Shown here: piece after piece, positions 1 to 64,000 of the stretch | Position numbering within the stretch: the first letter of the stretch is position 1 | Layout: the number at the start of each line of letters is the position of its first letter | NCBI RefSeq assembly: GCF_030651995.1 | Contig: NZ_JAUSBN010000038.1 | Location: 62,001-126,000 of the forward strand | Direction: 5' to 3' | Length of the DNA: 64,000 nt | Source: Reyranella sp. | Lineage (GTDB): Bacteria > Pseudomonadota > Alphaproteobacteria > Reyranellales > Reyranellaceae | The notes under the pieces: generated by a model | Database searches by the model: none | The model's input: the letters and a program-made list of their open reading frames with translations, nothing else | What the model was told of the DNA's origin: nothing | Translations under genes and position numbers: made by a program

Positions 1-318
1 GGCGACGCCGGCGAAGGCGGTGGTATGGCTGATCGGGTCGGCCTCGTAGTAGCGCACGAACTCGCGCGTCACCGAGGTCAGGGTCTCGTCGTCGAGCGAT
101 CGGCCATGCTTGGCGAAGGCCTTGCCCATGGTGACCTTGCTGCCCTGGCCCATGAAGATCCGGACATCGTCCTCGGTGACGGGCGGCAGGCCATGGTCGG
201 CCAGGACGTTGCTGACGGCCAGCTGCATGTCCTTGGCGCTGTCGATCAGGGTGCCGTCGAGATCGTACAGGACGGTCTCGAAACGGGCGGTGATGAGTTT
301 CTCGGCATCTGTCTGCAT
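1..318 (-). CDS. HAD-family phosphatase, phosphoglycolate phosphatase-like (3' part cut off)
   Basis: Only the first 106 codons lie in the window; the gene runs off the left edge. The N-terminus carries the HAD motif I signature YDLDGTLIDS at about residues 18-27, with the two catalytic aspartates, followed by a cap-like helical region rich in charged residues. Proteins of this type (Gph/PGP) hydrolyse 2-phosphoglycolate or other small phosphoesters in the cytoplasm with Mg2+. The ATG at 318 is preceded by no long in-frame extension and is divergent from the methyltransferase gene at 469, with 150 bases between them. Substrate specificity cannot be told from this fragment; another HAD subfamily member is possible. 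Confidence 0.8.
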   Translation of the reverse strand, partial: MQTDAEKLITARFETVLYDLDGTLIDSAKDMQLAVSNVLADHGLPPVTEDDVRIFMGQGSKVTMGKAFAKHGRSLDDETLTSVTREFVRYYEADPISHTTAFAGVA

Positions 319-468
319 GCCGCTTTCTCTAGCATGCGGCGGCGCCTGGCTCATCAGCGCCGTCCGGCAGGGTGAGGGGCCTTGCCAGCCCAGCCGCGGG
401 GCGCCTATCTGGTTTTCACTCAAGAGGTCAGGCGGGCCGGTTCGGCACTGATCTGACGGAATAGGGCG

Positions 469-1134
469 ATGATACGACCTTCTGCGAACCTGGACTCGAG
501 CAGTTACGAATTCGCGTACGACAGCCTTCGCGCTCTTGCGGCAGAGCTTCCGTCGAAGGTCGTGTTCGACATCGGTGCCGGCGACGAGCGCATGCGCCGC
601 GTCGAGGAACTGGGCTTCGAGTGGCACGGCTTCGATCTCAAGCCGCGCAAGGAAGCGACGCCCTGGGACCTCAACGATCCCTGTCCCAGCAATCTCACCC
701 CCGGCGCCGTGATGCTGCTCGATGTCATCGAGCATTGCCTCAATCCGGGGGTGGCGCTGCGAAACATCGCAGCAGTGCTGCCCGCCGGCGCCCGGATCGT
801 GGTGACGGTGCCCAATCCCGGCTGGAGCCGCAGCCGTATCGACGTGCTGCTGAAAGGCGTTCCGTCCTGCTTCACGCAATCGGATCTCGACGACAACCAC
901 CACGTCTTCACGCCGTGGCCGCACATCCTGGAAAAGATGCTGCGCGACGTCGGGCTCGTCGTGGAGAAGTACGTGACGCTCGACGGCAGGACCCGGGTGT
1001 TCAGGCGCCCCTTGTCGATCACCTATCCGATCCGCTGCCTGGCGTCGCTGGCCACCGTCGCGATCGAGGCGGCCGACCCGTCGTCCTGCGGCATGAGCTT
1101 CGGCTTCGTTGCACGGAAGATCGCGCCCGCATGA
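469..1134 (+). CDS. Class I SAM-dependent methyltransferase-like protein
   Basis: The 221-residue protein has a Rossmann-like start, VVFDIGAGDERMRRVEELGF at about residues 31-50, matching the SAM-binding glycine-rich motif I. A DVIEHC segment near residue 86 is the usual motif following strand 4 in Methyltransf_11/23-type enzymes, and VVTVPNPG follows at about 107-114. No signal peptide or membrane segment is visible. The stop codon overlaps the start of glmU (ATGA), so the two are probably co-translated. This hints at a cell-envelope or sugar-nucleotide connection, but the substrate is unknown. Confidence 0.75.
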   Translation: MIRPSANLDSSSYEFAYDSLRALAAELPSKVVFDIGAGDERMRRVEELGFEWHGFDLKPRKEATPWDLNDPCPSNLTPGAVMLLDVIEHCLNPGVALRNIAAVLPAGARIVVTVPNPGWSRSRIDVLLKGVPSCFTQSDLDDNHHVFTPWPHILEKMLRDVGLVVEKYVTLDGRTRVFRRPLSITYPIRCLASLATVAIEAADPSSCGMSFGFVARKIAPA

Positions 1135-2504
1135 AGTCGCCCATTGCCGTGGTCGTCCTGGCAGCCGGTGCCGGAACGCGCATGAAGTCGGCCCTGCCGA
1201 AGGTGCTGCATCGCCTGGCCAATCGCCCCATGCTGGCCCATGTGCTGGCCCATGCCGAGGCGCTGAAGCCGAGCCGCATCGTGGGGGTGATCGCGCCCGG
1301 CGCCACCGAGGTGGCTCAGGCTTTCGCGCCGCATCCGACGGTGGTCCAAAAGAACCCGCTGGGAACGGGGCATGCCGCCAGGGCGGCCCTGCCGGCTCTT
1401 TCGGGGCACGACGGGCCGGTCCTGGTCGTGTTCGGCGATGCGCCGCTGGTAACGACGGCCAGCCTTCGCAGGCTGGTTGCCGCCTGCCGCAGGGCCGGGG
1501 CCGCCGTTGGCGTGCTGGGCTTCGTTGCCCGCGATCCCGCGCCGTACGGGCGGCTCATCGTACAGGACGGCGAACTGGTGAAGATCGTCGAGAGCAGGGA
1601 CGCCGACGCGGCCGAGCGGACGGTCGCCTTCTCCAACTCCGGCGTGATGTGCATCGACGGGCGGCTGATCGCGTCGCTGCTCGGCGCCATCCGCAACGAC
1701 AATGCGAAGCGCGAGTTCTACCTCACCGATGCCGTGCGTCTGGCGCGTGAAGCCGGTCACAGGGCGATCGCGGTGGCGGGCGAGGAGGCGGAGTTCCAGG
1801 GCATCAATTCGCGGGCCGAGCTGGCGGCGGCCGAACAGGCCCTGCAGCAGCGGTTGCGCACCGCCGCGATGGCGGGTGGCGTTACCATGACCGATCCCGG
1901 CACGGTCTGGCTGTCGGCCGACACGAAATTCGGAACCGACGTCACGATCGGCCCCAACGTGCGCTTCGGGCCGGGGGTGACCGTCGGGTCGGACACCGTC
2001 ATCAACGCCTTCTGCGACATTGAGGGCGTGCGTATCGGCAGGGGCGTGCTGGTCGGGCCGTTCGCCCGGATTCGTCCGGGTTCGGAGGTCGCCGACGGCG
2101 TCCATATCGGCAATTTCGTGGAGCTCAAGGCCACGCGGATGGCGAAGGGCGCCAAGGCCAACCACCTGGCCTATCTGGGCGATTCGGATATCGGGGCGGG
2201 CAGCAACATCGGCGCCGGCACGATCGCCGTGAATTACGACGGCTACGGCAAGCACCGGACGGTCATCGGTGCCGATGTGTTCATCGGCTCCAACAGCTCG
2301 CTGGTGGCGCCGCTCACGGTCGGCAGGGGCGCCAACGTGACCGCGGGGAGCGTGGTGACGGAGGACGTTCCCGCCAACGCGCTGGCCTTCGGCCGCGCCC
2401 GTCAGGTCACGAAGAAGGGGCGCGCGGCGGCGCTTCGTGCGAAACTGAAGGACCGCGCCGCAGCCCTCAAGAAGGCTGCCGCGGAACGGTCCGGCAAGAA
2501 GTAA
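1131..2504 (+). CDS. glmU: Bifunctional GlmU: GlcNAc-1-P uridylyltransferase / GlcN-1-P acetyltransferase
   Basis: GlmU makes UDP-N-acetylglucosamine in two cytoplasmic steps, acetyl-CoA-dependent acetylation of glucosamine-1-phosphate and then UTP-dependent uridylylation, feeding peptidoglycan and LPS. The 457-residue product has the nucleotidyltransferase motif LAAGAGTRMKS at residues 9-19 with PKVLHRL after it. Its C-terminal half is a left-handed beta-helix of hexapeptide repeats, with NHLAYLGD near residue 344 (the acetyltransferase catalytic His region) and NYDG near 369. The ATG at 1131 overlaps the upstream stop codon and gives the family-typical N-terminus, although the frame stays open upstream. 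glmS follows 25 bases downstream, so both amino-sugar genes form one unit. Confidence 0.97.
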   Translation: MKSPIAVVVLAAGAGTRMKSALPKVLHRLANRPMLAHVLAHAEALKPSRIVGVIAPGATEVAQAFAPHPTVVQKNPLGTGHAARAALPALSGHDGPVLVVFGDAPLVTTASLRRLVAACRRAGAAVGVLGFVARDPAPYGRLIVQDGELVKIVESRDADAAERTVAFSNSGVMCIDGRLIASLLGAIRNDNAKREFYLTDAVRLAREAGHRAIAVAGEEAEFQGINSRAELAAAEQALQQRLRTAAMAGGVTMTDPGTVWLSADTKFGTDVTIGPNVRFGPGVTVGSDTVINAFCDIEGVRIGRGVLVGPFARIRPGSEVADGVHIGNFVELKATRMAKGAKANHLAYLGDSDIGAGSNIGAGTIAVNYDGYGKHRTVIGADVFIGSNSSLVAPLTVGRGANVTAGSVVTEDVPANALAFGRARQVTKKGRAAALRAKLKDRAAALKKAAAERSGKK

Positions 2505-2529
2505 CCCCCTCCGATCGAGACAGAACACC

Positions 2530-4353
2530 ATGTGCGGCATCATCGGCATCATCGGTAAAGCGCCTGTCACGCCTCTGCTGGTCGACGCGCTGAAGCGACT
2601 CGAGTATCGCGGCTACGATTCGGCGGGCATCGCCACCCTGGTGAACGGCCATATCGACCGGCGCCGGGCCGAGGGCAAGCTGGTGAACCTCGAGGCGCGG
2701 CTGGCCGCCGAGCCGCTCGTCGGCACGATCGGCATCGGCCACACGCGCTGGGCCACGCACGGCAAGCCCTCGGAGCGCAATGCCCATCCGATCGCGACCG
2801 ACCGGGTCGCGGTCGTTCACAACGGCATCATCGAGAACTTCCAGGAGCTGAAGGAGGAGATGGAGGCCGAGGGCCGCCGCTTCGACAGCGACACGGACAC
2901 CGAGGTGGTGGCCCAGCTCATCACCTCCTATCTCGAGCGGCAGATGTCGCCCGAGCAGGCGATGGGAACGGCGATGGAGCGCCTGCGTGGCGCCTTTGCG
3001 CTCGCCGTGCTGTTCAGCGGCCGTCACGACCTGCTGATGGGCGCGCGTCGCGGCAGCTCGCTGGCGGTCGGCTACGGCGACGGCGAGATGTATATCGGCA
3101 CCGACGCGCTGGCGCTGTCCCCGTTCACCAAGCGCGTCAGCTACCTCGAGGATGAGGACTGGGTCGTCGTGCGCGGCGACGGCTGCACCGTCTACCAGGG
3201 CACCACCGAGGTGAAGCGCGAGATCCGCCAGACCGGACTGAGCGGCGCCATGATGGGCAAGGGCAATCACCGCCACTTCATGCTCAAGGAAATCCACGAG
3301 CAGCCGGCGGTGATCGGCGACACGCTGCAGAGCTACCTCGATCCCGCGACCCGGACGGTCGCCCTGCCGGCACTGCCGTTCGACTGGAACAAGGTGAGCC
3401 GGATTACGCTGACCGGCTGTGGCGGCGCCTTCTACGTCTGCATGGTCGCCAAGTACTGGTTCGAGCAGATCGCGCGCCTGCCCGTCGAGGTCGAGCTGGG
3501 CTCCGAGTTCCGCTACCGCGCGCCGCCGCTGCCCGAAGGCGGCGTGTGCATCGCGGTGTCCCAGTCGGGTGAGACGGCCGACACGCTGGCGGCGGTGCGC
3601 TACGCCAAGGCGGAGAAGCAGATCGTGCTCTCGGTCGTGAACGTGCCGGAGAGCGCGATCGCCCGCGAATCGCATGTCGTGCTGCACACCTTGGCCGGCC
3701 CCGAGATCAGCGTCTGCTCGACCAAGGCCACGACCACGCAGCAGACCGTCCTGCTGGCCACGGCGATCGCCGCCGGCCGCGCCCGCGGCACGCTGTCGGC
3801 GGCCGACGAGGCGCGCTACGTGGGTGCGCTCATCGAGCTGCCGGCACTGATCAACGAGGCGCTGAACATGGAGGCGCAGTACCGGCTGATTGCCGACACC
3901 GTGCTCGCCGAGGCGCGCGACGTGCTGTATCTCGGCCGCGGCACGTCCTTTCCGGTCGCGCTCGAGGGTGCGCTGAAGCTGAAGGAGATCTCCTACATCC
4001 ACGCCGAGGGCTATGCGGCCGGCGAGATGAAGCACGGCCCGATCGCACTGATCGACGAGCTGGTGCCGGTCGTGGTCGTAGCGCCCAACGATTCGCTGTT
4101 CGACAAGACGGCGTCGAACTTCGAGCAGGTCAAGGCGCGCGGCGGCAAGCTGGTGCTGCTGAGCGACGCCATCGGCGTCGCGCGCCTGGGGCCGCACGCG
4201 GTAGCGACGCTCACCCTGCCGGCGGTCGATCCCGTCGTGGCGCCGATCCTCTACACGATCCCGGTGCAGCTGCTGGCCTATTACACGGCTGTCGCCAAGG
4301 GCACCGACGTCGATCAGCCGCGCAATCTGGCCAAGAGCGTCACCGTCGAATAG
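2530..4353 (+). CDS. glmS: Glutamine-fructose-6-phosphate aminotransferase (isomerizing) GlmS
   Basis: GlmS converts fructose-6-phosphate and glutamine to glucosamine-6-phosphate, the entry step of amino-sugar synthesis. The 607-residue length is standard. The start is MCGIIGIIG with the N-terminal nucleophile Cys2 of the class II glutaminase domain, followed by YRGYDSAG, GHTRWATHG and the HNGIIEN motif. Two SIS sugar-isomerase domains follow, shown by the GCGG loop near residue 296, SQSGETADT near 340, and the conserved C-terminus DQPRNLAKSVTVE. It lies directly after glmU. A strong hairpin with a T-run follows the stop codon. No glmS ribozyme-like leader fits in the 25-base gap. Confidence 0.97.
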   Translation: MCGIIGIIGKAPVTPLLVDALKRLEYRGYDSAGIATLVNGHIDRRRAEGKLVNLEARLAAEPLVGTIGIGHTRWATHGKPSERNAHPIATDRVAVVHNGIIENFQELKEEMEAEGRRFDSDTDTEVVAQLITSYLERQMSPEQAMGTAMERLRGAFALAVLFSGRHDLLMGARRGSSLAVGYGDGEMYIGTDALALSPFTKRVSYLEDEDWVVVRGDGCTVYQGTTEVKREIRQTGLSGAMMGKGNHRHFMLKEIHEQPAVIGDTLQSYLDPATRTVALPALPFDWNKVSRITLTGCGGAFYVCMVAKYWFEQIARLPVEVELGSEFRYRAPPLPEGGVCIAVSQSGETADTLAAVRYAKAEKQIVLSVVNVPESAIARESHVVLHTLAGPEISVCSTKATTTQQTVLLATAIAAGRARGTLSAADEARYVGALIELPALINEALNMEAQYRLIADTVLAEARDVLYLGRGTSFPVALEGALKLKEISYIHAEGYAAGEMKHGPIALIDELVPVVVVAPNDSLFDKTASNFEQVKARGGKLVLLSDAIGVARLGPHAVATLTLPAVDPVVAPILYTIPVQLLAYYTAVAKGTDVDQPRNLAKSVTVE

Positions 4354-4372
4354 TGCTGACGAGCAGGCACGA

Positions 4373-4405
4373 AAAAGCCGCGGGCCTTGCGGTCCCGCGG
4401 CTTTT
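4373..4405. terminator. Bidirectional rho-independent terminator between glmS and the EF-hand gene
   Basis: The arms AAAAGCCGCGGG (4373-4384) and CCCGCGGCTTTT (4394-4405) form a perfect 12-bp stem with a 9-base loop. The A-run and T-run at the ends make it usable in both directions, as expected between two convergent genes. Confidence 0.9.
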
Positions 4406-4419
4406 GATCTCGAGGAAGC

Positions 4420-5508
4420 CTAGCGCGTGCCCTGCGGCAAACCCGGCGGCGGTCCCGAGGGCTGCGGCGCTGGGGCGGGCTGGCCACCACGCGGCTGGGG
4501 CTGGGCCGGCCGCGGCTGCGCCGGCTGCTGGGCCGGCATCATCGTCTGCACGATGGCGCGGATCTTGGCGGCTTCCACCTCCTGCGCCTTCTTGAACTCT
4601 TCCTCGCTGATGAAGCGATCCTTGTTGAGATCCATCTCGCCGAACAGCTTCAGCGCATAGGCCGTCAGTTCGACGCGGTCGATCTGGCCGTCCTTGTTGG
4701 TGTCGATCTCCGCGAACTTGCGCATGGCAATCTGCTTGCGCATGTCGAACGGCAAAAGGTTCTTGGCCTGCGGCCCATCCGCGGGGCCAGCGAGGACGAC
4801 GTACTCCGCGCCGCTGATCTTCGTGTCCTTGTTCTTGTCGAGTTCGTCGCCCTGGCGCAGCTGCATGTCCATGAACTCGTTCAGGGCCATCATGCCCTGC
4901 CGGCGACGGGCCTCGGCCTGCTGCCGCTCGGCCGCCTCGCGCTGCATCGCGCGCTGGATGATCAGGCGAACCTCGGGCTCCGTGACCTTGTTGTCGCGGT
5001 CGGTGTCGTAGTTGTTGAACTCCGCATGGACCAGCGCCTCGGCCTCGGCGCGCTCGACGAAGCCGTCGCGATTGGTGTCGAGGTTCTGGAACTCGGCGCG
5101 GGCGCGACTGCGGCGCTCCTCGAGCGGCGGCAGGCCGGGCGCATCGGCCGGCGTCACCGGCGGTTCGACGACCTTGATGAATTCCTCGACCGACAGCTTG
5201 TTGTCCTTGTTGGTGTCGAGGGACTCGAAGGACTTCATGCGGTATTTCAGGAAATCCGCGCGGGTGACCTCGCCCTTCTTGTCGACGTCGATGTCGATGA
5301 ACCACTGCGGCAACGGAATCGCGGCACCGGGAGCGGGGACCGCGGCCGTGGCGGGCGGCGTTGCGGGGGTCGCCGGTGCCGGCGGGGCGGCCTGGGCCGG
5401 CGGCTTGTTCTGGGGCCAAGCCTGGGTCGGAGGAGTCTGGGCCGCCGCCGGAAGGGCGAGGCAGGCTGCAGCAGTCAGGAAGAGGGTCGGGCGGAACATG
5501 CGATTCAT
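4420..5508 (-). CDS. Secreted protein with seven EF-hand loops
   Basis: The 362-residue protein starts with a signal peptide (hydrophobic core LFLTAAACLALPAAA, likely cleavage after AAAQ near residue 24) and a Pro/Ala-rich linker to about residue 65. Seven EF-hand-type loops begin near residues 74, 98, 144, 168, 224, 269 and 293, for example DTNRDGFVERAE and DTNKDGQIDRVE. Four of the seven (98, 168, 224, 293) have N, N, T or R in place of the usual Gly at loop position 6. The C-terminus is a Pro/Gln-rich tail. The likely role is periplasmic or extracellular calcium binding; the partner is unknown. It is convergent with glmS. Confidence 0.85.
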   Translation of the reverse strand: MNRMFRPTLFLTAAACLALPAAAQTPPTQAWPQNKPPAQAAPPAPATPATPPATAAVPAPGAAIPLPQWFIDIDVDKKGEVTRADFLKYRMKSFESLDTNKDNKLSVEEFIKVVEPPVTPADAPGLPPLEERRSRARAEFQNLDTNRDGFVERAEAEALVHAEFNNYDTDRDNKVTEPEVRLIIQRAMQREAAERQQAEARRRQGMMALNEFMDMQLRQGDELDKNKDTKISGAEYVVLAGPADGPQAKNLLPFDMRKQIAMRKFAEIDTNKDGQIDRVELTAYALKLFGEMDLNKDRFISEEEFKKAQEVEAAKIRAIVQTMMPAQQPAQPRPAQPQPRGGQPAPAPQPSGPPPGLPQGTR

Positions 5509-5768
5509 TGCGGTGAGCCCGCTTTTGGAAGGGGAGATTTCGTATCGGTTGCAAAGAGCGGCATGTCAATGTCCGCCAACCAAAGCCAGCCTGCGGCGCA
5601 ATCGCGCCGAAAGCATGGCATTCTTCCATTTGAGTTGCACGCTCGCGCGGGATGGGCCATCGTAATTGGAACGCAGACTCCGAAGAAGGGTCGCAAGTAC
5701 TTGGGAGGACAGGGTAATTTCGCTATGTCGGCGTGTGTAATGCGCCGGCGGGCGAAACCGGCATTCAC

Positions 5769-6556
5769 ATGGCAGAACCAACTTCATCCCGCGGCTCGCC
5801 GCTGCTCAGCGTGCGCGACGTGTCCGTCCGGTTCGGCGGTATCGTCGCCCTCGATGGCGTAACCTTCGACGTCTTTTCCGGCCAGATCGCCGGGTTGATC
5901 GGCCCCAACGGCGCCGGCAAGACGACCCTGTTCAATTGCCTCAGCCGTCTCTACACGCCCAACAGCGGCGACGTTCAGTTCGAGGGGCGGACCATCCTCG
6001 ACCGGCCGCGGCATGCCATTCCCAAGATCGGGATCGGCCGCACGTTCCAGAACGTGGCCCTGTTCGACAACATGTCGGTCCTCGACAACGTCAAGGTCGG
6101 CTGCCACAGCGTCAGCTCGACCAGTTTCTTCGAGAACGCCCTGCGGTTGCCCAAGGTGAAGGGCGAGGAGGAGGCGATCACCCGGCGCGCCGAGGAGCTG
6201 ATCGCCTTCATGGACCTGGCGCCCTTTACCCACGCCCAGGCCGGCCCGCTGCCGTTCCCGATCCGCAAGAGGGTCGAGCTTGCCCGCGCCCTGGCCTCGA
6301 GCCCCAAGCTGCTGCTGCTCGACGAGCCGGCGGCCGGGCTGAACCACGATGAGATCGAAGTGCTGAAGGGCCAGATCAAGCGCGTCCGCGACCTGCAGCG
6401 CGTCACCGTGCTGCTCGTCGAGCATCATATGAGCCTCGTCATGTCGGTGTCGGACAAGGTGGTCGCGATCGATTTCGGCAGGAAGATCGCCGACGGCACG
6501 CCGGCTGAAGTACAGCGCGATCCGGAAGTGATCCGCGCCTACCTGGGGACTGCGTA

Positions 6557-6557
<1 letters not shown>
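5769..6557 (+). CDS. livG: Branched-chain amino acid-type ABC transporter ATPase LivG
   Basis: First gene of a five-gene import operon. The 262-residue protein has Walker A GPNGAGKT near residue 42, a LivG-type insert after the first strands, and Walker B LLLLDEPAAGLN followed by LLVEHHM with the switch histidine. The C-loop is odd: where this subfamily normally reads L-P-F/Y-G-x-Q, this protein reads LPFPIRKR, with Pro and Arg at the conserved Gly and Gln positions. A GTG at 5733 would add 12 residues, but the ATG at 5769 gives the usual N-terminus; neither has a convincing Shine-Dalgarno sequence. It energises import with LivF. Confidence 0.92.
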
Positions 6558-7270
<713 letters not shown>

Positions 7271-7280
7271 GGCGATCCCC

Positions 7281-8186
7281 ATGGAACAGTTACTTCAGCA
7301 ATTCGCCTCGGGCCTCGCCAACGGCGCCATCTATGCCTGTGTGGCCCTCGCGCTGGTCATGATCTACGTGTCGACCGACCACATCAATTTCGCCCAAGGC
7401 GAGATGGCGATGTTCAGCGCCTACATTTCCTGGCAGCTCATGGACTGGGGGATGAGCTTCTGGATCGCCTTCGTCCTCACCGTGCTGATCTCCTTCGCCA
7501 TGGGCGTGCTGATCGAACGGCTCATCCTGAGACCGCTGCACAACGCGCCGGTCCTGTCGATCATCGTGGTGTTCATCGGTCTTCTGGCGATCTTCAATTC
7601 GATGGCCGGCGCCTTCTGGAGCTACCTGATCAAGGAATTTCCTTCGCCGTTCCCCAAGGCCGACTTCGGCATTGCCGGCGTGATCGGCCCCCATCAGCTG
7701 GGCGTGGTCCTGGTAACGCTGATCGTTCTGGGGCTCCTGTTCGTGTTCTTCCGCTACACGCCGCTCGGCCTCGCCATGCGGGCGGCAGCGCAGAACCCGC
7801 AGATGGCGCGGCTGGTCGGCGTCCGTGTCGACTGGATGCTGGCGCTGGGCTGGGGGCTGGCGGCGTCGGTGGGGGCAGTGGCGGGCATCATGGTGGCCCA
7901 CATCGTCTATCTCGAGCCCAACATGATGGGCGGCATCCTGCTCTACGCCTTCGCGAGCGCGCTGGTCGGGGGCATCTCCAATCCAGCGGGCGCGGTGGCC
8001 GGTGGCTTCATTGTCGGAATCCTCGAGAACATGGTGGCCTATGCCGGCAACCAGATCGAGAAGGCGACCGGCGTCTACATCATCGGCAACGGCGAGAAGC
8101 TCACGGTGGCGCTTATCATCGTCATCTTCGTCCTGACGGTCAGACCCGCCGGCCTGTTCGGCCGCGTCGTCGTGAAGAGGGTGTGA
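7281..8186 (+). CDS. livH: Branched-chain amino acid-type ABC permease LivH
   Basis: The 301-residue inner-membrane protein has about eight hydrophobic segments and begins MEQLLQQFASGLANGAIYAC, the typical LivH start. The conserved GLAMRAAAQNPQMARLVGV region near residues 162-180 is the coupling loop that contacts the ATPases. It lies 10 bases after livF and overlaps the start region of livM. It forms the translocation pore with LivM for amino acids or related small amides; the exact substrate is not readable. Confidence 0.95.
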   Translation: MEQLLQQFASGLANGAIYACVALALVMIYVSTDHINFAQGEMAMFSAYISWQLMDWGMSFWIAFVLTVLISFAMGVLIERLILRPLHNAPVLSIIVVFIGLLAIFNSMAGAFWSYLIKEFPSPFPKADFGIAGVIGPHQLGVVLVTLIVLGLLFVFFRYTPLGLAMRAAAQNPQMARLVGVRVDWMLALGWGLAASVGAVAGIMVAHIVYLEPNMMGGILLYAFASALVGGISNPAGAVAGGFIVGILENMVAYAGNQIEKATGVYIIGNGEKLTVALIIVIFVLTVRPAGLFGRVVVKRV

Positions 8187-8188
8187 CC

Positions 8189-9196
8189 ATGGCCGCCTCG
8201 TCGAAGAAGTGGGTTCTGGGCGTCATCGCGATCGCGGTGCTGCTGCCGCTGCTGCAGCCGGTCTTTCCGGATGTCGTCTCGAACTACCGGCTGTTCCTGG
8301 TCAGTACGATGATCATCGCTGCGATCGCAGTGCTCGGGCTGAACCTGCTCACCGGGTTCAACGGCCAGTTCTCGCTGGGCCACGGCGCCTTCTACGCGGT
8401 CGGCGCCTACACCGCCGCCATCCTGATGGACAAGCTGAACGTGCCCTATTGGGCGACGATTCCGGCGGCGGCCATCGTGTGCTTCATCGTCGGCTACCTG
8501 TTCGGCCTGCCGGCGCTCAAGCTCGAGGGGCACTATCTCGCACTCGCGACCTTCGCGCTGGCGCTCGCGGTGCCCCAGATCCTGAAATACAAGTGGCTCG
8601 AGGGCCTAACCGGCGGCGTTCAGGGCATCGTGCTGATGAAGCCGGAAGTGCCGTTCGGGCTGCCGCTGAACGAGGATCAGTGGCTCTATTATTTCTGTCT
8701 CCTGGTCATGATCGTGCTGTTCTGGGGCGCGGCGAACATGCTGAACAGCCGCAGCGGCCGGGCCATGATGGCGATCCGCGACCAGTATATGGCCGCCGAC
8801 ACGATGGGCATCGACACGGCGCTCTACAAGACCGTGACCTTCGGCATCAGCGCGGCCTACACCGGCATCGCCGGCGCGCTGTCGGCCTCGGCCATCGCCT
8901 TCGTGGCGCCCGACAGCTTCGGCATCTTCCTGTCGATCAAGTTCCTGATCGGCCTCGTCGTTGGCGGCATCGGCTCGCTTCTCGGCTCGGTACTCGGCGG
9001 CATCTTCTACGTGCTGGTCGACAACTCCGCGCAGTCACTGACCCAGTTCATCCGCAACGACCTCGGCCTGCCGTTCGACCTGTCGGCCTACACGGTCTTC
9101 GGCGTGCTGCTGATCGCCATCATCTACCTGATGCCGATGGGCATCGCCGGCGGGCTCTACATGGCCTACCGCAAACTGCGGGGTGCACGGGCGTAA
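8189..9196 (+). CDS. livM: Branched-chain amino acid-type ABC permease LivM
   Basis: The second permease (335 residues) has multiple membrane helices, the LivM-typical GLNLLTGFNGQFSLGHGAFY motif near residues 48-67, and the ATPase-coupling loop GRAMMAIRDQYMAADTMGID. A GTG at 8183 overlapping the livH stop is an alternative start two codons upstream; I prefer the ATG at 8189. The gene ends about 100 bases before the binding-protein gene, in a gap with only a weak hairpin. Confidence 0.94.
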   Translation: MAASSKKWVLGVIAIAVLLPLLQPVFPDVVSNYRLFLVSTMIIAAIAVLGLNLLTGFNGQFSLGHGAFYAVGAYTAAILMDKLNVPYWATIPAAAIVCFIVGYLFGLPALKLEGHYLALATFALALAVPQILKYKWLEGLTGGVQGIVLMKPEVPFGLPLNEDQWLYYFCLLVMIVLFWGAANMLNSRSGRAMMAIRDQYMAADTMGIDTALYKTVTFGISAAYTGIAGALSASAIAFVAPDSFGIFLSIKFLIGLVVGGIGSLLGSVLGGIFYVLVDNSAQSLTQFIRNDLGLPFDLSAYTVFGVLLIAIIYLMPMGIAGGLYMAYRKLRGARA

Positions 9197-9295
9197 CCCG
9201 GGCCCTTTGTCCGAAAGTCGCCGGAAGGCGGCCTTCTTTCTGGCCGGAATCGCGACGAAGCTCCGGCAGGCGTTAACTACCTGGGAGGAAAAGAA

Positions 9296-10513
9296 ATGCG
9301 TACAAGCAGGCGTGGTTTCGTAGCGGGTGCCTCGGCCTTCGCGGTTCTGGGCACGAAGTCGGCCTTCGCGCAGAAGAAGTACGACGACGGCGCGACCGAC
9401 AAGGAAATCAAGATCGGCCATACCGGCCCCTACAGCGGCCCGGCGTCGTCCTACGGCCAGATCGGCAAGACGATCGAGGCGTTCTTCAAGTCGGTGAACG
9501 AGGCAGGCGGCGTCAACGGCCGCAAGATCAACTTCATCACGCGCGACGACGGCTATTCGCCGCCGAAGATGGTTGAGCTGGTGCGCCAGCTCGTCGAGCA
9601 GGACAAGGTCCTCTGCCTGTTCAACACGCTCGGCACGCCGACCAACACGGCGATCCATCGCTACATGAACCAGAAGAAGGTGCCGCAGCTCTACGTCGCC
9701 ACCGGCGCGTCGAAGTGGGGCAAGCCCAAGGAGTTCCCGTGGACGATGGGCTTCCAGCCCGACTACCACACCGAAGGCGTCGTCTACGCCAAGCACATCC
9801 TGGCCAACGTCAAGGATGCCAAGATCGGCGTGCTGATGCAGAACGACGACTACGGCAAGGACTACTACGAAGGCTTCCGCGACGGCCTCGGCAAGGAGAC
9901 CGGCAAGATCGTCAAGCACGTGACCTTCGAGGTCACCGATCCGACGGTCGACAGTCAGGTGATCCAGCTCAAGGATTCCGGCGCCAACGTGTTCTTCAAC
10001 ATCGCGACGCCCAAGGCCGCCGCCCAGGCGATCCGCAAGGCCGCCGATATCGGCTGGAAGCCGGCGCAGTACCTCAACAACGTGTCCGCCTCGGTGGGCT
10101 CGGTGATGAGGCCGGCCGGTCTCGAGAACAGCCAGGGCATCATCACGGCGCAGTACCTCAAGGACCCCACGGACAAGCAGTGGGAGAGCACCGACGACTT
10201 CAAGGCCTGGGTCGCCTGGATGGACAAGTGGATGCCGGGCGCCAACAAGGCGGACGCCAACCACGTGTTCGGCTACGCGGTCTCCAACCTGATGCTCGAG
10301 ACGCTCAAGAAGTGCGGCGACACGCTGACCCGCGAAAACGTCATGAAGCAGGCCGCCAACTACCAGAAGTACAAGCTGCCGCTGCTGCTGCCGGGCATCA
10401 CGATCAGCACCAGCCCAACCGACTATTACCCGATCCAGTCGGTGCAGCTCGCGCGCTTCAAGGGCGAGACCTGGGATCTGTTCGGCGACGTCATGTCGGC
10501 CGAAGGTTCCTGA
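9296..10513 (+). CDS. Periplasmic substrate-binding protein of the liv-type ABC importer (Tat signal)
   Basis: The 405-residue protein begins with a twin-arginine leader, TSRRGFVAG at residues 3-11, followed by a weakly hydrophobic stretch and an A-F-A-Q cleavage region, so it is probably exported folded. The mature part is a periplasmic-binding fold type I (Peripla_BP_6), with IKIGHTGPYSGPASSYG near the start and ARFKGETWDLFG at the end. A strong ribosome site, GGGAGGA, precedes the ATG. It is the last gene of the livGFHM operon and is followed by a clear terminator. The ligand could be a branched-chain amino acid, an amide or urea-like compound, or an aromatic acid. Confidence 0.93.
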   Translation: MRTSRRGFVAGASAFAVLGTKSAFAQKKYDDGATDKEIKIGHTGPYSGPASSYGQIGKTIEAFFKSVNEAGGVNGRKINFITRDDGYSPPKMVELVRQLVEQDKVLCLFNTLGTPTNTAIHRYMNQKKVPQLYVATGASKWGKPKEFPWTMGFQPDYHTEGVVYAKHILANVKDAKIGVLMQNDDYGKDYYEGFRDGLGKETGKIVKHVTFEVTDPTVDSQVIQLKDSGANVFFNIATPKAAAQAIRKAADIGWKPAQYLNNVSASVGSVMRPAGLENSQGIITAQYLKDPTDKQWESTDDFKAWVAWMDKWMPGANKADANHVFGYAVSNLMLETLKKCGDTLTRENVMKQAANYQKYKLPLLLPGITISTSPTDYYPIQSVQLARFKGETWDLFGDVMSAEGS

Positions 10514-10535
10514 ATATCCGATCGACGACTTAACG

Positions 10536-10569
10536 AAAGGCCGCCGGCATCTCCCGGCGGCCTTTTTTT
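10536..10569 (+). terminator. Rho-independent terminator of the liv operon
   Basis: AAAGGCCGCCGG (10536-10547) pairs with CCGGCGGCCTTT (10554-10565) over a 6-base loop and runs into seven Ts (10563-10569). It sits 22 bases after the binding-protein stop codon. Confidence 0.92.
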
Positions 10570-10588
10570 GTCCGGAAGCCACAAGAAG

Positions 10589-11077
10589 CTAGCGTTCGGC
10601 GGGCCTGCGCTGCAGCGCCTGGCGGCACTCGGCCGTGTCGATGCGGCCGTTCTTGTCGAGGTCGCAGCGCGTGAAGTTGCGGTCGGCGCCGGCCATGAAC
10701 TCTGTCAGGGTGACGAACCCGTCCTTGTCGGTGTCGAGAAGCAGGAAGTAGCTCGATTGCTGGCTGGCCTGTCGGTCCGTCGGGAGAACGCTGTTGCCGA
10801 TGGCGGGCGTGCGGGCAAACAGCTCGTCCTTGCTGAGCTTGCCGTCGCCATTGGTATCGAGCCGCTTGAATCGCGTCTGCTGACCGGTCTTCCATTCCTC
10901 GATCGTGACCGCGCCATCCTTGTTGGCGTCATAGCGCATGACGCCACCGTCGATCCGCGCCGGTCGGGCCGAGGGAGCCGTAGGGGCCGGCTGGGGGGCG
11001 GCTGTGTCGCCGGGCGCGGCGAGGGCTGGGGCGGCCAGCATCAGGACGGCGGTCGCGAGCAGGGAAAGTCTCGACAT
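10589..11077 (-). CDS. Small secreted EF-hand protein (four loops)
   Basis: The 162-residue protein has a clear signal peptide (LSLLATAVLMLAAPALA, cleavage near residue 20) and a Pro/Ala linker. Four EF-hand loops follow, including DANKDGAVTIEE, DTNGDGKLSKDE, DTDKDGFVTLTE and DLDKNGRIDTAE. All four keep acidic or Asn ligands at positions 1, 3, 5 and 12; the fourth has Asn-Gly at positions 5-6. It is convergent with the liv operon and divergent from gor. It is probably a periplasmic calcium-binding protein of unknown role, related in design to the seven-loop protein at 4420-5508. Confidence 0.88.
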   Translation of the reverse strand: MSRLSLLATAVLMLAAPALAAPGDTAAPQPAPTAPSARPARIDGGVMRYDANKDGAVTIEEWKTGQQTRFKRLDTNGDGKLSKDELFARTPAIGNSVLPTDRQASQQSSYFLLLDTDKDGFVTLTEFMAGADRNFTRCDLDKNGRIDTAECRQALQRRPAER

Positions 11078-11128
11078 TGTCTATCCTCAAGGTTGTATCA
11101 GGAGACGGCATTACACGCGCCATTTCCC

Positions 11129-11157
11129 TTACCGGCCCGTCTAGGCCCCGATATAGT
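11129..11157 (+). promoter_or_regulatory. Possible sigma-70-type promoter for gor
   Basis: TTACCG (11129-11134) and TATAGT (11152-11157) are separated by 17 bases, 58 bases upstream of the gor start. The -10 is good (5 of 6) but the -35 is poor, so this is tentative. Confidence 0.3.
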
Positions 11158-11214
11158 CTGCCGGGCGACCGAATTGTGGCCGCGTTGAGGTTTTGTTCTC
11201 TCTGGGGATAACCC

Positions 11215-12609
11215 ATGGCCTATGATTACGATCTGTTTGTCATCGGCGCCGGCTCGGGCGGCGTGCGCGCCTCGCGCATCGCGGCCACCCACGGGGCGCG
11301 CGTCGGCATCTGCGAGGACTACCGTGTCGGCGGTACCTGCGTGATTCGCGGCTGCGTGCCGAAGAAGCTCCTGATGTACGGCTCGAAGTTCGCGCACGAG
11401 TTCGAGGACGCGGCCGCCTACGGCTGGACCGTCGCTCCGCCGACGCATTCCTGGGCGACGCTGCGCGACAACGTGAACGGGGAAGTCGACCGGCTGAACG
11501 CGGTGTACCTGCGCCTGCTCGACGGGGCCGGCGTGAAGCTCCACATGGGCCGTGGCCGCCTGATGGACCGCCACACGATCCAGGTGGGCGAGGAGACGAT
11601 CACCGCCGAGAAGATTCTGATCGCGACCGGCGGCCACCCGGTGGTCCCCGCGATCCCCGGCAGCGAACTGGCGATCACGTCGAGCGATGCCTTTCATCTT
11701 CCCGAGCTGCCCAGGCACATCACCATCGTCGGTGCGGGCTACATTGCCGTCGAATTCGCCGGCATCTTCCACGGACTCGGCGCCAAGGTCGACATCGTGC
11801 TGCGACGCGACCGTGTCCTGCGCGGCTTCGACGAGGAGTGCCGCACCTTCGTGCACGAGGCGTTGAAGGACAGCGGCATTCGAATGCGCACCGAGATGGA
11901 AATCGCCCGCATCGTCGCCAAGGGGGCCGACGGCAAGAGCGGTCCTTTCGAGGTCCATACGCCCATGGGCGGCATGTTCGAGACCGATTGCGTGATGTAC
12001 GCGACCGGCCGCGCACCCAACACGTCCGGCATCGGACTGGAGAAGGCCGGCGTACAGCTCAACAAGGCGGGCGCCATCGCGGTCGACGAATGGTCCAAGA
12101 CGACCGCCGACAATATCTGGGCGGTAGGCGATGTCACCGACCGCATCAACCTCACGCCGGTCGCCCTCATGGAAGGCCACTGCTTCGCCGACACCGAGTT
12201 CGGCAAGAAGCCGCGCAAGGCAGACCACCACGAGGTGCCGTCGGCGGTCTTCTGCCAGCCCGAGATGGCTAATGTCGGGCTGAGCGAAGAGCAGGCGAAG
12301 CTGCAGCTCGGCGAATTGCGCATCTACACGGCCGCATTCCGTCCAATGAAATACACGGTCTCCGGGCGCCATCAGCGCACGTTCATGAAGATGATCGTCG
12401 AGGCCTCGACCGACCGGGTGGTCGGCATCCACATGGTGGGGGACGACGCGGCCGAACTGATCCAGGGCCTCGCGGTGGCCATGAAGGCGGGGGCCACCAA
12501 GGCCCACTTCGACGCCACGGTGGGCATCCATCCCACCGCCGGCGAGGAGTTCGTCACCATGCGCACGGCACGGGCGGACACGACCCCGACCCGGGCAGCC
12601 GCGGAGTAG
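11215..12609 (+). CDS. gor: Glutathione-disulfide reductase
   Basis: This cytoplasmic flavoenzyme reduces glutathione disulfide with NADPH. The 464-residue protein shows the FAD-binding [16 protein letters not shown] near residues 9-24, the redox-active [13 protein letters not shown] near 41-53, the second nucleotide-binding [13 protein letters not shown] with downstream arginines that favour NADPH, and the dimer-interface HPTAGEE near the C-terminus that supplies the catalytic His-Glu pair. The start ATG follows a run containing GGGGATAA. A GST gene lies 3 kb downstream, so thiol metabolism is represented twice here, though not in one operon. Confidence 0.94.
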
Positions 12610-12615
12610 AACGGG

Positions 12616-12638
12616 ACCGGCCTGCCGGCTGGTTTTTT
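12616..12638 (+). terminator. Terminator after gor
   Basis: ACCGGCC (12616-12622) pairs with GGCTGGT (12627-12633), including one G-T pair, over a four-base loop, and six Ts follow (12633-12638). It starts seven bases after the gor stop codon. Confidence 0.75.
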
Positions 12639-12704
12639 ATCCACAGCACGTATAGGTTCACCCACCCCGCCGGTCCCTTCGACCCGCGGGCCGAGGAGGA
12701 GTCG

Positions 12705-14153
12705 ATGACCGCGATCCAGGGCCAATCCAGGGCCGATTCGCGGACCGCCGCTAAAGGGCAGTCCCGTACTTCGAGCGCCGCCGACTGGTCGCCGACCAGC
12801 TGGCGCAGCCGGCCGGCGCTGCAGATGCCGGTCTATCCGGATACTGGCGCACTGGCGAATGCCGAGGCGCGCCTGCGCCGCTATCCGCCGTTGGTCTTCG
12901 CCGGCGAGGCGCGCAAGCTCAAGAAGGCGCTGGCCAAGATCGCCAACGGCGAGGCCTTCCTGCTGCAGGGCGGCGACTGCGCCGAGAGCTTCGTCGATTT
13001 CACCGCCAACAATATCCGCGACACGTTCCGCGTGCTGCTGCAGATGGCCGTCGTGCTGACCTACGGTGCCGGTGTCCCGGTCGTGAAGGTCGGCCGCATG
13101 GCCGGCCAGTTCGCCAAGCCGCGCTCGTCCAACGTCGAGAAGGTCGGCGATGTCGAGCTGCCGTCCTACCGCGGCGACAACGTCAACGGCTTCGAGTTCA
13201 CCGCCGCCGCGCGCCTGCCCGATCCGGAGCGCATGGTACAGGCCTACAACCAGTCGGCAGCGACGCTCAACCTGCTGCGCGCCTTCGCCCAGGGCGGTTA
13301 TGCCGACCTGCACGAGGTCAACCGCTGGAACCTCGACTTCGTGCGCAGTTCGCCCGCCTCGGCGCGCTATGAAGACCTGGCGGCACGGCTCGACGAAACG
13401 CTGAATTTCATGGCGGCCTGCGGGCTGAGTTCGGCGACGACGCCGCAGATCGCCGAGACCGACTTCTTCACCAGTCACGAGGCGTTGCTGCTGCCCTACG
13501 AGGAGGCGCTGACCCGCGTCGATTCGACCTCGGGCGAGTGGTACGACTGCTCGGCGCACATGCTGTGGATCGGCGACCGCACGCGCCAGCCCGATGGCGC
13601 CCATGTCGAGTTCCTGCGGGGCGTCCGCAACCCGATCGGCTTCAAGGCTGGCCCGACCCTGCCGACCGACGACCTGCTGCGCCTGATCGACACGCTGAAC
13701 CCGTCGAACGAGGCGGGCCGTATCGTGATCATCGCCCGCATGGGCGCAGACAAGGTGGGCGACAAGTTGCCGGCGCTGGTCCGCACCCTCAAGCGTGAAG
13801 GCCGCACGGTCGTGTGGTCGTGCGACCCGATGCACGGCAACACCGTCACCGCCTCGAATGGCCGCAAGACCCGCCACTTCGACGCGATCCTGCACGAGGT
13901 GAAGGAGTTCTTTGCCGTGCACCGCGCCGAGGGCACTCATCCCGGTGGCGTGCATTTCGAGATGACCGGCCAGGAAGTCACGGAGTGCATCGGCGGCTCG
14001 ACCGAGATCACCGTCGACAATCTCAACGATCGCTACGAGACGCAGTGCGACCCGCGGCTCAATGCCAGCCAGGTGCTGGAACTCGCCTTCCTGCTCGCCG
14101 AGCAACTCAAGGCGGAGCGGCTGTCCGTCGCAAGGGCGCGCCCGGCCATCTGA
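12705..14153 (+). CDS. Class II 3-deoxy-7-phosphoheptulonate (DAHP) synthase
   Basis: This enzyme condenses phosphoenolpyruvate and erythrose-4-phosphate in the first step of aromatic amino acid synthesis. The 482-residue length and motifs are those of the plant/mycobacterial-type class II family: W-S-P-x-S-W-R near residues 27-33, [11 protein letters not shown] near 85-95, [13 protein letters not shown] near 126-138, and the metal-binding DPMHGNT near 375 with [11 protein letters not shown] near 412. The start is set by a strong GAGGAGGAG ribosome site. No other shikimate-pathway gene is adjacent. The class I AroF/G/H type is excluded by these motifs. Confidence 0.94.
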
Positions 14154-14195
14154 CCGAGGTCCGAGGCCTGACGAGCGAGAGCCCGGGGAGGGCCG

Positions 14196-15344
14196 ATGAC
14201 GCATCCTGAGAATGGCGAGATCGCGCGCTACACCGATCACTACTTCAATCGCTCGAAGCAGGTGATCGGCAAGTTCGGAGACTGCAAGGTCACCTATGCG
14301 ATCTTCATGCGGCGCCCGGTGGTCTTCGCGCCGCGGCTTGCGCTCGAATGGCTGGAGGAGACCGGCCGCGCGCGCAACACCGCGGTCGAGCTCGACATGC
14401 GATATCGCGAAGGCAAGTGGGTCGGGGCGGGCGAGCCGATGATGTACATCACCGGCTCCTTCTTCCATCTGGTCGACCTTGAGACGATCTTCCTGCAGAA
14501 GCTGGGGCCCGCCTGCGTGGCCGCCTACAACGCCTGGACAATGTGCGCGGACATGCCCAAGTCGGCCTTCCTCGCCATGGATGCCCGCCATTGCGCGGGC
14601 CGGGAGATGGCGGAGATGATGGCCTATGCCGCTTCGGTCGGCTCGGCGCGGGCCAAGCGCAAGGTCGGCGCGGTCGGATTCATCGGCAACGCCACCCACG
14701 CCACGGCCCACTACTTCGGTCGCGAATACGGTCTGGGCACCATGCCGCATGCCCTGATCGGCTATGCCGGTTCGACCTTGCGCGCCGCCGAGATGTTCCA
14801 CGAGACCTTTCCCGACGAAGGGATGACGGTGCTGGTCGACTATTTCGCGCGCGAAATTTCGGACTCTCTCGAAGTCTGTCGGCGCTTCCCCGAACTGGCG
14901 GCCCAGGGAAAACTGTCGCTGCGCCTCGACACGACCGGCGGCCGTTACCTCGAGGGCCTCGATCCCGCGTCCTCGTACGCCGTGCTGGAGCGCTTCTCCC
15001 CGGAATCGATCCGCGGCTACCGGAGCGAGGAGGAACTGCGCTACCTCGTCGGCACCGGCGTTTCGGCTGCGGCGATCTTCCACCTGCGGGCCGAACTCGA
15101 TCGCAACGGCTTCGACAAGGTGAAGATCGTGGCGTCTTCCGGCTTCGGCCCTGCCAAGTGCCGCATCATGGCCGAGGCCAAGGCGCCGATCGACGTCGTG
15201 GGCTCGGGCTCGTTCCTGCCGTCCAACTGGTCGGAGACCTACGCCACCGCGGACATCGTCGAGTATGACGGCGAGAAGCGCGTGAAGATTGGGCGCGAGT
15301 TCCTGCACCGTAACCGGCCGGCCGACGCGCCCCGGCCGCTCTAG
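14196..15344 (+). CDS. pncB: Nicotinate phosphoribosyltransferase
   Basis: This enzyme converts nicotinate and PRPP to nicotinate mononucleotide in the NAD salvage pathway. The 382-residue protein opens with YTDHYFNRSKQVI and contains the family segment GNATHATAHYFGREYGLGTM followed by PHALIGYAGS (about residues 167-196). It also has LDTTGGRYLEGL and the phosphate-binding-type KIVASSGFGPAK near 310-321. It is somewhat shorter than enterobacterial PncB. It lies 42 bases after the DAHP synthase gene with a GGGGAGGG ribosome site. The nicotinamide-specific relative (NAMPT) is less likely. Confidence 0.85.
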   Translation: MTHPENGEIARYTDHYFNRSKQVIGKFGDCKVTYAIFMRRPVVFAPRLALEWLEETGRARNTAVELDMRYREGKWVGAGEPMMYITGSFFHLVDLETIFLQKLGPACVAAYNAWTMCADMPKSAFLAMDARHCAGREMAEMMAYAASVGSARAKRKVGAVGFIGNATHATAHYFGREYGLGTMPHALIGYAGSTLRAAEMFHETFPDEGMTVLVDYFAREISDSLEVCRRFPELAAQGKLSLRLDTTGGRYLEGLDPASSYAVLERFSPESIRGYRSEEELRYLVGTGVSAAAIFHLRAELDRNGFDKVKIVASSGFGPAKCRIMAEAKAPIDVVGSGSFLPSNWSETYATADIVEYDGEKRVKIGREFLHRNRPADAPRPL

Positions 15345-15374
15345 TTTTCCCGTTCCGGCAATCCGAGGATCAAC

Positions 15375-16004
15375 ATGCTCAAGCTCTATTTCGCGCCCGG
15401 CGCCTGCTCGACGGCTTCGCATATCGGGCTCGAGGAGAGCGGGGCGGCGTACGACTCGCAGGCGCTTTCCTTTGCCAAGAGCGAGCAGCGAACCCCGGAA
15501 TACCTCAAGGTCAACCCGCGCGGCCGCGTGCCGGCGCTGGTCGTGGATGAGGGGACGATCGTCGAGAACACGGCGATCCTCGACTACATCGCCACGAAGT
15601 ACGCGCCGCATCTGATGCCCAAGGACCCGGTCCAGCGCGCCCGTGCCCTTGCGCTGATGGCTTGGTTCTCGAACGCGGTGCATCCCAACTTCACCCACAT
15701 CGGCCGGCCCGAGCGCTTCGCGACGGACGCCGCGGTGTTCGATCATCTCAAGGCAGTGGGTCGGGAGAATTTCCACGCCAATCTCAAGGAGATCGACGGT
15801 CTCCTGGCCGGCAAGACGTGGATGCTGGGCGATGATTTTTCGGTGGTCGACGGCTACGCTCTGGTCTTCTACGGCTGGGGCAAGCGCATCGGCCTGCCGG
15901 TGGCCGAGCTTGCGAACTACACGGCCTGGAAAGACCGCATGCTTGCGCGGCCGGCCGTGAAGCGCGTCCTCGAGCGGGAACAGAGCATTTTGCTCGCTGC
16001 CTGA
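15375..16004 (+). CDS. Glutathione S-transferase family protein
   Basis: The 209-residue cytoplasmic protein has an N-terminal thioredoxin-like domain starting MLKLYFAPGACSTASHI, in which the A-C-S segment resembles the beta-class GST active site. The glutathione-binding VNPRGRVPALV follows near residues 50-60 and VENTAILDYI near 68-77. The alpha-helical C-terminal domain has the GDDFSVVDGYA N-capping motif near 153. It could serve in conjugation, peroxide reduction or dehalogenation; the substrate is not predictable. It is 30 bases after pncB. Confidence 0.9.
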   Translation: MLKLYFAPGACSTASHIGLEESGAAYDSQALSFAKSEQRTPEYLKVNPRGRVPALVVDEGTIVENTAILDYIATKYAPHLMPKDPVQRARALALMAWFSNAVHPNFTHIGRPERFATDAAVFDHLKAVGRENFHANLKEIDGLLAGKTWMLGDDFSVVDGYALVFYGWGKRIGLPVAELANYTAWKDRMLARPAVKRVLEREQSILLAA

Positions 16005-16040
16005 GGCGGGCATCAGATTGAGCATCGCGGGTCGTGATGC

Positions 16041-16086
16041 TTGCCGCCATCCCAAGCGCTCCCTATAAGTGAATTGATAATAATTC
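16041..16086 (+). promoter_or_regulatory. Sigma-70-like promoter with overlapping Fur-like palindrome upstream of the FecI-type gene
   Basis: TTGCCG (16041-16046) and TATAAG (16064-16069) are spaced by exactly 17 bases, placing the start of transcription near 16076. The AT-rich palindrome GAATTGATAATAATTC (16071-16086) covers that point. Its GATAAT core resembles Fur/iron-regulator boxes, so repression under iron sufficiency is the likely logic. The palindrome and spacing are seen; the regulator is inferred. Confidence 0.55.
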
Positions 16087-16099
16087 GCATATAGAGGTG

Positions 16100-16618
16100 A
16101 TGGAAGGCGTGAGTTCGGCAGACCCGACCCTAGCTCTGTATCTGAAACATCGGGGCTCGCTGGTGAACTATGCCAACGGCATCGTCAGGGACAGGGCCGG
16201 CGCGGAGGACGTCGTGCAGGAGGCCTATCTGCGGTTCAGTTCCGCCAGCAGCGACGAGCGGCTGATCTCCAATCCTGTCAGCTACCTCTACCGCATCGTT
16301 CGCAATCTCGCGCTCGACTGGGTGAACCGGACGTCCGAAACGGCTTCGACAGGGCAGGTATCGGCGCTCGAGCAGGTCGCCCAGGAGGGACCCACGGCCG
16401 AGGACGTGCTGCACTATCGCGACGAGCTTCGGGTACTGGCCGATGCGCTGGCCGAACTGCCGGAGCGGACGCGTATCGCCTTCACGATGTATCGCCTCGA
16501 GGGCTGCACGCTCCAGCAAGTGGGTGACCGGCTCGGCGTCTCCATCGTGCGTGCTCACCAACTCGTGAAAGACGCGATCCTCCATGCGGCGCGCCGTCTG
16601 GACAGCTTCAACGGCTGA
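16100..16618 (+). CDS. FecI-like ECF sigma factor (iron-uptake type)
   Basis: The 172-residue protein has the two ECF domains: sigma-2 with AEDVVQEAYLRF near residues 35-46, and SYLYRIVRNLALDWVNR near 63-79. Sigma-4 has LAELPERTRIAFTMYRLEG near 116-134 and a helix-turn-helix TLQQVGDRLGVSIVRAHQLV. This is the pattern of FecI-type factors that work with a FecR anti-sigma and a TonB-dependent receptor, both of which follow directly. The start is ambiguous: ATG at 16100, GTG at 16097 or GTG at 16109. Transcription is probably iron-repressed through the palindrome just upstream. Confidence 0.92.
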   Translation: MEGVSSADPTLALYLKHRGSLVNYANGIVRDRAGAEDVVQEAYLRFSSASSDERLISNPVSYLYRIVRNLALDWVNRTSETASTGQVSALEQVAQEGPTAEDVLHYRDELRVLADALAELPERTRIAFTMYRLEGCTLQQVGDRLGVSIVRAHQLVKDAILHAARRLDSFNG

Positions 16619-16642
16619 TCCCGTGGAAGTTTCCCGGTGGTG

Positions 16643-16670
16643 CCCTTAAAAGTCGATGTCGCTCGCCGTC
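16643..16670 (+). promoter_or_regulatory. Predicted ECF promoter for the anti-sigma gene
   Basis: CCCTTAAA (16643-16650), a 16-base spacer and CGTC (16667-16670) lie in the gap between the sigma and anti-sigma genes. The same two blocks with the same spacer occur in the next gap at 17704-17731. Pseudomonas iron-starvation sigma promoters have TAAAT-N16/17-CGT, which is very similar. Transcription would start near 16678, upstream of the GTG at 16716. Confidence 0.55.
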
Positions 16671-16715
16671 TGTTGGTTGTGGTCGTCCAGAGGGGGCGAG
16701 GTAGAGTGCAGACGG

Positions 16716-17687
16716 GTGACTTCCGACGTGGACGATAGCGATTCCCTGCGCAGCGAAGCGGTGGATTGGCTGGTGCGGATCCAGGCCGCCCCGGCGGATG
16801 CCGCTGCCCGCGGGGGGCTGGACTCGTGGCTGGCGACCAGCGAAGCGCATCGTCGCGCCTATCGCAGCGTCGAGAGGGTCTGGAAGCTGACGGGCGAGTT
16901 GCCGTTGGTTACGTCTTCCTCTTCCGGAGAGCTCGTCGACCTGTCACGCGTTCGGCGAACACGGCACGCTTGGGGCCTCGCGGCTGCGGTCCTCGCGGCC
17001 TGTGTCGCGCTCTGGTTCTTCCCGAGCCTGAAGCTGCACTTCCAGGCCGATCATCTGACGGGCGTCGCCGAGCTGCGCGAATTGACGCTCGAGGATGGCA
17101 GCATCGTTCACTTGGACGCGGCCAGCGCCATAGCGGTGCGCTACGATAAGGGGCGTCGCGAAGTCGAGCTGTTGGCGGGCCAGGCGTTCTTCAAGGTCAT
17201 ATCTGCCCGCGACCGGCCGTTCGTCGTCACCGCCGGCAAGGTGGCGGTCACCGTCAAGGGCACTGCCTTCGATGTCGGGTCGTCCCGGGAGGGGGTGTCC
17301 GTTGCCGTCCAGTCGGGCACCGTCGAGGTCCTGATCTCCGGCAGCGAGCGAAACGTACTGTCCACCCTGACGCGAGGCGAGCGCATGGTGGTGGGCAGGC
17401 AAGGCGCCTTCGCCCGCTCCCAGGTCGCCCCCGGGGACGTCGCCTCGTGGCGCGAACACCGGCTCGTCGTCGACGGCGCCACCCTGGGCGAGGTCGTGGA
17501 CGAGCTGGGCCGCCATCATCGCGGTGTCATCATGGTGAGCGACCGCAGTCTGGCGGACCGCCGCATCACCGGCGTGTTCGATCTCCGCCGGCCGCTCGAG
17601 GCGCTGCACACGGTGGCCCGGACCCAGCACGGTTCGGTCCTGGAGATTTCGCCGTACCTCACGATCGTCTCGTCCTCGAAGCCCTGA
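16716..17687 (+). CDS. FecR-like anti-sigma/sigma regulator
   Basis: The 323-residue inner-membrane protein has an N-terminal DUF4880-type segment (SEAVDWLVRIQAAPADAAAR, residues 13-32, then RAYRSVERVW), which binds the sigma factor in the cytoplasm. One transmembrane helix lies at about 85-102 (AWGLAAAVLAACVALWFF). A periplasmic FecR domain follows (ELTLEDGSIVHLDAASAI, GQAFFKV, FDVGSS) with a C-terminal DUF4974/STN-like part ending ITGVFDLRRPLEAL. It should relay the signal from the receptor's STN domain. A longer frame from the ATG at 16656 would begin upstream of the predicted -10, so the GTG at 16716 is preferred. Confidence 0.9.
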   Translation: MTSDVDDSDSLRSEAVDWLVRIQAAPADAAARGGLDSWLATSEAHRRAYRSVERVWKLTGELPLVTSSSSGELVDLSRVRRTRHAWGLAAAVLAACVALWFFPSLKLHFQADHLTGVAELRELTLEDGSIVHLDAASAIAVRYDKGRREVELLAGQAFFKVISARDRPFVVTAGKVAVTVKGTAFDVGSSREGVSVAVQSGTVEVLISGSERNVLSTLTRGERMVVGRQGAFARSQVAPGDVASWREHRLVVDGATLGEVVDELGRHHRGVIMVSDRSLADRRITGVFDLRRPLEALHTVARTQHGSVLEISPYLTIVSSSKP

Positions 17688-17703
17688 ATATTTCTTCCGT
17701 CGA

Positions 17704-17731
17704 CCCTTAAATCCGCACGCCTCCGCCCGTC
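17704..17731 (+). promoter_or_regulatory. Predicted ECF promoter for the TonB-dependent receptor gene
   Basis: CCCTTAAA (17704-17711), 16 bases, then CGTC (17728-17731): the same blocks and spacing as at 16643-16670. The start of transcription would fall near 17740. This fits the known FecI scheme in which the sigma factor drives the receptor operon. Confidence 0.6.
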
Positions 17732-17739
17732 CTCTGATT

Positions 17740-17758
17740 GCGAACGCAAATCGTTCGC
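17740..17758. promoter_or_regulatory. 19-bp palindrome at the predicted start of receptor transcription
   Basis: GCGAACG (17740-17746) and CGTTCGC (17752-17758) are perfect inverted repeats around a five-base AT-rich centre. The element lies where transcription from the predicted ECF promoter would begin, so it may be a repressor operator or a 5' hairpin in the mRNA. Confidence 0.5.
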
Positions 17759-17811
17759 GTCATATCAGCGTCTCTATGGTTCGTCTGCCTGGAGCAGCGG
17801 GGGAGTTCGTC

Positions 17812-20283
17812 GTGTTGCCAGACCGGTCCGGTAGTGTCGCGCATGCAGTAGTCATCGCCACAGTCGCCTTGGCGATCGGCGCTCCCACCGCCATCGCGCA
17901 GACGGGGGGTGGCGACGGCCAGTCACCGCTGGAGGCGCAGGCCGGCAGGACGACGACGTTCGACATTTCGGCGCAGCCGCTCTCGCAGGCCTTGATGGCC
18001 TTCGGCCGCCAGTCGGGCATGCAGATTGCCGTCGATTCCGCGGCCGTGTCGGGCAAGACCAGCGCCCCGGTCACGGGCTCGATGACGGCTGATCAAGCCC
18101 TGCGCCGGCTGCTGTCGGGATCGGGGCTCACCTACCAGTTCACCTCGGCCAACGCCGTGACCGTATCGAGTGCAGCAGTGCCGGCTCCGGCGGGCTTGCC
18201 GGGCTCAAGCGCGCTGGTGCTCGATCCGGTTCGCGTGCAGGCCGTTCCCACGACTCCGCCGCAGGGCGAGATCGGCAACCAGTCGCCGGCCTATGCCGGC
18301 GGACAGGTGGCGCGTGGCGGCAAGGTCGGCCTGCTCGGCAACCGCGACTACATGGACACGCCATTCAGCGAGACGACCTACACCAACCAGTACATCCAGA
18401 ACCAGCAGGCGCGCACGCTGACCGACGTCCTCGCGGGCGATCCGACGCTGCGCTCGGGCATCCCCAATGGCAACGTGTTCGACGACCGCGTCATGATTCG
18501 CGGCATCACTGTGCTCAATCCCAATTTCGGCCTGGGTGGCCTCTACGGCATCGTGCCCAATCAGGCGGATATGACGGGCATCGAAAGGGTCGAGGTCTTC
18601 CGCGGTCCGACCGCCTTCCTGAACGGCGCGCTGCCCAGCGCCGTCGGCGGCACGATCAACCTCGTGCCCAAACGCGCGACCGACGCGCCGATCACGCAAG
18701 GCACCCTTCTTTACAATTCCGACTCTCAACTGGGTGGCTCGCTGGACGTCGGACGCCGCTTCGGCCCCGACAACGAGCTCGGTCTGCGGGCCGGGGGCAC
18801 CTATTATTCGGGCGACACCGCCGTTAACAACCAGAACGCCGAACGGCTGGCACTCACTCTCGGCTTCGACTACCGCAGCGATCGCACGCGCATCGACGCG
18901 GATCTCGGTTACCTCAAGCGCGATGTGGGTGCCTTCCAGGGCGGCATCTTCCTGGCGGCCGGCGTCCAGCTTCCGCCAGCCCCCTATGCCCGCCAGAGTT
19001 CCTATCAGCCGTGGGAGCGGTTGCAGGGCAACGACGTCTATGGCGCGCTGCGCTTCGAACACGACATCGTCGAAGGCCTGACCGGCTTCATCAAGGCCGG
19101 TGCGCGGCGCAGCAATTATACGTCGGTCTACTTCAATCAGAACATCGTGAACTACAACGGCAACACGACAACCTCGTCGGGCGGCCAGTACATGTCCACG
19201 GTCGAGGCGCTGTCGCTCGAGGCGGGGCTGCGCGCCACTTTCCATACGGGTCCGGTCAAGCACGAGGCAGCGCTGGTCGGCGACTACCTGAAGACCCAGA
19301 ACTTCACGTTCAACAATCCGATCGCTACCAAGGTCAATTCCAACATCTACAGTCCGACGTTCATTGCGCAACCGAACTTTTTTGGGTTCCGCACCCAGGG
19401 GCCGCCGCTCACCTCGGACTCCGTCTACGGCAGCATCGGCATCGTCGACGCGCTGTCGTTCAACGGCGACATGTTCCAGATCATCGGTGGTGCGCGCCTG
19501 CAGCGCCTGCAGACGGCAAACTACAGCACGGTGACCGGCCTGCCGACCAACGGCAACAATCAGAGCGTCGTGTCACCCTCGGGCTCCTTCGTCTTCAAGC
19601 CGGCGAAGGAAGTCATGGTGTACGGCAACTACATCCAGGCGCTGCAGCAGGGGCCGGTGGCGGGCGCAGGTCTCACCAATGCCGGCATGCAGTTCCCGCC
19701 CTTCGTCACCAATCAGTTCGAAGTCGGCGTGAAGGTCGACTTCGGTAACGTCGGCGCCACGGTAAGCGCCTTCCAGATCACCATGCCGAGTTCCTACACC
19801 GATCTCGCGACCAACACGCTCGTCACCAACGGACAACAACGCAACCAGGGCATCGAGTTCATTGCGTTCGGCGAGCCGGCGCCGGGTCTCCGGCTGCTCG
19901 GAGGTCTCACGCTTCTCAACGCGATCCAGGCCAATACCCAGGGCGGCCTGACCAACGGCAAGCAGGCGGTCGGAACGACACCTTTCCAGGCGTCGCTGGG
20001 GCTCGACTGGGACACGCCTTACGTCAAAGGCCTCGGCGTGATGGGACGCGCCGTCTACAACGGACAGGTCTATCTCAATGCCGCCAACACCCAGGCCGCG
20101 CCGCCGTGGACCCGGTTCGATGCCGGCCTGCGCTACACGTTCGATCGGACCGACGGCAAGCCGGTCACCCTGCGCGCGAACGTCATCAACGTGTTCGATG
20201 CCAATTACTGGATCGCGACGACCTCGTTCTTCTTCCAGAACCAGCCGCGCACCTTCCTGTTGTCGCTGACCGCTGATTTCTAG
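17812..20283 (+). CDS. TonB-dependent siderophore-type receptor with STN signalling domain
   Basis: An outer-membrane uptake channel of about 823 residues. A signal peptide ends at A-I-A-Q near residue 30. The secretin/TonB short N-terminal domain follows (TTTFDISAQPLSQALMAFGR through VTGSMTADQALRRLLSGSGL), which marks receptors that signal to FecR. A TonB-box-like LDPVRVQA precedes the plug (MIRGITVLNPNF, VEVFRGPTAFLNGALP, GGTINLVPKRA). The 22-strand barrel ends in the usual aromatic-terminated strand (LTADF). The GTG at 17812 has GGGGGAG seven bases upstream; an ATG at 17776 without a ribosome site would add 12 residues. The plug resembles the siderophore-receptor subfamily, but the ligand is unknown. 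Confidence 0.93.
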   Translation: MLPDRSGSVAHAVVIATVALAIGAPTAIAQTGGGDGQSPLEAQAGRTTTFDISAQPLSQALMAFGRQSGMQIAVDSAAVSGKTSAPVTGSMTADQALRRLLSGSGLTYQFTSANAVTVSSAAVPAPAGLPGSSALVLDPVRVQAVPTTPPQGEIGNQSPAYAGGQVARGGKVGLLGNRDYMDTPFSETTYTNQYIQNQQARTLTDVLAGDPTLRSGIPNGNVFDDRVMIRGITVLNPNFGLGGLYGIVPNQADMTGIERVEVFRGPTAFLNGALPSAVGGTINLVPKRATDAPITQGTLLYNSDSQLGGSLDVGRRFGPDNELGLRAGGTYYSGDTAVNNQNAERLALTLGFDYRSDRTRIDADLGYLKRDVGAFQGGIFLAAGVQLPPAPYARQSSYQPWERLQGNDVYGALRFEHDIVEGLTGFIKAGARRSNYTSVYFNQNIVNYNGNTTTSSGGQYMSTVEALSLEAGLRATFHTGPVKHEAALVGDYLKTQNFTFNNPIATKVNSNIYSPTFIAQPNFFGFRTQGPPLTSDSVYGSIGIVDALSFNGDMFQIIGGARLQRLQTANYSTVTGLPTNGNNQSVVSPSGSFVFKPAKEVMVYGNYIQALQQGPVAGAGLTNAGMQFPPFVTNQFEVGVKVDFGNVGATVSAFQITMPSSYTDLATNTLVTNGQQRNQGIEFIAFGEPAPGLRLLGGLTLLNAIQANTQGGLTNGKQAVGTTPFQASLGLDWDTPYVKGLGVMGRAVYNGQVYLNAANTQAAPPWTRFDAGLRYTFDRTDGKPVTLRANVINVFDANYWIATTSFFFQNQPRTFLLSLTADF

Positions 20284-20290
20284 CGCCTCC

Positions 20291-20611
20291 ATGGCGAAGC
20301 CTGCCTCTGCTTCCTCTTCCGCACCCGTCGGCGCCGGCAAGGTGGTGGTGCGCGTCCTCGCCATCGTCTTGGGCGCCTATGCGGCCAGTGCTGGGGCGGT
20401 GGCGGCGGGCGTCGCCGGGCTGATCCTGGCCGGCGTGAACAAGAGCGACGCCTTCACCGTCTGCAGCATCCTGGGCTTCCTCCTTTATGTGGGGCTGGCG
20501 CTCTGGGCGGCCGCCGCGCGCCGCCTGGTGCCGATGGTGGGCACCCTCCTGCTGGTCACGGCGGCGGGAACCGGGATCGGCTTGCTTCCCACCCTGATCG
20601 GCGGGGCCTGA
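20291..20611 (+). CDS. Small inner-membrane protein, DUF3649-like
   Basis: The 106-residue protein has three hydrophobic segments (VVRVLAIVLGAYAASAGAVA, SILGFLLYVGLALWAAAA, VPMVGTLLLVTAAGTGIGLL). It occupies the position, between a siderophore receptor and a PepSY membrane protein, where DUF3649 proteins are found in many iron-uptake loci. It starts eight bases after the receptor gene and its stop is two bases from the next start. The function is unknown; a helper role in siderophore-iron handling at the inner membrane is inferred from context. Confidence 0.7.
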   Translation: MAKPASASSSAPVGAGKVVVRVLAIVLGAYAASAGAVAAGVAGLILAGVNKSDAFTVCSILGFLLYVGLALWAAAARRLVPMVGTLLLVTAAGTGIGLLPTLIGGA

Positions 20612-20612
20612 G

Positions 20613-22172
20613 ATGGGCGCCAGCTTCCGGGAATCGATGGGGTGGCTGCATACCTGGGCCGGTCTGGTGATCGGCCTGCTGCTGTTCGCAGTCTTCTGGA
20701 CCGGCACGCTCTGCGTCTTCGACCGCGAGATCGACCGCTGGATGAATCCCTCGACCCGGCTGGTCTATTCAGGAGAGCCGATCGCGATCGACGGTTTGCG
20801 GGAAGAGGCGGGCCGGCTTTCGCCGCGCACCGCGCCGTGGGCGATCGTCTTGCCGACACCGCGCGAGCCGGTGCTCTCGATCGGCTATCGCGGAAGAGGG
20901 GGCTTCGAACGCACGCTCTTCGATCCGCTGACGTTCAAGACCGTCGCGCCGGCCGAGAGCTGGGCGGGGACGCGGTTCTTCTTCCCGTTCCATCACACGC
21001 TGCATCTCAGGATCTGGCATCTCGGCACCTGGCTCACCGGCCTGGCTGGCGTGGCGATGATGGCCCTCTGTATCTCGGGTGTGATCATCCATCGCAAGAT
21101 CTTCGTCGACTTCTTCACATTGCGGCGCTCGCGCCAGCCTCAACGCCTGCTGCTCGACCTGCACAACACAACCGGAACACTGGGCTTAATTTTCTACTTC
21201 GTCATGTCGTTCTCGGGCGTGACCATCCTGGCGTCGGTCTACTATCCGTCGGGCGTATGGGTGGCGTTCGAGGGCGGCCGCTCGGGCTATGTGCGCGACA
21301 CCTACGACGTCTTCAGCCGCCCGCACCTCAATCAGCCGGGGCCGCCTCTCGGCTCGCTCGATGCGATGGCCGCGACGGCCCGCGAAGCCTGGGGAGGTCT
21401 CAATCCCGGCCTGGTGCGTGTGTTCCATCACGGTGACCGGAATTCCTATGTCGAGGTGAGACCGTCGATCGAGGCCGAGGTGGCGATGCGCACCGACCCC
21501 TTCTTCTTCGACGCCGCGACGGGCGCCGTGCTTTACCGCACCTCCATCCGGGAGACGACGCAAGTGCAGCAGTTCCTGACCGGCCTGCATTTCGCGCAGT
21601 TCCGGCACTGGACTTTACGCTGGCTCTATTTCGCGCTGGGCCTGCTGGGCTGCGTCCTCATCGTGACCGGCTTGCTGTTCTGGATCGAATCGCGGCGCAA
21701 GGCGCATGCGGCGGCCGATTGGAAGGGCGTCGGCTTCGTCGAAGGTCTGACGATCGGCGGCACCGGCGGCATGGTCCTGGCGACGCTCGCCTTCTTCGTC
21801 GCCAATCGTGTGTTGCCCTCGGGTGCGACTTTCAGGGGCGTGGCCCGCTACGAACTCGAGATCTGGGTCTTTCTTGCCGTCTGGGTGCTGAGCTTCGCGC
21901 ACGGTTGGATGCGATGCGGGGCTGCCTGGATCGACCAGTGCCGGCTGGTGGCCGGGCTCTGCATCCTTGCCGTGGCTTTGAACGGTGCCACGACCGGCGA
22001 TCACGTCCTGCGGGCCTGGACCGACGGCAAACTGGCAGTCGCCGGCATGGACCTCGTGCTGCTGGCCGGCGGGTTTGCTGCGGCCGTCACGGCGTGGCGC
22101 CTGCAGCGCCGCCGGCAGGGAACGGCACCCAAGCAATTCCGACATCATCATCTGGAGGGCCAATCGTCATGA
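20613..22172 (+). CDS. PepSY-associated transmembrane protein
   Basis: The 519-residue protein has an N-terminal membrane helix (LHTWAGLVIGLLLFAVFWTG), a periplasmic part and further helices, with the PepSY_TM family pattern including HHTLHLRIWHLGTW and the later TGLHFAQFRHWTLRWLYFAL. Members of this family in iron loci are proposed ferric-siderophore reductases or membrane helpers; the conserved histidines would allow heme or metal binding. Its stop overlaps the next start (ATGA). The reductase function is an inference, not shown by the sequence. Confidence 0.85.
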   Translation: MGASFRESMGWLHTWAGLVIGLLLFAVFWTGTLCVFDREIDRWMNPSTRLVYSGEPIAIDGLREEAGRLSPRTAPWAIVLPTPREPVLSIGYRGRGGFERTLFDPLTFKTVAPAESWAGTRFFFPFHHTLHLRIWHLGTWLTGLAGVAMMALCISGVIIHRKIFVDFFTLRRSRQPQRLLLDLHNTTGTLGLIFYFVMSFSGVTILASVYYPSGVWVAFEGGRSGYVRDTYDVFSRPHLNQPGPPLGSLDAMAATAREAWGGLNPGLVRVFHHGDRNSYVEVRPSIEAEVAMRTDPFFFDAATGAVLYRTSIRETTQVQQFLTGLHFAQFRHWTLRWLYFALGLLGCVLIVTGLLFWIESRRKAHAAADWKGVGFVEGLTIGGTGGMVLATLAFFVANRVLPSGATFRGVARYELEIWVFLAVWVLSFAHGWMRCGAAWIDQCRLVAGLCILAVALNGATTGDHVLRAWTDGKLAVAGMDLVLLAGGFAAAVTAWRLQRRRQGTAPKQFRHHHLEGQSS

Positions 22173-22876
22173 AACCCATCTTCGGCATCGCCGCCCTGGC
22201 GGCACTCTCTCTGTCGTTCGCCGTGCCGGCTTCGGCGCACCACATCTGGCTCGAAGTCGACGGTCAGGGCGGGAAGATCTACTTCGGCGAGTTCGGCGAA
22301 AACCTGCGCGAAGCCTCGCCGGGGGCGCTCGACAAGCTGCAGCCGCAGGCCAAGGTGGTCTCATGGGGCGGCGAGCGACCGTTGACCGTCCAGAAGTCGG
22401 CCAACGCCTACGTTGCCACCGGCAAGATCGACGACGGCGACAGCATCGTGGCCGAGGACATCCGCTGGCCCTCGTTCGAGCGCAAACGCGACAACAAGAC
22501 CGGCATCTACATGCCCGCGGCACGCTTCGTGCCGGACCGCGCGCCGCGGGCTGCGGTGCTGACGCTCGATATCGTTCCCAGGGGTGACGACAAGTTCCAG
22601 GTCGTCTTCAAAGGCAAGCCGCTGGCCAAGGCCAAGGTCGCAATCGTCACGCCGTCGGGCTGGGGACGTGAGGAGCGCACCGGGACCGATGGGGAGTTCG
22701 AGGTCAAGCTGCCGTGGCGCGGCCCGTATGTCTTCGAGGTGCACCACGATGACAATACCGCCGGCAAGCGTAGCGAACAGGCCTACGATTTCGCGAACTA
22801 CGTGACCACCCTGACGGTCGTGCAGCCTCAGGGGATCGAGTCGTTGCCGGCGCCTGCGCCGGCGAAGCCGCACTGA
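22169..22876 (+). CDS. Periplasmic DUF4198-type protein
   Basis: The 235-residue protein has a signal peptide ending A-S-A near residue 23, directly followed by [12 protein letters not shown]. Such an N-terminal mature His motif is typical of DUF4198 proteins and of related NikM/CbiM-associated periplasmic proteins, and suggests metal binding. A carboxypeptidase-regulatory-like beta domain follows ([39 protein letters not shown]). It is translationally coupled on both sides (ATGA upstream, TGATG downstream). Its presence inside the iron module suggests a metal-chaperone role. Confidence 0.8.
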
Positions 22877-23214
22877 TGCAGGCGGTCCTGATCGCTGCCG
22901 TGCTGGCCGTCTCGTACTTGGGCTTTGCGTTTCTCGCGCTCAGCCAGGATCGGCACTGGCTTCATTTCAGCGGCGAGCGCCATTGCCCGCCGCGGATCGC
23001 CCGCAGCCTGCGCATTGCGGGCTATGCGTTGTTGATCGTGGGGCTAGGGCTGGCGCTCTTCCGAGATGGGGCGGGCTTTGGTTCGCTGGTGTGGGGTACG
23101 ACGCTGACGGTCGGTTCGTTTGCCGTCGTCTGCACGCTGACATGGCGGCCGTACTGGCTCCGGCCGCTCGCCCTGGTCTGTCAACGTCTTGCCCGAAGAG
23201 CCGTGGAATCATGA
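22876..23214 (+). CDS. Small inner-membrane protein, DUF3325-like
   Basis: The 112-residue protein has three hydrophobic helices and the DUF3325-like pattern [12 protein letters not shown] early, then an Arg-rich loop before [21 protein letters not shown]3325 genes regularly accompany DUF3649 and PepSY genes in FecIR-controlled receptor operons. It starts in the stop codon of the DUF4198 gene and overlaps exbB by four bases. No biochemical function is known for the family. Confidence 0.72.
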
Positions 23215-24047
23215 AGTTCGTTGGTCGTCTGCTGGTCGTTCTTCTGCTGCTGCCGTCGCTGGGGTTCGCGCAAGTCCCGGCCACGACGGACTCGGCACCG
23301 CCGGCTGTTCCAGCGCCCGCGGCCGCGCCCACCGATGCCGCGGCGCCCGCGGCGGCATCTGTCGCTTCACCCACCGAGCCGCCGGTTGCGGCGCCGGCGC
23401 AGGCGGTTCTGCCGAAGGACCTGTCGGTCTGGGGCATGTTCATGGCGGCGGACTGGGTGGTTCAGGCGGTGATGGTGGGCCTGGTGCTGGCCTCGGTGCT
23501 GACCTGGACGGTGTTCGTGGCCAAGAGCCTGGAACTGGCGATGGCAGTGCGGCGGCAGCGGCGCCTGCTGGCGGGGCTTGATTCGGCGGCCTCGCTCGAC
23601 AAGGCGCCGGCCAGCGACCTGGTGGCGGCGGCGCAGGCCGAGCAGAGGCTGAGCGCCGACACGGTCGACGATCGCGACGGGCTGAAGGAACGCGTGGCGT
23701 CGCGGCTGGAGCGGCTGGAGGCGGCGACGGGCCGGCGGATGCTGAAGGGGACGGGCGTGCTGGCGACGATCGGCTCGACGGCGCCGTTCGTGGGCCTGTT
23801 CGGCACGGTGTGGGGGATCATGAACTCCTTCATCGGCATCTCGCGCTCGCAGACCACCAACCTCGCGGTGGTGGCGCCCGGCATCGCCGAGGCGCTGCTG
23901 GCGACGGCGCTGGGGCTGGCGGCGGCCATTCCGGCGGTGGTGATCTACAACCACTTCTCGCGCCGCGTGACGGCCTACCGGGCGCTGGTCGGCGACACCT
24001 CGGCGGCGGTGCTGCGGCTGGTCTCGCGCGACCTGGGACGGAGGTAG
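23211..24047 (+). CDS. exbB: ExbB, proton-channel subunit of the TonB motor
   Basis: The 278-residue protein starts with a signal-like helix ([17 protein letters not shown]) and an Ala/Pro-rich linker to about residue 65, the long form of ExbB. It then has the three MotA/TolQ/ExbB helices, including [20 protein letters not shown] near residues 183-202 and [20 protein letters not shown] near 224-243. With ExbD it uses the proton gradient to drive TonB. The start ATG overlaps the DUF3325 stop. The locus therefore carries its own dedicated energiser. Confidence 0.95.
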
Positions 24048-24050
24048 CCG

Positions 24051-24464
24051 ATGTCGGTGAAGCTGGACCATGGCGACGACGAGCTGGCGGAGAACCACGA
24101 GATCAACGTCACGCCGTTCATCGACGTGATGTTGGTGCTGCTGATCATCTTCATGGTGGCCGCACCTCTGGCGACGGTCGACGTGCCGGTCGACCTGCCG
24201 GTGTCGACGGCGGAGCGGCAGCCGAAGCCGGACACGCCGCTGTACCTGACCCTGAAGGAGGACCTGTCGTTCACGCTGAAGGACACGCCGGTGAGCCGTG
24301 AGGCTCTGGCGAAGGCGCTGGACGAGGCGACGGGGGCCAGGAAGGACGAGCGGATCTTCCTGCGGGCCGACAAGGCGGTGCCCTATGGCGAGCTGATGCA
24401 GGCGATGAACGTGCTGCGGACGGCGGGCTACCTGAAGGTGGCGCTGGTCGGGCTGGAGCAATGA
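24051..24464 (+). CDS. exbD: ExbD, TonB-motor subunit
   Basis: The 137-residue protein has a short cytoplasmic N-terminus, one transmembrane helix (INVTPFIDVMLVLLIIFMVA, residues 19-38) containing the essential proton-carrying aspartate at position 25, and a periplasmic ExbD/TolR domain. It lies three bases after exbB and overlaps the TonB gene by four bases. Confidence 0.96.
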   Translation: MSVKLDHGDDELAENHEINVTPFIDVMLVLLIIFMVAAPLATVDVPVDLPVSTAERQPKPDTPLYLTLKEDLSFTLKDTPVSREALAKALDEATGARKDERIFLRADKAVPYGELMQAMNVLRTAGYLKVALVGLEQ

Positions 24465-25207
24465 GGGAGGGGCTGCGCTGGATCGGGGCGTTCATCTTCG
24501 TGCTGGCCCTGCACGCGGGCGCGATCCGGCTGGCGCTGGGCTGGGTGCACGGCGAGGTGCCGTATTCGCCACCGCCGGCGGCGATCATGCTGGAGCTGGC
24601 GCCGTTGCCGGCGGCGCCGGAAGCCCTGCCCAACGAGGCGCCGCCGGGGCCGGAACTGAGCGAGGTGATCCCCGAGCCCGAGGAGCCGCCGCCGGTGGAG
24701 ATGCCGCCGCCGGTGCTGGCGGAGGTGACCTTGCCTGATCCCGAGCCGCCGCCGCCGCTCGACCTCAAGCCGCCGCCGCCCAAGCCGAAGCCGATCGAGA
24801 AGAAGGTGGAGAAGAAGCCGCCACAGCCCAGGGTCTCGGCACCGCAGGCGGCACCGGAGCCGGCGCGGACGGCCGCTGCGCCGATGCCGGGCGCCTCGGT
24901 CGAGCCGCCGTCCAACACGCTGCCGACCTGGAAGGGTCTGCTGCTGCGGCACCTGGAGCGCCACAAGCGCTACCCATCGGACGCGCAACGGTCGCGGCAC
25001 GAGGGCGTGACCTATGTGCGGTTCACGATGAGCCGCGACGGCCGCATCCTCGCCGCGCGCATCGAGCGGCCGTCGGGGCATGCCGCGCTCGACCAGGAGG
25101 GACTCGACCTGCTGCAGCGGGCGCAGCCGCTGCCGCCGCTGCCCCAGGACCAGCCGGGCGAAAGCCTCGAGATCGTCGTGCCCATCCAGTTCCTCCTCAA
25201 GAGGTGA
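24461..25207 (+). CDS. TonB family energy-transducing protein
   Basis: The 248-residue protein has an N-terminal membrane anchor (WIGAFIFVLALHAGAIRLAL, with His18 in the helix as in TonB). A long Pro/Glu then Pro/Lys periplasmic spacer covers about residues 40-150. The C-terminal TonB domain contains HLERHKRYPSDAQRSRHEGV and ends VPIQFLLKR. It spans the periplasm to pull on the TonB box of the receptor. It is the last gene of the operon; the next gene is tail-to-tail with only three bases between, and no terminator is visible. Confidence 0.93.
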   Translation: MREGLRWIGAFIFVLALHAGAIRLALGWVHGEVPYSPPPAAIMLELAPLPAAPEALPNEAPPGPELSEVIPEPEEPPPVEMPPPVLAEVTLPDPEPPPPLDLKPPPPKPKPIEKKVEKKPPQPRVSAPQAAPEPARTAAAPMPGASVEPPSNTLPTWKGLLLRHLERHKRYPSDAQRSRHEGVTYVRFTMSRDGRILAARIERPSGHAALDQEGLDLLQRAQPLPPLPQDQPGESLEIVVPIQFLLKR

Positions 25208-25210
25208 GGA

Positions 25211-25621
25211 TCAGCCGACGACGAAACTCTGGTACATGAACTGGAGGTCGGCGCTTTCCTGCGGCGTGATCTCGCCGTCGAGGACGCGGCCTTCCCAGGC
25301 GCGCAGCTTGCGCTTGATGTCGACCGGCGTACGCGGGCTCAGCAAAACCATGAAGAACTGCTCGTGCGGCGAGAGTTCGCGTTCGCGGCGGTAGCCGAAA
25401 GGTCCAGCGCCGGGTGTGCGGCCGTGGGCCGGCTCCTGTGCGGGGGAGGAGGGAACGGCGGCGCGCGGCAGGATGGCGTCGTCGATCACCTGGTCCCAGG
25501 TGAGGCCTGCTTCCCGCACCATGGCCGAGGCGAGCTTGGCAGCTGCCAGCGCCTCCTGGGCGTGGCTGCTGTCGAGGATCTCGAGGACCTTGACCAGAGT
25601 GTTGCGATTGAAGGTGGACAC
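25211..25621 (-). CDS. Conserved hypothetical protein, 136 residues
   Basis: I do not recognise a family. The protein is soluble, with no signal peptide or membrane helix. An N-terminal helical part (LVKVLEILDSSHAQEALAAA) carries a segment AGLTWDQVIDDAIL like those in small alphaproteobacterial proteins of unknown function. A Pro/Gly-rich middle is followed by a C-terminal helical part containing LSPRTPVDIKRKLRAWEGR. The start is a GTG at 25621. It lies divergent from the MFS gene and convergent with the TonB gene. Confidence 0.65.
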   Translation of the reverse strand: MSTFNRNTLVKVLEILDSSHAQEALAAAKLASAMVREAGLTWDQVIDDAILPRAAVPSSPAQEPAHGRTPGAGPFGYRRERELSPHEQFFMVLLSPRTPVDIKRKLRAWEGRVLDGEITPQESADLQFMYQSFVVG

Positions 25622-25657
25622 TTGCGTTCGGCGCCTTTGACTATCGCGTGAGCAACG

Positions 25658-25670
25658 GGCACTAAGTGCC
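25658..25670. promoter_or_regulatory. Short perfect palindrome in a divergent promoter region
   Basis: GGCACT and AGTGCC flank a single A. The site lies in the 72-base gap between the divergent hypothetical gene and the MFS gene, so it could be an operator serving either. Confidence 0.3.
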
Positions 25671-25693
25671 TACAACATATAGATGGAAGTGCC

Positions 25694-26908
25694 TTGGATC
25701 AAGGCAAGCCCCCCGCCAACGCTTTCCCGGTTTACCTTGCGGGTCTCGCCACCTGGTTCGTGCCGCTCGGCATCCAGATGGTGCTGTTCCCGTGGCTGGT
25801 CGCCGTGGTCCTGCACATGGATGCCTTCGCCGTGGGCGTCGCGCAGGCGGCCGTCATGGCGCCGTCGCTGCTCTTCCTGCCGCTCGGCGGCCTGGTCGCC
25901 GACCGGGGCAATGCCCGCCGGCTGCTGCTGCGCTACCATCTGATGTACGCCCTGCCGCCGCTCGCCCTGGCGTTGGTCCTGTGGTCCGACGGGCTGAGCT
26001 ACCCGCTGCTGATCGCCTACGGCATCGCCGCCGGCGCCATCGGCGCCTTCGCCATCCCGACGCGCGATGCCCTCCTGCCCGTCGTGGCGCCCAAGGGCGG
26101 CCTGCCCAAGGCAGTGGCGCTGGCGACGGCGCTGCAGTTCGGCGGCCAGCTGCTGGGCATCGCCTGCGCCTCGACCGCCGATCGGTTCGGCGCCCTGCCG
26201 CTCCTGCTGCTGCATTCCGGCATGGTGCTGGCGGGCTGCATCTTCGTGCGCCGGCTGCCCGACCCGCCGCCGCATCCGAAGACCGAACACCCCGGCTTCT
26301 GGCGCAGCATCGGCGAGGGCGTGTCAGCCGCCGCGAAGTCGGACCAGATCTGGCCCGTGCTGCTGCTCAACTTCGGAGTCGGCATCTTCTATGTCGGCCC
26401 GTTCATGGCGGTGCTGCCGCTGGCGATCCGCGACCACTATGCCGGCGGTGCGGCCGAGCTCTCCTACATGAACCTGGCCTTCTGGGCCGCGACCATCGTG
26501 GCCAGCATGGCGCTGGTCGGCCTCGCGCGACGGCTGACGCTACGCGGCCGTCTGATCGGGGGCGCGGTGCTGACGGGCGCGGTGGTCCTGCTGTTGCTCG
26601 CGACGCTGCCGCCGTTCCCGGTGTTCCTCGCCCTGATCTTCGTCTGGGGACTGGGCGCCGGCATCACCATGACGCAGAGCCGGACAGTGGTGCAGATCGT
26701 GGCACCCGCCACCCACCGCGCGCGGCTGATGTCGCTGTTTCAGCTGGGCTTGAGCGGCGGCGGCCCGATCGGCGCCTTCCTCACCGGCACGATCTGCTCG
26801 ATCTGGGGCCTCAAGGCCGCACTGCTGATCCCGGCACTGGCGATGCTGCTGATGATCGCGATCGTCCTGCTGCGCTCGCGCCTGTGGTCGATGCGGACGG
26901 TGGAGTAG
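25694..26908 (+). CDS. MFS transporter, EntS/MFS_3-like
   Basis: The 404-residue inner-membrane protein has about 12 hydrophobic helices, the inter-helix motif GGLVADRGNARR near residues 57-68, and the MFS_3-type start YLAGLATWFVPLGIQM. EntS-like exporters secrete siderophores, and the iron locus is next door, so export of a siderophore or related compound is plausible. The frame opens at a TTG (25694) with GGAAG a few bases upstream; no ATG or GTG start fits better. It is tail-to-tail with hemA, four bases apart. Confidence 0.8.
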   Translation: MDQGKPPANAFPVYLAGLATWFVPLGIQMVLFPWLVAVVLHMDAFAVGVAQAAVMAPSLLFLPLGGLVADRGNARRLLLRYHLMYALPPLALALVLWSDGLSYPLLIAYGIAAGAIGAFAIPTRDALLPVVAPKGGLPKAVALATALQFGGQLLGIACASTADRFGALPLLLLHSGMVLAGCIFVRRLPDPPPHPKTEHPGFWRSIGEGVSAAAKSDQIWPVLLLNFGVGIFYVGPFMAVLPLAIRDHYAGGAAELSYMNLAFWAATIVASMALVGLARRLTLRGRLIGGAVLTGAVVLLLLATLPPFPVFLALIFVWGLGAGITMTQSRTVVQIVAPATHRARLMSLFQLGLSGGGPIGAFLTGTICSIWGLKAALLIPALAMLLMIAIVLLRSRLWSMRTVE

Positions 26909-26912
26909 CGAC

Positions 26913-28136
26913 CTATTCGGCCGCCGCCCGGGAGCCAAGACCCAGCGTGTGCCACACATCCTGCAGGGCCGCGACGAGGCGGGTCATGTCGTCGTCGCCG
27001 TGCAGGGGCGTCGGCGTGAGGCGCAGGCGCTCGGTGCCGCGCGGCACGGTAGGGTAGTTGATCGGCTGGACGTAGATCGCGTGACGGTCGAGCAGCAGGT
27101 CGCTCGCCTGCTTGCACAGGGCGGCATCGCCCACGAAGACCGGCACGATGTGCGTGGTCGAGGGCATCACCGGCAGGCCGGCGGCGGCGAGGCGGCGCTT
27201 CAGGGTGGCGGCGCGTTCCTGGTGGCGGACGCGCAGCTCGGGCTGGCCGCTGACCAGGCGGACGCTGGCCAGCGCAGCGGCGGCAATCGCGGGCGGCAGC
27301 GAGGTGGTGAAGATGAAGCCCGAGCCGCAGGAGCGCACGAAATCGACGGTGGCCACGGTCGAGGCGATGTAGCCGCCGACCACGCCGAACGCCTTGGCGA
27401 GCGTCGCCTGGACGATGTCGACCTTGTCGAGCACGCCGTCGCGCTCGGCCACGCCGGCTCCGCGCGGGCCATACATGCCGACGGCATGGACCTCGTCGAG
27501 ATAGGTGAGGGCGCCGTGGCGATGCGCGACGTCGCAGATCTCGCCGATCGGCGAGACGTCGCCGTCCATCGAATAGACCGACTCGAAGGCCACGATCTTC
27601 GGCGTCGCGGGATCGGCGGCGCTGAGAAGCTCCTCGAGATGGCGCGGATCGTTGTGCCGGAAGATGCGGCGCGTCGCCCCCGAGTGACGGATTCCGGCGA
27701 TCATCGAGGCGTGATTGAAGGCGTCGGAATAGAGTTCGCAGCCCGGCAGCAGCGCGCCCAGCGTCTGCAAGGTCGTCTCGTTGGCGACATAGCCCGAGGT
27801 GAAGACGAGGGCGGCTTCCTTGCCGTGAAGGGCGGCCAGCTCGCGCTCCAGCGCGGCATGCAGCGTGTTGGTGCCCGAGATGTTGCGCGTGCCGCCGGCG
27901 CCCGAGCCCTGCGCGCTAATTGCGGCCTGCATGGCCTCGACAACCGCGGGATGCTGACCCATGGCGAGATAGTCGTTGCTGCACCACACCGTGACATCGC
28001 GCGGCGCCTCGCCCTCGCGATGGAGGCGGGCGCGCGGGAAAGCACCGACGATGCGCTCCAGTTCGGCGAAGACGCGGTAGCGGCCCTCGTCGCGAAGGCG
28101 GCAAAGATGGCCGTTGAAGAAGGCTTCGTAGTCCAT
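26913..28136 (-). CDS. hemA: 5-aminolevulinate synthase
   Basis: This PLP enzyme condenses glycine and succinyl-CoA to 5-aminolevulinate, the first step of heme synthesis in alphaproteobacteria. The 407-residue length is standard. [20 protein letters not shown] is the family N-terminus. [12 protein letters not shown] lies near residue 52, [12 protein letters not shown] near 78-89, [11 protein letters not shown] near 213-223 with the PLP-binding Asp, and the Schiff-base lysine K248 in [15 protein letters not shown]. It is the last of three co-directional genes after a class III aminotransferase and a small membrane protein. 2-amino-3-ketobutyrate CoA ligase is a relative but lacks this N-terminus. 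Confidence 0.95.
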
Positions 28137-28243
28137 GGGCTGGTGTCTCCCGCGCGGTCAGTCCAGGCGCAAGGCGCTTTTGCCCGCAGCCACAATTGGT
28201 CGCGGTGATGCGGCGTCAACTAAGAACGACTCGCAGAAAGGCG

Positions 28244-28600
28244 TCAGCGGAGCAGCGGAACGAGGAGCGCGATGCTGAGGAAAAGCGAGACCGAAAGGAG
28301 GGGGAGGGAGCCCAGCCAGCGCGTCTGTGCCGGCAGACCGTCCCAGTACCGCAGCGTCGGTACGGCAGCCCACAGAGCAAACAAAAACCCCAGGACCCAG
28401 AACAGCAGGGCGAGGGGCATCGCGACGTTCACCTGGTCATCGGTGGCGGTCGCGATGCCGAGGCCCACGACGGCCGGCGGGATCGCGGCGGTGAACAGCG
28501 ACACCGCCCAGATCGCGCGGGTGCGGATGCGCCGGCCCGTCCCGAAGGGCGGCGTGCGAACGGTCGTCGCGCCGCCGCCGCCTTCGGAACCAGCGTCCAC
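28244..28600 (-). CDS. Small membrane protein of unknown function
   Basis: The 118-residue protein has three clear hydrophobic segments (AIWAVSLFTAAIPPAVVGLG, VAMPLALLFWVLGFLFALWA, LPLLSVSLFLSIALLVPLL). I chose the GTG at 28600, two bases after the aminotransferase stop codon; the reading frame stays open further upstream only inside that gene. No family is recognised. It sits between the aminotransferase gene and hemA on the same strand. Confidence 0.55.
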   Translation of the reverse strand: MDAGSEGGGGATTVRTPPFGTGRRIRTRAIWAVSLFTAAIPPAVVGLGIATATDDQVNVAMPLALLFWVLGFLFALWAAVPTLRYWDGLPAQTRWLGSLPLLSVSLFLSIALLVPLLR

Positions 28601-28602
28601 GG

Positions 28603-30012
28603 TCAGCCCTTGAACAGGCCTTCCGACACGAGGTCGGCCAGCGTGGCGTCGAAAGCCTGCCGCAGACGGCCGAACAGGTCGCCGAGCTCGGTTTCGTTGA
28701 TGACCAGCGGCGGGCAGATGGCGACGCGGTCGCCCATGTTGCGGATGAACAGGCCGCGCGCCACGGCGTGGTTGTAGACGCGCAGGCCGGCGCCGACCGC
28801 GACGAGGTCGAACGGCGTCTTGGTCTTCTTGTCGGCCACGATTTCGAGCGCGCCCATCATGCCGATGCTCATCGCCTCGCCGACCAGCGGGTGATCGGCG
28901 AACGACTGCACGTGCTTGGAGAAGACCGGGCTCATGCGCTTGGCGTGACCGAACAGGTCGGTCTCGTCGTAGATCTTCTGCGCCTCGAGCGCGACCGCGG
29001 CGGCAACCGGATGGCCGGAGTAGGTGAAGCCGTGGCCCCAGGTGCCGATCTTGTCGCTCTCGCTCATCAGCGCCTGGTAGACCTTCTCGCTCACCATCAC
29101 CGCCGAAATCGGCAGGAACGACGCCGACAGCGCCTTGGCGCAGGTCAGGATGTCGGGCTTGATGTTCATCGTCTGGCTGCCCCAGACGTTGCCGGTACGA
29201 CCGAAGCCGCAGATCACCTCGTCGGCGACGAACAGCATGTCGTACTTGGTGCAGACGGCCTGGATCTTCTCGTAGTAGCCCTTGGGCGGCACGATGACGC
29301 CGCCGGCGCCCATCACGGGCTCGCAGATCATCGCGGCCACCTGCTCGGCGCCGCCTTCCTTGATGATGAGTGCCTCGAGTTCCTCGGCGCAGCGCGTGGC
29401 GAACTGCTCCTCGGTCTCTCCTTCGACGCCGAAGCGGTAGAAGTGCGGACAGGTCGTGTGCAGCACGCCCTGGATCGGCAGGTCGAACGAACGGTGGTTG
29501 GTCGGCAGGCCGGTCAGGCTGGCGGAGGCGACGGTGACGCCGTGATAGCCCTTGATGCGCGAGACGATCTTCTTCTTCTGCGGACGGCCCAGCGCATTGT
29601 TCATGTACCACACCATCTTCACGACGGTGTCGTTGGCCTCGGAGCCGGAGTTGGCGAAGAACACCTTCGACATATCTACGGGCGCCATCGACTTCAGCTT
29701 CTCCGCGAGGTTGATCGCGGGCTCGTGGCTGCGCTGGTTGAAGGCGTGATAGAAGGGCAGCTGCTTCATCTGCTCGTAGGCGACCGTCGCCAGCCGCTCG
29801 TTGCTGAAGCCCAGGGCCGCCGACCAGAGACCGGCCATGCCTTCGATGTATTCCTTACCGTCGTCGTCCATCACGTAGACGCCGCGGCCGCGCACGATCG
29901 TCAGGGGGCCGGTCGCCTCGTGCTTCTTGAAGTTGGTGTAGGGGTGGAGATGGTGGGCAATGTCCCGCGAGGCGTTGGAATTGCCGCGGAAGCTGCGAGA
30001 GACGTCGTTCAT
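28603..30012 (-). CDS. Class III (omega) aminotransferase, PLP-dependent
   Basis: The 469-residue cytoplasmic enzyme has the class III motifs NSGSEAND (residues 121-128), SRIKGYHGVTVASASLTGLP near 151-170, CEPVMGAGGVIVPP near 230-243, DEVICGFGRTG at 264-274 and the PLP lysine K293 in TCAKALSASF. This subgroup covers putrescine/beta-alanine/taurine:pyruvate transaminases. The ATG at 30012 gives the family-typical start; the frame extends upstream without a likely ribosome site. It is divergent from the peptide ABC transporter operon, so it may process imported amines. Confidence 0.92.
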   Translation of the reverse strand: MNDVSRSFRGNSNASRDIAHHLHPYTNFKKHEATGPLTIVRGRGVYVMDDDGKEYIEGMAGLWSAALGFSNERLATVAYEQMKQLPFYHAFNQRSHEPAINLAEKLKSMAPVDMSKVFFANSGSEANDTVVKMVWYMNNALGRPQKKKIVSRIKGYHGVTVASASLTGLPTNHRSFDLPIQGVLHTTCPHFYRFGVEGETEEQFATRCAEELEALIIKEGGAEQVAAMICEPVMGAGGVIVPPKGYYEKIQAVCTKYDMLFVADEVICGFGRTGNVWGSQTMNIKPDILTCAKALSASFLPISAVMVSEKVYQALMSESDKIGTWGHGFTYSGHPVAAAVALEAQKIYDETDLFGHAKRMSPVFSKHVQSFADHPLVGEAMSIGMMGALEIVADKKTKTPFDLVAVGAGLRVYNHAVARGLFIRNMGDRVAICPPLVINETELGDLFGRLRQAFDATLADLVSEGLFKG

Positions 30013-30094
30013 GCCGGTACCCCTGGACAGTGGAAGCGCGCACGATAGCCCGCCCGAGCCCGAAGTACACTGTGCCTGTCCATGCAAATTTTTT

Positions 30095-30128
30095 GTGCAA
30101 TTGACGGCCTTCGGGCCGGGGTGCAATT
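30095..30128. promoter_or_regulatory. Repeated GTGCAATT sites flanking a UUCG hairpin in a divergent intergenic region
   Basis: GTGCAATT occurs at 30095-30102 and again at 30121-30128, 26 bases apart. Between them CGGCC-TTCG-GGCCG (30105-30118) forms a hairpin with a stable tetraloop. The region lies between the aminotransferase and the ABC binding-protein genes and may hold regulator sites for both. Confidence 0.3.
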
Positions 30129-30212
30129 TGTGTGAAATATCGCTGACACGGGGACGGCGGCCGGGGAGGCCCCCACGTGCAGACGAACGGGGATCATCGA
30201 AGGGGTACTTTC

Positions 30213-31826
30213 ATGCACTTCTCACTGCGGCATTCAGTGGCGCTGGCGGCGCTCGCCTGCGCCGGTTTCGGTTTCATTTCGTCGGCCGACGCCAAGACGT
30301 TCAAGTGGGCCAACTCGGGCGACGTCAGCTCAATGGATCCCTACGCCCGGCAGGAAACGTTCCTCCTGACCTTCAATTCGAACATCTACGATCCGCTGAT
30401 CCGTCGCGACAAGGACCTCAAGCTTGAGCCGGCGCTGGCGACCAAGTGGGGCCAGACCGACCCCACGACATGGTTCTTCGACATCCGTCCGGGCGTGAAG
30501 TTCCACGACGGCACGCCGCTCACGGCCGACGACGTCGTCTTCTCGCTCAATCGTGCCAACGGTCCCGGCTCGAACATGGGCAGCAACTTCGTCTCCGTGA
30601 AGGAGATCAAGAAGGTCGGCGACCTGCGCGTCGAGGTGACGACCAAGTATCCCGATCCGCTGCTCGCCGACAAGTGGGCGGCGCTCGGCATGATGTCGAA
30701 GGCGTGGGCCGAGAAGAACAACGCGCTCAATTCGGCCGACATGACCAAGAACGAGGAGAATTTCGCCACCCGCAATGCCATGGGAACCGGCCCGTTCATG
30801 CTCAAGGAGCGGCGCGCCGGCGAGAAGACCATTCTCGTTGCCAATCCGAATTGGTGGGACAAGCCGGTCCACAACCTCACCGAGGTGATCTTCACGCCGG
30901 TGGCCAACCCCGCTACCCGCGTCGCCGCGCTCAAGGCGGGCGACATCGACATGACCTACGAGGTACCGCCGGCCGACACCGAGAGCCTCAAGCGGGACGC
31001 CAACATCAAGGTGCTGGAAGGCCCCGAGACCCGCGTCGTCTTCCTCGGTTTCGACCAGGAGCGCCCGGAGCTGCTCGAGTCGAACGTCAAGGGCAAGAAC
31101 CCGTTCAAGGACAAGAAGGTGCGCGAGGCCATCCATCGCTCGATCGACGTCGACGCGATCAAGCGCACCGTGATGCGCGGCCAGTCGTTCCCGACCAACC
31201 TGATGGTGGCACCGGGCATCAACGGCTACATGAAGGACCTCGACAAGCGGCCGGCGCTGCTCAAGCCCGAAGAGGCCAAGAAGATGCTGGCCGACGCGGG
31301 CTATCCCAACGGCTTCGAGACCGGGATGGACTGCCCCAACGACCGCTACGTCAACGACGAGAAGATCTGCCAGGCCGTGGTGGCGATGCTGGCCAAGATC
31401 GGCATCAAGGTGAACCTGCGGGCCCAGACCCGTAACCTCTACTTTGCCAAGATCCTGCGCAAAGCCGACCTGTCTCCCGGCGACACCAGCTTCTACATGC
31501 TGGGCTGGTCGCCGGCGCAGACCTATGACGTCCACAATGTCTTCGAGGCGCTGATCCAGACGCCGAACAAGACGACCAAGAAGGGCCAGTTCAATGCCGG
31601 CGGCTATTCGAACCCGGCGCTCGACAAGCTGGCCGACGCCATGGAGCAGGAAACCGACAAGGCGAAGCGCGACGCCATGATCAAGGAAGCGACCAAGCTC
31701 TACGTCGACGATTTCGCCTACGTTCCGCTGCATCAGCAGGCGGTGGTGTGGGCGGCGCGCAAGAACGTCGACCTGGTGCAGCCCGCCGACAACAGCTTCC
31801 CGCTGCGCTTCGTCACCGTGAAGTAG
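30213..31826 (+). CDS. Periplasmic peptide-type ABC substrate-binding protein (SBP family 5)
   Basis: The 537-residue protein has a signal peptide (LRHSVALAALACAGFGFISSADA, cleavage near residue 25) and the SBP_bac_5 pattern: SMDPYARQE early, WFFDIRPGVKFHDGTPLTAD near 89-108, and GTGPFMLKERRAG near 191-203. The ATG at 30213 has AAGGGG upstream; a longer frame from 30177 lacks these features. It is the first gene of an operon with two permeases and two ATPases. It probably binds di- or oligopeptides, opines or related amines. Confidence 0.93.
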   Translation: MHFSLRHSVALAALACAGFGFISSADAKTFKWANSGDVSSMDPYARQETFLLTFNSNIYDPLIRRDKDLKLEPALATKWGQTDPTTWFFDIRPGVKFHDGTPLTADDVVFSLNRANGPGSNMGSNFVSVKEIKKVGDLRVEVTTKYPDPLLADKWAALGMMSKAWAEKNNALNSADMTKNEENFATRNAMGTGPFMLKERRAGEKTILVANPNWWDKPVHNLTEVIFTPVANPATRVAALKAGDIDMTYEVPPADTESLKRDANIKVLEGPETRVVFLGFDQERPELLESNVKGKNPFKDKKVREAIHRSIDVDAIKRTVMRGQSFPTNLMVAPGINGYMKDLDKRPALLKPEEAKKMLADAGYPNGFETGMDCPNDRYVNDEKICQAVVAMLAKIGIKVNLRAQTRNLYFAKILRKADLSPGDTSFYMLGWSPAQTYDVHNVFEALIQTPNKTTKKGQFNAGGYSNPALDKLADAMEQETDKAKRDAMIKEATKLYVDDFAYVPLHQQAVVWAARKNVDLVQPADNSFPLRFVTVK

Positions 31827-31848
31827 CGGCGCCACAACAAACGCAAAT

Positions 31849-31881
31849 CGGCCCCGGTTGCAGGACCTGCACCCGGGGCCG
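31849..31881 (+). promoter_or_regulatory. Strong intercistronic hairpin between binding-protein and permease genes
   Basis: The outer arms CGGCCCCGG (31849-31857) and CCGGGGCCG (31873-31881) and the inner arms TGCAG/CTGCA form a long stem with one mismatch and a three-base loop. No T-run follows, so it is more likely an mRNA-stabilising or attenuating element that keeps binding-protein levels high than a full terminator. Confidence 0.55.
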
Positions 31882-31935
31882 GTTCCGTTCTGGTGCCTTT
31901 CCTGCTAGGCCCGCCACTGGATCACGCCAACACAG

Positions 31936-32928
31936 ATGCTCGCCTTCATCCTCCGACGTATCCTGCAATCGAGCGCCGTACTTCTTGCGGTCGGTCTGGT
32001 TGCGTTTTCGCTGTTCCGCTACGTCGGCGATCCGGTCAACGCGATGGTCGGCCAGGACACCACGATGGAGGAGCGCGACGCGCTGCGCGAGAAGCTCGGC
32101 CTCAACGACCCGGCGCCGGTGCAGTTCTTCCATTTCATCGCCAATGCGGCGCGCGGCAATTTCGGACTGTCCTACCGCACGTCTGAGCCGGTTGGCCGCC
32201 TGATCCTGGAGCGGGTGCCGGCGACCCTCGAGCTTTCCTTCTGCGCCGCCGTGTTCGTGCTGTTCGTCGGCGTGCCGATGGGCGTTTATACCGGTCTCTA
32301 CCCCAGGCACTGGTCGAGCCGGCTGCTGCAGGCTGTGTCCCTGATCGGCATCTCGCTGCCCACCTTCCTGATCGGCATTCTCCTGATCCTGGTGTTCGCC
32401 GTCACGCTGCACTGGCTACCGTCGTTCGGTCGCGGCGACACCGTCAAGGTCGGCTGGTGGGTCACCAATTTCCTGACCGTGTCGGGACTCAAGGCACTGA
32501 TCCTGCCGGCCATCACGCTCGGCCTGTTCCAGCTCACTCTCATCATGCGCCTGGTGCGTTCGGAGATGCTGGAAGTGATGCGCACCGAATACATCAAGTT
32601 CGCGCGGGCCCGCGGCCTGACCAACCGGGCGATCAACTTCGGCCACGCGCTCAAGAACACGCTGGTCCCGGTGATCACCGTAGCCGGCCTGCAACTCGGC
32701 AGTCTGATCGCCTTCGCCGTCGTAACCGAGACGGTGTTCGCGTGGCCGGGAGTCGGCCAGCTCTTCATCCAGTCGGTGCAGTTCTCCGACATCCCGGTGA
32801 TGGCGGCCTATCTGCTGCTGATCGGCCTGTTCTTCGTCCTGGTCAATCTCATCGTCGATCTCCTCTATTTCGCCGTCGATCCTCGCTTGCGCAGCCAGGG
32901 TGGCGGCGCGCGCGTGGGGGGGCACTGA
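31936..32928 (+). CDS. Peptide ABC transporter permease, DppB-type
   Basis: The 330-residue inner-membrane protein has six hydrophobic segments and starts MLAFILRRILQSSAVLLAVG, typical of DppB/OppB. The EAA coupling loop is seen in EYIKFARARGLTNRAINFGH near residues 218-237, and the family motif VTETVFAWPGVGQLF near 263-277. It pairs with the next gene. Confidence 0.94.
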   Translation: MLAFILRRILQSSAVLLAVGLVAFSLFRYVGDPVNAMVGQDTTMEERDALREKLGLNDPAPVQFFHFIANAARGNFGLSYRTSEPVGRLILERVPATLELSFCAAVFVLFVGVPMGVYTGLYPRHWSSRLLQAVSLIGISLPTFLIGILLILVFAVTLHWLPSFGRGDTVKVGWWVTNFLTVSGLKALILPAITLGLFQLTLIMRLVRSEMLEVMRTEYIKFARARGLTNRAINFGHALKNTLVPVITVAGLQLGSLIAFAVVTETVFAWPGVGQLFIQSVQFSDIPVMAAYLLLIGLFFVLVNLIVDLLYFAVDPRLRSQGGGARVGGH

Positions 32929-32929
32929 C

Positions 32930-33871
32930 ATGGCGGCGGCATCGAGATCGGGCCTTTCGGGCTGGCTGTACCGTGTGTCCGACAGCGACATCTGGTGGAG
33001 CTTCAAGTCCTCGCCGATGACGGTGGCGGCGGCGGTTGCCACCTTCCTGATCATCGCCGTGGCCTTCCTGTCGCCGGTCCTGGCGCCGCACACACCGTTC
33101 GATCCGGCTACGCTCAGCCTCAGCGACGGACTGAAGCCGCCCGTCCTGGTGTCTCCCGATGGAGACTGGGCCTTCCCGCTCGGTACCGACGACCAGGGCC
33201 GCGACGTGCTGTCTTCGATCATGTACGGCACGCGACTGTCCCTGATCGTGAGCCTCGCCGCCGTGGCGGTGGCGATGGTGCTGGGCATATCGCTCGGTCT
33301 GATCAGCGGCTACTTCGGCGGCGCAATCGACGCCGTGATCATGCGCGTGGCCGACGTCCAACTCACCTTTCCGGCGATCCTCGTGGCGCTTCTGATCGAC
33401 GGCGTGGTGCGTGGCCTCATCTCGGTGAAGCGTCATGACGAGATCGCCATCTTCGTCGTCGTCGGCGCGATCGGCCTTTCCTTCTGGGTGAGCTACGCCC
33501 GCACCGTGCGCGGCTCGGTGATGGTCGAGAAGAACAAGGAATATGTCCAGGCGGCGCGGGTGATCGGCCTGCCGCCGCTGCTGATCATGGTGCGCCACGT
33601 TCTGCCCAACGTCACCGGGCCGGTGCTGGTGATCGCCACCCTCAACCTGGGTCTCGCCATCATCACAGAGGCAACCTTGTCGTTTCTCGGCGTCGGCTTG
33701 CCGTCGACCGAACCTTCGCTCGGCACGCTCATCCGCCTCGGCAACGAGGTGCTGCAGTCAGGCGACTGGTGGATCACGGTCTTTCCGGGGGTCACGCTCG
33801 CGGCGCTGGTCCTGGCCGTCAACCTGCTCGGTGACTGGCTGCGCGACGCCCTCAATCCGAAACTGCGATAG
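32930..33871 (+). CDS. Peptide ABC transporter permease, DppC-type
   Basis: The 313-residue protein has the OppC-type N-terminus and helices, GTDDQGRDVLSSIMYGTRLS near residues 85-104, the coupling segment EYVQAARVIGLPPLLIMVRH, and ATLSFLGVGLPSTEPSLGTL near the end. The ATG at 32930 directly follows the upstream stop codon (TGACATG), so the two permeases are coupled. Confidence 0.94.
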   Translation: MAAASRSGLSGWLYRVSDSDIWWSFKSSPMTVAAAVATFLIIAVAFLSPVLAPHTPFDPATLSLSDGLKPPVLVSPDGDWAFPLGTDDQGRDVLSSIMYGTRLSLIVSLAAVAVAMVLGISLGLISGYFGGAIDAVIMRVADVQLTFPAILVALLIDGVVRGLISVKRHDEIAIFVVVGAIGLSFWVSYARTVRGSVMVEKNKEYVQAARVIGLPPLLIMVRHVLPNVTGPVLVIATLNLGLAIITEATLSFLGVGLPSTEPSLGTLIRLGNEVLQSGDWWITVFPGVTLAALVLAVNLLGDWLRDALNPKLR

Positions 33872-33880
33872 TCACGACAG

Positions 33881-34895
33881 ATGGCCGCCGCATCGAACAA
33901 CCAGCCGCTCCTCGAAGTCCGCAATCTGCGGATCGAGTTTCCGACGCGCCGGGGCACGCTGCTCGCCGTCGACGACGTCTCCTTCGACATCGCCCCTGGC
34001 GAAGTCCTGGGCGTGGTGGGAGAGTCCGGCGCCGGCAAGTCGCTGACCGGAAACGCCATCATCGGGCTGCTGGAGCCGCCGGGCCGCATCGCTGCCGGCG
34101 AGATTCGACTCGAGGGAAGGCGCATCGACAACCTGCCCTACGAGGAGATGCGCAAGATCCGCGGCGCGCAGATCGGCGCGATTTTTCAGGATCCGCTGAC
34201 CAGCCTCAATCCGCTCTATTCGGTGGGCCGCCAGCTGGTCGAGACGATCCAGACCCATCTGCCGCTGTCGGCCAGCCAGGCCAAGGCGCGGGCGATCGAA
34301 CTCCTGCAGGAGGTGGGTATCCCCGGCGCCGAAATGCGCATCGATCACTATCCGCACCAGTTCTCCGGCGGCATGCGTCAGAGGGTCGTGATCGCGCTCG
34401 CTCTCTGCGCAGGGCCGCGGCTGATCGTGGCCGACGAGCCGACGACCGCGCTCGACGTCTCGATCCAGGCCCAGATCATCGCGCTCCTGAAGCGGCTGTG
34501 CCGCGAACACGGCACGGCGGTGATGCTGGTGACGCACGACATGGGCGTGATCGCCGAAACCGCGGACCGCGTCGCCGTGATGTATGCCGGCCGCGTCGCT
34601 GAGATCGGCCCGGTGCGCGAGGTCGTGAAGCACGCCAAGCATCCCTATACCAAAGGCCTCATGGGTTCGATCCCGAGCCTCGGCGTGCGCACCGAGCGGC
34701 TGACGCAGATCGACGGCGCCATGCCGCGTCTCACGGAAATTCCGCCGGGCTGCGCCTTCAACCCACGCTGCACCTCCAAGGGGCAGCGCTGTCTGGTCGA
34801 GCGCCCGAACCTTATGCCGGCCGGCGCCACACGCGCTGCCTGCTGGCTGCACGACAGCGGCGGCGTCGGTGCGCCCATCCTCAAGGAGACGATCG

Positions 34896-34903
<8 letters not shown>
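33881..34903 (+). CDS. Peptide ABC transporter ATPase, DppD-type
   Basis: The 340-residue ATPase has Walker A GESGAGKS near residue 47, signature FSGGMRQR, Walker B LIVADEPTTALD, and the C-terminal oligopeptide-transporter extension with CAFNPRCTSKGQRC, whose cysteines can hold an iron-sulphur cluster in this family. It overlaps the next gene by eight bases. Confidence 0.95.
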
Positions 34904-35933
<1,030 letters not shown>

Positions 35934-36055
35934 AGGCGCCTGCGGGTCGCTGTTCCGCCATCAGACCTGATGTGCGTCGGCAGACGCCGAGCGTGCTTGA
36001 TCTATGGCGGGGCTCGCTTACGATCCGGCGCAACAATTTCAATGGAGATTTCAGG

Positions 36056-37249
36056 ATGCCGGTCATCAACCGCATTGCCTCGTTCCACAAGGACATGACC
36101 GCGTGGCGCCATGACATTCACAGCCATCCGGAGACGGCGTTCGAGGAGGTGCGGACGGCCGATGTGGTCGCCGAGAAGCTGGAAAGCTTCGGGATCGAGG
36201 TCCATCGCGGCCTGGCCAAGACCGGCGTCGTGGGCGTGCTGCGCGCGGGCACGTCCAATCGGGCGATCGGCCTGCGCGCCGACATGGATGCGCTCGACGT
36301 CCACGAGACCAACCAGTTCGATCACAAGTCGACGATTCCCGGCAAGATGCACGCCTGCGGCCATGACGGTCATACGGTGATGCTGCTGGGCGCCGCCAAG
36401 TATCTCGCCGAGACCAAGAACTTCGACGGCACCGTCTACTTCATCTTCCAGCCGGCCGAGGAGAACGAGGGCGGCGGGCGCGTGATGGTGGAGGAGGGGC
36501 TGTTCGAGAAGTTCCCGGTCGAGGGCGTCTACGGCATGCACAACATTCCGGGCATCCCGGTCGGCAAGTTCGCCGTCCGGCCCGGCCCGATGATGGCCGC
36601 CTACGACATCTTCGAGGTCGTGCTGAAGGGCGTCGGCGGACACGGCGCCATGCCGCAATACACGATCGACCCGGTGGTGGTCGGGGCCCACATCGTGACG
36701 GCGCTGCAGTCGATCGTCGCGCGCAACGTCGATCCGATGGACACTGCCGTTGTCTCGACGACGCAGATCCATGCCGGCGACGCCTGGAACGTGATCCCGC
36801 AGGAATGCGTGCTGCGCGGCACCGTCCGCACCTTCAAGAAGCCGGTGCAGGACCTGATCGAGAAGAACATCGAGAAGATCTCGCGTAATGTCGCGGCCGG
36901 ATTCGGTGCCGAAGTCGTGAAGTGGCGCTACGAGAAGCGCTATCCCGCGACCGTGAACAGCGAGCAGGAGACCGAATATGCGGCCCAGGCCGCGGCCTCG
37001 CTGGTCGGACTGGAGAACGTGAACCGCAATCCGACGCCGGCCATGGGCTCCGAGGACTTCGCCTGGATGCTGCTGAAGAAGCCGGGCTGCTACATCTGGG
37101 TCGGCAATGGCGACGGCGTCGGCAGCTGCATGGTCCACAACCCCGGCTACGACTTCAACGACGAGATCTTGCCGCTCGGCGCCTCCTACTGGGCGACCCT
37201 GGTCGAGCAGCAGCTCGCCCGCGAGGCCCTGTCCCAGGCAGCGGAGTAA
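36056..37249 (+). CDS. M20 family amidohydrolase (hippurate hydrolase/IAA-amino-acid hydrolase-like)
   Basis: The 397-residue cytoplasmic metallohydrolase has RHDIHSHPETAFEE near residues 19-32, LRADMDALDV near 76-85, the metal-binding HACGHDGHT near 100-108, and QPAEENEGGGRVMVEEGLFE near 134-153. A C-terminal MGSEDFAWM region carries another metal ligand. It cleaves N-acyl amino acids or short amides. Its place 120 bases after the peptide importer suggests it processes the imported substrate. The frame is open upstream, but the ATG at 36056 with TTTCAGG before it is the natural start. Confidence 0.92.
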   Translation: MPVINRIASFHKDMTAWRHDIHSHPETAFEEVRTADVVAEKLESFGIEVHRGLAKTGVVGVLRAGTSNRAIGLRADMDALDVHETNQFDHKSTIPGKMHACGHDGHTVMLLGAAKYLAETKNFDGTVYFIFQPAEENEGGGRVMVEEGLFEKFPVEGVYGMHNIPGIPVGKFAVRPGPMMAAYDIFEVVLKGVGGHGAMPQYTIDPVVVGAHIVTALQSIVARNVDPMDTAVVSTTQIHAGDAWNVIPQECVLRGTVRTFKKPVQDLIEKNIEKISRNVAAGFGAEVVKWRYEKRYPATVNSEQETEYAAQAAASLVGLENVNRNPTPAMGSEDFAWMLLKKPGCYIWVGNGDGVGSCMVHNPGYDFNDEILPLGASYWATLVEQQLAREALSQAAE

Positions 37250-37276
37250 CGCGAGGCTCCAATCCGCGGCACGGTC

Positions 37277-38137
37277 GTGTCAGGCACGCACCCCTACGCC
37301 AGCGCACGCATCGGGCTGGCGACGATGCACGAGAAGGAGCGGGCGTTGGGGCCCGCCTTCCGGCGCGTGCTCGGGGCGGAAATAGTTGCCGTGCCGGAAC
37401 TCGACACCGACACGCTCGGCACCTTCTCCGGCGAGGTGCCGCGGCCCGATGCGCTGGTCGAGACCTCGCTGCTCAAGGCCGAGCTTGCCTTCCGGACTTT
37501 GGACGTCGACTGTGCGGTGGCGAGCGAGGGCAGCTACGGGCCGATCGACCGGGTGCCGCTGATCTCGAGCGGCGTCGAGATCCTGGCCTTCATCGACCGG
37601 AAACGCGGTATCCGGCTGATCGACACCTTTCCGACGCACCATACGAGCTGGAGGCTGTCGCGGTTCCGCGCCGGCGATCCCGCGCGCCTCGCCGTGCTGC
37701 GGGCCATGGGCTTCCCGCGCTATGGCATTTTCGTCGCCTGCAGCAGCGACATGGACCACCCGGTGAAGGGCCTCGCCACCGAGGAAGAGGTGATCGCGAC
37801 CATGGACCGCGAGGCCGAGCGTTCCACGGAGGGGCTGGCGGTCCTCTATTCGGACATGCGGGCGCATCGCAATCCGACCCGCATGAAGGTGTTGCGCGCG
37901 GCAGGCTGGCAGCTCGCCAAACGGCTCCAATGTCTCTGCCCGAAATGCCACGCGCCGGGATTCGGTCGCATCCAGTCGCGCCGCGGCCTGCCCTGCGAGA
38001 CCTGCGGCGATCCCACCCACTGGATCGACTTCGAGATCGACGGCTGCAACGTCTGCGGCCACGCCGAGGCCCGCCCGCGCAAGGACGGACGGCGGACAGC
38101 GCCGAAGCTGTCGTGCAATAGCTGTCGTGGGACGTAG
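37277..38137 (+). CDS. Conserved protein with C-terminal zinc-ribbon cysteines, DUF6671-like
   Basis: The 286-residue protein begins at a GTG (37277) with HPYASARIGLATMHEKERAL, a pattern I associate with the DUF6671 family. No known catalytic motif is evident; the middle includes IDTFPTHHTSWR. The C-terminus from about residue 215 has paired cysteines (CLCPKCHAPGFG, CETCGD, CNVCGHA, CNSC) spaced as in zinc ribbons. It follows the amidohydrolase gene by 27 bases on the same strand. The function is unknown. Confidence 0.7.
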   Translation: MSGTHPYASARIGLATMHEKERALGPAFRRVLGAEIVAVPELDTDTLGTFSGEVPRPDALVETSLLKAELAFRTLDVDCAVASEGSYGPIDRVPLISSGVEILAFIDRKRGIRLIDTFPTHHTSWRLSRFRAGDPARLAVLRAMGFPRYGIFVACSSDMDHPVKGLATEEEVIATMDREAERSTEGLAVLYSDMRAHRNPTRMKVLRAAGWQLAKRLQCLCPKCHAPGFGRIQSRRGLPCETCGDPTHWIDFEIDGCNVCGHAEARPRKDGRRTAPKLSCNSCRGT

Positions 38138-38157
38138 AGCGGGACTACCAATATCCC

Positions 38158-38281
38158 GTCGTCCCGACCAGAGCACCGAAGGTGCGGAGTGGAGAAACCT
38201 CCTCTCCACTATTTGACGGCTTTTGGTGGAACGAAGGTCTCTCCGCTTCGCCTCGCTGCGCTCGGCTTTGGTCGAGACGAC
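38158..38281. repeat. Imperfect inverted-repeat element, about 124 bp (MITE/REP-like)
   Basis: The left arm 38158-38199 and the reverse complement of the right arm 38236-38281 are copies of the same unit. They match at 15 of the first 17 positions (GTCGTCcCGACCA versus GTCGTCtCGACCA at the ends) and 13 of the last 16. An inner perfect 8-bp hairpin AGTGGAGA/TCTCCACT lies at 38188-38210. It sits in the intergenic gap between convergent genes and has no coding potential. It may also act as a transcription stop for both. Confidence 0.6.
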
Positions 38282-38303
38282 CGTATTTCTTAATCGCCCG
38301 GCA

Positions 38304-39338
38304 CTACACCGACAGATCCGTCGCCAGATGGAACAGGCAGTCGCCGCGTTCGCAGCGGGCCGGGACGCGCTTGCAGAGGACGAGGCCGGCGCGCTTGAAC
38401 TTCACCACCTCGGGCTCTAGCCACGGCGTATGGTGGAAGTGGATGCGGCCGGCCGGCTGGTCGGCCGTCACCTCGTCGCCGAGCTCGACCAGCGGCTCGA
38501 ACAGGCCGCCGTCGGAAGCGTAGACGTAATAGTCGTCGCCGCCGATCTCGGTGAAGCGGGTCTTTGTCGGCGCCGGCACCGGACCTTGCAGCAGGCCGAC
38601 ATGGGCCAGCACGCGGCGCATGCCGTCCTCGGCCACCTTGAGCGAGCCGGGGGTGACGAGACCGCCGCCGCCCAGCTCGGTGCCCATGCCGACCACGCCC
38701 TGGCGGTACGACGCCGAAGTAAAGGTGCGACCACCGCCCTGCGGCGCGGCCGAGATGTAGCTGACCGGGGCGCCAAAGGCCTTGAGCAGGCCCATGACCT
38801 TCTCCATCCGGGCGGCATCTTGATGGCGTGGCGCGAGGGCGCTCGGGATGTAGGTCAGCGAGCTGCCGCCGGAATGGAAGTCGAAGGCGTAGTCGAAGCC
38901 CGGCAGCAGCGCATGCTCGATCCAGTAGGCGATCTGCTGCGTGATCGTGCCCTCGGCGTCGCCGGGGAAGGAGCGGTTCAGGTTACCCTCGTCGATCGGT
39001 GAGGTGCGGCGGCCTTCCATCGCGGCCGGAAAGTTGGCCGAGGGGAGGATGACCAGCCGGCCCTTGATGTCCTTCGGCTCGATCGCGCGGATCAGGTTGC
39101 CCAGCCCGATCTGGCCCTCCCATTCGTCGCCATGGTTGCCGGCTTGCATCAGCACGTTCGGTCCGTCGCCGTTCTTGATGCGCACGATGGGGATGGGGAT
39201 CCAGCCATAGGCCGAGCGGTGCACCGAGTGGGGCACGCGCACGAAGCCCGTGGCCTTGCCGTCGGCGTTGAGGTCGATGTCCGGCGTGAGACGGCTCATC
39301 GCGGTGAACTCGGTGGACTTCAACGTTGCGTCGGTCAT
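38304..39338 (-). CDS. Succinylglutamate desuccinylase/aspartoacylase family protein
   Basis: The 344-residue protein belongs to the M14-like AstE/AspA group: QAGNHGDEWEGQIGLGN near residues 65-81 carries the zinc ligands His and Glu, LVILPSANFPAAMEGRR and NLNRSFPG follow near 94-124, and the third zinc ligand lies in FDFHSGG near 151-157. The ATG at 39338 (a second ATG is at 39341) overlaps the stop of the upstream permease gene. It is the last gene of a peptide-type transport operon and probably deacylates the imported compound; ectoine-type DoeB enzymes are relatives. Confidence 0.85.
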   Translation of the reverse strand: MTDATLKSTEFTAMSRLTPDIDLNADGKATGFVRVPHSVHRSAYGWIPIPIVRIKNGDGPNVLMQAGNHGDEWEGQIGLGNLIRAIEPKDIKGRLVILPSANFPAAMEGRRTSPIDEGNLNRSFPGDAEGTITQQIAYWIEHALLPGFDYAFDFHSGGSSLTYIPSALAPRHQDAARMEKVMGLLKAFGAPVSYISAAPQGGGRTFTSASYRQGVVGMGTELGGGGLVTPGSLKVAEDGMRRVLAHVGLLQGPVPAPTKTRFTEIGGDDYYVYASDGGLFEPLVELGDEVTADQPAGRIHFHHTPWLEPEVVKFKRAGLVLCKRVPARCERGDCLFHLATDLSV

Positions 39339-40240
39339 CATCGTCTCTCGCTTCTGGGATCGAGGGCATCCTGCAGTCCATCGCCCAGGAAGTTGAAGGC
39401 GATCACGGTCAGGAAGATCAGCAGGCCCGGCCACAGGGCCAGCACGGGGGCCTCCTGCAGCAGTTCCTGGGCGCCGGTCAGCATGTTGCCCCAACTCGCG
39501 GCCGGCGGCTGGATGCCGAGGCCGAGGAAGGACAAGGTCGATTCGAACAGGATCAGCGTGCCGACCGACATGGTGGTGGCGACGACCAGCGTGCCGGCCG
39601 TGTTGGGCAGGATGTGGCGGAACATGATTCGCTGCGGGCGGGCGCCCAACGCCACGGCCGCGCGGGTGAAATCCCGCGCCTTGAGCGACAGGGTCTCGGC
39701 GCGCACCAGACGGGCCACGGTCGTCCAGCCGGTCAGCGCCACGATCACCACGATTCGATAGAGCGAGAACATCTCTGATTGCGCGATCTCCGCCGGAACG
39801 CCCAGCTTCCGGGGATCGACGGCGGCCAGCACGATCAGGAGCGGTAGCAGCGGCAGCGAGATCACGCCGTCGGTGAGGCGCATCAGGAAGGCGTCGAGGC
39901 GCCCGCCGAGATAGCCGGCGAGGACGCCGATGAAGGCGCCGAGGATCGCCGACAGGACCGCACCCGAGATTCCCACCAGCAGCGAGACGCGGCCGCCATC
40001 GAGCAGGCGCTGGAAGAGATCGCGCCCGAGGTCGTCGGTGCCCAGCCAGTGCCTGGCGGAGGGGCCTTCGAAGCGGCGGAAGAGATCGGTCTCCGTGGGA
40101 TCGATGCCGCGCAGTTCGGCGATCAGGGGCGCGGCTACGGCCAGCACCAGCAGGATCGAGAGGAAGGCCAGGGAGAGCCAGGCGAGCCTGTGGCGCAACA
40201 TGCGACGCCAGGCGGTCGGCTGGAGGGTCGCCGCCGTCAT
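39338..40240 (-). CDS. Peptide ABC transporter permease, DppC-type (second system)
   Basis: The 300-residue inner-membrane protein has GTDDLGRDLFQRLLDGGRVS near residues 68-87, the EAA-type loop DFTRAAVALGARPQRIMFRH, and FESTLSFLGLGIQPPAASWG near the C-terminus. The frame stays open upstream through the overlapping permease gene, but the ATG at 40240 gives the family start. It overlaps the next genes by a few bases on both sides. Confidence 0.92.
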   Translation of the reverse strand: MTAATLQPTAWRRMLRHRLAWLSLAFLSILLVLAVAAPLIAELRGIDPTETDLFRRFEGPSARHWLGTDDLGRDLFQRLLDGGRVSLLVGISGAVLSAILGAFIGVLAGYLGGRLDAFLMRLTDGVISLPLLPLLIVLAAVDPRKLGVPAEIAQSEMFSLYRIVVIVALTGWTTVARLVRAETLSLKARDFTRAAVALGARPQRIMFRHILPNTAGTLVVATTMSVGTLILFESTLSFLGLGIQPPAASWGNMLTGAQELLQEAPVLALWPGLLIFLTVIAFNFLGDGLQDALDPRSERR

Positions 40241-41217
40241 GACCTGGCCTCCGCCAGGGAGACGCGCGGGTCGACCCAGGCATAGGCGAGGTCGGCCAGC
40301 AGGTTGCCGCCGATGGTGGCGGCGGTGGCCACCAGCAGGCCGACGAGCGCCAAATTGTAGTCGTTCTCGAGAATCGCCTGGTAGATCGCCTTGCCCATGC
40401 CGGGCCAGGCGAACATCGTCTCGGTGATCAGCGCCCCCGAGACGAGGCCGCCGAACGACAAGGCAAGGATCGTGAGGACCGGGGACAGCGCATTGGCGAA
40501 CGCGTGCCGCCACAGGACGGTGCGCTCGGGGGCCCCCTTGGCGCGGGCCGTCCGCACATAGTCCTGGCGCAGCGCCTCGATCATCGCACCGCGCATGAAC
40601 CGGGTGTACCCCCCGAGCTGGACGAGGGTCAGCGTCAGGACCGGCAGGGCGAGATGGCGCACCTGCTCGACCAGGGCGGTCGTCCACGGCGTGCCGGCCC
40701 GTATGTCGGCCATGCCGCCGGCCGGCAGCCAGCCCAGCTTCACCGCGAACAGGGTGATCAGCAGCAGCGCCAGCCAGAAGGGCGGTGCGGAGATCCCGCC
40801 GAAGCACAGGAGGTTGATCAGGTAGTCGGCCCGGCTGCGCGGATGGGCGGCCGCCCACATGCCGAGCGGCAGGGCGATCGCTACCGAGATGACGAAGGCG
40901 AGACCGGCCAGCAGCAGGGTATTGAGAAGGCGCGGCCACAGCACCGTCAGCACCGGCTGGCCGAAGGAGCGCGAGTAGCCGAAATTGCCCTGCAGGGCCT
41001 GAAGCAGCCAGGCGAGGTATCGCTCGAGCAGGGGCTTGTCGAGACCGTAGGCGGCACGCAGGCGGGCGGCGTCCTGGCTGGTCATGGTCGGATCGCCCGA
41101 GATCATCATGTCGATCGGATCGCCCGGCATCAGGCCGATCAGCAGATAGACGACGAGGCTCATCAGCAGGAGGGTGACCGCGGTCTGGACGCCGCGCGCC
41201 ACGAAATAGCGGCTCAT
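40237..41217 (-). CDS. Peptide ABC transporter permease, DppB-type (second system)
   Basis: The 326-residue protein starts MSRYFVARGVQTAVTLLLMS, has GLMPGDPIDMMISGDPTMTS near residues 28-47 and the EAA loop DYVRTARAKGAPERTVLWRH. ITETMFAWPGMGKAIYQAIL is the usual DppB C-terminal motif. It is coupled to the DppC-type gene by an ATGA overlap. Confidence 0.93.
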   Translation of the reverse strand: MSRYFVARGVQTAVTLLLMSLVVYLLIGLMPGDPIDMMISGDPTMTSQDAARLRAAYGLDKPLLERYLAWLLQALQGNFGYSRSFGQPVLTVLWPRLLNTLLLAGLAFVISVAIALPLGMWAAAHPRSRADYLINLLCFGGISAPPFWLALLLITLFAVKLGWLPAGGMADIRAGTPWTTALVEQVRHLALPVLTLTLVQLGGYTRFMRGAMIEALRQDYVRTARAKGAPERTVLWRHAFANALSPVLTILALSFGGLVSGALITETMFAWPGMGKAIYQAILENDYNLALVGLLVATAATIGGNLLADLAYAWVDPRVSLAEARS

Positions 41218-41245
41218 GCCCTCATCCCGGAGATCTTGCCGTCAT

Positions 41246-42904
41246 CTAGTTTTCCCAGCGCCACTGTTCGACCCACAAGGTCGAGCTGTTGAGCGTGCCG
41301 GTCGGCGTCACGCCCTTGAGCGGCTTGGGGATCACGAAGGGATCGACGCGGAAGAACAGCGGCAGGGAGGGCAGGTCGTCGGCGGCCAGCTTCTGGATCT
41401 CGGCGAACAGGGCACGTCGCTTGACGACGTCAAGTTCGCGCTCGGCGGCATCCAGCGCCTTGTCCATCTCGGGATTGGCGTAGCCCGGATAGTTCTGCCC
41501 GCTCCAGCCGTTGGCGGCCGAAGGGATCTCCTTGGAATGAAGCGACGAGCGCGGCACGCCTTCCGGCCGCTGCACCCAGGCATACATGCCGAGGCCGCTA
41601 TAGGTGCGCTTGCCCATCGCATCAAAGAAGATGCGCGGCGGTTCGGCCTTTAGACGCACCTCGATGCCGACTTGCCGGAGCTGGCTCTGGATCACCTGGG
41701 CCACCAGCTCGCGCACGCGATTGCCGGCGGTGGTGCCCAGCTCGATCGACAGCTTCTCGCCGGCTGCATTGTGGCGGACGTTGTTACGCAGGGTCGCAAA
41801 GCCCGCCTCGTCGAGCAGCTTGCGGGCGGCCGCGGGATCGTAGCCGTACTGGCGGGCGGAGGGGCTGAACATCGGATCGAGGTCGCTGATGCCGCCATGG
41901 GCGATCGGCTGCTTGCCGTCGAAGAGTTTCTCCGAGATCGCCTTGCGGTCGATGGCCAGCAACATGGCCTGCCGGACGCGCCGGTCTGCCAGCAGCTTGT
42001 TGTCGAGATTGACGTCGATATGTTCCCAGATCAGCGCCGGCTTGTAGACGACGTTGTACTTGTCCTTGTGGCGCTTCTCGAAGGCGATGGCCTGGTCGAG
42101 CGACAGGCCGAGTTCGCCCAGCACATAGTCGACACTGCCCGACAGAAGGTTGGCTTCCAGCGCCGCGGTGTTCTCGATGATGCGCACGGTGATGCGCTTG
42201 AAGTGCGGCTTCTGGCCCGTCCAGGTAGGGTTCTGCTCCAGCACGACCCGGCTGCCGGGCACGATCTCGGTGAGGCGGAAGGGGCCGAAGGCGAGGCCGG
42301 GATTGGTCGACTGGGTGTCGTAGGCGGTCTTGTTGCGATACTCGGCCGGATTGGCGTCGAAGATCGGCTTTTCGATATGGGCCGGCAGCAACTGCAGGCC
42401 GATGCTGTTGTAGTCGAAGGTGACGCGGTCGATCGTCATGGTGAAACGACGGTCGTCCTTCACGTCGAGCTTGATGATTCGCTTATAACTCTCTGACGAA
42501 GCAACTCCCGAGAGCGGGTGCTGCCCGACTTCCAGGGTGAAGGCCACGTCTTTCGCTGAGACCGGCGTGCCGTCCCCCCAGCGCATGTCGCGCAGTTCGA
42601 CGTCGATCTCCATGCCTTTCTTGCCATCGGCAAGATCGATCACCCGGGCCTTTCCGTTCTCGATCGTCGGCAGCTCGGTGCAGACCAGGCAGACCAGCTT
42701 CCAGTCGGCGTCGTAGGCCGTCACCGGCCGCGCCGTCATGTTGGCAATCAGCGACTTGGCCAGCATGGAACTGATGATGGGGTTCCAGGTACCCGGCATC
42801 TGCGTCATGGCGACGACGAGTTCGTCCTTGGCCTGCGCCATGACGGCGGCAGGAGAGGCGAGGGCGCCAAGCGCCAGGACGGTCGAGAGGAAGCGGCGGA
42901 TCAT
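41246..42904 (-). CDS. Periplasmic peptide-type substrate-binding protein (second system)
   Basis: The 552-residue SBP family 5 protein has a signal peptide (FLSTVLALGALASPAAVMAQA, cleavage near residue 24). The SBP_bac_5 pattern appears in MRWGDGTPVSAKDVAFTLEV near 107-126, NPGLAFGPFRLTEIVPGSRV near 202-221 and the dimer-like hinge regions. A CLVCTELP segment near residue 72 is present but is not a lipobox. No ATPase gene follows the two permease genes, unlike the first system at 30213-35933. Confidence 0.9.
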   Translation of the reverse strand: MIRRFLSTVLALGALASPAAVMAQAKDELVVAMTQMPGTWNPIISSMLAKSLIANMTARPVTAYDADWKLVCLVCTELPTIENGKARVIDLADGKKGMEIDVELRDMRWGDGTPVSAKDVAFTLEVGQHPLSGVASSESYKRIIKLDVKDDRRFTMTIDRVTFDYNSIGLQLLPAHIEKPIFDANPAEYRNKTAYDTQSTNPGLAFGPFRLTEIVPGSRVVLEQNPTWTGQKPHFKRITVRIIENTAALEANLLSGSVDYVLGELGLSLDQAIAFEKRHKDKYNVVYKPALIWEHIDVNLDNKLLADRRVRQAMLLAIDRKAISEKLFDGKQPIAHGGISDLDPMFSPSARQYGYDPAAARKLLDEAGFATLRNNVRHNAAGEKLSIELGTTAGNRVRELVAQVIQSQLRQVGIEVRLKAEPPRIFFDAMGKRTYSGLGMYAWVQRPEGVPRSSLHSKEIPSAANGWSGQNYPGYANPEMDKALDAAERELDVVKRRALFAEIQKLAADDLPSLPLFFRVDPFVIPKPLKGVTPTGTLNSSTLWVEQWRWEN

Positions 42905-42931
42905 GTCCGCCGCACCGTAGCAAAGAGCCGG

Positions 42932-43708
42932 CTAGCGGCCCAGCGCGCGCGAGGGCGCCCGACCGCCGTGGCTGGCCGACCACTTCTCCGGCGCCTCGAG
43001 GAAGGCGCGCGTCTCGGTCAGGCCCATCTCGTCGAAGTACTTGTGCTTTTCGGCCGCTTCCAGCGCGTCCCACCAGGTCGCCAGCGCATGCAACTTCACC
43101 CCGGCCGCGGCCAGCATCTCGATGCTCTGCGGGAAGATGCCGTAGTGGAAGACCACGAAACAGTCCGTGACCTTCGCCTCGGCCTTCTTCAGGGCCTCGA
43201 TGAACACCAGCTTGCTGCCGCCGTCGGTCGCGAGGTCCTCGACCAGCAGGACACGCTTGCCGGGCTTCAGCTCGCCCTCGATCTGCGCCATGCGCCCGAA
43301 GCCCTTGGGCTGCTTGCGCACGTAGATCATCGGCTTCTTGGAAAGGGCCGCCAGGAAGGCGGCAAACGGGATGCCCGCGGTCTCGCCGCCGGCCACCACA
43401 TCGATCTTGTTCCAGCCGATGGTCTTCTCGATCATCTTGTGGGCGTGGGCCATGATCTTGGCCCGGGCTTCGGGGAACGAGATGATCTTGCGGCAGTCGA
43501 TGTAGACCGGGCTCGCCCGGCCCGACGTGAAGATGTACGGGTTCTCCGGGCGGCAATGGATGGCCTCGATCTCCAGAAGGAGACGGGCGGTGTCGCGCGC
43601 TTCCGGGGTGCCGCTGGCGCGGTCCGAATTCGCCTTTTCGGTCAACTTCTTGGCGGCCTTGGCTGCGGGCGCAGTTTCAGTCGACTTGGCCTTCTTCTTC
43701 GTCGCCAT
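42932..43708 (-). CDS. pyrE: Orotate phosphoribosyltransferase
   Basis: PyrE joins orotate and PRPP to form OMP in pyrimidine synthesis. The core starts near residue 38. It has the orotate-binding FTSGRASPVYIDCRK at 60-74 and the PRPP-binding motif VLLVEDLATDGGSK at 153-166. The 258-residue length is longer than the usual 210-230 because of a Lys/Ala-rich N-terminal extension of about 30 residues and a C-terminal tail. The start ATG at 43708 is the only clear one. It is a single-gene unit. Confidence 0.93.
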   Translation of the reverse strand: MATKKKAKSTETAPAAKAAKKLTEKANSDRASGTPEARDTARLLLEIEAIHCRPENPYIFTSGRASPVYIDCRKIISFPEARAKIMAHAHKMIEKTIGWNKIDVVAGGETAGIPFAAFLAALSKKPMIYVRKQPKGFGRMAQIEGELKPGKRVLLVEDLATDGGSKLVFIEALKKAEAKVTDCFVVFHYGIFPQSIEMLAAAGVKLHALATWWDALEAAEKHKYFDEMGLTETRAFLEAPEKWSASHGGRAPSRALGR

Positions 43709-43819
43709 GCTGCTTTTTCCCCCACGCCGCTTGCGACAAAATGACGGCCGTGTGTTTAGCGTCCATGCACCGGACCGGCAAGGGCGTGGCGGGCATTCTG
43801 GCGAGAAGAAGGCGGAATT

Positions 43820-44449
43820 TTAGTCAGTTTCCGGATGAAACTTATTTCGTGTGACCGCGACGGGCAAGCGCCACCCCCGGTAGATAGACATCAACCGAAG
43901 GAACAGGCAGATGCCGGCGCCGGCCAGAGCCGTCGGGAGCATGGGCCAGCCCGCCCAGAAACCCAGGGAGATCGTGCCCGCACCCGCGAGGGCTGCCACG
44001 GCGTAGAGTTCGGAGCGCAGGACGGTCGGGACCTGCAGGGTGAGCAGGTCGCGCGCGACCCCGCCGCCGATGCAGGTCACCGTGCCCAGCATAGCCGCCA
44101 TCAGGGGGCTGAGCCCGTAGAGCAGGGCCTTCTCGGTGCCGGTGACGGCGAAGAGGCAGAGGCCGGCAGCATCGAAGAGGAGAACCGGCGTGCGCAACCT
44201 GTCGATCATGTCCGACGCGAAGAATCCCAGCAACCCTGCTGCTGCTGTCGCCGCGAGATAGCGCCAGTCCACGATGGCCGCCGGCGGTACGGCCCCGATC
44301 AGCAGGTCGCGCGCCAGACCGCCGGCGACCCCTGCCAGCCAGGCGACAACCAGCACCCCGAACAGATCGAGCTGCTTGCGCACGCCCCGCGTGGCGCCAC
44401 TGATGGCGAATACGAAGGTGGCGGCCAGATCCATCGCATCGAAGAACAT
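43820..44449 (-). CDS. TRIC/UPF0126 family cation-channel-like membrane protein
   Basis: The 209-residue protein has about seven hydrophobic helices in two repeated halves, each with a glycine-rich motif (FAISGATRG with GVAGGLARDLLIG, then FAVTGTEKA with CIGGGVARDLLTLQ). This is the UPF0126/YadS pattern, now classed as prokaryotic TRIC potassium-type channels. It is divergent from the DUF1345 gene with 62 bases between. Confidence 0.88.
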   Translation of the reverse strand: MFFDAMDLAATFVFAISGATRGVRKQLDLFGVLVVAWLAGVAGGLARDLLIGAVPPAAIVDWRYLAATAAAGLLGFFASDMIDRLRTPVLLFDAAGLCLFAVTGTEKALLYGLSPLMAAMLGTVTCIGGGVARDLLTLQVPTVLRSELYAVAALAGAGTISLGFWAGWPMLPTALAGAGICLFLRLMSIYRGWRLPVAVTRNKFHPETD

Positions 44450-44511
44450 GTCGGCACTTTACAGCGATTGCCGTCCGCCGCCGAGATGCCAGAGTGCGGT
44501 ATGGAAGCAGC

Positions 44512-45183
44512 ATGACCGAGTCGACCGTCCCACCCCGCGGCTTTCGTCGCTTCGTCCACGCCCGCACGCGGCTGCTGATCGCGCTGGCGGCCGGTCTCGT
44601 CCTCTTCCTCGTGCTGCCGCAGGACATGCGGATGGCCACGAAAATCCTGCTTGCCTGGGACCTGACGGCCCTGGCCTACATCGTCATGACGCTGAGCATG
44701 ATCGCCAGGTCGACAGTGGAAACCTGCTACGCAAGGGCGGCGTACTACGACGAAGGCGACTGGGTAATTCTCCTGGTGGTGATCGTGAGCGCCAGCGCAA
44801 GCTTTGCCACGATCTTCTCGGAACTTGCCGTCCTCAAGTCGCCGCACGGTCCACTGTGGCATGCCCTCGTGCTCACCGGCGCAACCGTAGCCCTCTCCTG
44901 GACGTTCACGCACCTCGTGTTCACCCTGCACTACGCAAACATCTACTATCGGCCGGACGATGACGGGCCGGGCGGCCTGGAATTTCCGGGCGACCGCCCG
45001 CCGGACTATGGCGACTTCCTCTACTACGCGTTCGTGATCGGCTGCGCGGCACAGACCGGGGACGTCGGCACGGTTTCGCCCGCGATGCGGCGCGTGACAC
45101 TCGTCCACGGTATCGTTTCCTTCGTATTCAATACGGCGATCCTCGCCCTCACAATCAACGTCGGAGCGAGCCTCCTGTCATGA
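44512..45183 (+). CDS. DUF1345 membrane protein
   Basis: The 223-residue protein has five hydrophobic segments and the DUF1345 signature region FTHLVFTLHYANIYYR near residues 140-155, followed by PPDYGDFLYYAFVIG. The ATG at 44512 has GGAAG seven bases upstream. Its stop overlaps the tspO start. No function is known for the family. Confidence 0.85.
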   Translation: MTESTVPPRGFRRFVHARTRLLIALAAGLVLFLVLPQDMRMATKILLAWDLTALAYIVMTLSMIARSTVETCYARAAYYDEGDWVILLVVIVSASASFATIFSELAVLKSPHGPLWHALVLTGATVALSWTFTHLVFTLHYANIYYRPDDDGPGGLEFPGDRPPDYGDFLYYAFVIGCAAQTGDVGTVSPAMRRVTLVHGIVSFVFNTAILALTINVGASLLS

Positions 45184-45677
45184 GCAGCAAGCGTAGTGAT
45201 CTCCGCACCGGCAAGGACATCCTTGCGCTCGTGCTCTTCGTCGGCATCTGCCTCGGCATCGGTGGACTGGGCGGCGCGGTGACCAACACCAGCGTGACGA
45301 CCTGGTATTCGACGCTCGCCAAGCCATCGTTCAATCCACCCAACTGGATATTCGGCCCGGTCTGGACCGCTCTCTACGTCATGATGGGCGTCGCGGCCTG
45401 GCGGGTCTGGCGCGCGGCCGACCGGGACACCGCCCGTGGCCCCCTGGCGTTCTTTGCCTTGCAGCTTGCGCTCAACCTGGGCTGGAGCGTCGCCTTCTTC
45501 GGGCTCCGCGACCCCGGTCTCGCCGTGGCGGTGATCCTCGTGCTCGACCTGCTGGTACTCGCGACGGCGCTCATGTTTCGGCGAATCGACGGTCTCGCGG
45601 CGATGCTGCTGGTGCCGTATCTGGCCTGGATCGCCTTCGCGACGATCCTGAACATCTCAATCTGGCGCCTCAACTAA
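45180..45677 (+). CDS. tspO: TspO/MBR family tryptophan-rich sensory protein
   Basis: The 165-residue membrane protein has five helices and the conserved TspO start WYSTLAKPSFNPPNWIFGPV near residues 41-60, then WTALYVMMGVAAWRVW and LALNLGWSVAFFG. TspO binds or degrades porphyrins and responds to oxygen and stress in alphaproteobacteria. The first four bases overlap the DUF1345 gene, and its last four overlap the end of the convergent MFS gene. Confidence 0.95.
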   Translation: MSSKRSDLRTGKDILALVLFVGICLGIGGLGGAVTNTSVTTWYSTLAKPSFNPPNWIFGPVWTALYVMMGVAAWRVWRAADRDTARGPLAFFALQLALNLGWSVAFFGLRDPGLAVAVILVLDLLVLATALMFRRIDGLAAMLLVPYLAWIAFATILNISIWRLN

Positions 45678-47119
45678 TGCTCGTGCGGATGGTCGGCCGG
45701 CGTTTCGTGCTTGCTGATGTCGCCGCCGTCATCGGCCCTCAGCTCCATGAAGACGATGGATGATGCGACCGTCATGACGCCCAGGATCAGAAAGGCCTGC
45801 TGAACGCCGTAGATCATCGCGCCGGCATGCGAGTGCATCTCGGCCGGGACGAACATCGCGGCGATCAGGGAAGCGCCGGCCACGCCGAAACTGATCGAAA
45901 GCTGCTGACCGGTGGAAGCGATCGTACTGGCGCCGCTCGTCTGCGGTCCGGAAACGTCGGCGTAAACCAGCGTGTTCATGCTGGTGTACTGCATCGACGT
46001 GAACAGGCCGAGCACGAAGGCCTGCACCACGATGCGCCAGATCGGGGTCTCCGCGCCCACCGTGGCAAAGGACATGATGAGCAGGCCGACGACGATCGTG
46101 TTGAAGACCAGCACGTTGCGATAGCCGAAGCGGGCCAGGATCGCCGGCATGAAGCTCTTGAGCCCGATCGAGGCAACGGCCTGCGGCAGGACCAGTAGGC
46201 CCGACTGGATCGGCGAGAAGCCGAGCCCGATCTGGTAGAGCAGGGGAAACAGGAACGGGATGCCGCCCAGGCCCAGCCGGGTGAAGAAGCCGCCGTTCAC
46301 GGCCGCCCGGAAGGTGCGAATCCGGAACAGGCCGAGATTGAGCAGGGGGAAGGCCGTCAGCATGGCGCGAACGCCATAGCCCGCGAGCATCACGGCCGAG
46401 ACAGCCAGAAGGACGACGATCTCCTCGCCTGAAAGGGTGTTGTCGCCGAACACCTCGAGGACATAGGACAGCAGGGCAATGCCGCCGCCGAACAGAACCA
46501 GCCCCAGCACGTCGAGCGGATGGGTCTTCTCCTCGCGATAGTCGGGCAGGTAGCGGCCGACGAAGTAGAGGCCGACGAGTCCCACCGGAATGTTGACGAA
46601 GAAGACGACGCTCCAGTGCAGCCAGTGGACGATCGCGCCGCCCGCCACGGGACCGATCATCGGGCCGATCAGGCTGGGAATGGCGACGAAACTCATGGCC
46701 CGGACCAGATCGGCCTTGCCGTAGGTGCGGGCGAGCGTCATGCGGCCCACCGGCATCATCATGGCGCCGCCCACGCCCTGGAGGACGCGGCAGGCCACCA
46801 GCATCTCGATGCTGGTCGAGACGCCGCACAGCAGCGATCCAAGGCAGAAGACGGCAATTGCCGCCACGAAGACCCGCCGCGTACCGAAGCGGTCGGCCAG
46901 CCATCCGCTCACCGGAATGAAGACCGCGAGGCTCAGCGTATAGCTCGCCAGCACCGACTTCACGTTGAGGGGCGTCACGTCCATCGCCAGGGCGATGGCC
47001 GGCACCGCGGTGTTCAGGATGGTCGTGTCGAGCGACTGCATGAAGAACGCCACGGCCACCAGCCAGGGCAGCAGGCGCTTGATTCTGTCGTCGGGGAGAG
47101 GGGGCGAAGGCGCGCTCAT
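45674..47119 (-). CDS. MFS drug-type efflux transporter, DHA2 family
   Basis: The 481-residue inner-membrane protein has about 14 hydrophobic segments. It has the DHA2 motif LDTTILNTAVPAIALAM near residues 29-45, motif A GWLADRFGTRRVF near 71-83, and motif C-like SLIGPMIGPVAGG near 149-161. It resembles the EmrB/MdtD branch. The C-terminal tail is His-rich (KHETPADHPHEH). The frame is open upstream, but the ATG at 47119 is the natural start. It is the only efflux pump of this type in the window. Confidence 0.92.
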   Translation of the reverse strand: MSAPSPPLPDDRIKRLLPWLVAVAFFMQSLDTTILNTAVPAIALAMDVTPLNVKSVLASYTLSLAVFIPVSGWLADRFGTRRVFVAAIAVFCLGSLLCGVSTSIEMLVACRVLQGVGGAMMMPVGRMTLARTYGKADLVRAMSFVAIPSLIGPMIGPVAGGAIVHWLHWSVVFFVNIPVGLVGLYFVGRYLPDYREEKTHPLDVLGLVLFGGGIALLSYVLEVFGDNTLSGEEIVVLLAVSAVMLAGYGVRAMLTAFPLLNLGLFRIRTFRAAVNGGFFTRLGLGGIPFLFPLLYQIGLGFSPIQSGLLVLPQAVASIGLKSFMPAILARFGYRNVLVFNTIVVGLLIMSFATVGAETPIWRIVVQAFVLGLFTSMQYTSMNTLVYADVSGPQTSGASTIASTGQQLSISFGVAGASLIAAMFVPAEMHSHAGAMIYGVQQAFLILGVMTVASSIVFMELRADDGGDISKHETPADHPHEH

Positions 47120-47200
47120 GTCGAATTCATCCGCAGTCTGGCCCCGGACCGGTGGCGGACGCAATGCACCGCTTCGTATAGGTTCCGGCAGGAGGTCAGC

Positions 47201-47596
47201 ATGTACCGGAACTTCGTTTCAGTAATCGTTCTCCTGTGGGCGGCGGGCGCGGAGGCGCAGCCGCAACTCGCGAACCCGGCCTCGGTCAATTGCACGCAGC
47301 AGGGCGGGACCCTGACGCTCGAGCGGCGGCCCGATGGCGGCCAGTTCGGGGTCTGCACCTTCACGGACAATTACCAGTGCGAGGAGTGGGCGCTGTTTCG
47401 AGGAGAGTGTCCCAAGACCGGCCTGCGCGTGACCGGCTTCGCTACCCCGGCGGGGCGTTACTGCGCCATCACCGGCGGTCGCTATTCGGTCGTGTCGGCA
47501 CCCGGCGCAATCCCGGAGCTGGGCACCTGCACGCTTCCGAATGGCAACTCTTGCGCCGCCGATGCCTACTATGCCGGGACCTGTCCGGGGCGGTAG
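47201..47596 (+). CDS. Secreted protein with two DUF333 modules
   Basis: The 131-residue protein has a signal peptide (FVSVIVLLWAAGAEA, cleavage near residue 19) and two tandem DUF333 units. The first has NPASVNCTQQGG, then C-T-F and YQCEEWALFRGECP; the second has ATPAGRYCAITGG, then CTLPNGNSCAADAYYAGTCP. Each unit carries four cysteines, implying disulfide bonds in the periplasm. The start has a GGAGG ribosome site. DUF333 proteins are often called putative hemolysins, but this is not established. Confidence 0.85.
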   Translation: MYRNFVSVIVLLWAAGAEAQPQLANPASVNCTQQGGTLTLERRPDGGQFGVCTFTDNYQCEEWALFRGECPKTGLRVTGFATPAGRYCAITGGRYSVVSAPGAIPELGTCTLPNGNSCAADAYYAGTCPGR

Positions 47597-47613
47597 GCCG
47601 GGAGAACGTCATC

Positions 47614-48207
47614 ATGCGTATCCAGGTCATTCACTGCCATCCGCTTGAAGACAGCTTCAACCACGCGCTTTTCCGCATAATCGTGGAGACGTTGCGGAAC
47701 AACGGCCACGACGTGGTGGCAACCGATCTCTATCGCGAGGGCTTCCAGCCCGCGATGACCGAAGCCGAGCGCCGGACCTACACGGGAAACGGCTACGACG
47801 ACTCGGCCGTCGCCCGGTACGTCGAGACACTGACCAGCGTCGACGGCGTCGTCTTCTGCTTTCCCCACTGGTGGTTTTCGATGCCGGCCATGCTGAAAGG
47901 CTATGTCGATCGTGTCTGGGGGCCGGGCACGGCCTTCGTCTACGACTCCACGGGCAGCCACCTCGAGCCGAACCTCCACAACATCAGGCTGCTGGGGGTC
48001 GTAACCACCTTCGGTACGCCATGGTGGGTCGTCCGGCTCTACGCCGGCGATCCGGGGCGAAAGGTCTTCAGGCGTGGGCTTCAGCCGATGTGTGCCAGGC
48101 GCGTGTCGACCTTCTGGCTGGCCCACTACGACATGGACCATTCGAGCCAGAGGTCGCGCGAACGCTACCTGGAAAGAGTGAAGGCGCGGCTCGCGGCGAT
48201 CCGTTAA
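47614..48207 (+). CDS. Flavodoxin-fold NAD(P)H quinone oxidoreductase-like protein
   Basis: The 197-residue protein starts MRIQVIHCHPLEDSFNHAL, the FMN-binding start of the Flavodoxin_2 (NQO1/MdaB/KefF) family, and has FCFPHWWFSMPAMLKGYVDR near residues 83-102. It would carry FMN or FAD and reduce quinones or related compounds with NAD(P)H in the cytoplasm. It begins 17 bases after the DUF333 gene with GGGAG in the gap. Confidence 0.9.
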   Translation: MRIQVIHCHPLEDSFNHALFRIIVETLRNNGHDVVATDLYREGFQPAMTEAERRTYTGNGYDDSAVARYVETLTSVDGVVFCFPHWWFSMPAMLKGYVDRVWGPGTAFVYDSTGSHLEPNLHNIRLLGVVTTFGTPWWVVRLYAGDPGRKVFRRGLQPMCARRVSTFWLAHYDMDHSSQRSRERYLERVKARLAAIR

Positions 48208-48229
48208 GCCGCGCCGTCGCCAGCCAAAG

Positions 48230-48409
48230 CTAGCGAGTGGGCGTCGTATAGGTCGTGGTTGTCGTCGTCGGGGTATAGGGATCGGACGAGACGGTCGTTG
48301 TGCGCTGGGTCGTCGTCGAGGCGGGAACCTCCACGACACGTTCGGTGCGGACCGAGCAGCCCGCGACGACGGTGCCGACAAGCGTTGCGAGAACGATAGA
48401 CTTGATCAT
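48230..48409 (-). CDS. Small lipoprotein with a Thr-rich tail
   Basis: The 59-residue protein has a type II signal sequence, MIKSIVLATLVGTVVAGC, with a lipobox ending at Cys18, followed by a short charged part and a Thr/Val/Pro-rich tail (TTTTTTYTTPTR). A good AAAGGAG ribosome site precedes the ATG at 48409. It would be anchored in the envelope; the function is unknown. Longer frames from upstream have no ribosome site. Confidence 0.75.
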   Translation of the reverse strand: MIKSIVLATLVGTVVAGCSVRTERVVEVPASTTTQRTTTVSSDPYTPTTTTTTYTTPTR

Positions 48410-48538
48410 GGCGGCTCCTTTGCCTGCAGTAGATGCCCCGCAACGGGAGCGGTGAGAAACGGTTGCGTCCGAGGCACCTGGGCCGCTGTGCGGGGGCGAT
48501 GCGTTGCAGTCGGGCCACACTCGCCGCTAGGGTGGGGC

Positions 48539-50149
48539 ATGTCTTCCGATCAGCTCCCCGATTTCGACGCCATCATCATCGGCGCCGGCATGTCCGGCCT
48601 CTTCCAGCTCTACCGGCTTCGCGAGCTCGGCCTGAAAGTCCGAGTGTTCGAGTCTGGAACGGGTGTCGGCGGCACCTGGTACTGGAACCGGTATCCGGGG
48701 GCGCGCTTCGACTCGGAGAGCTATTCCTACGGTTACTCCTTTTCCCAGGAACTTCTGGACGAGTGGGACTGGACCGAGCATTTCTCGCCCCAGCCCGAGA
48801 CGCTGCGCTATCTCAACCATGTCGCCGACAGGTTCGATCTGCGCCGCGACATCCAGTTCCGCAGCAAGGTTGTGTCTGCCCACTGGCACGAGGAAAGCCG
48901 GAATTGGCACGTCACGCTGGAGGATGGCGGCCAGCACACCGCGCGCTTCCTGATCACCGCGATCGGGCCGCTGTCGGCCTTCACGATGCCGCGGATCGAG
49001 GGCGTTGACTCGTTCAAGGGCCAGAGCTGCCATACCGCCCGTTGGCCGCACGAGCCGGTGAGTTTCGAGGGCAAGCGCGTGGCGGTGATCGGCACGGGCG
49101 CGACCGGGGTGCAGACCATCCAGGAAGTCGCGAAGACCGCGAAGCACCTGACTGTATTCCAGCGCACGCCCAACTGGTGCGCACCGCTGCACAACGGCAG
49201 GATCGATGCCGCCGAGATGGCGCGCATCCGCGCCGACTATCCCGAGATCTTCCGGCGATGTCAGGAGACCTTCGCCTGCTTCCTGCACACCGCCGATCCG
49301 CGCGGCACCTTCGACGTGACGCCGGAGGAGCGCGAGGCTTTCTTCGAGAAGCTCTATGGCGAGCCGGGGTTCGGAATCTGGGTCGGTAATTTCAACGACA
49401 TCCTGACCAACAAGGATGCCAACGCGCTGATCTCCGATTTCGTCGCCCGCAAGATCAGGAGCCGGGTGAGGGACCCCAGGGTCGCTGAAAAGCTCATTCC
49501 GAAGAATCACGGCTTCGGCACCCGCCGGGTGCCGCTCGAGACCCGGTACTACGAAGTCTACAACCAGCCCAACGTCGAGCTGGTCGATCTCACCGAGACG
49601 CCGATCGAGAGGGTGACGCCGACCGGCATCCGCACCAGTGCGGGCGACCATGACTTCGACATGATCATCTATGCCACGGGGTTCGATGCTCTGACCGGCG
49701 CCTTCGACCGCATCGACATCCGCGGCGTGCACGGTGAGACGCTGAAGGACAAGTGGGCGGAGGGCGCGGAGACCTTCGTCGGCATGTCGGTCGAGGGCTT
49801 TCCCAACATGCTGATGCTGCTCGGGCCGCACACGGCGCTGGGCAATATCCCGCGCAGCATCGAATACAATGTCGAATGGGTGACCGATCTGCTGCGCTTC
49901 ATGCGAGATCGCGGCCTGACCCGCATCGACGCTCGGCCCGACGGGGTGAAGGACTGGATGAAGACAGTCCGCGAGGCGTCCGTCGGCCTCCTGTCCAACG
50001 ACGTCAACTCGTGGTTCACCGGCGTGAATACGAATGTCGAGGGCAAGCAGACCCGGCGCATCTCGCGCTACAGCGGCAGCGCGCCCGCCTATCGCGCCCG
50101 CTGCGACGAGGTCGCCACGGACGGCTACGGGGAGATGGACCTGAGGTAG
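48539..50149 (+). CDS. Type I Baeyer-Villiger monooxygenase (FAD, NADPH)
   Basis: The 536-residue flavoenzyme has two Rossmann motifs (GAGMSG near residue 18, GTGATG near 186), the FAD-linked GVGGTWYWNRYPGARFDSES near 42-61, and the type I fingerprint F-x-G-x-x-x-H-x-x-x-W-P, seen as FKGQSCHTARWP near 159-170. Such enzymes turn ketones into esters or lactones. The ATG at 48539 is supported by GGGTGGGG just upstream. The closest named relatives are cyclohexanone- and phenylacetone-type monooxygenases; the substrate cannot be told. Confidence 0.92.
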   Translation: MSSDQLPDFDAIIIGAGMSGLFQLYRLRELGLKVRVFESGTGVGGTWYWNRYPGARFDSESYSYGYSFSQELLDEWDWTEHFSPQPETLRYLNHVADRFDLRRDIQFRSKVVSAHWHEESRNWHVTLEDGGQHTARFLITAIGPLSAFTMPRIEGVDSFKGQSCHTARWPHEPVSFEGKRVAVIGTGATGVQTIQEVAKTAKHLTVFQRTPNWCAPLHNGRIDAAEMARIRADYPEIFRRCQETFACFLHTADPRGTFDVTPEEREAFFEKLYGEPGFGIWVGNFNDILTNKDANALISDFVARKIRSRVRDPRVAEKLIPKNHGFGTRRVPLETRYYEVYNQPNVELVDLTETPIERVTPTGIRTSAGDHDFDMIIYATGFDALTGAFDRIDIRGVHGETLKDKWAEGAETFVGMSVEGFPNMLMLLGPHTALGNIPRSIEYNVEWVTDLLRFMRDRGLTRIDARPDGVKDWMKTVREASVGLLSNDVNSWFTGVNTNVEGKQTRRISRYSGSAPAYRARCDEVATDGYGEMDLR

Positions 50150-50368
50150 CTACCGGCGGAACCAGCCGGCAACAGTGGCCCTGACCCGGGGCGAGGTGAA
50201 CGGCAGCGCCAACCAGGCCAGGAGCAGGAACTCCATGTGCATGTCCGGGCGAAGGAACGGGATCATGCCGAGCCCGATGAGGGCCATCACGAGATGACGG
50301 TGCATCCGGCGCGCAGGCATCCATGGGGCAAGCGCCCGGTTCACCCGTTCCAGCTGTTCCTTGTCCAT
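50150..50368 (-). CDS. Small membrane protein of unknown function, 72 residues
   Basis: Starting at the ATG at 50368 (MDKEQLERVNRALAPWMPAR), the protein has an amphipathic N-terminus and two hydrophobic segments (HLVMALIGLGMIPFL, HMEFLLLAWLALPF), ending with a basic tail. A longer frame up to 50500 is open but less likely. It is tail-to-tail with the monooxygenase gene. No family is recognised. Confidence 0.6.
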   Translation of the reverse strand: MDKEQLERVNRALAPWMPARRMHRHLVMALIGLGMIPFLRPDMHMEFLLLAWLALPFTSPRVRATVAGWFRR

Positions 50369-50522
50369 GGCTGCCCACGAAGCCCGTTCCTCGAAGCGAG
50401 GGGAAATGTGACGAGCCACTCGCTTGATGGCAAGGCCGCACCACGGTGCAGAAGGGTCGCCTTGCCGTGCTCCGATCCGCTTCCTAGCCTCGCCGGACAA
50501 AGAAGAGGGAAGGGAACGTCGG

Positions 50523-51497
50523 ATGATGATGTCGAGACGCGCCGCAGGCGCGGCGATCCTGTCTGTTTTCGCTTCCGGTTTCGTTTCGTCGGCGGCACGG
50601 GCACAGGTCTATCCGTCCAAACCGATCCGCATCGTCGTTCCGACAGGAGCGGGCGGCATCACCGACATCGTCGCCCGCATCGTGGGCGCCCGCCTCTCCG
50701 AGCGGTTGGGGCAGCCGGTAATGATCGACAATCGGCCCGGGGCGAGCGGCATTATCGGTACCGAGGTGGCGGCCCGCGCGGCGCCGGACGGATACACGCT
50801 GCTCATGGTCTATCCCAGCCATCCGGTGAACCCGACGCTGAAGAAGCAGCTTCCGTACGACACGTTGCGCGACTTCACGGGCATCACGACGCTCACAACC
50901 GTGTCGCTGGTGCTGCTGGTGCCCCCATCGTTGCCCGTGAAGAACGTGCAGGAGCTGATCGCGCTGGCGAAGAAGGACCGCGTCACCTTCGCCTCGGTCG
51001 GCGCCGGCAGCCTGGCGCATCTCGGTGCTGAGCTGTTCCGTTCAAGGACCGGCATCGAGCTGACGCAGGTCCCCTATCGCAGTGCGCCGGCCGCCCAGCA
51101 GGCGCTGATGAGTGGGGAAGTGATGGTGTTCTTCGATACGCCCATCACCGCCGTGCCGCTGGTCAGGGACGGCCGCCTTCGCGCCCTGGGCGTCAGCACG
51201 CTCACCAGGTCGCCGCTTTTGCCCGACGTCCCGACCATCGCGGAAGCCGGCGTGCCGGGCTACGAGGTGCTGGGTTGGAATGGCATCCTGGTGCCGTCCG
51301 CGACGCCGATGCCGGTCGTGCAGAAGCTGAACACCGAACTTCGCGCCGTTCTTGCCGAGCCGGACATACGCGCCAAGCTCGAGCAGCAGGGCGCTCAGCC
51401 CGCGCCGATGGAGCAGGCGGACTTCGCCCGGTTGATCCGCGACGACGTCAACAAATGGGGCGAGCTGATCCGCGCCGCCGGCATCCAGCCCGAATAG
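50523..51497 (+). CDS. Bug/TctC-type periplasmic binding protein (tripartite tricarboxylate transporter family)
   Basis: The 324-residue protein has a signal peptide (RRAAGAAILSVFASGFVSSA, cleavage near residue 28) and the TctC pattern: YPSKPIRIVVPTGAGGITDI near the start, NRPGASGIIGTEVAARAAPD, and GWNGILVPSATP late. The ATG at 50523 (further ATGs follow at 50526 and 50529) has AGGGAAGGGAA upstream. No TctA or TctB membrane partner is in the window, so it is an orphan binding protein of the kind that is highly multiplied in Bordetella-like genomes. The likely ligand is a carboxylate. Confidence 0.92.
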   Translation: MMMSRRAAGAAILSVFASGFVSSAARAQVYPSKPIRIVVPTGAGGITDIVARIVGARLSERLGQPVMIDNRPGASGIIGTEVAARAAPDGYTLLMVYPSHPVNPTLKKQLPYDTLRDFTGITTLTTVSLVLLVPPSLPVKNVQELIALAKKDRVTFASVGAGSLAHLGAELFRSRTGIELTQVPYRSAPAAQQALMSGEVMVFFDTPITAVPLVRDGRLRALGVSTLTRSPLLPDVPTIAEAGVPGYEVLGWNGILVPSATPMPVVQKLNTELRAVLAEPDIRAKLEQQGAQPAPMEQADFARLIRDDVNKWGELIRAAGIQPE

Positions 51498-51506
51498 GAG
51501 CGATCC

Positions 51507-52319
51507 ATGCCGCAAGCGAGGATCACGCCTGATCTCGACATGCACTATCGCGACGAGTGCTTCGCTGATTCCTGGTCGGAGCCCCAGGCCATGCTGCTGC
51601 TGCACGGCAACGCCGAGAGCAGCGAGGCGTGGAACGCCTTGATGCCGGCGCTGGGCCGCCACTTCCGCGTGATTCGGCCCGACATGCGCGGATTCGGACG
51701 GTCGACGTCCATGGCGCTCGAGTATGAATGGTCGGTGGACAGGCTGATCAACGACTTCATCGCCCTGGCGGATTCGCTGGGGCTTGCCTCTTTCCATGTC
51801 GGCGCGGCCAAGGTGGCCTGTCCGCTGGCGATGCGTCTGGCCGCCCGCCATCCCGGCAGGGTGCGCTCGCTGGCGGTTCTGGGCGGTATCGTCTCAGGCG
51901 AGGTCTCCGTCGGCGCACGTGCGGCCGCGTGGCTCGATCATATCGAGAAGAACGGCGTGGAGAGCTGGGCGCGCTGGACCATGCCGGGGCGACTCGGCAG
52001 CAGATGCGACCCGGCGATGATGGAGGGCTGGGCCAAGCTGATGGGCAGGACGCCGCTTTCGACTCAGCTTGGCTTCATCCGCTCCGTGCCCGGCATCGAC
52101 GTGTGCGCCGACCTGCCGTCCATCACCTGTCCGACGCTCGTGGTGACAACTGACGGCAGCGGGCTCGGGTCGGTCGAAGCGGTTCGCGAATGGCAGCAGA
52201 TGATCCCGAAATCGGAGTTCATGGTGGTGCCGGGTGATTCCTATCACGTCGCGGCGACGCATCCCGACCTCTGTGCCCGAGCGATGCTCGATTTCATCGA
52301 ACGGCGGTTGTCCGCTTGA
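51507..52319 (+). CDS. Alpha/beta-hydrolase fold protein without the usual nucleophile
   Basis: The 270-residue protein has the fold markers LLLHGNAESSEAW (oxyanion HG) near residues 30-42 and RPDMRGFGRS near 57-66, and a late SYHVAATHPDLC that could supply the catalytic His. At the nucleophile elbow, where G-x-S-x-G is expected, it reads G99-A-A-K-V103, so the serine is Ala101. It therefore cannot use the standard Ser mechanism. It starts nine bases after the Bug gene with AGGAGCG as ribosome site. It may be a non-catalytic or altered-activity homologue. Confidence 0.85.
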   Translation: MPQARITPDLDMHYRDECFADSWSEPQAMLLLHGNAESSEAWNALMPALGRHFRVIRPDMRGFGRSTSMALEYEWSVDRLINDFIALADSLGLASFHVGAAKVACPLAMRLAARHPGRVRSLAVLGGIVSGEVSVGARAAAWLDHIEKNGVESWARWTMPGRLGSRCDPAMMEGWAKLMGRTPLSTQLGFIRSVPGIDVCADLPSITCPTLVVTTDGSGLGSVEAVREWQQMIPKSEFMVVPGDSYHVAATHPDLCARAMLDFIERRLSA

Positions 52320-52376
52320 TCTCCAGAACAGGCGTCGCGGTTCGAAATCTTACGGAAAGTGGTGTAGGAAGGGGCT

Positions 52377-54668
52377 ATGCCGCCTGTGCGGGCATTGGCT
52401 TACGGAAGGATATGGATCGTGAACGCTCTTCGCACGCTTGCTTTGGCGTTGACGCTTGCCCTGGGGATGGGCGTTCCGGCACAGGCGCAGACGCCGGCCT
52501 CTCCGCCCGCCGGGCTTTCGCAGCAGCAATTCGACTCGTTGGTCGATGCGATCAGCAATTCGGTTTCCGAGAAGCTGAAGGCTGAAGGCGCGCCTGCGCC
52601 GGCCGCCGCGCCTGCTCCGGCCCCCGCCGCATCCGAATCCAAGTCGAAGTCCAAGGCGCCGCCGCCGCCCAAGATCGTGCGGGTCGAAACGAAAACGGGC
52701 CCCGATCCGTTTGCCGCTTTCATCGATGGCACAGTGAAGGTCGTCAACGCCCTTCCCACGCTCGGTACCGAACTCGCGCGCATTGCAAGCCTTCTCGACC
52801 AGCAGGCGGCGGGCGGACGGGGCGCGTCGACCTTCCTGCTGCTTCTCTGCGTCGTGGGCGTGGTCGCCGTCGCAGCCGAAGCCATGCTGCGCCTCCTGCT
52901 CCACCGGTTCAGGCTGAGGCTGGCGGCGAATGCCGGGCCCGAACTCGGCGTGCGGTCGATCGCCTACCTCGCGGGTCTTGCGATTCTGGATGGGCTGGGT
53001 GTGCTTGCCGTCTGGCTGATCTGCAATGCGGCGACGGGCCTCTGGTTCACCGGCACCACGGGGCAGGACAGGCTGGCCGCAGCCGTGCTGGCCGGCATCT
53101 TCTCCTGGCGGCTCTATATGCTGCTGGTCCGCGTCGTCCTGCAGCCCGAACTGGCGAGCGCGCGTCTCTGTGCGGTCGACGATCGGGAGGCGAAGGTCAT
53201 GTACCTGCGGATCGCCGTGGTGATGCTGGTCATCGTCCTCATGCGCATCCTGGGTCAGATCCTGGTCGCCATTCGCACGCCGGCGGATGCCATCGCGGCC
53301 TTCCAGGTCGTGGGCGGCTTCCTCTATCTTGCGACGTTCCTGTGGCTGGCCTACCGGTCGCGTGTCGCCGCGCAGCAATGGTTCGGCGGGTTGGGAGAGC
53401 TTGCGCCGGTGATCGGCGGCCTGGGCCGCCGGTGGATTCCCATTGCACCCCTGTTCTTCATCGCCCTGGGCGTGACGCTCATCTACGGGGCCGTCTCCGG
53501 GTCCGTGCATGTCGGTTCGGCGATGGTTCTGACGCTGAACCTGGTCGTTGGCGTACTGATCTTCGAGACGCTGATGCAGGCCTTCGTCCGCCGCCTCGAT
53601 TCCCAGCTTGCCGGCCGGACGCCGGCCAGTTCGACGCCGAAGCTGCCCGACGTCGTGGCGCGCTGCATCCGTGTTGCCGTTCTCATCGCCGTCGCGGTGA
53701 TGGTCGCCGAAAGCTGGGTCGTGAACGTGCTCGGCCTGGTGAACGTCAGCGAATGGGAGCAGCTCACGAGTTCCTCGCGCACGGCCGGTGCCACGCTGTT
53801 CGTGGCCTTCGTCGCGTGGGAGCTCTTCAAGTACATGACCGACCCCTATATGGGGCCGAAGACCAAGGATGCCGCGCAGGCGATCGCCGATGGGGATGCG
53901 GCTGCCGGGCCGGCCTCACGAATCAGTACCATGATGCCGCTGATGCGGCGCACCGCAGCCGTGCTGATCATTCTCGTCGCCGTGATGGTCGCGCTGCAGG
54001 ATTTCGGCATCAATATCACCCCATTGATCGCCGGCGCCTCGGTGTTCGGCATTGCGATCTCGTTCGGCAGCCAGACTCTGGTGAAGGATATCGTGTCGGG
54101 CCTGTTTTACCTGTCCGACGATGCATTCCGGGTCGGCGAGTACATCGACTGCGGCAAGGCCAAGGGCACGGTCGAGGGCTTTACCCTGCGCTCGATCAAG
54201 CTGCGGCACCAGAACGGCCAGGTGCACACGATCCCGTTCGGCCAGCTCGGCCAGATCACCAACTTCAGCCGCGACTGGATCACGACGAAGTTCAACCTGC
54301 GCTTTGCCCGCGACACGGACATCGAGAAGTTGCGCAAGGCGTCGAAGAAGATCGGCGCCGACATGATGGAGATGCCGGCCCTGGCCAGCCAGATCCTGGC
54401 GCCCTTCAAGATGCAGGGTGTCGCGGACATTACGGGCAATGCCATCCTGGTGCGGTTCAAGTTCACGGCCCGGCCGGGCAATCCGGCGGCGATCCAGCGT
54501 GAGGCCATGAAGCGCATGTTCAGCACCTTTCCGGCGCTCGGTTTCGAGTTCGCGAAGGATGGCGCCAATGTCGTGGTGCACACCGGCTCGGCGTCCAACG
54601 ACCCGGGAGGGGAGGGGCTGCCTCCGGTACCGGCGCCTGCGAATGTGCCGGCTGCGGCGGCTGGCTGA
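52377..54668 (+). CDS. Large MscS-type mechanosensitive ion channel
   Basis: The protein (763 residues from the ATG at 52377) has a signal peptide (LALALTLALGMGVPAQAQ) and an Ala/Pro/Lys-rich periplasmic stretch. About ten hydrophobic helices come before the MscS pore domain (LIAGASVFGIAISFGSQTLV near residues 555-574, then DIVSGLFYLSDDAFRVGEYI). A cytoplasmic beta and C-terminal domain includes QNGQVHTIPFGQLGQITNFS. A GTG at 52419 has a better-placed GGAAGGA (52404-52410) and would remove 14 residues; both starts keep the signal peptide. It probably protects against osmotic downshock. Confidence 0.92.
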   Translation: MPPVRALAYGRIWIVNALRTLALALTLALGMGVPAQAQTPASPPAGLSQQQFDSLVDAISNSVSEKLKAEGAPAPAAAPAPAPAASESKSKSKAPPPPKIVRVETKTGPDPFAAFIDGTVKVVNALPTLGTELARIASLLDQQAAGGRGASTFLLLLCVVGVVAVAAEAMLRLLLHRFRLRLAANAGPELGVRSIAYLAGLAILDGLGVLAVWLICNAATGLWFTGTTGQDRLAAAVLAGIFSWRLYMLLVRVVLQPELASARLCAVDDREAKVMYLRIAVVMLVIVLMRILGQILVAIRTPADAIAAFQVVGGFLYLATFLWLAYRSRVAAQQWFGGLGELAPVIGGLGRRWIPIAPLFFIALGVTLIYGAVSGSVHVGSAMVLTLNLVVGVLIFETLMQAFVRRLDSQLAGRTPASSTPKLPDVVARCIRVAVLIAVAVMVAESWVVNVLGLVNVSEWEQLTSSSRTAGATLFVAFVAWELFKYMTDPYMGPKTKDAAQAIADGDAAAGPASRISTMMPLMRRTAAVLIILVAVMVALQDFGINITPLIAGASVFGIAISFGSQTLVKDIVSGLFYLSDDAFRVGEYIDCGKAKGTVEGFTLRSIKLRHQNGQVHTIPFGQLGQITNFSRDWITTKFNLRFARDTDIEKLRKASKKIGADMMEMPALASQILAPFKMQGVADITGNAILVRFKFTARPGNPAAIQREAMKRMFSTFPALGFEFAKDGANVVVHTGSASNDPGGEGLPPVPAPANVPAAAAG

Positions 54669-54770
54669 CACGGTCGATTAATCCGCCGTCGCTCCTGACA
54701 ATCCCGAGCCGTCGCCCCATATGAGAATGGGCGGCTGCGCAGCGTCCCGCGAGGTCTTGCGCCAAGGGGG

Positions 54771-55049
54771 ATGATGTCCACGCGCACGACGCTCACGTCC
54801 GTAACGTTCACCTGTCCGTTCACCCTCTCCGCGGTGGATGGGGTGCAGCCCGCCGGCACCTATCGTGTCGTTACCGAGGAGCAGCCCCTGGAGGGTCTGA
54901 GCTTCGGGGCCTATCTGCGAACGGCGACGATGCTCCACCTTCCGGCGACCCCGGCGCCCGGCCAGACCCGCCAGGTCGTGCCTGTCGACCCTGACGAACT
55001 CTCCGCCTTGCTGGCTGCCGACAAGGATCAGGCCGACTTGGGAGTGTAA
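54771..55049 (+). CDS. Hypothetical protein, 92 residues
   Basis: A soluble protein beginning MMSTRTTLTSVTFTCPFTLS after a GGGGG-rich ribosome site; ATGs at 54771 and 54774 are both possible. It contains GVQPAGTYRVVTEEQPLEGL and no motif I recognise, signal peptide or helix. Good codon usage and the ribosome site argue that it is real. It lies between the MscS gene and the UPF0114 gene on the same strand. Confidence 0.6.
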   Translation: MMSTRTTLTSVTFTCPFTLSAVDGVQPAGTYRVVTEEQPLEGLSFGAYLRTATMLHLPATPAPGQTRQVVPVDPDELSALLAADKDQADLGV

Positions 55050-55119
55050 CCGCAGGCCGGTTGCAAGGGGCGGCGGGATAGGGCAAATGCCCGCTCCCAA
55101 CACTCCGAAGAGGGCTTAT

Positions 55120-55686
55120 ATGGCGACCGAAGAAGCGCGTTCCGAACCCGTACGTGACCCCCGCAGCCTTCGGCCGATCCCCCGGTTCATCTTCGCGTCA
55201 CGATGGCTTCAGCTTCCGCTCTATCTGGGCTTGATCGTGGCGCAGGTCGTCTACGTCTTCCTGTTCCTGAAGGAACTCCTGCACCTCGTCGTCGAGAGCC
55301 CCAGCGTGACCGAACTGCAGGCCATGCTGATCGTCCTGGGCCTGATCGACGTGGTCATGATCTCCAACCTGCTGATCATGGTGATCGTGGGCGGTTACGA
55401 GACCTTCGTGTCGCGCATGGAGCTGAACCGCCATCCCGACCAGCCGGAATGGCTGAGCCACGTAAATGCGAGCGTCCTCAAGATCAAGCTGGCGATGGCG
55501 ATCATCGGGATTTCGTCGATCCACCTGCTTCGGACCTTCATCGAGGCCGGCAGTCTCGGTAAGCCGGACGCCGCCTATACCGAAGCCGCCATCATGTGGC
55601 AGTCGATCATCCACGCTCTGTTCATCCTGTCGGCCGTGGGCATTGCCATCGTCGACCGGATCTCCCAGCCGCCCGGGCATCGCTGA
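55120..55686 (+). CDS. UPF0114 (YqhA-like) membrane protein
   Basis: The 188-residue protein has three to four hydrophobic helices and the UPF0114 pattern FIFASRWLQLPLYLGLIVAQ near residues 24-43, then DVVMISNLLIMVIVGGYETF and VLKIKLAMAIIGISSIHLLR. The ATG at 55120 follows GAAGAGGG. The family has no assigned function. Confidence 0.88.
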   Translation: MATEEARSEPVRDPRSLRPIPRFIFASRWLQLPLYLGLIVAQVVYVFLFLKELLHLVVESPSVTELQAMLIVLGLIDVVMISNLLIMVIVGGYETFVSRMELNRHPDQPEWLSHVNASVLKIKLAMAIIGISSIHLLRTFIEAGSLGKPDAAYTEAAIMWQSIIHALFILSAVGIAIVDRISQPPGHR

Positions 55687-55714
55687 ACAACCGGGGCAGG
55701 TCCGGGAACTCCTT

Positions 55715-55741
55715 CTCCCGCCGGCCGGGCGCCGGCGGGAG
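55715..55741. terminator. Strong hairpin between convergent UPF0114 and GGT genes
   Basis: CTCCCGCCGGC (55715-55725) and GCCGGCGGGAG (55731-55741) form a perfect 11-bp GC-rich stem with a five-base loop. There is no clear T-run on either strand, so termination is plausible but not certain. Confidence 0.55.
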
Positions 55742-55752
55742 GGCGTCAGGGC

Positions 55753-57309
55753 CTACTGTGCCGCGCCGCCCGCCCAGGGCGACATGATCTCGTTCATGCC
55801 GGTGAGCTCGCCAGTCCTGGGATCGCGCACGATGCAGGACGGGTTGGCGAAGCCCAGCGGCGAAACCGGATTGTCGACCTCGACCATCGGCAGCCTGGCC
55901 GCGATCGCCTGCTTGACCTCGTCGGGCAGGTCGCGGTTCACCCGGATCGGCCCAACGCCGGAAATGTCGACTCGCGGTTGATGGAAGGCCGCTTCCACGT
56001 CCATACCCCGGTCTATCAGCATCAGCGAGAGCTGGGAGACGGCCGGCACGATGCGCCGTCCGCCCGACGCGCCGATGCAGAACCAGGGCTGGCCGTCCTT
56101 CACCACGACGACCGGGCAGATGTTGCAAAGCGGCTTCTTGCCCGGGGCGATCGAGTTCGGCCGGTTGGGCTCGGGATCGAACCACAACATGCCGTTGTTC
56201 ATGGTGATGCCGGTCTTCGGCAGCATCACGCAGGAGCCGAACAGGCTCATCAGCGTCTGGGTCAGCGCCACCATGTTGCCCTCAGAGTCGGCGGCGCAGA
56301 AATGCGTGGTGCAGGTGTCGGTCGGCTTGTCGCCCAGTGTCTTCAGCCGCTCGTCGTAGGCCTTGTGCATGCCCTCGGCGATGGCGGCGAAAAACTCGGC
56401 GCCGGGCGCGCCCTTGCCCCTGGTCGCGGCGCCGGCGAGCTCGATGGCGCGGCGCAGAGTCGGACCGGCCGTGAGGCCGCCCGCGACGTTTACCGTGACG
56501 CCATTGTGCTCGAAGGCGAGGGGATCGACGATCCTGGCCTCGTAGCTCGCGAGATCCTCGTAGGAGATGGCCGAGCCACCGGCCTGCAGGTCGGCGGCGA
56601 TGTCGCGCGCGAGGCTGCCTTCATAGTACTCGCGCGGGCCGCCTTCGGCGAGGCGCCGCATGGTTTCGCCGAGATTGCCGAGCTTGATGTAGCGCCGGGT
56701 GCCGGCCCAGTCGCTCGCCGGCACGCGGCCGTCGTCGCACAGGTAGCTGGCCTTGGAGGCGGGGTATTTCTCGAGATGCCTCGCGCCGTTGGCGATCATC
56801 ACCTGCATGTACCAGTCGAGTTCCATACCGCGCTGGGCAAGCTCGACCCCGGGCTGGAGCACGTCCTTCCAGGCGACCGTGCCGAAGCGTTCCAGCGCCT
56901 TGGCGAGGCCCGCGACCATGCCGGGCACGGCGATCGAGTGGTAGCCGACCTCGTTGCGCTGCTCCTTGATGTCGGGCCAGGCGAAGGGATTGGCCGGGCC
57001 GGGGCCTACGATCTCGTAGACCGACGGATCGAGCTTCTTTGCGGAGACCGGACCGTAGTCGACCGTCCAGGCGCGACCCTCCTTGGCGCTCCAGATCGTC
57101 ATGAAGCCGACGCCACCGATACCGCTCATCCAGGGTTCGAGCGCGCCGATGGCCATGCCGGTGGCGACCGCTGCGTCGATGGCGTTGCCGCCCTTGCGCA
57201 GGATCGAGGCGCCGACTTCGGCTGCCTTTGCGTTCTGGGCGACGACCACACCCTTGCCGCGAACCGCATGCTTGGTGAATTTCAGTTGCCGTGTCAGCGA
57301 TTCGCTCAT
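55753..57309 (-). CDS. Gamma-glutamyltransferase family protein, leaderless
   Basis: The 518-residue Ntn-hydrolase has the self-processing and catalytic threonine in the TTHF motif (Thr334), preceded by D-T-C, plus GNAIDAAVATGMAIGALEPW near residues 41-60 and GASGGRRIVPAVSQ late. Classical periplasmic GGT enzymes have signal peptides; this one starts MSESLTRQLKFTKHAVRGKG with none, so it is probably cytoplasmic and may act on glutathione-like or gamma-glutamyl amides, or on other amides. It is divergent from the ECF sigma gene. Confidence 0.88.
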   Translation of the reverse strand: MSESLTRQLKFTKHAVRGKGVVVAQNAKAAEVGASILRKGGNAIDAAVATGMAIGALEPWMSGIGGVGFMTIWSAKEGRAWTVDYGPVSAKKLDPSVYEIVGPGPANPFAWPDIKEQRNEVGYHSIAVPGMVAGLAKALERFGTVAWKDVLQPGVELAQRGMELDWYMQVMIANGARHLEKYPASKASYLCDDGRVPASDWAGTRRYIKLGNLGETMRRLAEGGPREYYEGSLARDIAADLQAGGSAISYEDLASYEARIVDPLAFEHNGVTVNVAGGLTAGPTLRRAIELAGAATRGKGAPGAEFFAAIAEGMHKAYDERLKTLGDKPTDTCTTHFCAADSEGNMVALTQTLMSLFGSCVMLPKTGITMNNGMLWFDPEPNRPNSIAPGKKPLCNICPVVVVKDGQPWFCIGASGGRRIVPAVSQLSLMLIDRGMDVEAAFHQPRVDISGVGPIRVNRDLPDEVKQAIAARLPMVEVDNPVSPLGFANPSCIVRDPRTGELTGMNEIMSPWAGGAAQ

Positions 57310-57398
57310 CGATGCTCCTCAAATGGTAGGAGAACTGTAGCGGGGCCTCATTTGGCCACAAAGCCTGTTAAACTGCAGGGCGGACCGGCGGAAAGATC

Positions 57399-57962
57399 GT
57401 GGGTGTGGCTGAACTGAACCTGATCGATCTGCAGGCGCTTACCAGAGGCGACAAACGCACATGGGATGCGTTCGTGGTGGCCGCCGCGCCCTTGATCAAC
57501 GCCGTCGTCCGCCGGACCCTCAGCGCTTACCGGCTGAGCGAAGAGGATGTCATGGACGCCGCCCAGGACGTCTTCGTCCGGCTATGCGCCCAGGACTTCA
57601 GGCTGTTGAAAACCTACGATCCGGCCCGCGCCGGCCTGCCGACCTGGCTGTCCGTGGTATCGCGATCCTGCGCCATCGACCATCTGCGGCGCCGGCGTCA
57701 GGCCACCGAGCCGATCGATGACGTCCCGGAGGCTTTTCTGGGGGTGGAGGATCGCCATGTGGAGAAACTCAGGATCCCCGATGGCCTGCTGACGGCCCGG
57801 CAGGTTCTCGTCCTGAAATACCTCTACGACGAGGAGCGCGACGTCACGGAAGTTGCACGGCTGCTGTCCGTCGATGCGCAGACCATCCGGAGTACCCATC
57901 ACAAGGCTTTGCTGAGGCTGCGTGCGCATTTCCGGGAGGAAGGTCCCGGCGATGGGGGATGA
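57399..57962 (+). CDS. ECF-type RNA polymerase sigma factor
   Basis: The 187-residue protein has the sigma-2 segment EEDVMDAAQDVFVRLCAQDF near residues 48-67 and PTWLSVVSRSCAIDHLRRRR near 79-98. The sigma-4 segment LTARQVLVLKYLYDEERDVT is followed by a helix-turn-helix VARLLSVDAQTIRSTHHKAL. It starts at a GTG (57399). It heads an operon with an anti-sigma-like membrane protein, a Spy-like protein and the DUF1800/DUF1501 pair. It is not of FecI type and no receptor gene is near. Confidence 0.9.
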   Translation: MGVAELNLIDLQALTRGDKRTWDAFVVAAAPLINAVVRRTLSAYRLSEEDVMDAAQDVFVRLCAQDFRLLKTYDPARAGLPTWLSVVSRSCAIDHLRRRRQATEPIDDVPEAFLGVEDRHVEKLRIPDGLLTARQVLVLKYLYDEERDVTEVARLLSVDAQTIRSTHHKALLRLRAHFREEGPGDGG

Positions 57963-58000
57963 ATCGCCATGTTTTGGCGTAGTATGAGCAGGAGCGACCT

Positions 58001-58537
58001 ATGAACACCCAGCGGACCCCGAGGAGCGACAAGGAGCTGTGGCGGAACCTCGCCATCCAGTCCCCCGTTGCGCCTGTCTCCGCCCCTGCAGCGGTGAGCG
58101 AAATGGACCTCGCCGCCTGGCTCGAAGGCCGTCTGACCGAGGAAGCCGCCGGGCCGATCGAGGCGGCTGTGGCGGCGGACCCGGCGCTGCGGCGCGCCGC
58201 TCTCGACCTCGCCGATATTCTCGGCAAGCCCCTGCCGGCCGCGCCCGAGCGAATGGTCGTGCGCGCCCGCGCGCTGGTTGGCTTCGAGGCCGAGCGCACG
58301 ATCGCGTCGGGCGGCCTTTTCAGCAGATGGCTGTTCGGACGTTCGCGTCATGCCCTCCAGCAGGGCGTCATGGCGGTGGCGGCCGTGGTGATTGCGGCCG
58401 GTGGCTTCATGGTGGGTGGTGGGTTGAGTGAATCGCTCGCCCGGCAAGGCGAGGGCCATTCGGCGACCGAGACCGTAAGTACGACGAGCACTGCCTCGAA
58501 CGAGGTCAGCGAGTTCTTCGCCGGCGACGGCATCTGA
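58001..58537 (+). CDS. Anti-sigma factor-like single-pass membrane protein
   Basis: The 178-residue protein has a cytoplasmic N-terminal part with the anti-sigma-type segment MDLAAWLEGRLTEEAAGPIE near residues 35-54, then AVAADPALRRAALDL. One transmembrane helix lies near 120-142 (ALQQGVMAVAAVVIAAGGFM), and a short Ser/Thr-rich periplasmic tail follows. This is the layout of ECF-controlling anti-sigma factors, though no zinc-binding HxxxCxxC is seen. It lies 38 bases after the sigma gene. Confidence 0.75.
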   Translation: MNTQRTPRSDKELWRNLAIQSPVAPVSAPAAVSEMDLAAWLEGRLTEEAAGPIEAAVAADPALRRAALDLADILGKPLPAAPERMVVRARALVGFEAERTIASGGLFSRWLFGRSRHALQQGVMAVAAVVIAAGGFMVGGGLSESLARQGEGHSATETVSTTSTASNEVSEFFAGDGI

Positions 58538-58538
58538 C

Positions 58539-59093
58539 ATGACCTCGCGCCTGATCCAGATTCTGCTCGGCCTCTCGCTGCTATTGAACACTTTCGTCCT
58601 TGCGGGCTTCATCTACCGCAGCTGGATCGCGCCGCCGTTCGACATGCACGGGATGCCGCCCCCACCGCGCGGAGCGCCCGGCCTGCCGGGGCAGCCGGGC
58701 GGTCCGCGCCTCAATCCGGTTGAGATGGTGGTGCGCGATCTCGATCTCGATGCCGACCAGCGCAAGGTCATGCAGGACCTGTTCGATCAGTATGCGAAGG
58801 AGCGACGCGAGCGCCTGCAGGCGATTGCACGCCTCCGCGAGCAGACAAGCCTGGAAATTTCCCGCATGCCCCGCGACATGGCGAAGATCGATGCCCTCGT
58901 CGATCAGGTCAGTCAGTTGCGCGCCGAGCAGCAGAAGGAGACGCTGCGGACGTTGACCCAGCTCGAGCCGAGTCTCCGGCCCGGTCAGCGCGAACGCCTG
59001 CAAAGGCTGCTCATCGACCGTGTCGCTTCGCCGCCACCGCCACCACCGCCTCATCGCCCGCCGGGCGGAGGCCCGCCGCGTCCGCCACAATAG
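58539..59093 (+). CDS. Spy/CpxP-like periplasmic protein (heavy-metal sensor family type)
   Basis: The 184-residue protein has an N-terminal anchor or uncleaved signal (IQILLGLSLLLNTFVLAGFI) and a Pro/Gly-rich spacer. The helical core carries LDLDADQRKVMQDLFDQYAK near residues 67-86, resembling the LTxxQ motif of Spy/CpxP/ZraP proteins. A long charged coiled region follows, and then a poly-Pro tail. Such proteins bind unfolded envelope proteins or metals. It starts one base after the anti-sigma stop. Confidence 0.72.
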   Translation: MTSRLIQILLGLSLLLNTFVLAGFIYRSWIAPPFDMHGMPPPPRGAPGLPGQPGGPRLNPVEMVVRDLDLDADQRKVMQDLFDQYAKERRERLQAIARLREQTSLEISRMPRDMAKIDALVDQVSQLRAEQQKETLRTLTQLEPSLRPGQRERLQRLLIDRVASPPPPPPPHRPPGGGPPRPPQ

Positions 59094-59103
59094 GAGGCCT
59101 GTC

Positions 59104-60666
59104 GTGAGCACACGCCTGAGGCGTCGCAGTTTCGTGGGAGGGGCCGCAGCCTTCTCCGCCGGTCTCTCGACGGGCCTTTGGTCCGTGGCGCCAGCGCGCG
59201 CGACACTGGCGATGGGCTTCGACGACGCGCGGCATCTTCTGTCGCGTACCTCGTTCGGCATGACGCCGGCGGAGATCCGTTCGCTCGAGACGGTCGCCTA
59301 TGCCAGCGCCGTCGACCGCCTGCTGACCAATCCCCGGCGCGAGGCGATGACGCCCGCGCCCGACTGGATCGGCATGGGCCCGGCCGAATTGCAGCGGCGT
59401 CAGAAGTCGGCCGAAGCCCAGCGCAAGCAGGGGGTCGACGGCAAGGTGCTGGAGGTTATGCTGCCGGTCCGGGAGCAGGGCCGCGAGTTGAGGAACTGGT
59501 GGGTCGAGGAGATGATCACGACCGACCAGCCACTGGTCGAGCGCATGACCCTGTTCTGGCACGGGCACTTCACTTCCTCGCTGATGAAAGTGCGCCATCC
59601 GTCGTCCTTGTTCCGCCAGAACGCCCTGTTCCGGCGCGAGGCGCTGGGCAATTACGCGAGCCTGCTGAGGTCCGTCGCGCGCGACCCGGCGATGCTCATC
59701 TATCTCGACGGCAGGGGATCGGTGGCGCGCCAGCCCAACGAGAATTTTGCCCGCGAGTTGCTCGAGCTTTTCACCCTGGGCGAGGGCCGGTACGGCGAAG
59801 CCGACATCAAGGCGGTGGCGCGTGCCTTCACCGGCTGGAGCGTCGACCGCGAGTCAGGGCAGTTCGTCGAGCATCCGGACCGGCACGACGATGGCCAGAA
59901 GACCTTCCTCGGCAAGTCTGGCCGCTTCGGCGGCGACGAGATCCTGACGATCCTGCTGGCCCAACCGCGCACGGCCGAGATGATCGTCGAGAAACTGTGG
60001 CGCGAGTTCGTGTCGCTGAAGCCCGATCCCGCCGAAGTGACGCGCCTGGCGGGCGGATTCCGCCAGGGTGGCTACGAGATCAAGCCGCTGATGCGGGCGC
60101 TCCTCCTGTCGGCGGCCTTCCGCGACCCCGCCAACCGGGGCGCCCTCATCAAGTCACCGGTCGACCTCATCGTCGGCTCGGTCCGTGTGCTCGGCCTCCC
60201 AGTACCCGAGAAGACCGGACTCGTCCGTATGCTGCAGGGCCTGGGGCAGGTGCCGTTCGACCCGCCGAACGTGAAAGGCTGGGCCGGCGGCGAGAGCTGG
60301 ATCTCGACCTACACGCTGCTGCTGCGCCAGCAGTTCCTGCGGCGCATGATCGAGGCGACCAGCGTGGCGCCGATGGATGGCGGCATGCGGATGGCCGATC
60401 GTCCCAACCGGCGCGCCGACCGCCGCGAGCAGCTTCCCGCCGCGGAGACCATGCAGATGATGGATCCGCCGCGCCCGGTCGAAGGCCGCAGCCTGCGCAA
60501 TGCCGGCAACGAGGTGCGCCTCGGCCCGACGCTGGCGGGTGTCGACAGCGCCGTGCTCCTGCAAACGCTGCTGCCGCGTCAGCCGGTCGATGGCGTCGAT
60601 GCCAGCGGGACTGCGGGCGCGATCGTGGCAGCGGCGCTGCTCGACACGGCCTACCAGTTGAAGTGA
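59104..60666 (+). CDS. DUF1800 protein with a Tat signal
   Basis: The 520-residue protein starts at a GTG (59104) after AGGAGG with a twin-arginine leader, RLRRRSFVGGAAAFSAG, so it is exported folded. The mature part has the DUF1800 pattern: DDARHLLSRTSFGMTPAEIR near residues 39-58, TLFWHGHFTSSLMKV, and NENFARELLELFTLGEGRYG near 215-234. No activity is known for the family. It is nearly always encoded next to DUF1501, as here. Confidence 0.93.
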   Translation: MSTRLRRRSFVGGAAAFSAGLSTGLWSVAPARATLAMGFDDARHLLSRTSFGMTPAEIRSLETVAYASAVDRLLTNPRREAMTPAPDWIGMGPAELQRRQKSAEAQRKQGVDGKVLEVMLPVREQGRELRNWWVEEMITTDQPLVERMTLFWHGHFTSSLMKVRHPSSLFRQNALFRREALGNYASLLRSVARDPAMLIYLDGRGSVARQPNENFARELLELFTLGEGRYGEADIKAVARAFTGWSVDRESGQFVEHPDRHDDGQKTFLGKSGRFGGDEILTILLAQPRTAEMIVEKLWREFVSLKPDPAEVTRLAGGFRQGGYEIKPLMRALLLSAAFRDPANRGALIKSPVDLIVGSVRVLGLPVPEKTGLVRMLQGLGQVPFDPPNVKGWAGGESWISTYTLLLRQQFLRRMIEATSVAPMDGGMRMADRPNRRADRREQLPAAETMQMMDPPRPVEGRSLRNAGNEVRLGPTLAGVDSAVLLQTLLPRQPVDGVDASGTAGAIVAAALLDTAYQLK

Positions 60667-60676
60667 GGAGGATGCC

Positions 60677-61759
60677 GTGAGCCGTATTCTCCTGCTGGTC
60701 GAACTGAAGGGCGGCAACGACGGGCTAAACACGCTCGTGCCCTATGCCGATCCCAGATACCGCGAACTGCGTGCCGGCATCGGCGTGTCCCGCGAGAGGG
60801 TCGTGCAGCTCGATGAGAAGGTCGGCCTGCACGAAAAGCTCTTGCCGCTGATGGACTCCTGGAGGGCGGGCGACCTCGCGATCGTCCAGGGCGTCGGCTA
60901 CCCCTATCCGAACCGCTCGCACTTCCGCTCGATCGAGATCTGGGACACCGCCTCCGCTGCATCCCAGACGCTGAGCGAAGGCTGGATCGCCCAAACCTTC
61001 AGGGGCGCCCGGCTGGGCAAGGGGATCGGTGTCGACTGCATCGTTGCGGACACCAACGCATTGCCGTCGACCGGCCCATCACTGCGCACCATCGTGATGC
61101 AGGACGCCGAGAACTTCCTGCGCCAGGCCAATGGCGTCGCCGCGGAGTCGGCAATGAATGACGGCGGCAATCCGGCGCTGCGCCACCTGCTGGCGGTGCG
61201 GCAGGAGATCAACGCCGCGGCCGCTGGCCTGCGCGACCGGCTGCGCGACGCGCCGGCGCCGGCCGAAGCCTATCCGCAGGAACTTCTGCTGGGCCGCCAA
61301 CTCGATCTCGCCACACGTGTACTCTCCGCCAGCGTGCCCGTGGTGGCGATCAAGGTGGCGCTGGGTGGCTTCGACACGCATGCGAACCAGACGCCGACGC
61401 ACGAGCGCCTGCTGGGGTTCCTGGCGTCCAACCTTGCGGTCCTGCGCCGGAACCTGATCGCCGCCAACCTCTGGAAGGACGTGGTGGTGATGACCTATTC
61501 GGAGTTCGGTCGGCGCGCCAAGCAGAACGCCAGCGGCGGCACCGACCATGGCACGTCAGCGCCCCAGTTCGTCATGGGGGGCGGCGTGAAGGGCGGCCTT
61601 TACGGCGCCTATCCGTCGCTGTCCGATCTCCAGGATGGCGACCTCAGGCACACGGTCGACTTCCGCAACGTCTTCGCCACGCTGGCCCGGGACTGCTGGG
61701 GCCAGTCGTATGATTTCGGCCTGCGTCAGCCGCAGAGGCTCGATTTCCTCGCTCAGTGA
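60677..61759 (+). CDS. DUF1501 protein without its own export signal
   Basis: The 360-residue protein begins directly with the family core, VELKGGNDGLNTLVPYADPR near residues 8-27. It then shows GVGYPYPNRSHFRSIEIWDT, AIKVALGGFDTHANQ and YSEFGRRAKQNASGGTDHGT, the alkaline-phosphatase-superfamily-like residues of DUF1501. Most members carry a Tat or Sec signal at the N-terminus; here there is none. It starts at a GTG 10 bases after the DUF1800 stop. Its last bases overlap the end of the convergent transporter gene. Confidence 0.92.
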   Translation: MSRILLLVELKGGNDGLNTLVPYADPRYRELRAGIGVSRERVVQLDEKVGLHEKLLPLMDSWRAGDLAIVQGVGYPYPNRSHFRSIEIWDTASAASQTLSEGWIAQTFRGARLGKGIGVDCIVADTNALPSTGPSLRTIVMQDAENFLRQANGVAAESAMNDGGNPALRHLLAVRQEINAAAAGLRDRLRDAPAPAEAYPQELLLGRQLDLATRVLSASVPVVAIKVALGGFDTHANQTPTHERLLGFLASNLAVLRRNLIAANLWKDVVVMTYSEFGRRAKQNASGGTDHGTSAPQFVMGGGVKGGLYGAYPSLSDLQDGDLRHTVDFRNVFATLARDCWGQSYDFGLRQPQRLDFLAQ

Positions 61760-63228
61760 ATCCTGGCGACGCCCCGTCCCAGGAGCTCGTCGCGCACGGA
61801 CCCGCGGTCGGCCTCGATCCGGATGTACCAGATGAGCAGCGCCGCAATGATCTTGATGATCACCGGAACGACGATGTAGACGAAGATTAACGCCGTCCCG
61901 CTGTACAGCCCCTGGGAAGGATTGAATCCCAGCAGCGCGGCCACCGGCAGCGAGCCGGCGGCGCCGATGGCCGTCGCCAGCTTGGTCGACAGCGCCCACA
62001 GGCCAAAATAGGCGCCGGTGTCGCCCTTCGTGTCCTTGCCCTCGTCGGAGTTGATGATGTCGGCGAGGACCGATGGCGGCAGGCCGTAGTCGGCCCCGAT
62101 GCCGAGGCCGGTGATGACGGCGATCGGCATGAACCAGACGAAGTCGCCGGCGCCGAGGAAGACGCCGAACGACATCGACACGGCCGTCAGGACCATGGCG
62201 ATGAACCAGGCGGTCGTCTTGCTGTAGCGCTGCGACAGCAGCATCCAGAGCGGCACGCTGGCGGCGGCGGCGCCGAAATAGACCAGCAGGATGATCCCGG
62301 CCTGCAGCTTGTTCCCCTTCAGCACATGCTCGACGTAGAAGAGCATCACCGAAACCGCGACGCCCAGCGCGGCGCCGTTGACGATGAACACGAGCAGCAG
62401 GCGACGAAACAGCTTGTTCTTCAGCGGCGCGAAGAACGGGATCAGCGTCTTGACCGTGGCGCTTCGCTCCATGTTTCGGGTCGGCCGGGCAAGCCACGGC
62501 ACCAGGCCGATCAACCAGTCGCGGAAGTACCGGACATGGATCTCCGGATTCTCCCGCACGACCGGCGGATGCACCGAGGGCGGCGACCAGAGCAGGGTCG
62601 GCAGAGAGAACAGCACGGCGATGGGGATGAAGATCAGCCCCATGTAAACGTAGCCGGCATGCTCGCCCATCTGAGCGGTGAAGTAGGTGGGGAGCACCAC
62701 CGCCAGGGTCATGCCGATAAGGCCGAAGACCTCGCGGCCGACCGTCACCCTGGTTCGCTCGTTGTAGTCGTCGGTCAGCTCCGCCCCGTGGGCGTGATAG
62801 CTGATCGACACGCCGGCATAGCCGAGATGGACCACGAAGAGGGCCACGAACAGCCAGGTCGCCAGCCATACGGGCTGGGTGAACAGGGACTCCGGTGGAT
62901 GAAACAGCATGTAGAAGCCGCCGATCAGCAGCGGCAGCATCAGCGCCACGAAGGTGAGACGTCCGCGCGGGCCGCGATGGGTGAACTTGTCGCTGATCAG
63001 GCCGATCACCGGATCCTGGATGGCGTCGATCACGCGCGTCGTGATGAAGATCAGGCCCATGATGCCGAGTGGCACCTTGAGCACCTCTCCATAGAAATGG
63101 CTGACGTTCAGAACCACCGGCAGGGCCGCCATGTTGAGCGGGAGCTGATTGGTGGAGTAGGCGACGAGACGGTCGAAGCGCAGTCTTATGGACGTCGTCG
63201 AGCCGGGGCCGGACTTGGGCGAATGCAC
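61753..63228 (-). CDS. GPH-type (sugar:cation symporter) MFS_2 transporter
   Basis: The 491-residue inner-membrane protein has 12 or so hydrophobic segments and the GPH pattern FITTRVIDAIQDPVIGLISD near residues 61-80, with RGPRGRLTFVALMLPLLIGG after it. MFS_2 members move sugars or glycosides with cations, though some carry lipids or other solutes. The start is a GTG (63228). It is convergent with DUF1501 with a seven-base overlap, and follows the methyltransferase on the same strand 60 bases downstream. Confidence 0.85.
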   Translation of the reverse strand: MHSPKSGPGSTTSIRLRFDRLVAYSTNQLPLNMAALPVVLNVSHFYGEVLKVPLGIMGLIFITTRVIDAIQDPVIGLISDKFTHRGPRGRLTFVALMLPLLIGGFYMLFHPPESLFTQPVWLATWLFVALFVVHLGYAGVSISYHAHGAELTDDYNERTRVTVGREVFGLIGMTLAVVLPTYFTAQMGEHAGYVYMGLIFIPIAVLFSLPTLLWSPPSVHPPVVRENPEIHVRYFRDWLIGLVPWLARPTRNMERSATVKTLIPFFAPLKNKLFRRLLLVFIVNGAALGVAVSVMLFYVEHVLKGNKLQAGIILLVYFGAAAASVPLWMLLSQRYSKTTAWFIAMVLTAVSMSFGVFLGAGDFVWFMPIAVITGLGIGADYGLPPSVLADIINSDEGKDTKGDTGAYFGLWALSTKLATAIGAAGSLPVAALLGFNPSQGLYSGTALIFVYIVVPVIIKIIAALLIWYIRIEADRGSVRDELLGRGVARIH

Positions 63229-63288
63229 GCGGATTTTGCCTTCCTGTTCGGCTCACCTTTGACCGGGCGGCCTTTTGATTGCCGACAG

Positions 63289-64000
63289 TTATATATGCCT
63301 GAAGTGTGCCTGCAAAACGTCCGTGCGGCGCGTCGAGAAGCCTGCGGCACAATAGGCGAGATAATATCGCCACATTCTGCGGAAGCGCTCATCGAAGCCC
63401 ATGCGGTCGACCTGGTCGGCCACCCCGTCGAAGCGGCCCAGCCAGGTTTCCAGCGTCCGCGCATAGTCCAGTCCGAAACTGTAGAGTTCGGCCACCTTGA
63501 GGCCGGCCTGCCGGCACTGCTCGCGCAGGCTGGAGGGCGACAGGAGCATGCCGCCGGGAAAGACGTAGGTCTGGATGAATTCCGGATGCTTGCGGTAGCG
63601 CTCGAAGAAATCATCGGCGATCACGATGGCCTGCACGATCGCCGAACCGCCAGGCACCACATGACGTTTCAGCGTCGCGAAATAGTCGGGCCAGTATCGT
63701 TCGCCGACGGCTTCGATCATCTCGATCGACACGATATGGTCGTACTGGCCCTCGATGTCGCGATAGTCTCGGAACTGCAGGTCGACCCGGTCCGCCAGCC
63801 CTGCCCGCTCCAGGCGGGCGCGGGCATAGTCCAGCTGCTCCCTGGAGATGGTCACGCCGGTGACACGCATGCCACGCCGGGCGGCGACTTCGGCAAAGCC
63901 GCCCCAGCCGCACCCGATCTCTAGGATGCTGTCGCCCTGGCGGGCGCCGAGTTGGGTCAGGATGCGCTCATACTTGGCGATTTGGGCGACCTCGAGTGGT
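63289..64000 (-). CDS. Cyclopropane-fatty-acid synthase-like SAM methyltransferase (5' part cut off)
   Basis: Only the C-terminal 237 or so residues are present; the start lies beyond the right edge. The visible part has EVAQIAKYERI, the SAM motif ILEIGCGWGGFAEVAARRG, VTGVTISREQLDYARARLER and VSIEMIEAVGERYWPDYFAT. The family tail YVFPGGMLLSPSSLREQC is also present. CFA synthases methylate double bonds of membrane phospholipid acyl chains. The family also includes other lipid methyltransferases, so the exact product is uncertain. Confidence 0.9.
   Translation of the reverse strand, partial: PLEVAQIAKYERILTQLGARQGDSILEIGCGWGGFAEVAARRGMRVTGVTISREQLDYARARLERAGLADRVDLQFRDYRDIEGQYDHIVSIEMIEAVGERYWPDYFATLKRHVVPGGSAIVQAIVIADDFFERYRKHPEFIQTYVFPGGMLLSPSSLREQCRQAGLKVAELYSFGLDYARTLETWLGRFDGVADQVDRMGFDERFRRMWRYYLAYCAAGFSTRRTDVLQAHFRHI

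Follow-up and report, generated by a model that had tools for sequence, protein, structure and literature searches.

In E. coli, fecIR is expressed as one Fur-controlled transcript without autoregulation, Fur sites are found at both the sigma and the receptor promoters, the receptor promoter is read by FecI, and FecR is required for FecI activity (PMC9249621). According to a 2022 review, activation of the cognate anti-sigma gene is not a property of iron-uptake sigma factors, with HasI as the exception (PMC9249621). In Serratia marcescens, the sigma gene is Fur-controlled and does not activate itself, while HasI drives both hasS, the anti-sigma gene, and the receptor gene, each of which is preceded by a common -35-region sequence (PMC9249621, citing Biville et al. 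2004). In S. meliloti, putative transcript starts have been mapped 5′ of fecR and of the receptor gene SMc04205 with no promoter motif being recognised, and FecI overexpression did not raise expression of either gene (PMC6180224).

The Reyranella locus described here lies within a window of 64,000 nucleotides, by which we mean the whole stretch of DNA that was analyzed. It shares with E. coli Fec a three-part cell-surface signalling arrangement, Fur-like sites at the sigma and receptor promoters, and a receptor promoter predicted to be read by the sigma factor, but differs from E. coli fecIR in that fecR has its own conserved sigma-type promoter in a 97-nt gap. A preliminary description of this DNA had already set the locus against E. 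coli; the addition of fecR to the predicted targets of the sigma factor stands, while the contrast does not extend to the sigma gene, which here too has a Fur-like box and no ECF promoter. The simplest reading is that the wiring is HasI/HasS-like, a likeness of circuit and not of homology, where a putative sigma-type promoter that is the same as that of the receptor precedes the regulator gene, and the sigma gene carries a predicted Fur box without an ECF motif of its own sigma. In contrast to Has, which is a haem/haemophore system, the Reyranella receptor fits the siderophore model but none of those for haem, and its promoter carries a Fur-like operator. The gene order equals that of S. meliloti FecI/FecR/SMc04205, a system that differs in having neither a recognised motif nor a response to FecI overexpression.

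Gene content of the locus

The features of the locus are as follows.

16075..16089, + strand: Fur-like 7-1-7 box TGATAATAATTCGCA, 5′ of the sigma gene (motif in 49/58 related loci and in-genome pattern match)
16097..16618, + strand: FecI-like ECF sigma factor gene (Sigma70_r2, Sigma70_r4, sigma70-ECF)
16643..16670, + strand: putative ECF promoter of fecR, CCCTTAAA-N16-CGTC (exact match, genome uniqueness, conservation in orthologs)
16716..17687, + strand: fecR, GTG start (DUF4880, PF16220, and FecR domain, PF04773; start from orthologs)
17704..17731, + strand: putative ECF promoter of the receptor gene, CCCTTAAA-N16-CGTC (exact match, genome uniqueness, conservation)
17738..17760, no strand assigned: palindrome TTGCGAACGCAAATCGTTCGCGT, predicted Fur-type operator near the expected transcript start (conserved in 39/55 loci; position)
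17776..20283, + strand: TonB-dependent siderophore-type receptor with STN signalling domain (PF07660, PF07715, PF00593, TIGR01783)
20291..20611, + strand: small protein without Pfam match
20613..22172, + strand: PepSY_TM
22169..22876, + strand: DUF4198
22876..23214, + strand: DUF3325
ending at 24047, + strand: exbB
24051..24464, + strand: exbD
24461..25207, + strand: tonB

All parts of a FecIRA system are present: a FecI-type ECF sigma factor, for which the equivalog models of FecI itself score under their cut-off, a FecR protein with DUF4880 and FecR domains, and a TonB-dependent receptor with an STN domain (PF07660, residues 82-132) in addition to its plug and barrel. When assessed with profile models, the receptor passes the siderophore-receptor model and fails those for haem. 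The nearest named ortholog is that of R. massiliensis, whose sigma factor is 80% identical. The ORF list puts the fecR start at ATG 16656, inside the promoter; the R. massiliensis fecR frame opens at the place equivalent to GTG 16716, which is also where the alignment of close orthologs begins, and this GTG is therefore the preferred start. Downstream of the receptor, the genes from 20291 to the end of tonB at 25207 are presumed from their spacing to form one transcript with the receptor promoter, and because this close same-strand spacing continues to 25207, that promoter could serve the receptor and energy transduction together. Elsewhere in the same genome (contig C58), a second FecR-domain gene is found without an adjacent sigma gene, its neighbours being Hsp20-like and nitrile-hydratase-like genes, as named by eye.

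Two matching candidate promoter sites, one in each gap flanking fecR

Exact copies of CCCTTAAA-N16-CGTC occur on the + strand at 16643-16670 and 17704-17731, the first within the 97-nt gap between the sigma gene and fecR, and the second within the 88-nt gap between fecR and the receptor gene. The preliminary description had reported two sites here with an equal 16-base spacer whose letters are otherwise unlike, which is exactly the case. From the end of CGTC (-10) to the start codon, the distance is 46 nt for fecR (GTG 16716) and 45 nt for the receptor gene (ATG 17776). These are the only two exact matches in the 5.5 Mb genome, no extra combination of CCCTTAAA and CGTC is found in the window when spacer lengths of 14-18 are allowed, and 100 dinucleotide shuffles yielded no CCCTTAAA-N16-CGTC match. 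With one mismatch allowed, the whole genome holds 8 further scattered matches, versus 3 for a reversed control pattern. A chance origin, judged unlikely from the outset, is ruled out by the empty shuffles, the uniqueness of the pair in the genome, and its conservation in orthologs. A consensus scan of the region for sigma-70-type promoters or terminators returned none, a result that is weakly informative for an alphaproteobacterium.

Promoters read by PvdS and FpvI follow the pattern TAAAT-N16/17-CGT, and the layout of the Reyranella sites had initially been matched to this type. The A-rich -35 and the CGT core of the -10 are indeed alike; however, when counted in the PvdS way, the Reyranella sites read TAAA(A/T)-N15-CGT, one base short of N16/17.

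Conservation of both sites among relatives

Close orthologs carry both sites at matching places, with equal spacer length and different spacer letters, and R. massiliensis (L033) likewise has the two sites. The exact pattern was found in 9 of the 61 genomes of the genus that were scanned, and 11 of the 12 exact matches in the 60 other genomes fall at sigma/fecR/receptor loci, as identified by tblastn. The exception (L120:1501-1528, genome G050) lacks homologs of all three genes within the surrounding 3 kb. When the sigma-fecR gaps of 58 loci, trimmed of coding DNA beforehand, were searched for motifs de novo, CTTAAAA/CTGAAAA...CGTCT was recovered with a likelihood of 364, versus 102 for a shuffled control. 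When gaps were scored against a null of neighbouring coding DNA, 47/58 fecR gaps and 46/55 receptor gaps lay above the 99th percentile. To avoid circularity, the motif was also trained on receptor gaps alone, and in this form it was found in 40 of 58 fecR gaps and 5′ of the sigma gene in none of 58 loci. Autoregulation of the sigma gene was thus rejected, with the receptor-trained model finding no ECF motif upstream in 58/58 loci. The preliminary description had made its reading depend on the motif being conserved 5′ of orthologous fecR and receptor genes, and conserved it proved to be.

Covariation of the two sites and the recognition helix

The -35 element varies by lineage, usually in step at both sites of a locus. 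It reads CCCTTAAA in the Reyranella group, CCCTTGAA at loci L044 and L048, TTTGAAC in Oceanibaculum, TGAGACA in Novosphingobium, and CGGAAA in Caulobacter. The Ensifer/Rhizobiales loci L081, L090 and L186 show the form TGAAAA-N15/16-[CT]GT[CT]. Across 43 loci, the -35 elements of a locus agree at 7.09 of 9 positions versus 5.13 when permuted, a level reached in 0 of 20,000 permutations (P<5e-5), and this covariation persists with 24 representatives that share under 60% sigma identity. Spacer length also agrees within a locus (84% versus 51% permuted). In contrast, spacer sequences agree just marginally above permuted (P=0.04), so recent copying of one promoter into the other gap is unlikely, as the preliminary description had held for simple duplication, and the combination of agreeing -35 elements with barely agreeing spacers speaks for selection on the recognised bases, not recent copying, as what shapes the pair.

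The version of the -35 element also follows the sigma factor itself. An RAHQLVK-type recognition helix (sigma residue 152 and its neighbours) goes with a receptor -35 of CTT[AG]A in 13/14 loci, while other recognition helices do so in 0/29, an association for which a Fisher test overstates independence because the loci are related. Together with ortholog conservation and equal spacing, the -35 covariation and the helix association support the original proposal that the neighbouring FecI-like sigma factor reads both sites as ECF promoters, and indicate that both sites are promoters with a putative dependence on that sigma.

Distribution across FecI sigma factors

Among the 109 rows of a sigma tree, 46 of the 64 that make up one clade (support 100/99) have the fecR-gap promoter, and the other 45 rows all lack it. 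This clade is mostly alphaproteobacterial and spans many families. A further set of held-out non-alphaproteobacterial loci, picked by their FecR domain, had the fecR-gap site in 0/20 cases; the gap there is usually small or absent, and the sigma gene often ends near the FecR domain. The predicted fecR-gap promoter is thus a clade-specific trait with several losses. As a rule for all FecI systems it was rejected, given its absence from the 20 loci outside the alphaproteobacteria and from most alphaproteobacterial loci beyond the clade.

Within the clade, a clear fecR-gap site is missing in about a quarter of loci, and its two Pseudomonas members are without one. Two alphaproteobacterial members (L145 and L160) have 14 nt from the sigma stop to the FecR domain and keep the receptor promoter; they are apparent natural losses of the predicted feedback. 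The absence scored for L049 is probably artefactual, because the sigma frame runs past the site and genome G041, with an identical receptor-site sequence, has both sites. Loci of this mostly alphaproteobacterial clade were also seen on MAG contigs labelled Nitrospira (L057) and Stygiobacter (L068), a placement that reflects either mis-binning or transfer.

Fur-like boxes at the sigma and receptor genes

Overlooked in the preliminary description was a conserved palindrome directly 3′ of the receptor promoter. Across loci this element, TGCGAATGCGACGCATTCGCA, emerged unprompted from the motif search and was found in receptor gaps at the 95% level in 39/55 loci. For 30 of the 31 loci that were scored, its centre lies 17-29 nt past the -10. 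The box upstream of the sigma gene, found at the same level in 49/58 loci, has the same half-site with an ATAAT centre. In the sigma-fecR gap, a Fur-like box was found in 3/57 loci at the 95% level and 0/57 at the 99% level. The family consensus of the palindrome at 17738-17760 has inner bases CG..CG versus AT..AT in the box before the sigma gene. Palindromic Fur boxes of 19 bp have been described for Gluconacetobacter and Caulobacter. In the genome studied here, a copy of the palindrome with one mismatch lies on contig C7 (L131:1501-1519), flanked by bacterioferritin and a gene that by eye resembles superoxide dismutase, and a similar site precedes a ferric-iron-binding protein gene. The genome also has three FUR-family genes, which look by eye like Fur/Mur, Irr and Zur. 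The adjoining iron-protein genes and the presence of these three regulators support the assignment of the palindromes to Fur, whose binding is predicted, and the element at 17738..17760 is a probable Fur-type operator. The leader could instead act as an mRNA hairpin, for it can form a 7-bp stem with a 5-base loop; we consider this rather improbable, since the predicted fold is just mildly better than shuffled (z -1.9), while the palindrome has the same half-site as the box before the sigma gene and has relatives beside the bacterioferritin and ferric-iron-binding protein genes.

Proposed circuit and alternative readings

We favour, at a little over 80%, the reading of a FecIRA-type locus in which the adjacent FecI-like sigma factor would read a pair of promoters with matching sequence, one ahead of fecR and the other ahead of the receptor operon. 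Under low iron, relief from Fur would allow a little sigma to be made, with some FecR arising by read-through. Ligand at the receptor would then signal via the STN domain and FecR to activate the sigma factor, which would direct synthesis of more receptor and transport machinery, and of more FecR from the promoter of fecR itself. The extra FecR would most likely reset the system once the signal ends, as proposed for HasS. Because a Fur-like operator sits near its transcript start, the receptor promoter would depend on active sigma and on low iron together, while fecR would answer to sigma alone.

This feedback could be of either sign, since some FecR proteins act as anti-sigma and others as pro-sigma factors. 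If FecR were pro-sigma, as in E. coli, both sites would still be sigma-dependent and the positive loop would sustain or sharpen induction. This version is unlikely but deserves the most weight among the alternatives: E. coli FecI needs FecR for activity (PMC9249621) and the FecR of this locus has the same domain make-up, while HasI/HasS, the experimentally studied case of such wiring, behaves as an anti-sigma system (PMC9249621). More doubtful by far is the proposal that the receptor site is true and the fecR-gap site an unused relic or decoy, with fecR expressed by read-through from the Fur-controlled sigma promoter only. E. coli fecIR provides the precedent as one transcript without autoregulation (PMC9249621), and the quarter of the clade without the site is in keeping with it; against this, both elements are conserved at fixed spacing and covary with the receptor promoter in tens of loci whose spacers are unrelated, and a putative transcript start lies 5′ of fecR in S. 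meliloti (PMC6180224). The -10 cores CGTC and CGTT are common to several ECF groups. That the sites might on this account be read by another sigma factor, such as a general-stress ECF sigma, has the least to recommend it and seems very improbable, since the -35 version tracks the recognition helix of the neighbouring sigma factor, and the genome holds the exact motif nowhere else.

Implications for the FecI family

The locus appears to be a well-supported variant of a known circuit; no description of a sigma-read fecR promoter conserved across a clade was found in the literature searched. We lean towards a broader reading, in which a large FecI clade would typically, and perhaps ancestrally, be wired for sigma-driven synthesis of the regulator, which would then be no oddity of Serratia. 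Here, Fur would gate the sigma gene and the receptor, and with the regulator gene between them left free of Fur, the balance of sigma and FecR would follow the signal alone, while promoter pairs and recognition helices would co-evolve in lineage-specific codes. Most members of a supported FecI clade show the arrangement opposite to the rule of the 2022 review (PMC9249621), and this yields a prediction that applies directly to any member in culture. The promoter pair may also account for the unexplained fecR transcript start of S. meliloti (PMC6180224). Finally, the covarying promoter pairs offer a natural collection from which to read the -35 code of FecI-like sigma factors, by setting residues around position 152 against CTTAAA, CTGAAA, TGAACG, TGAGACA and TCGGAAA.
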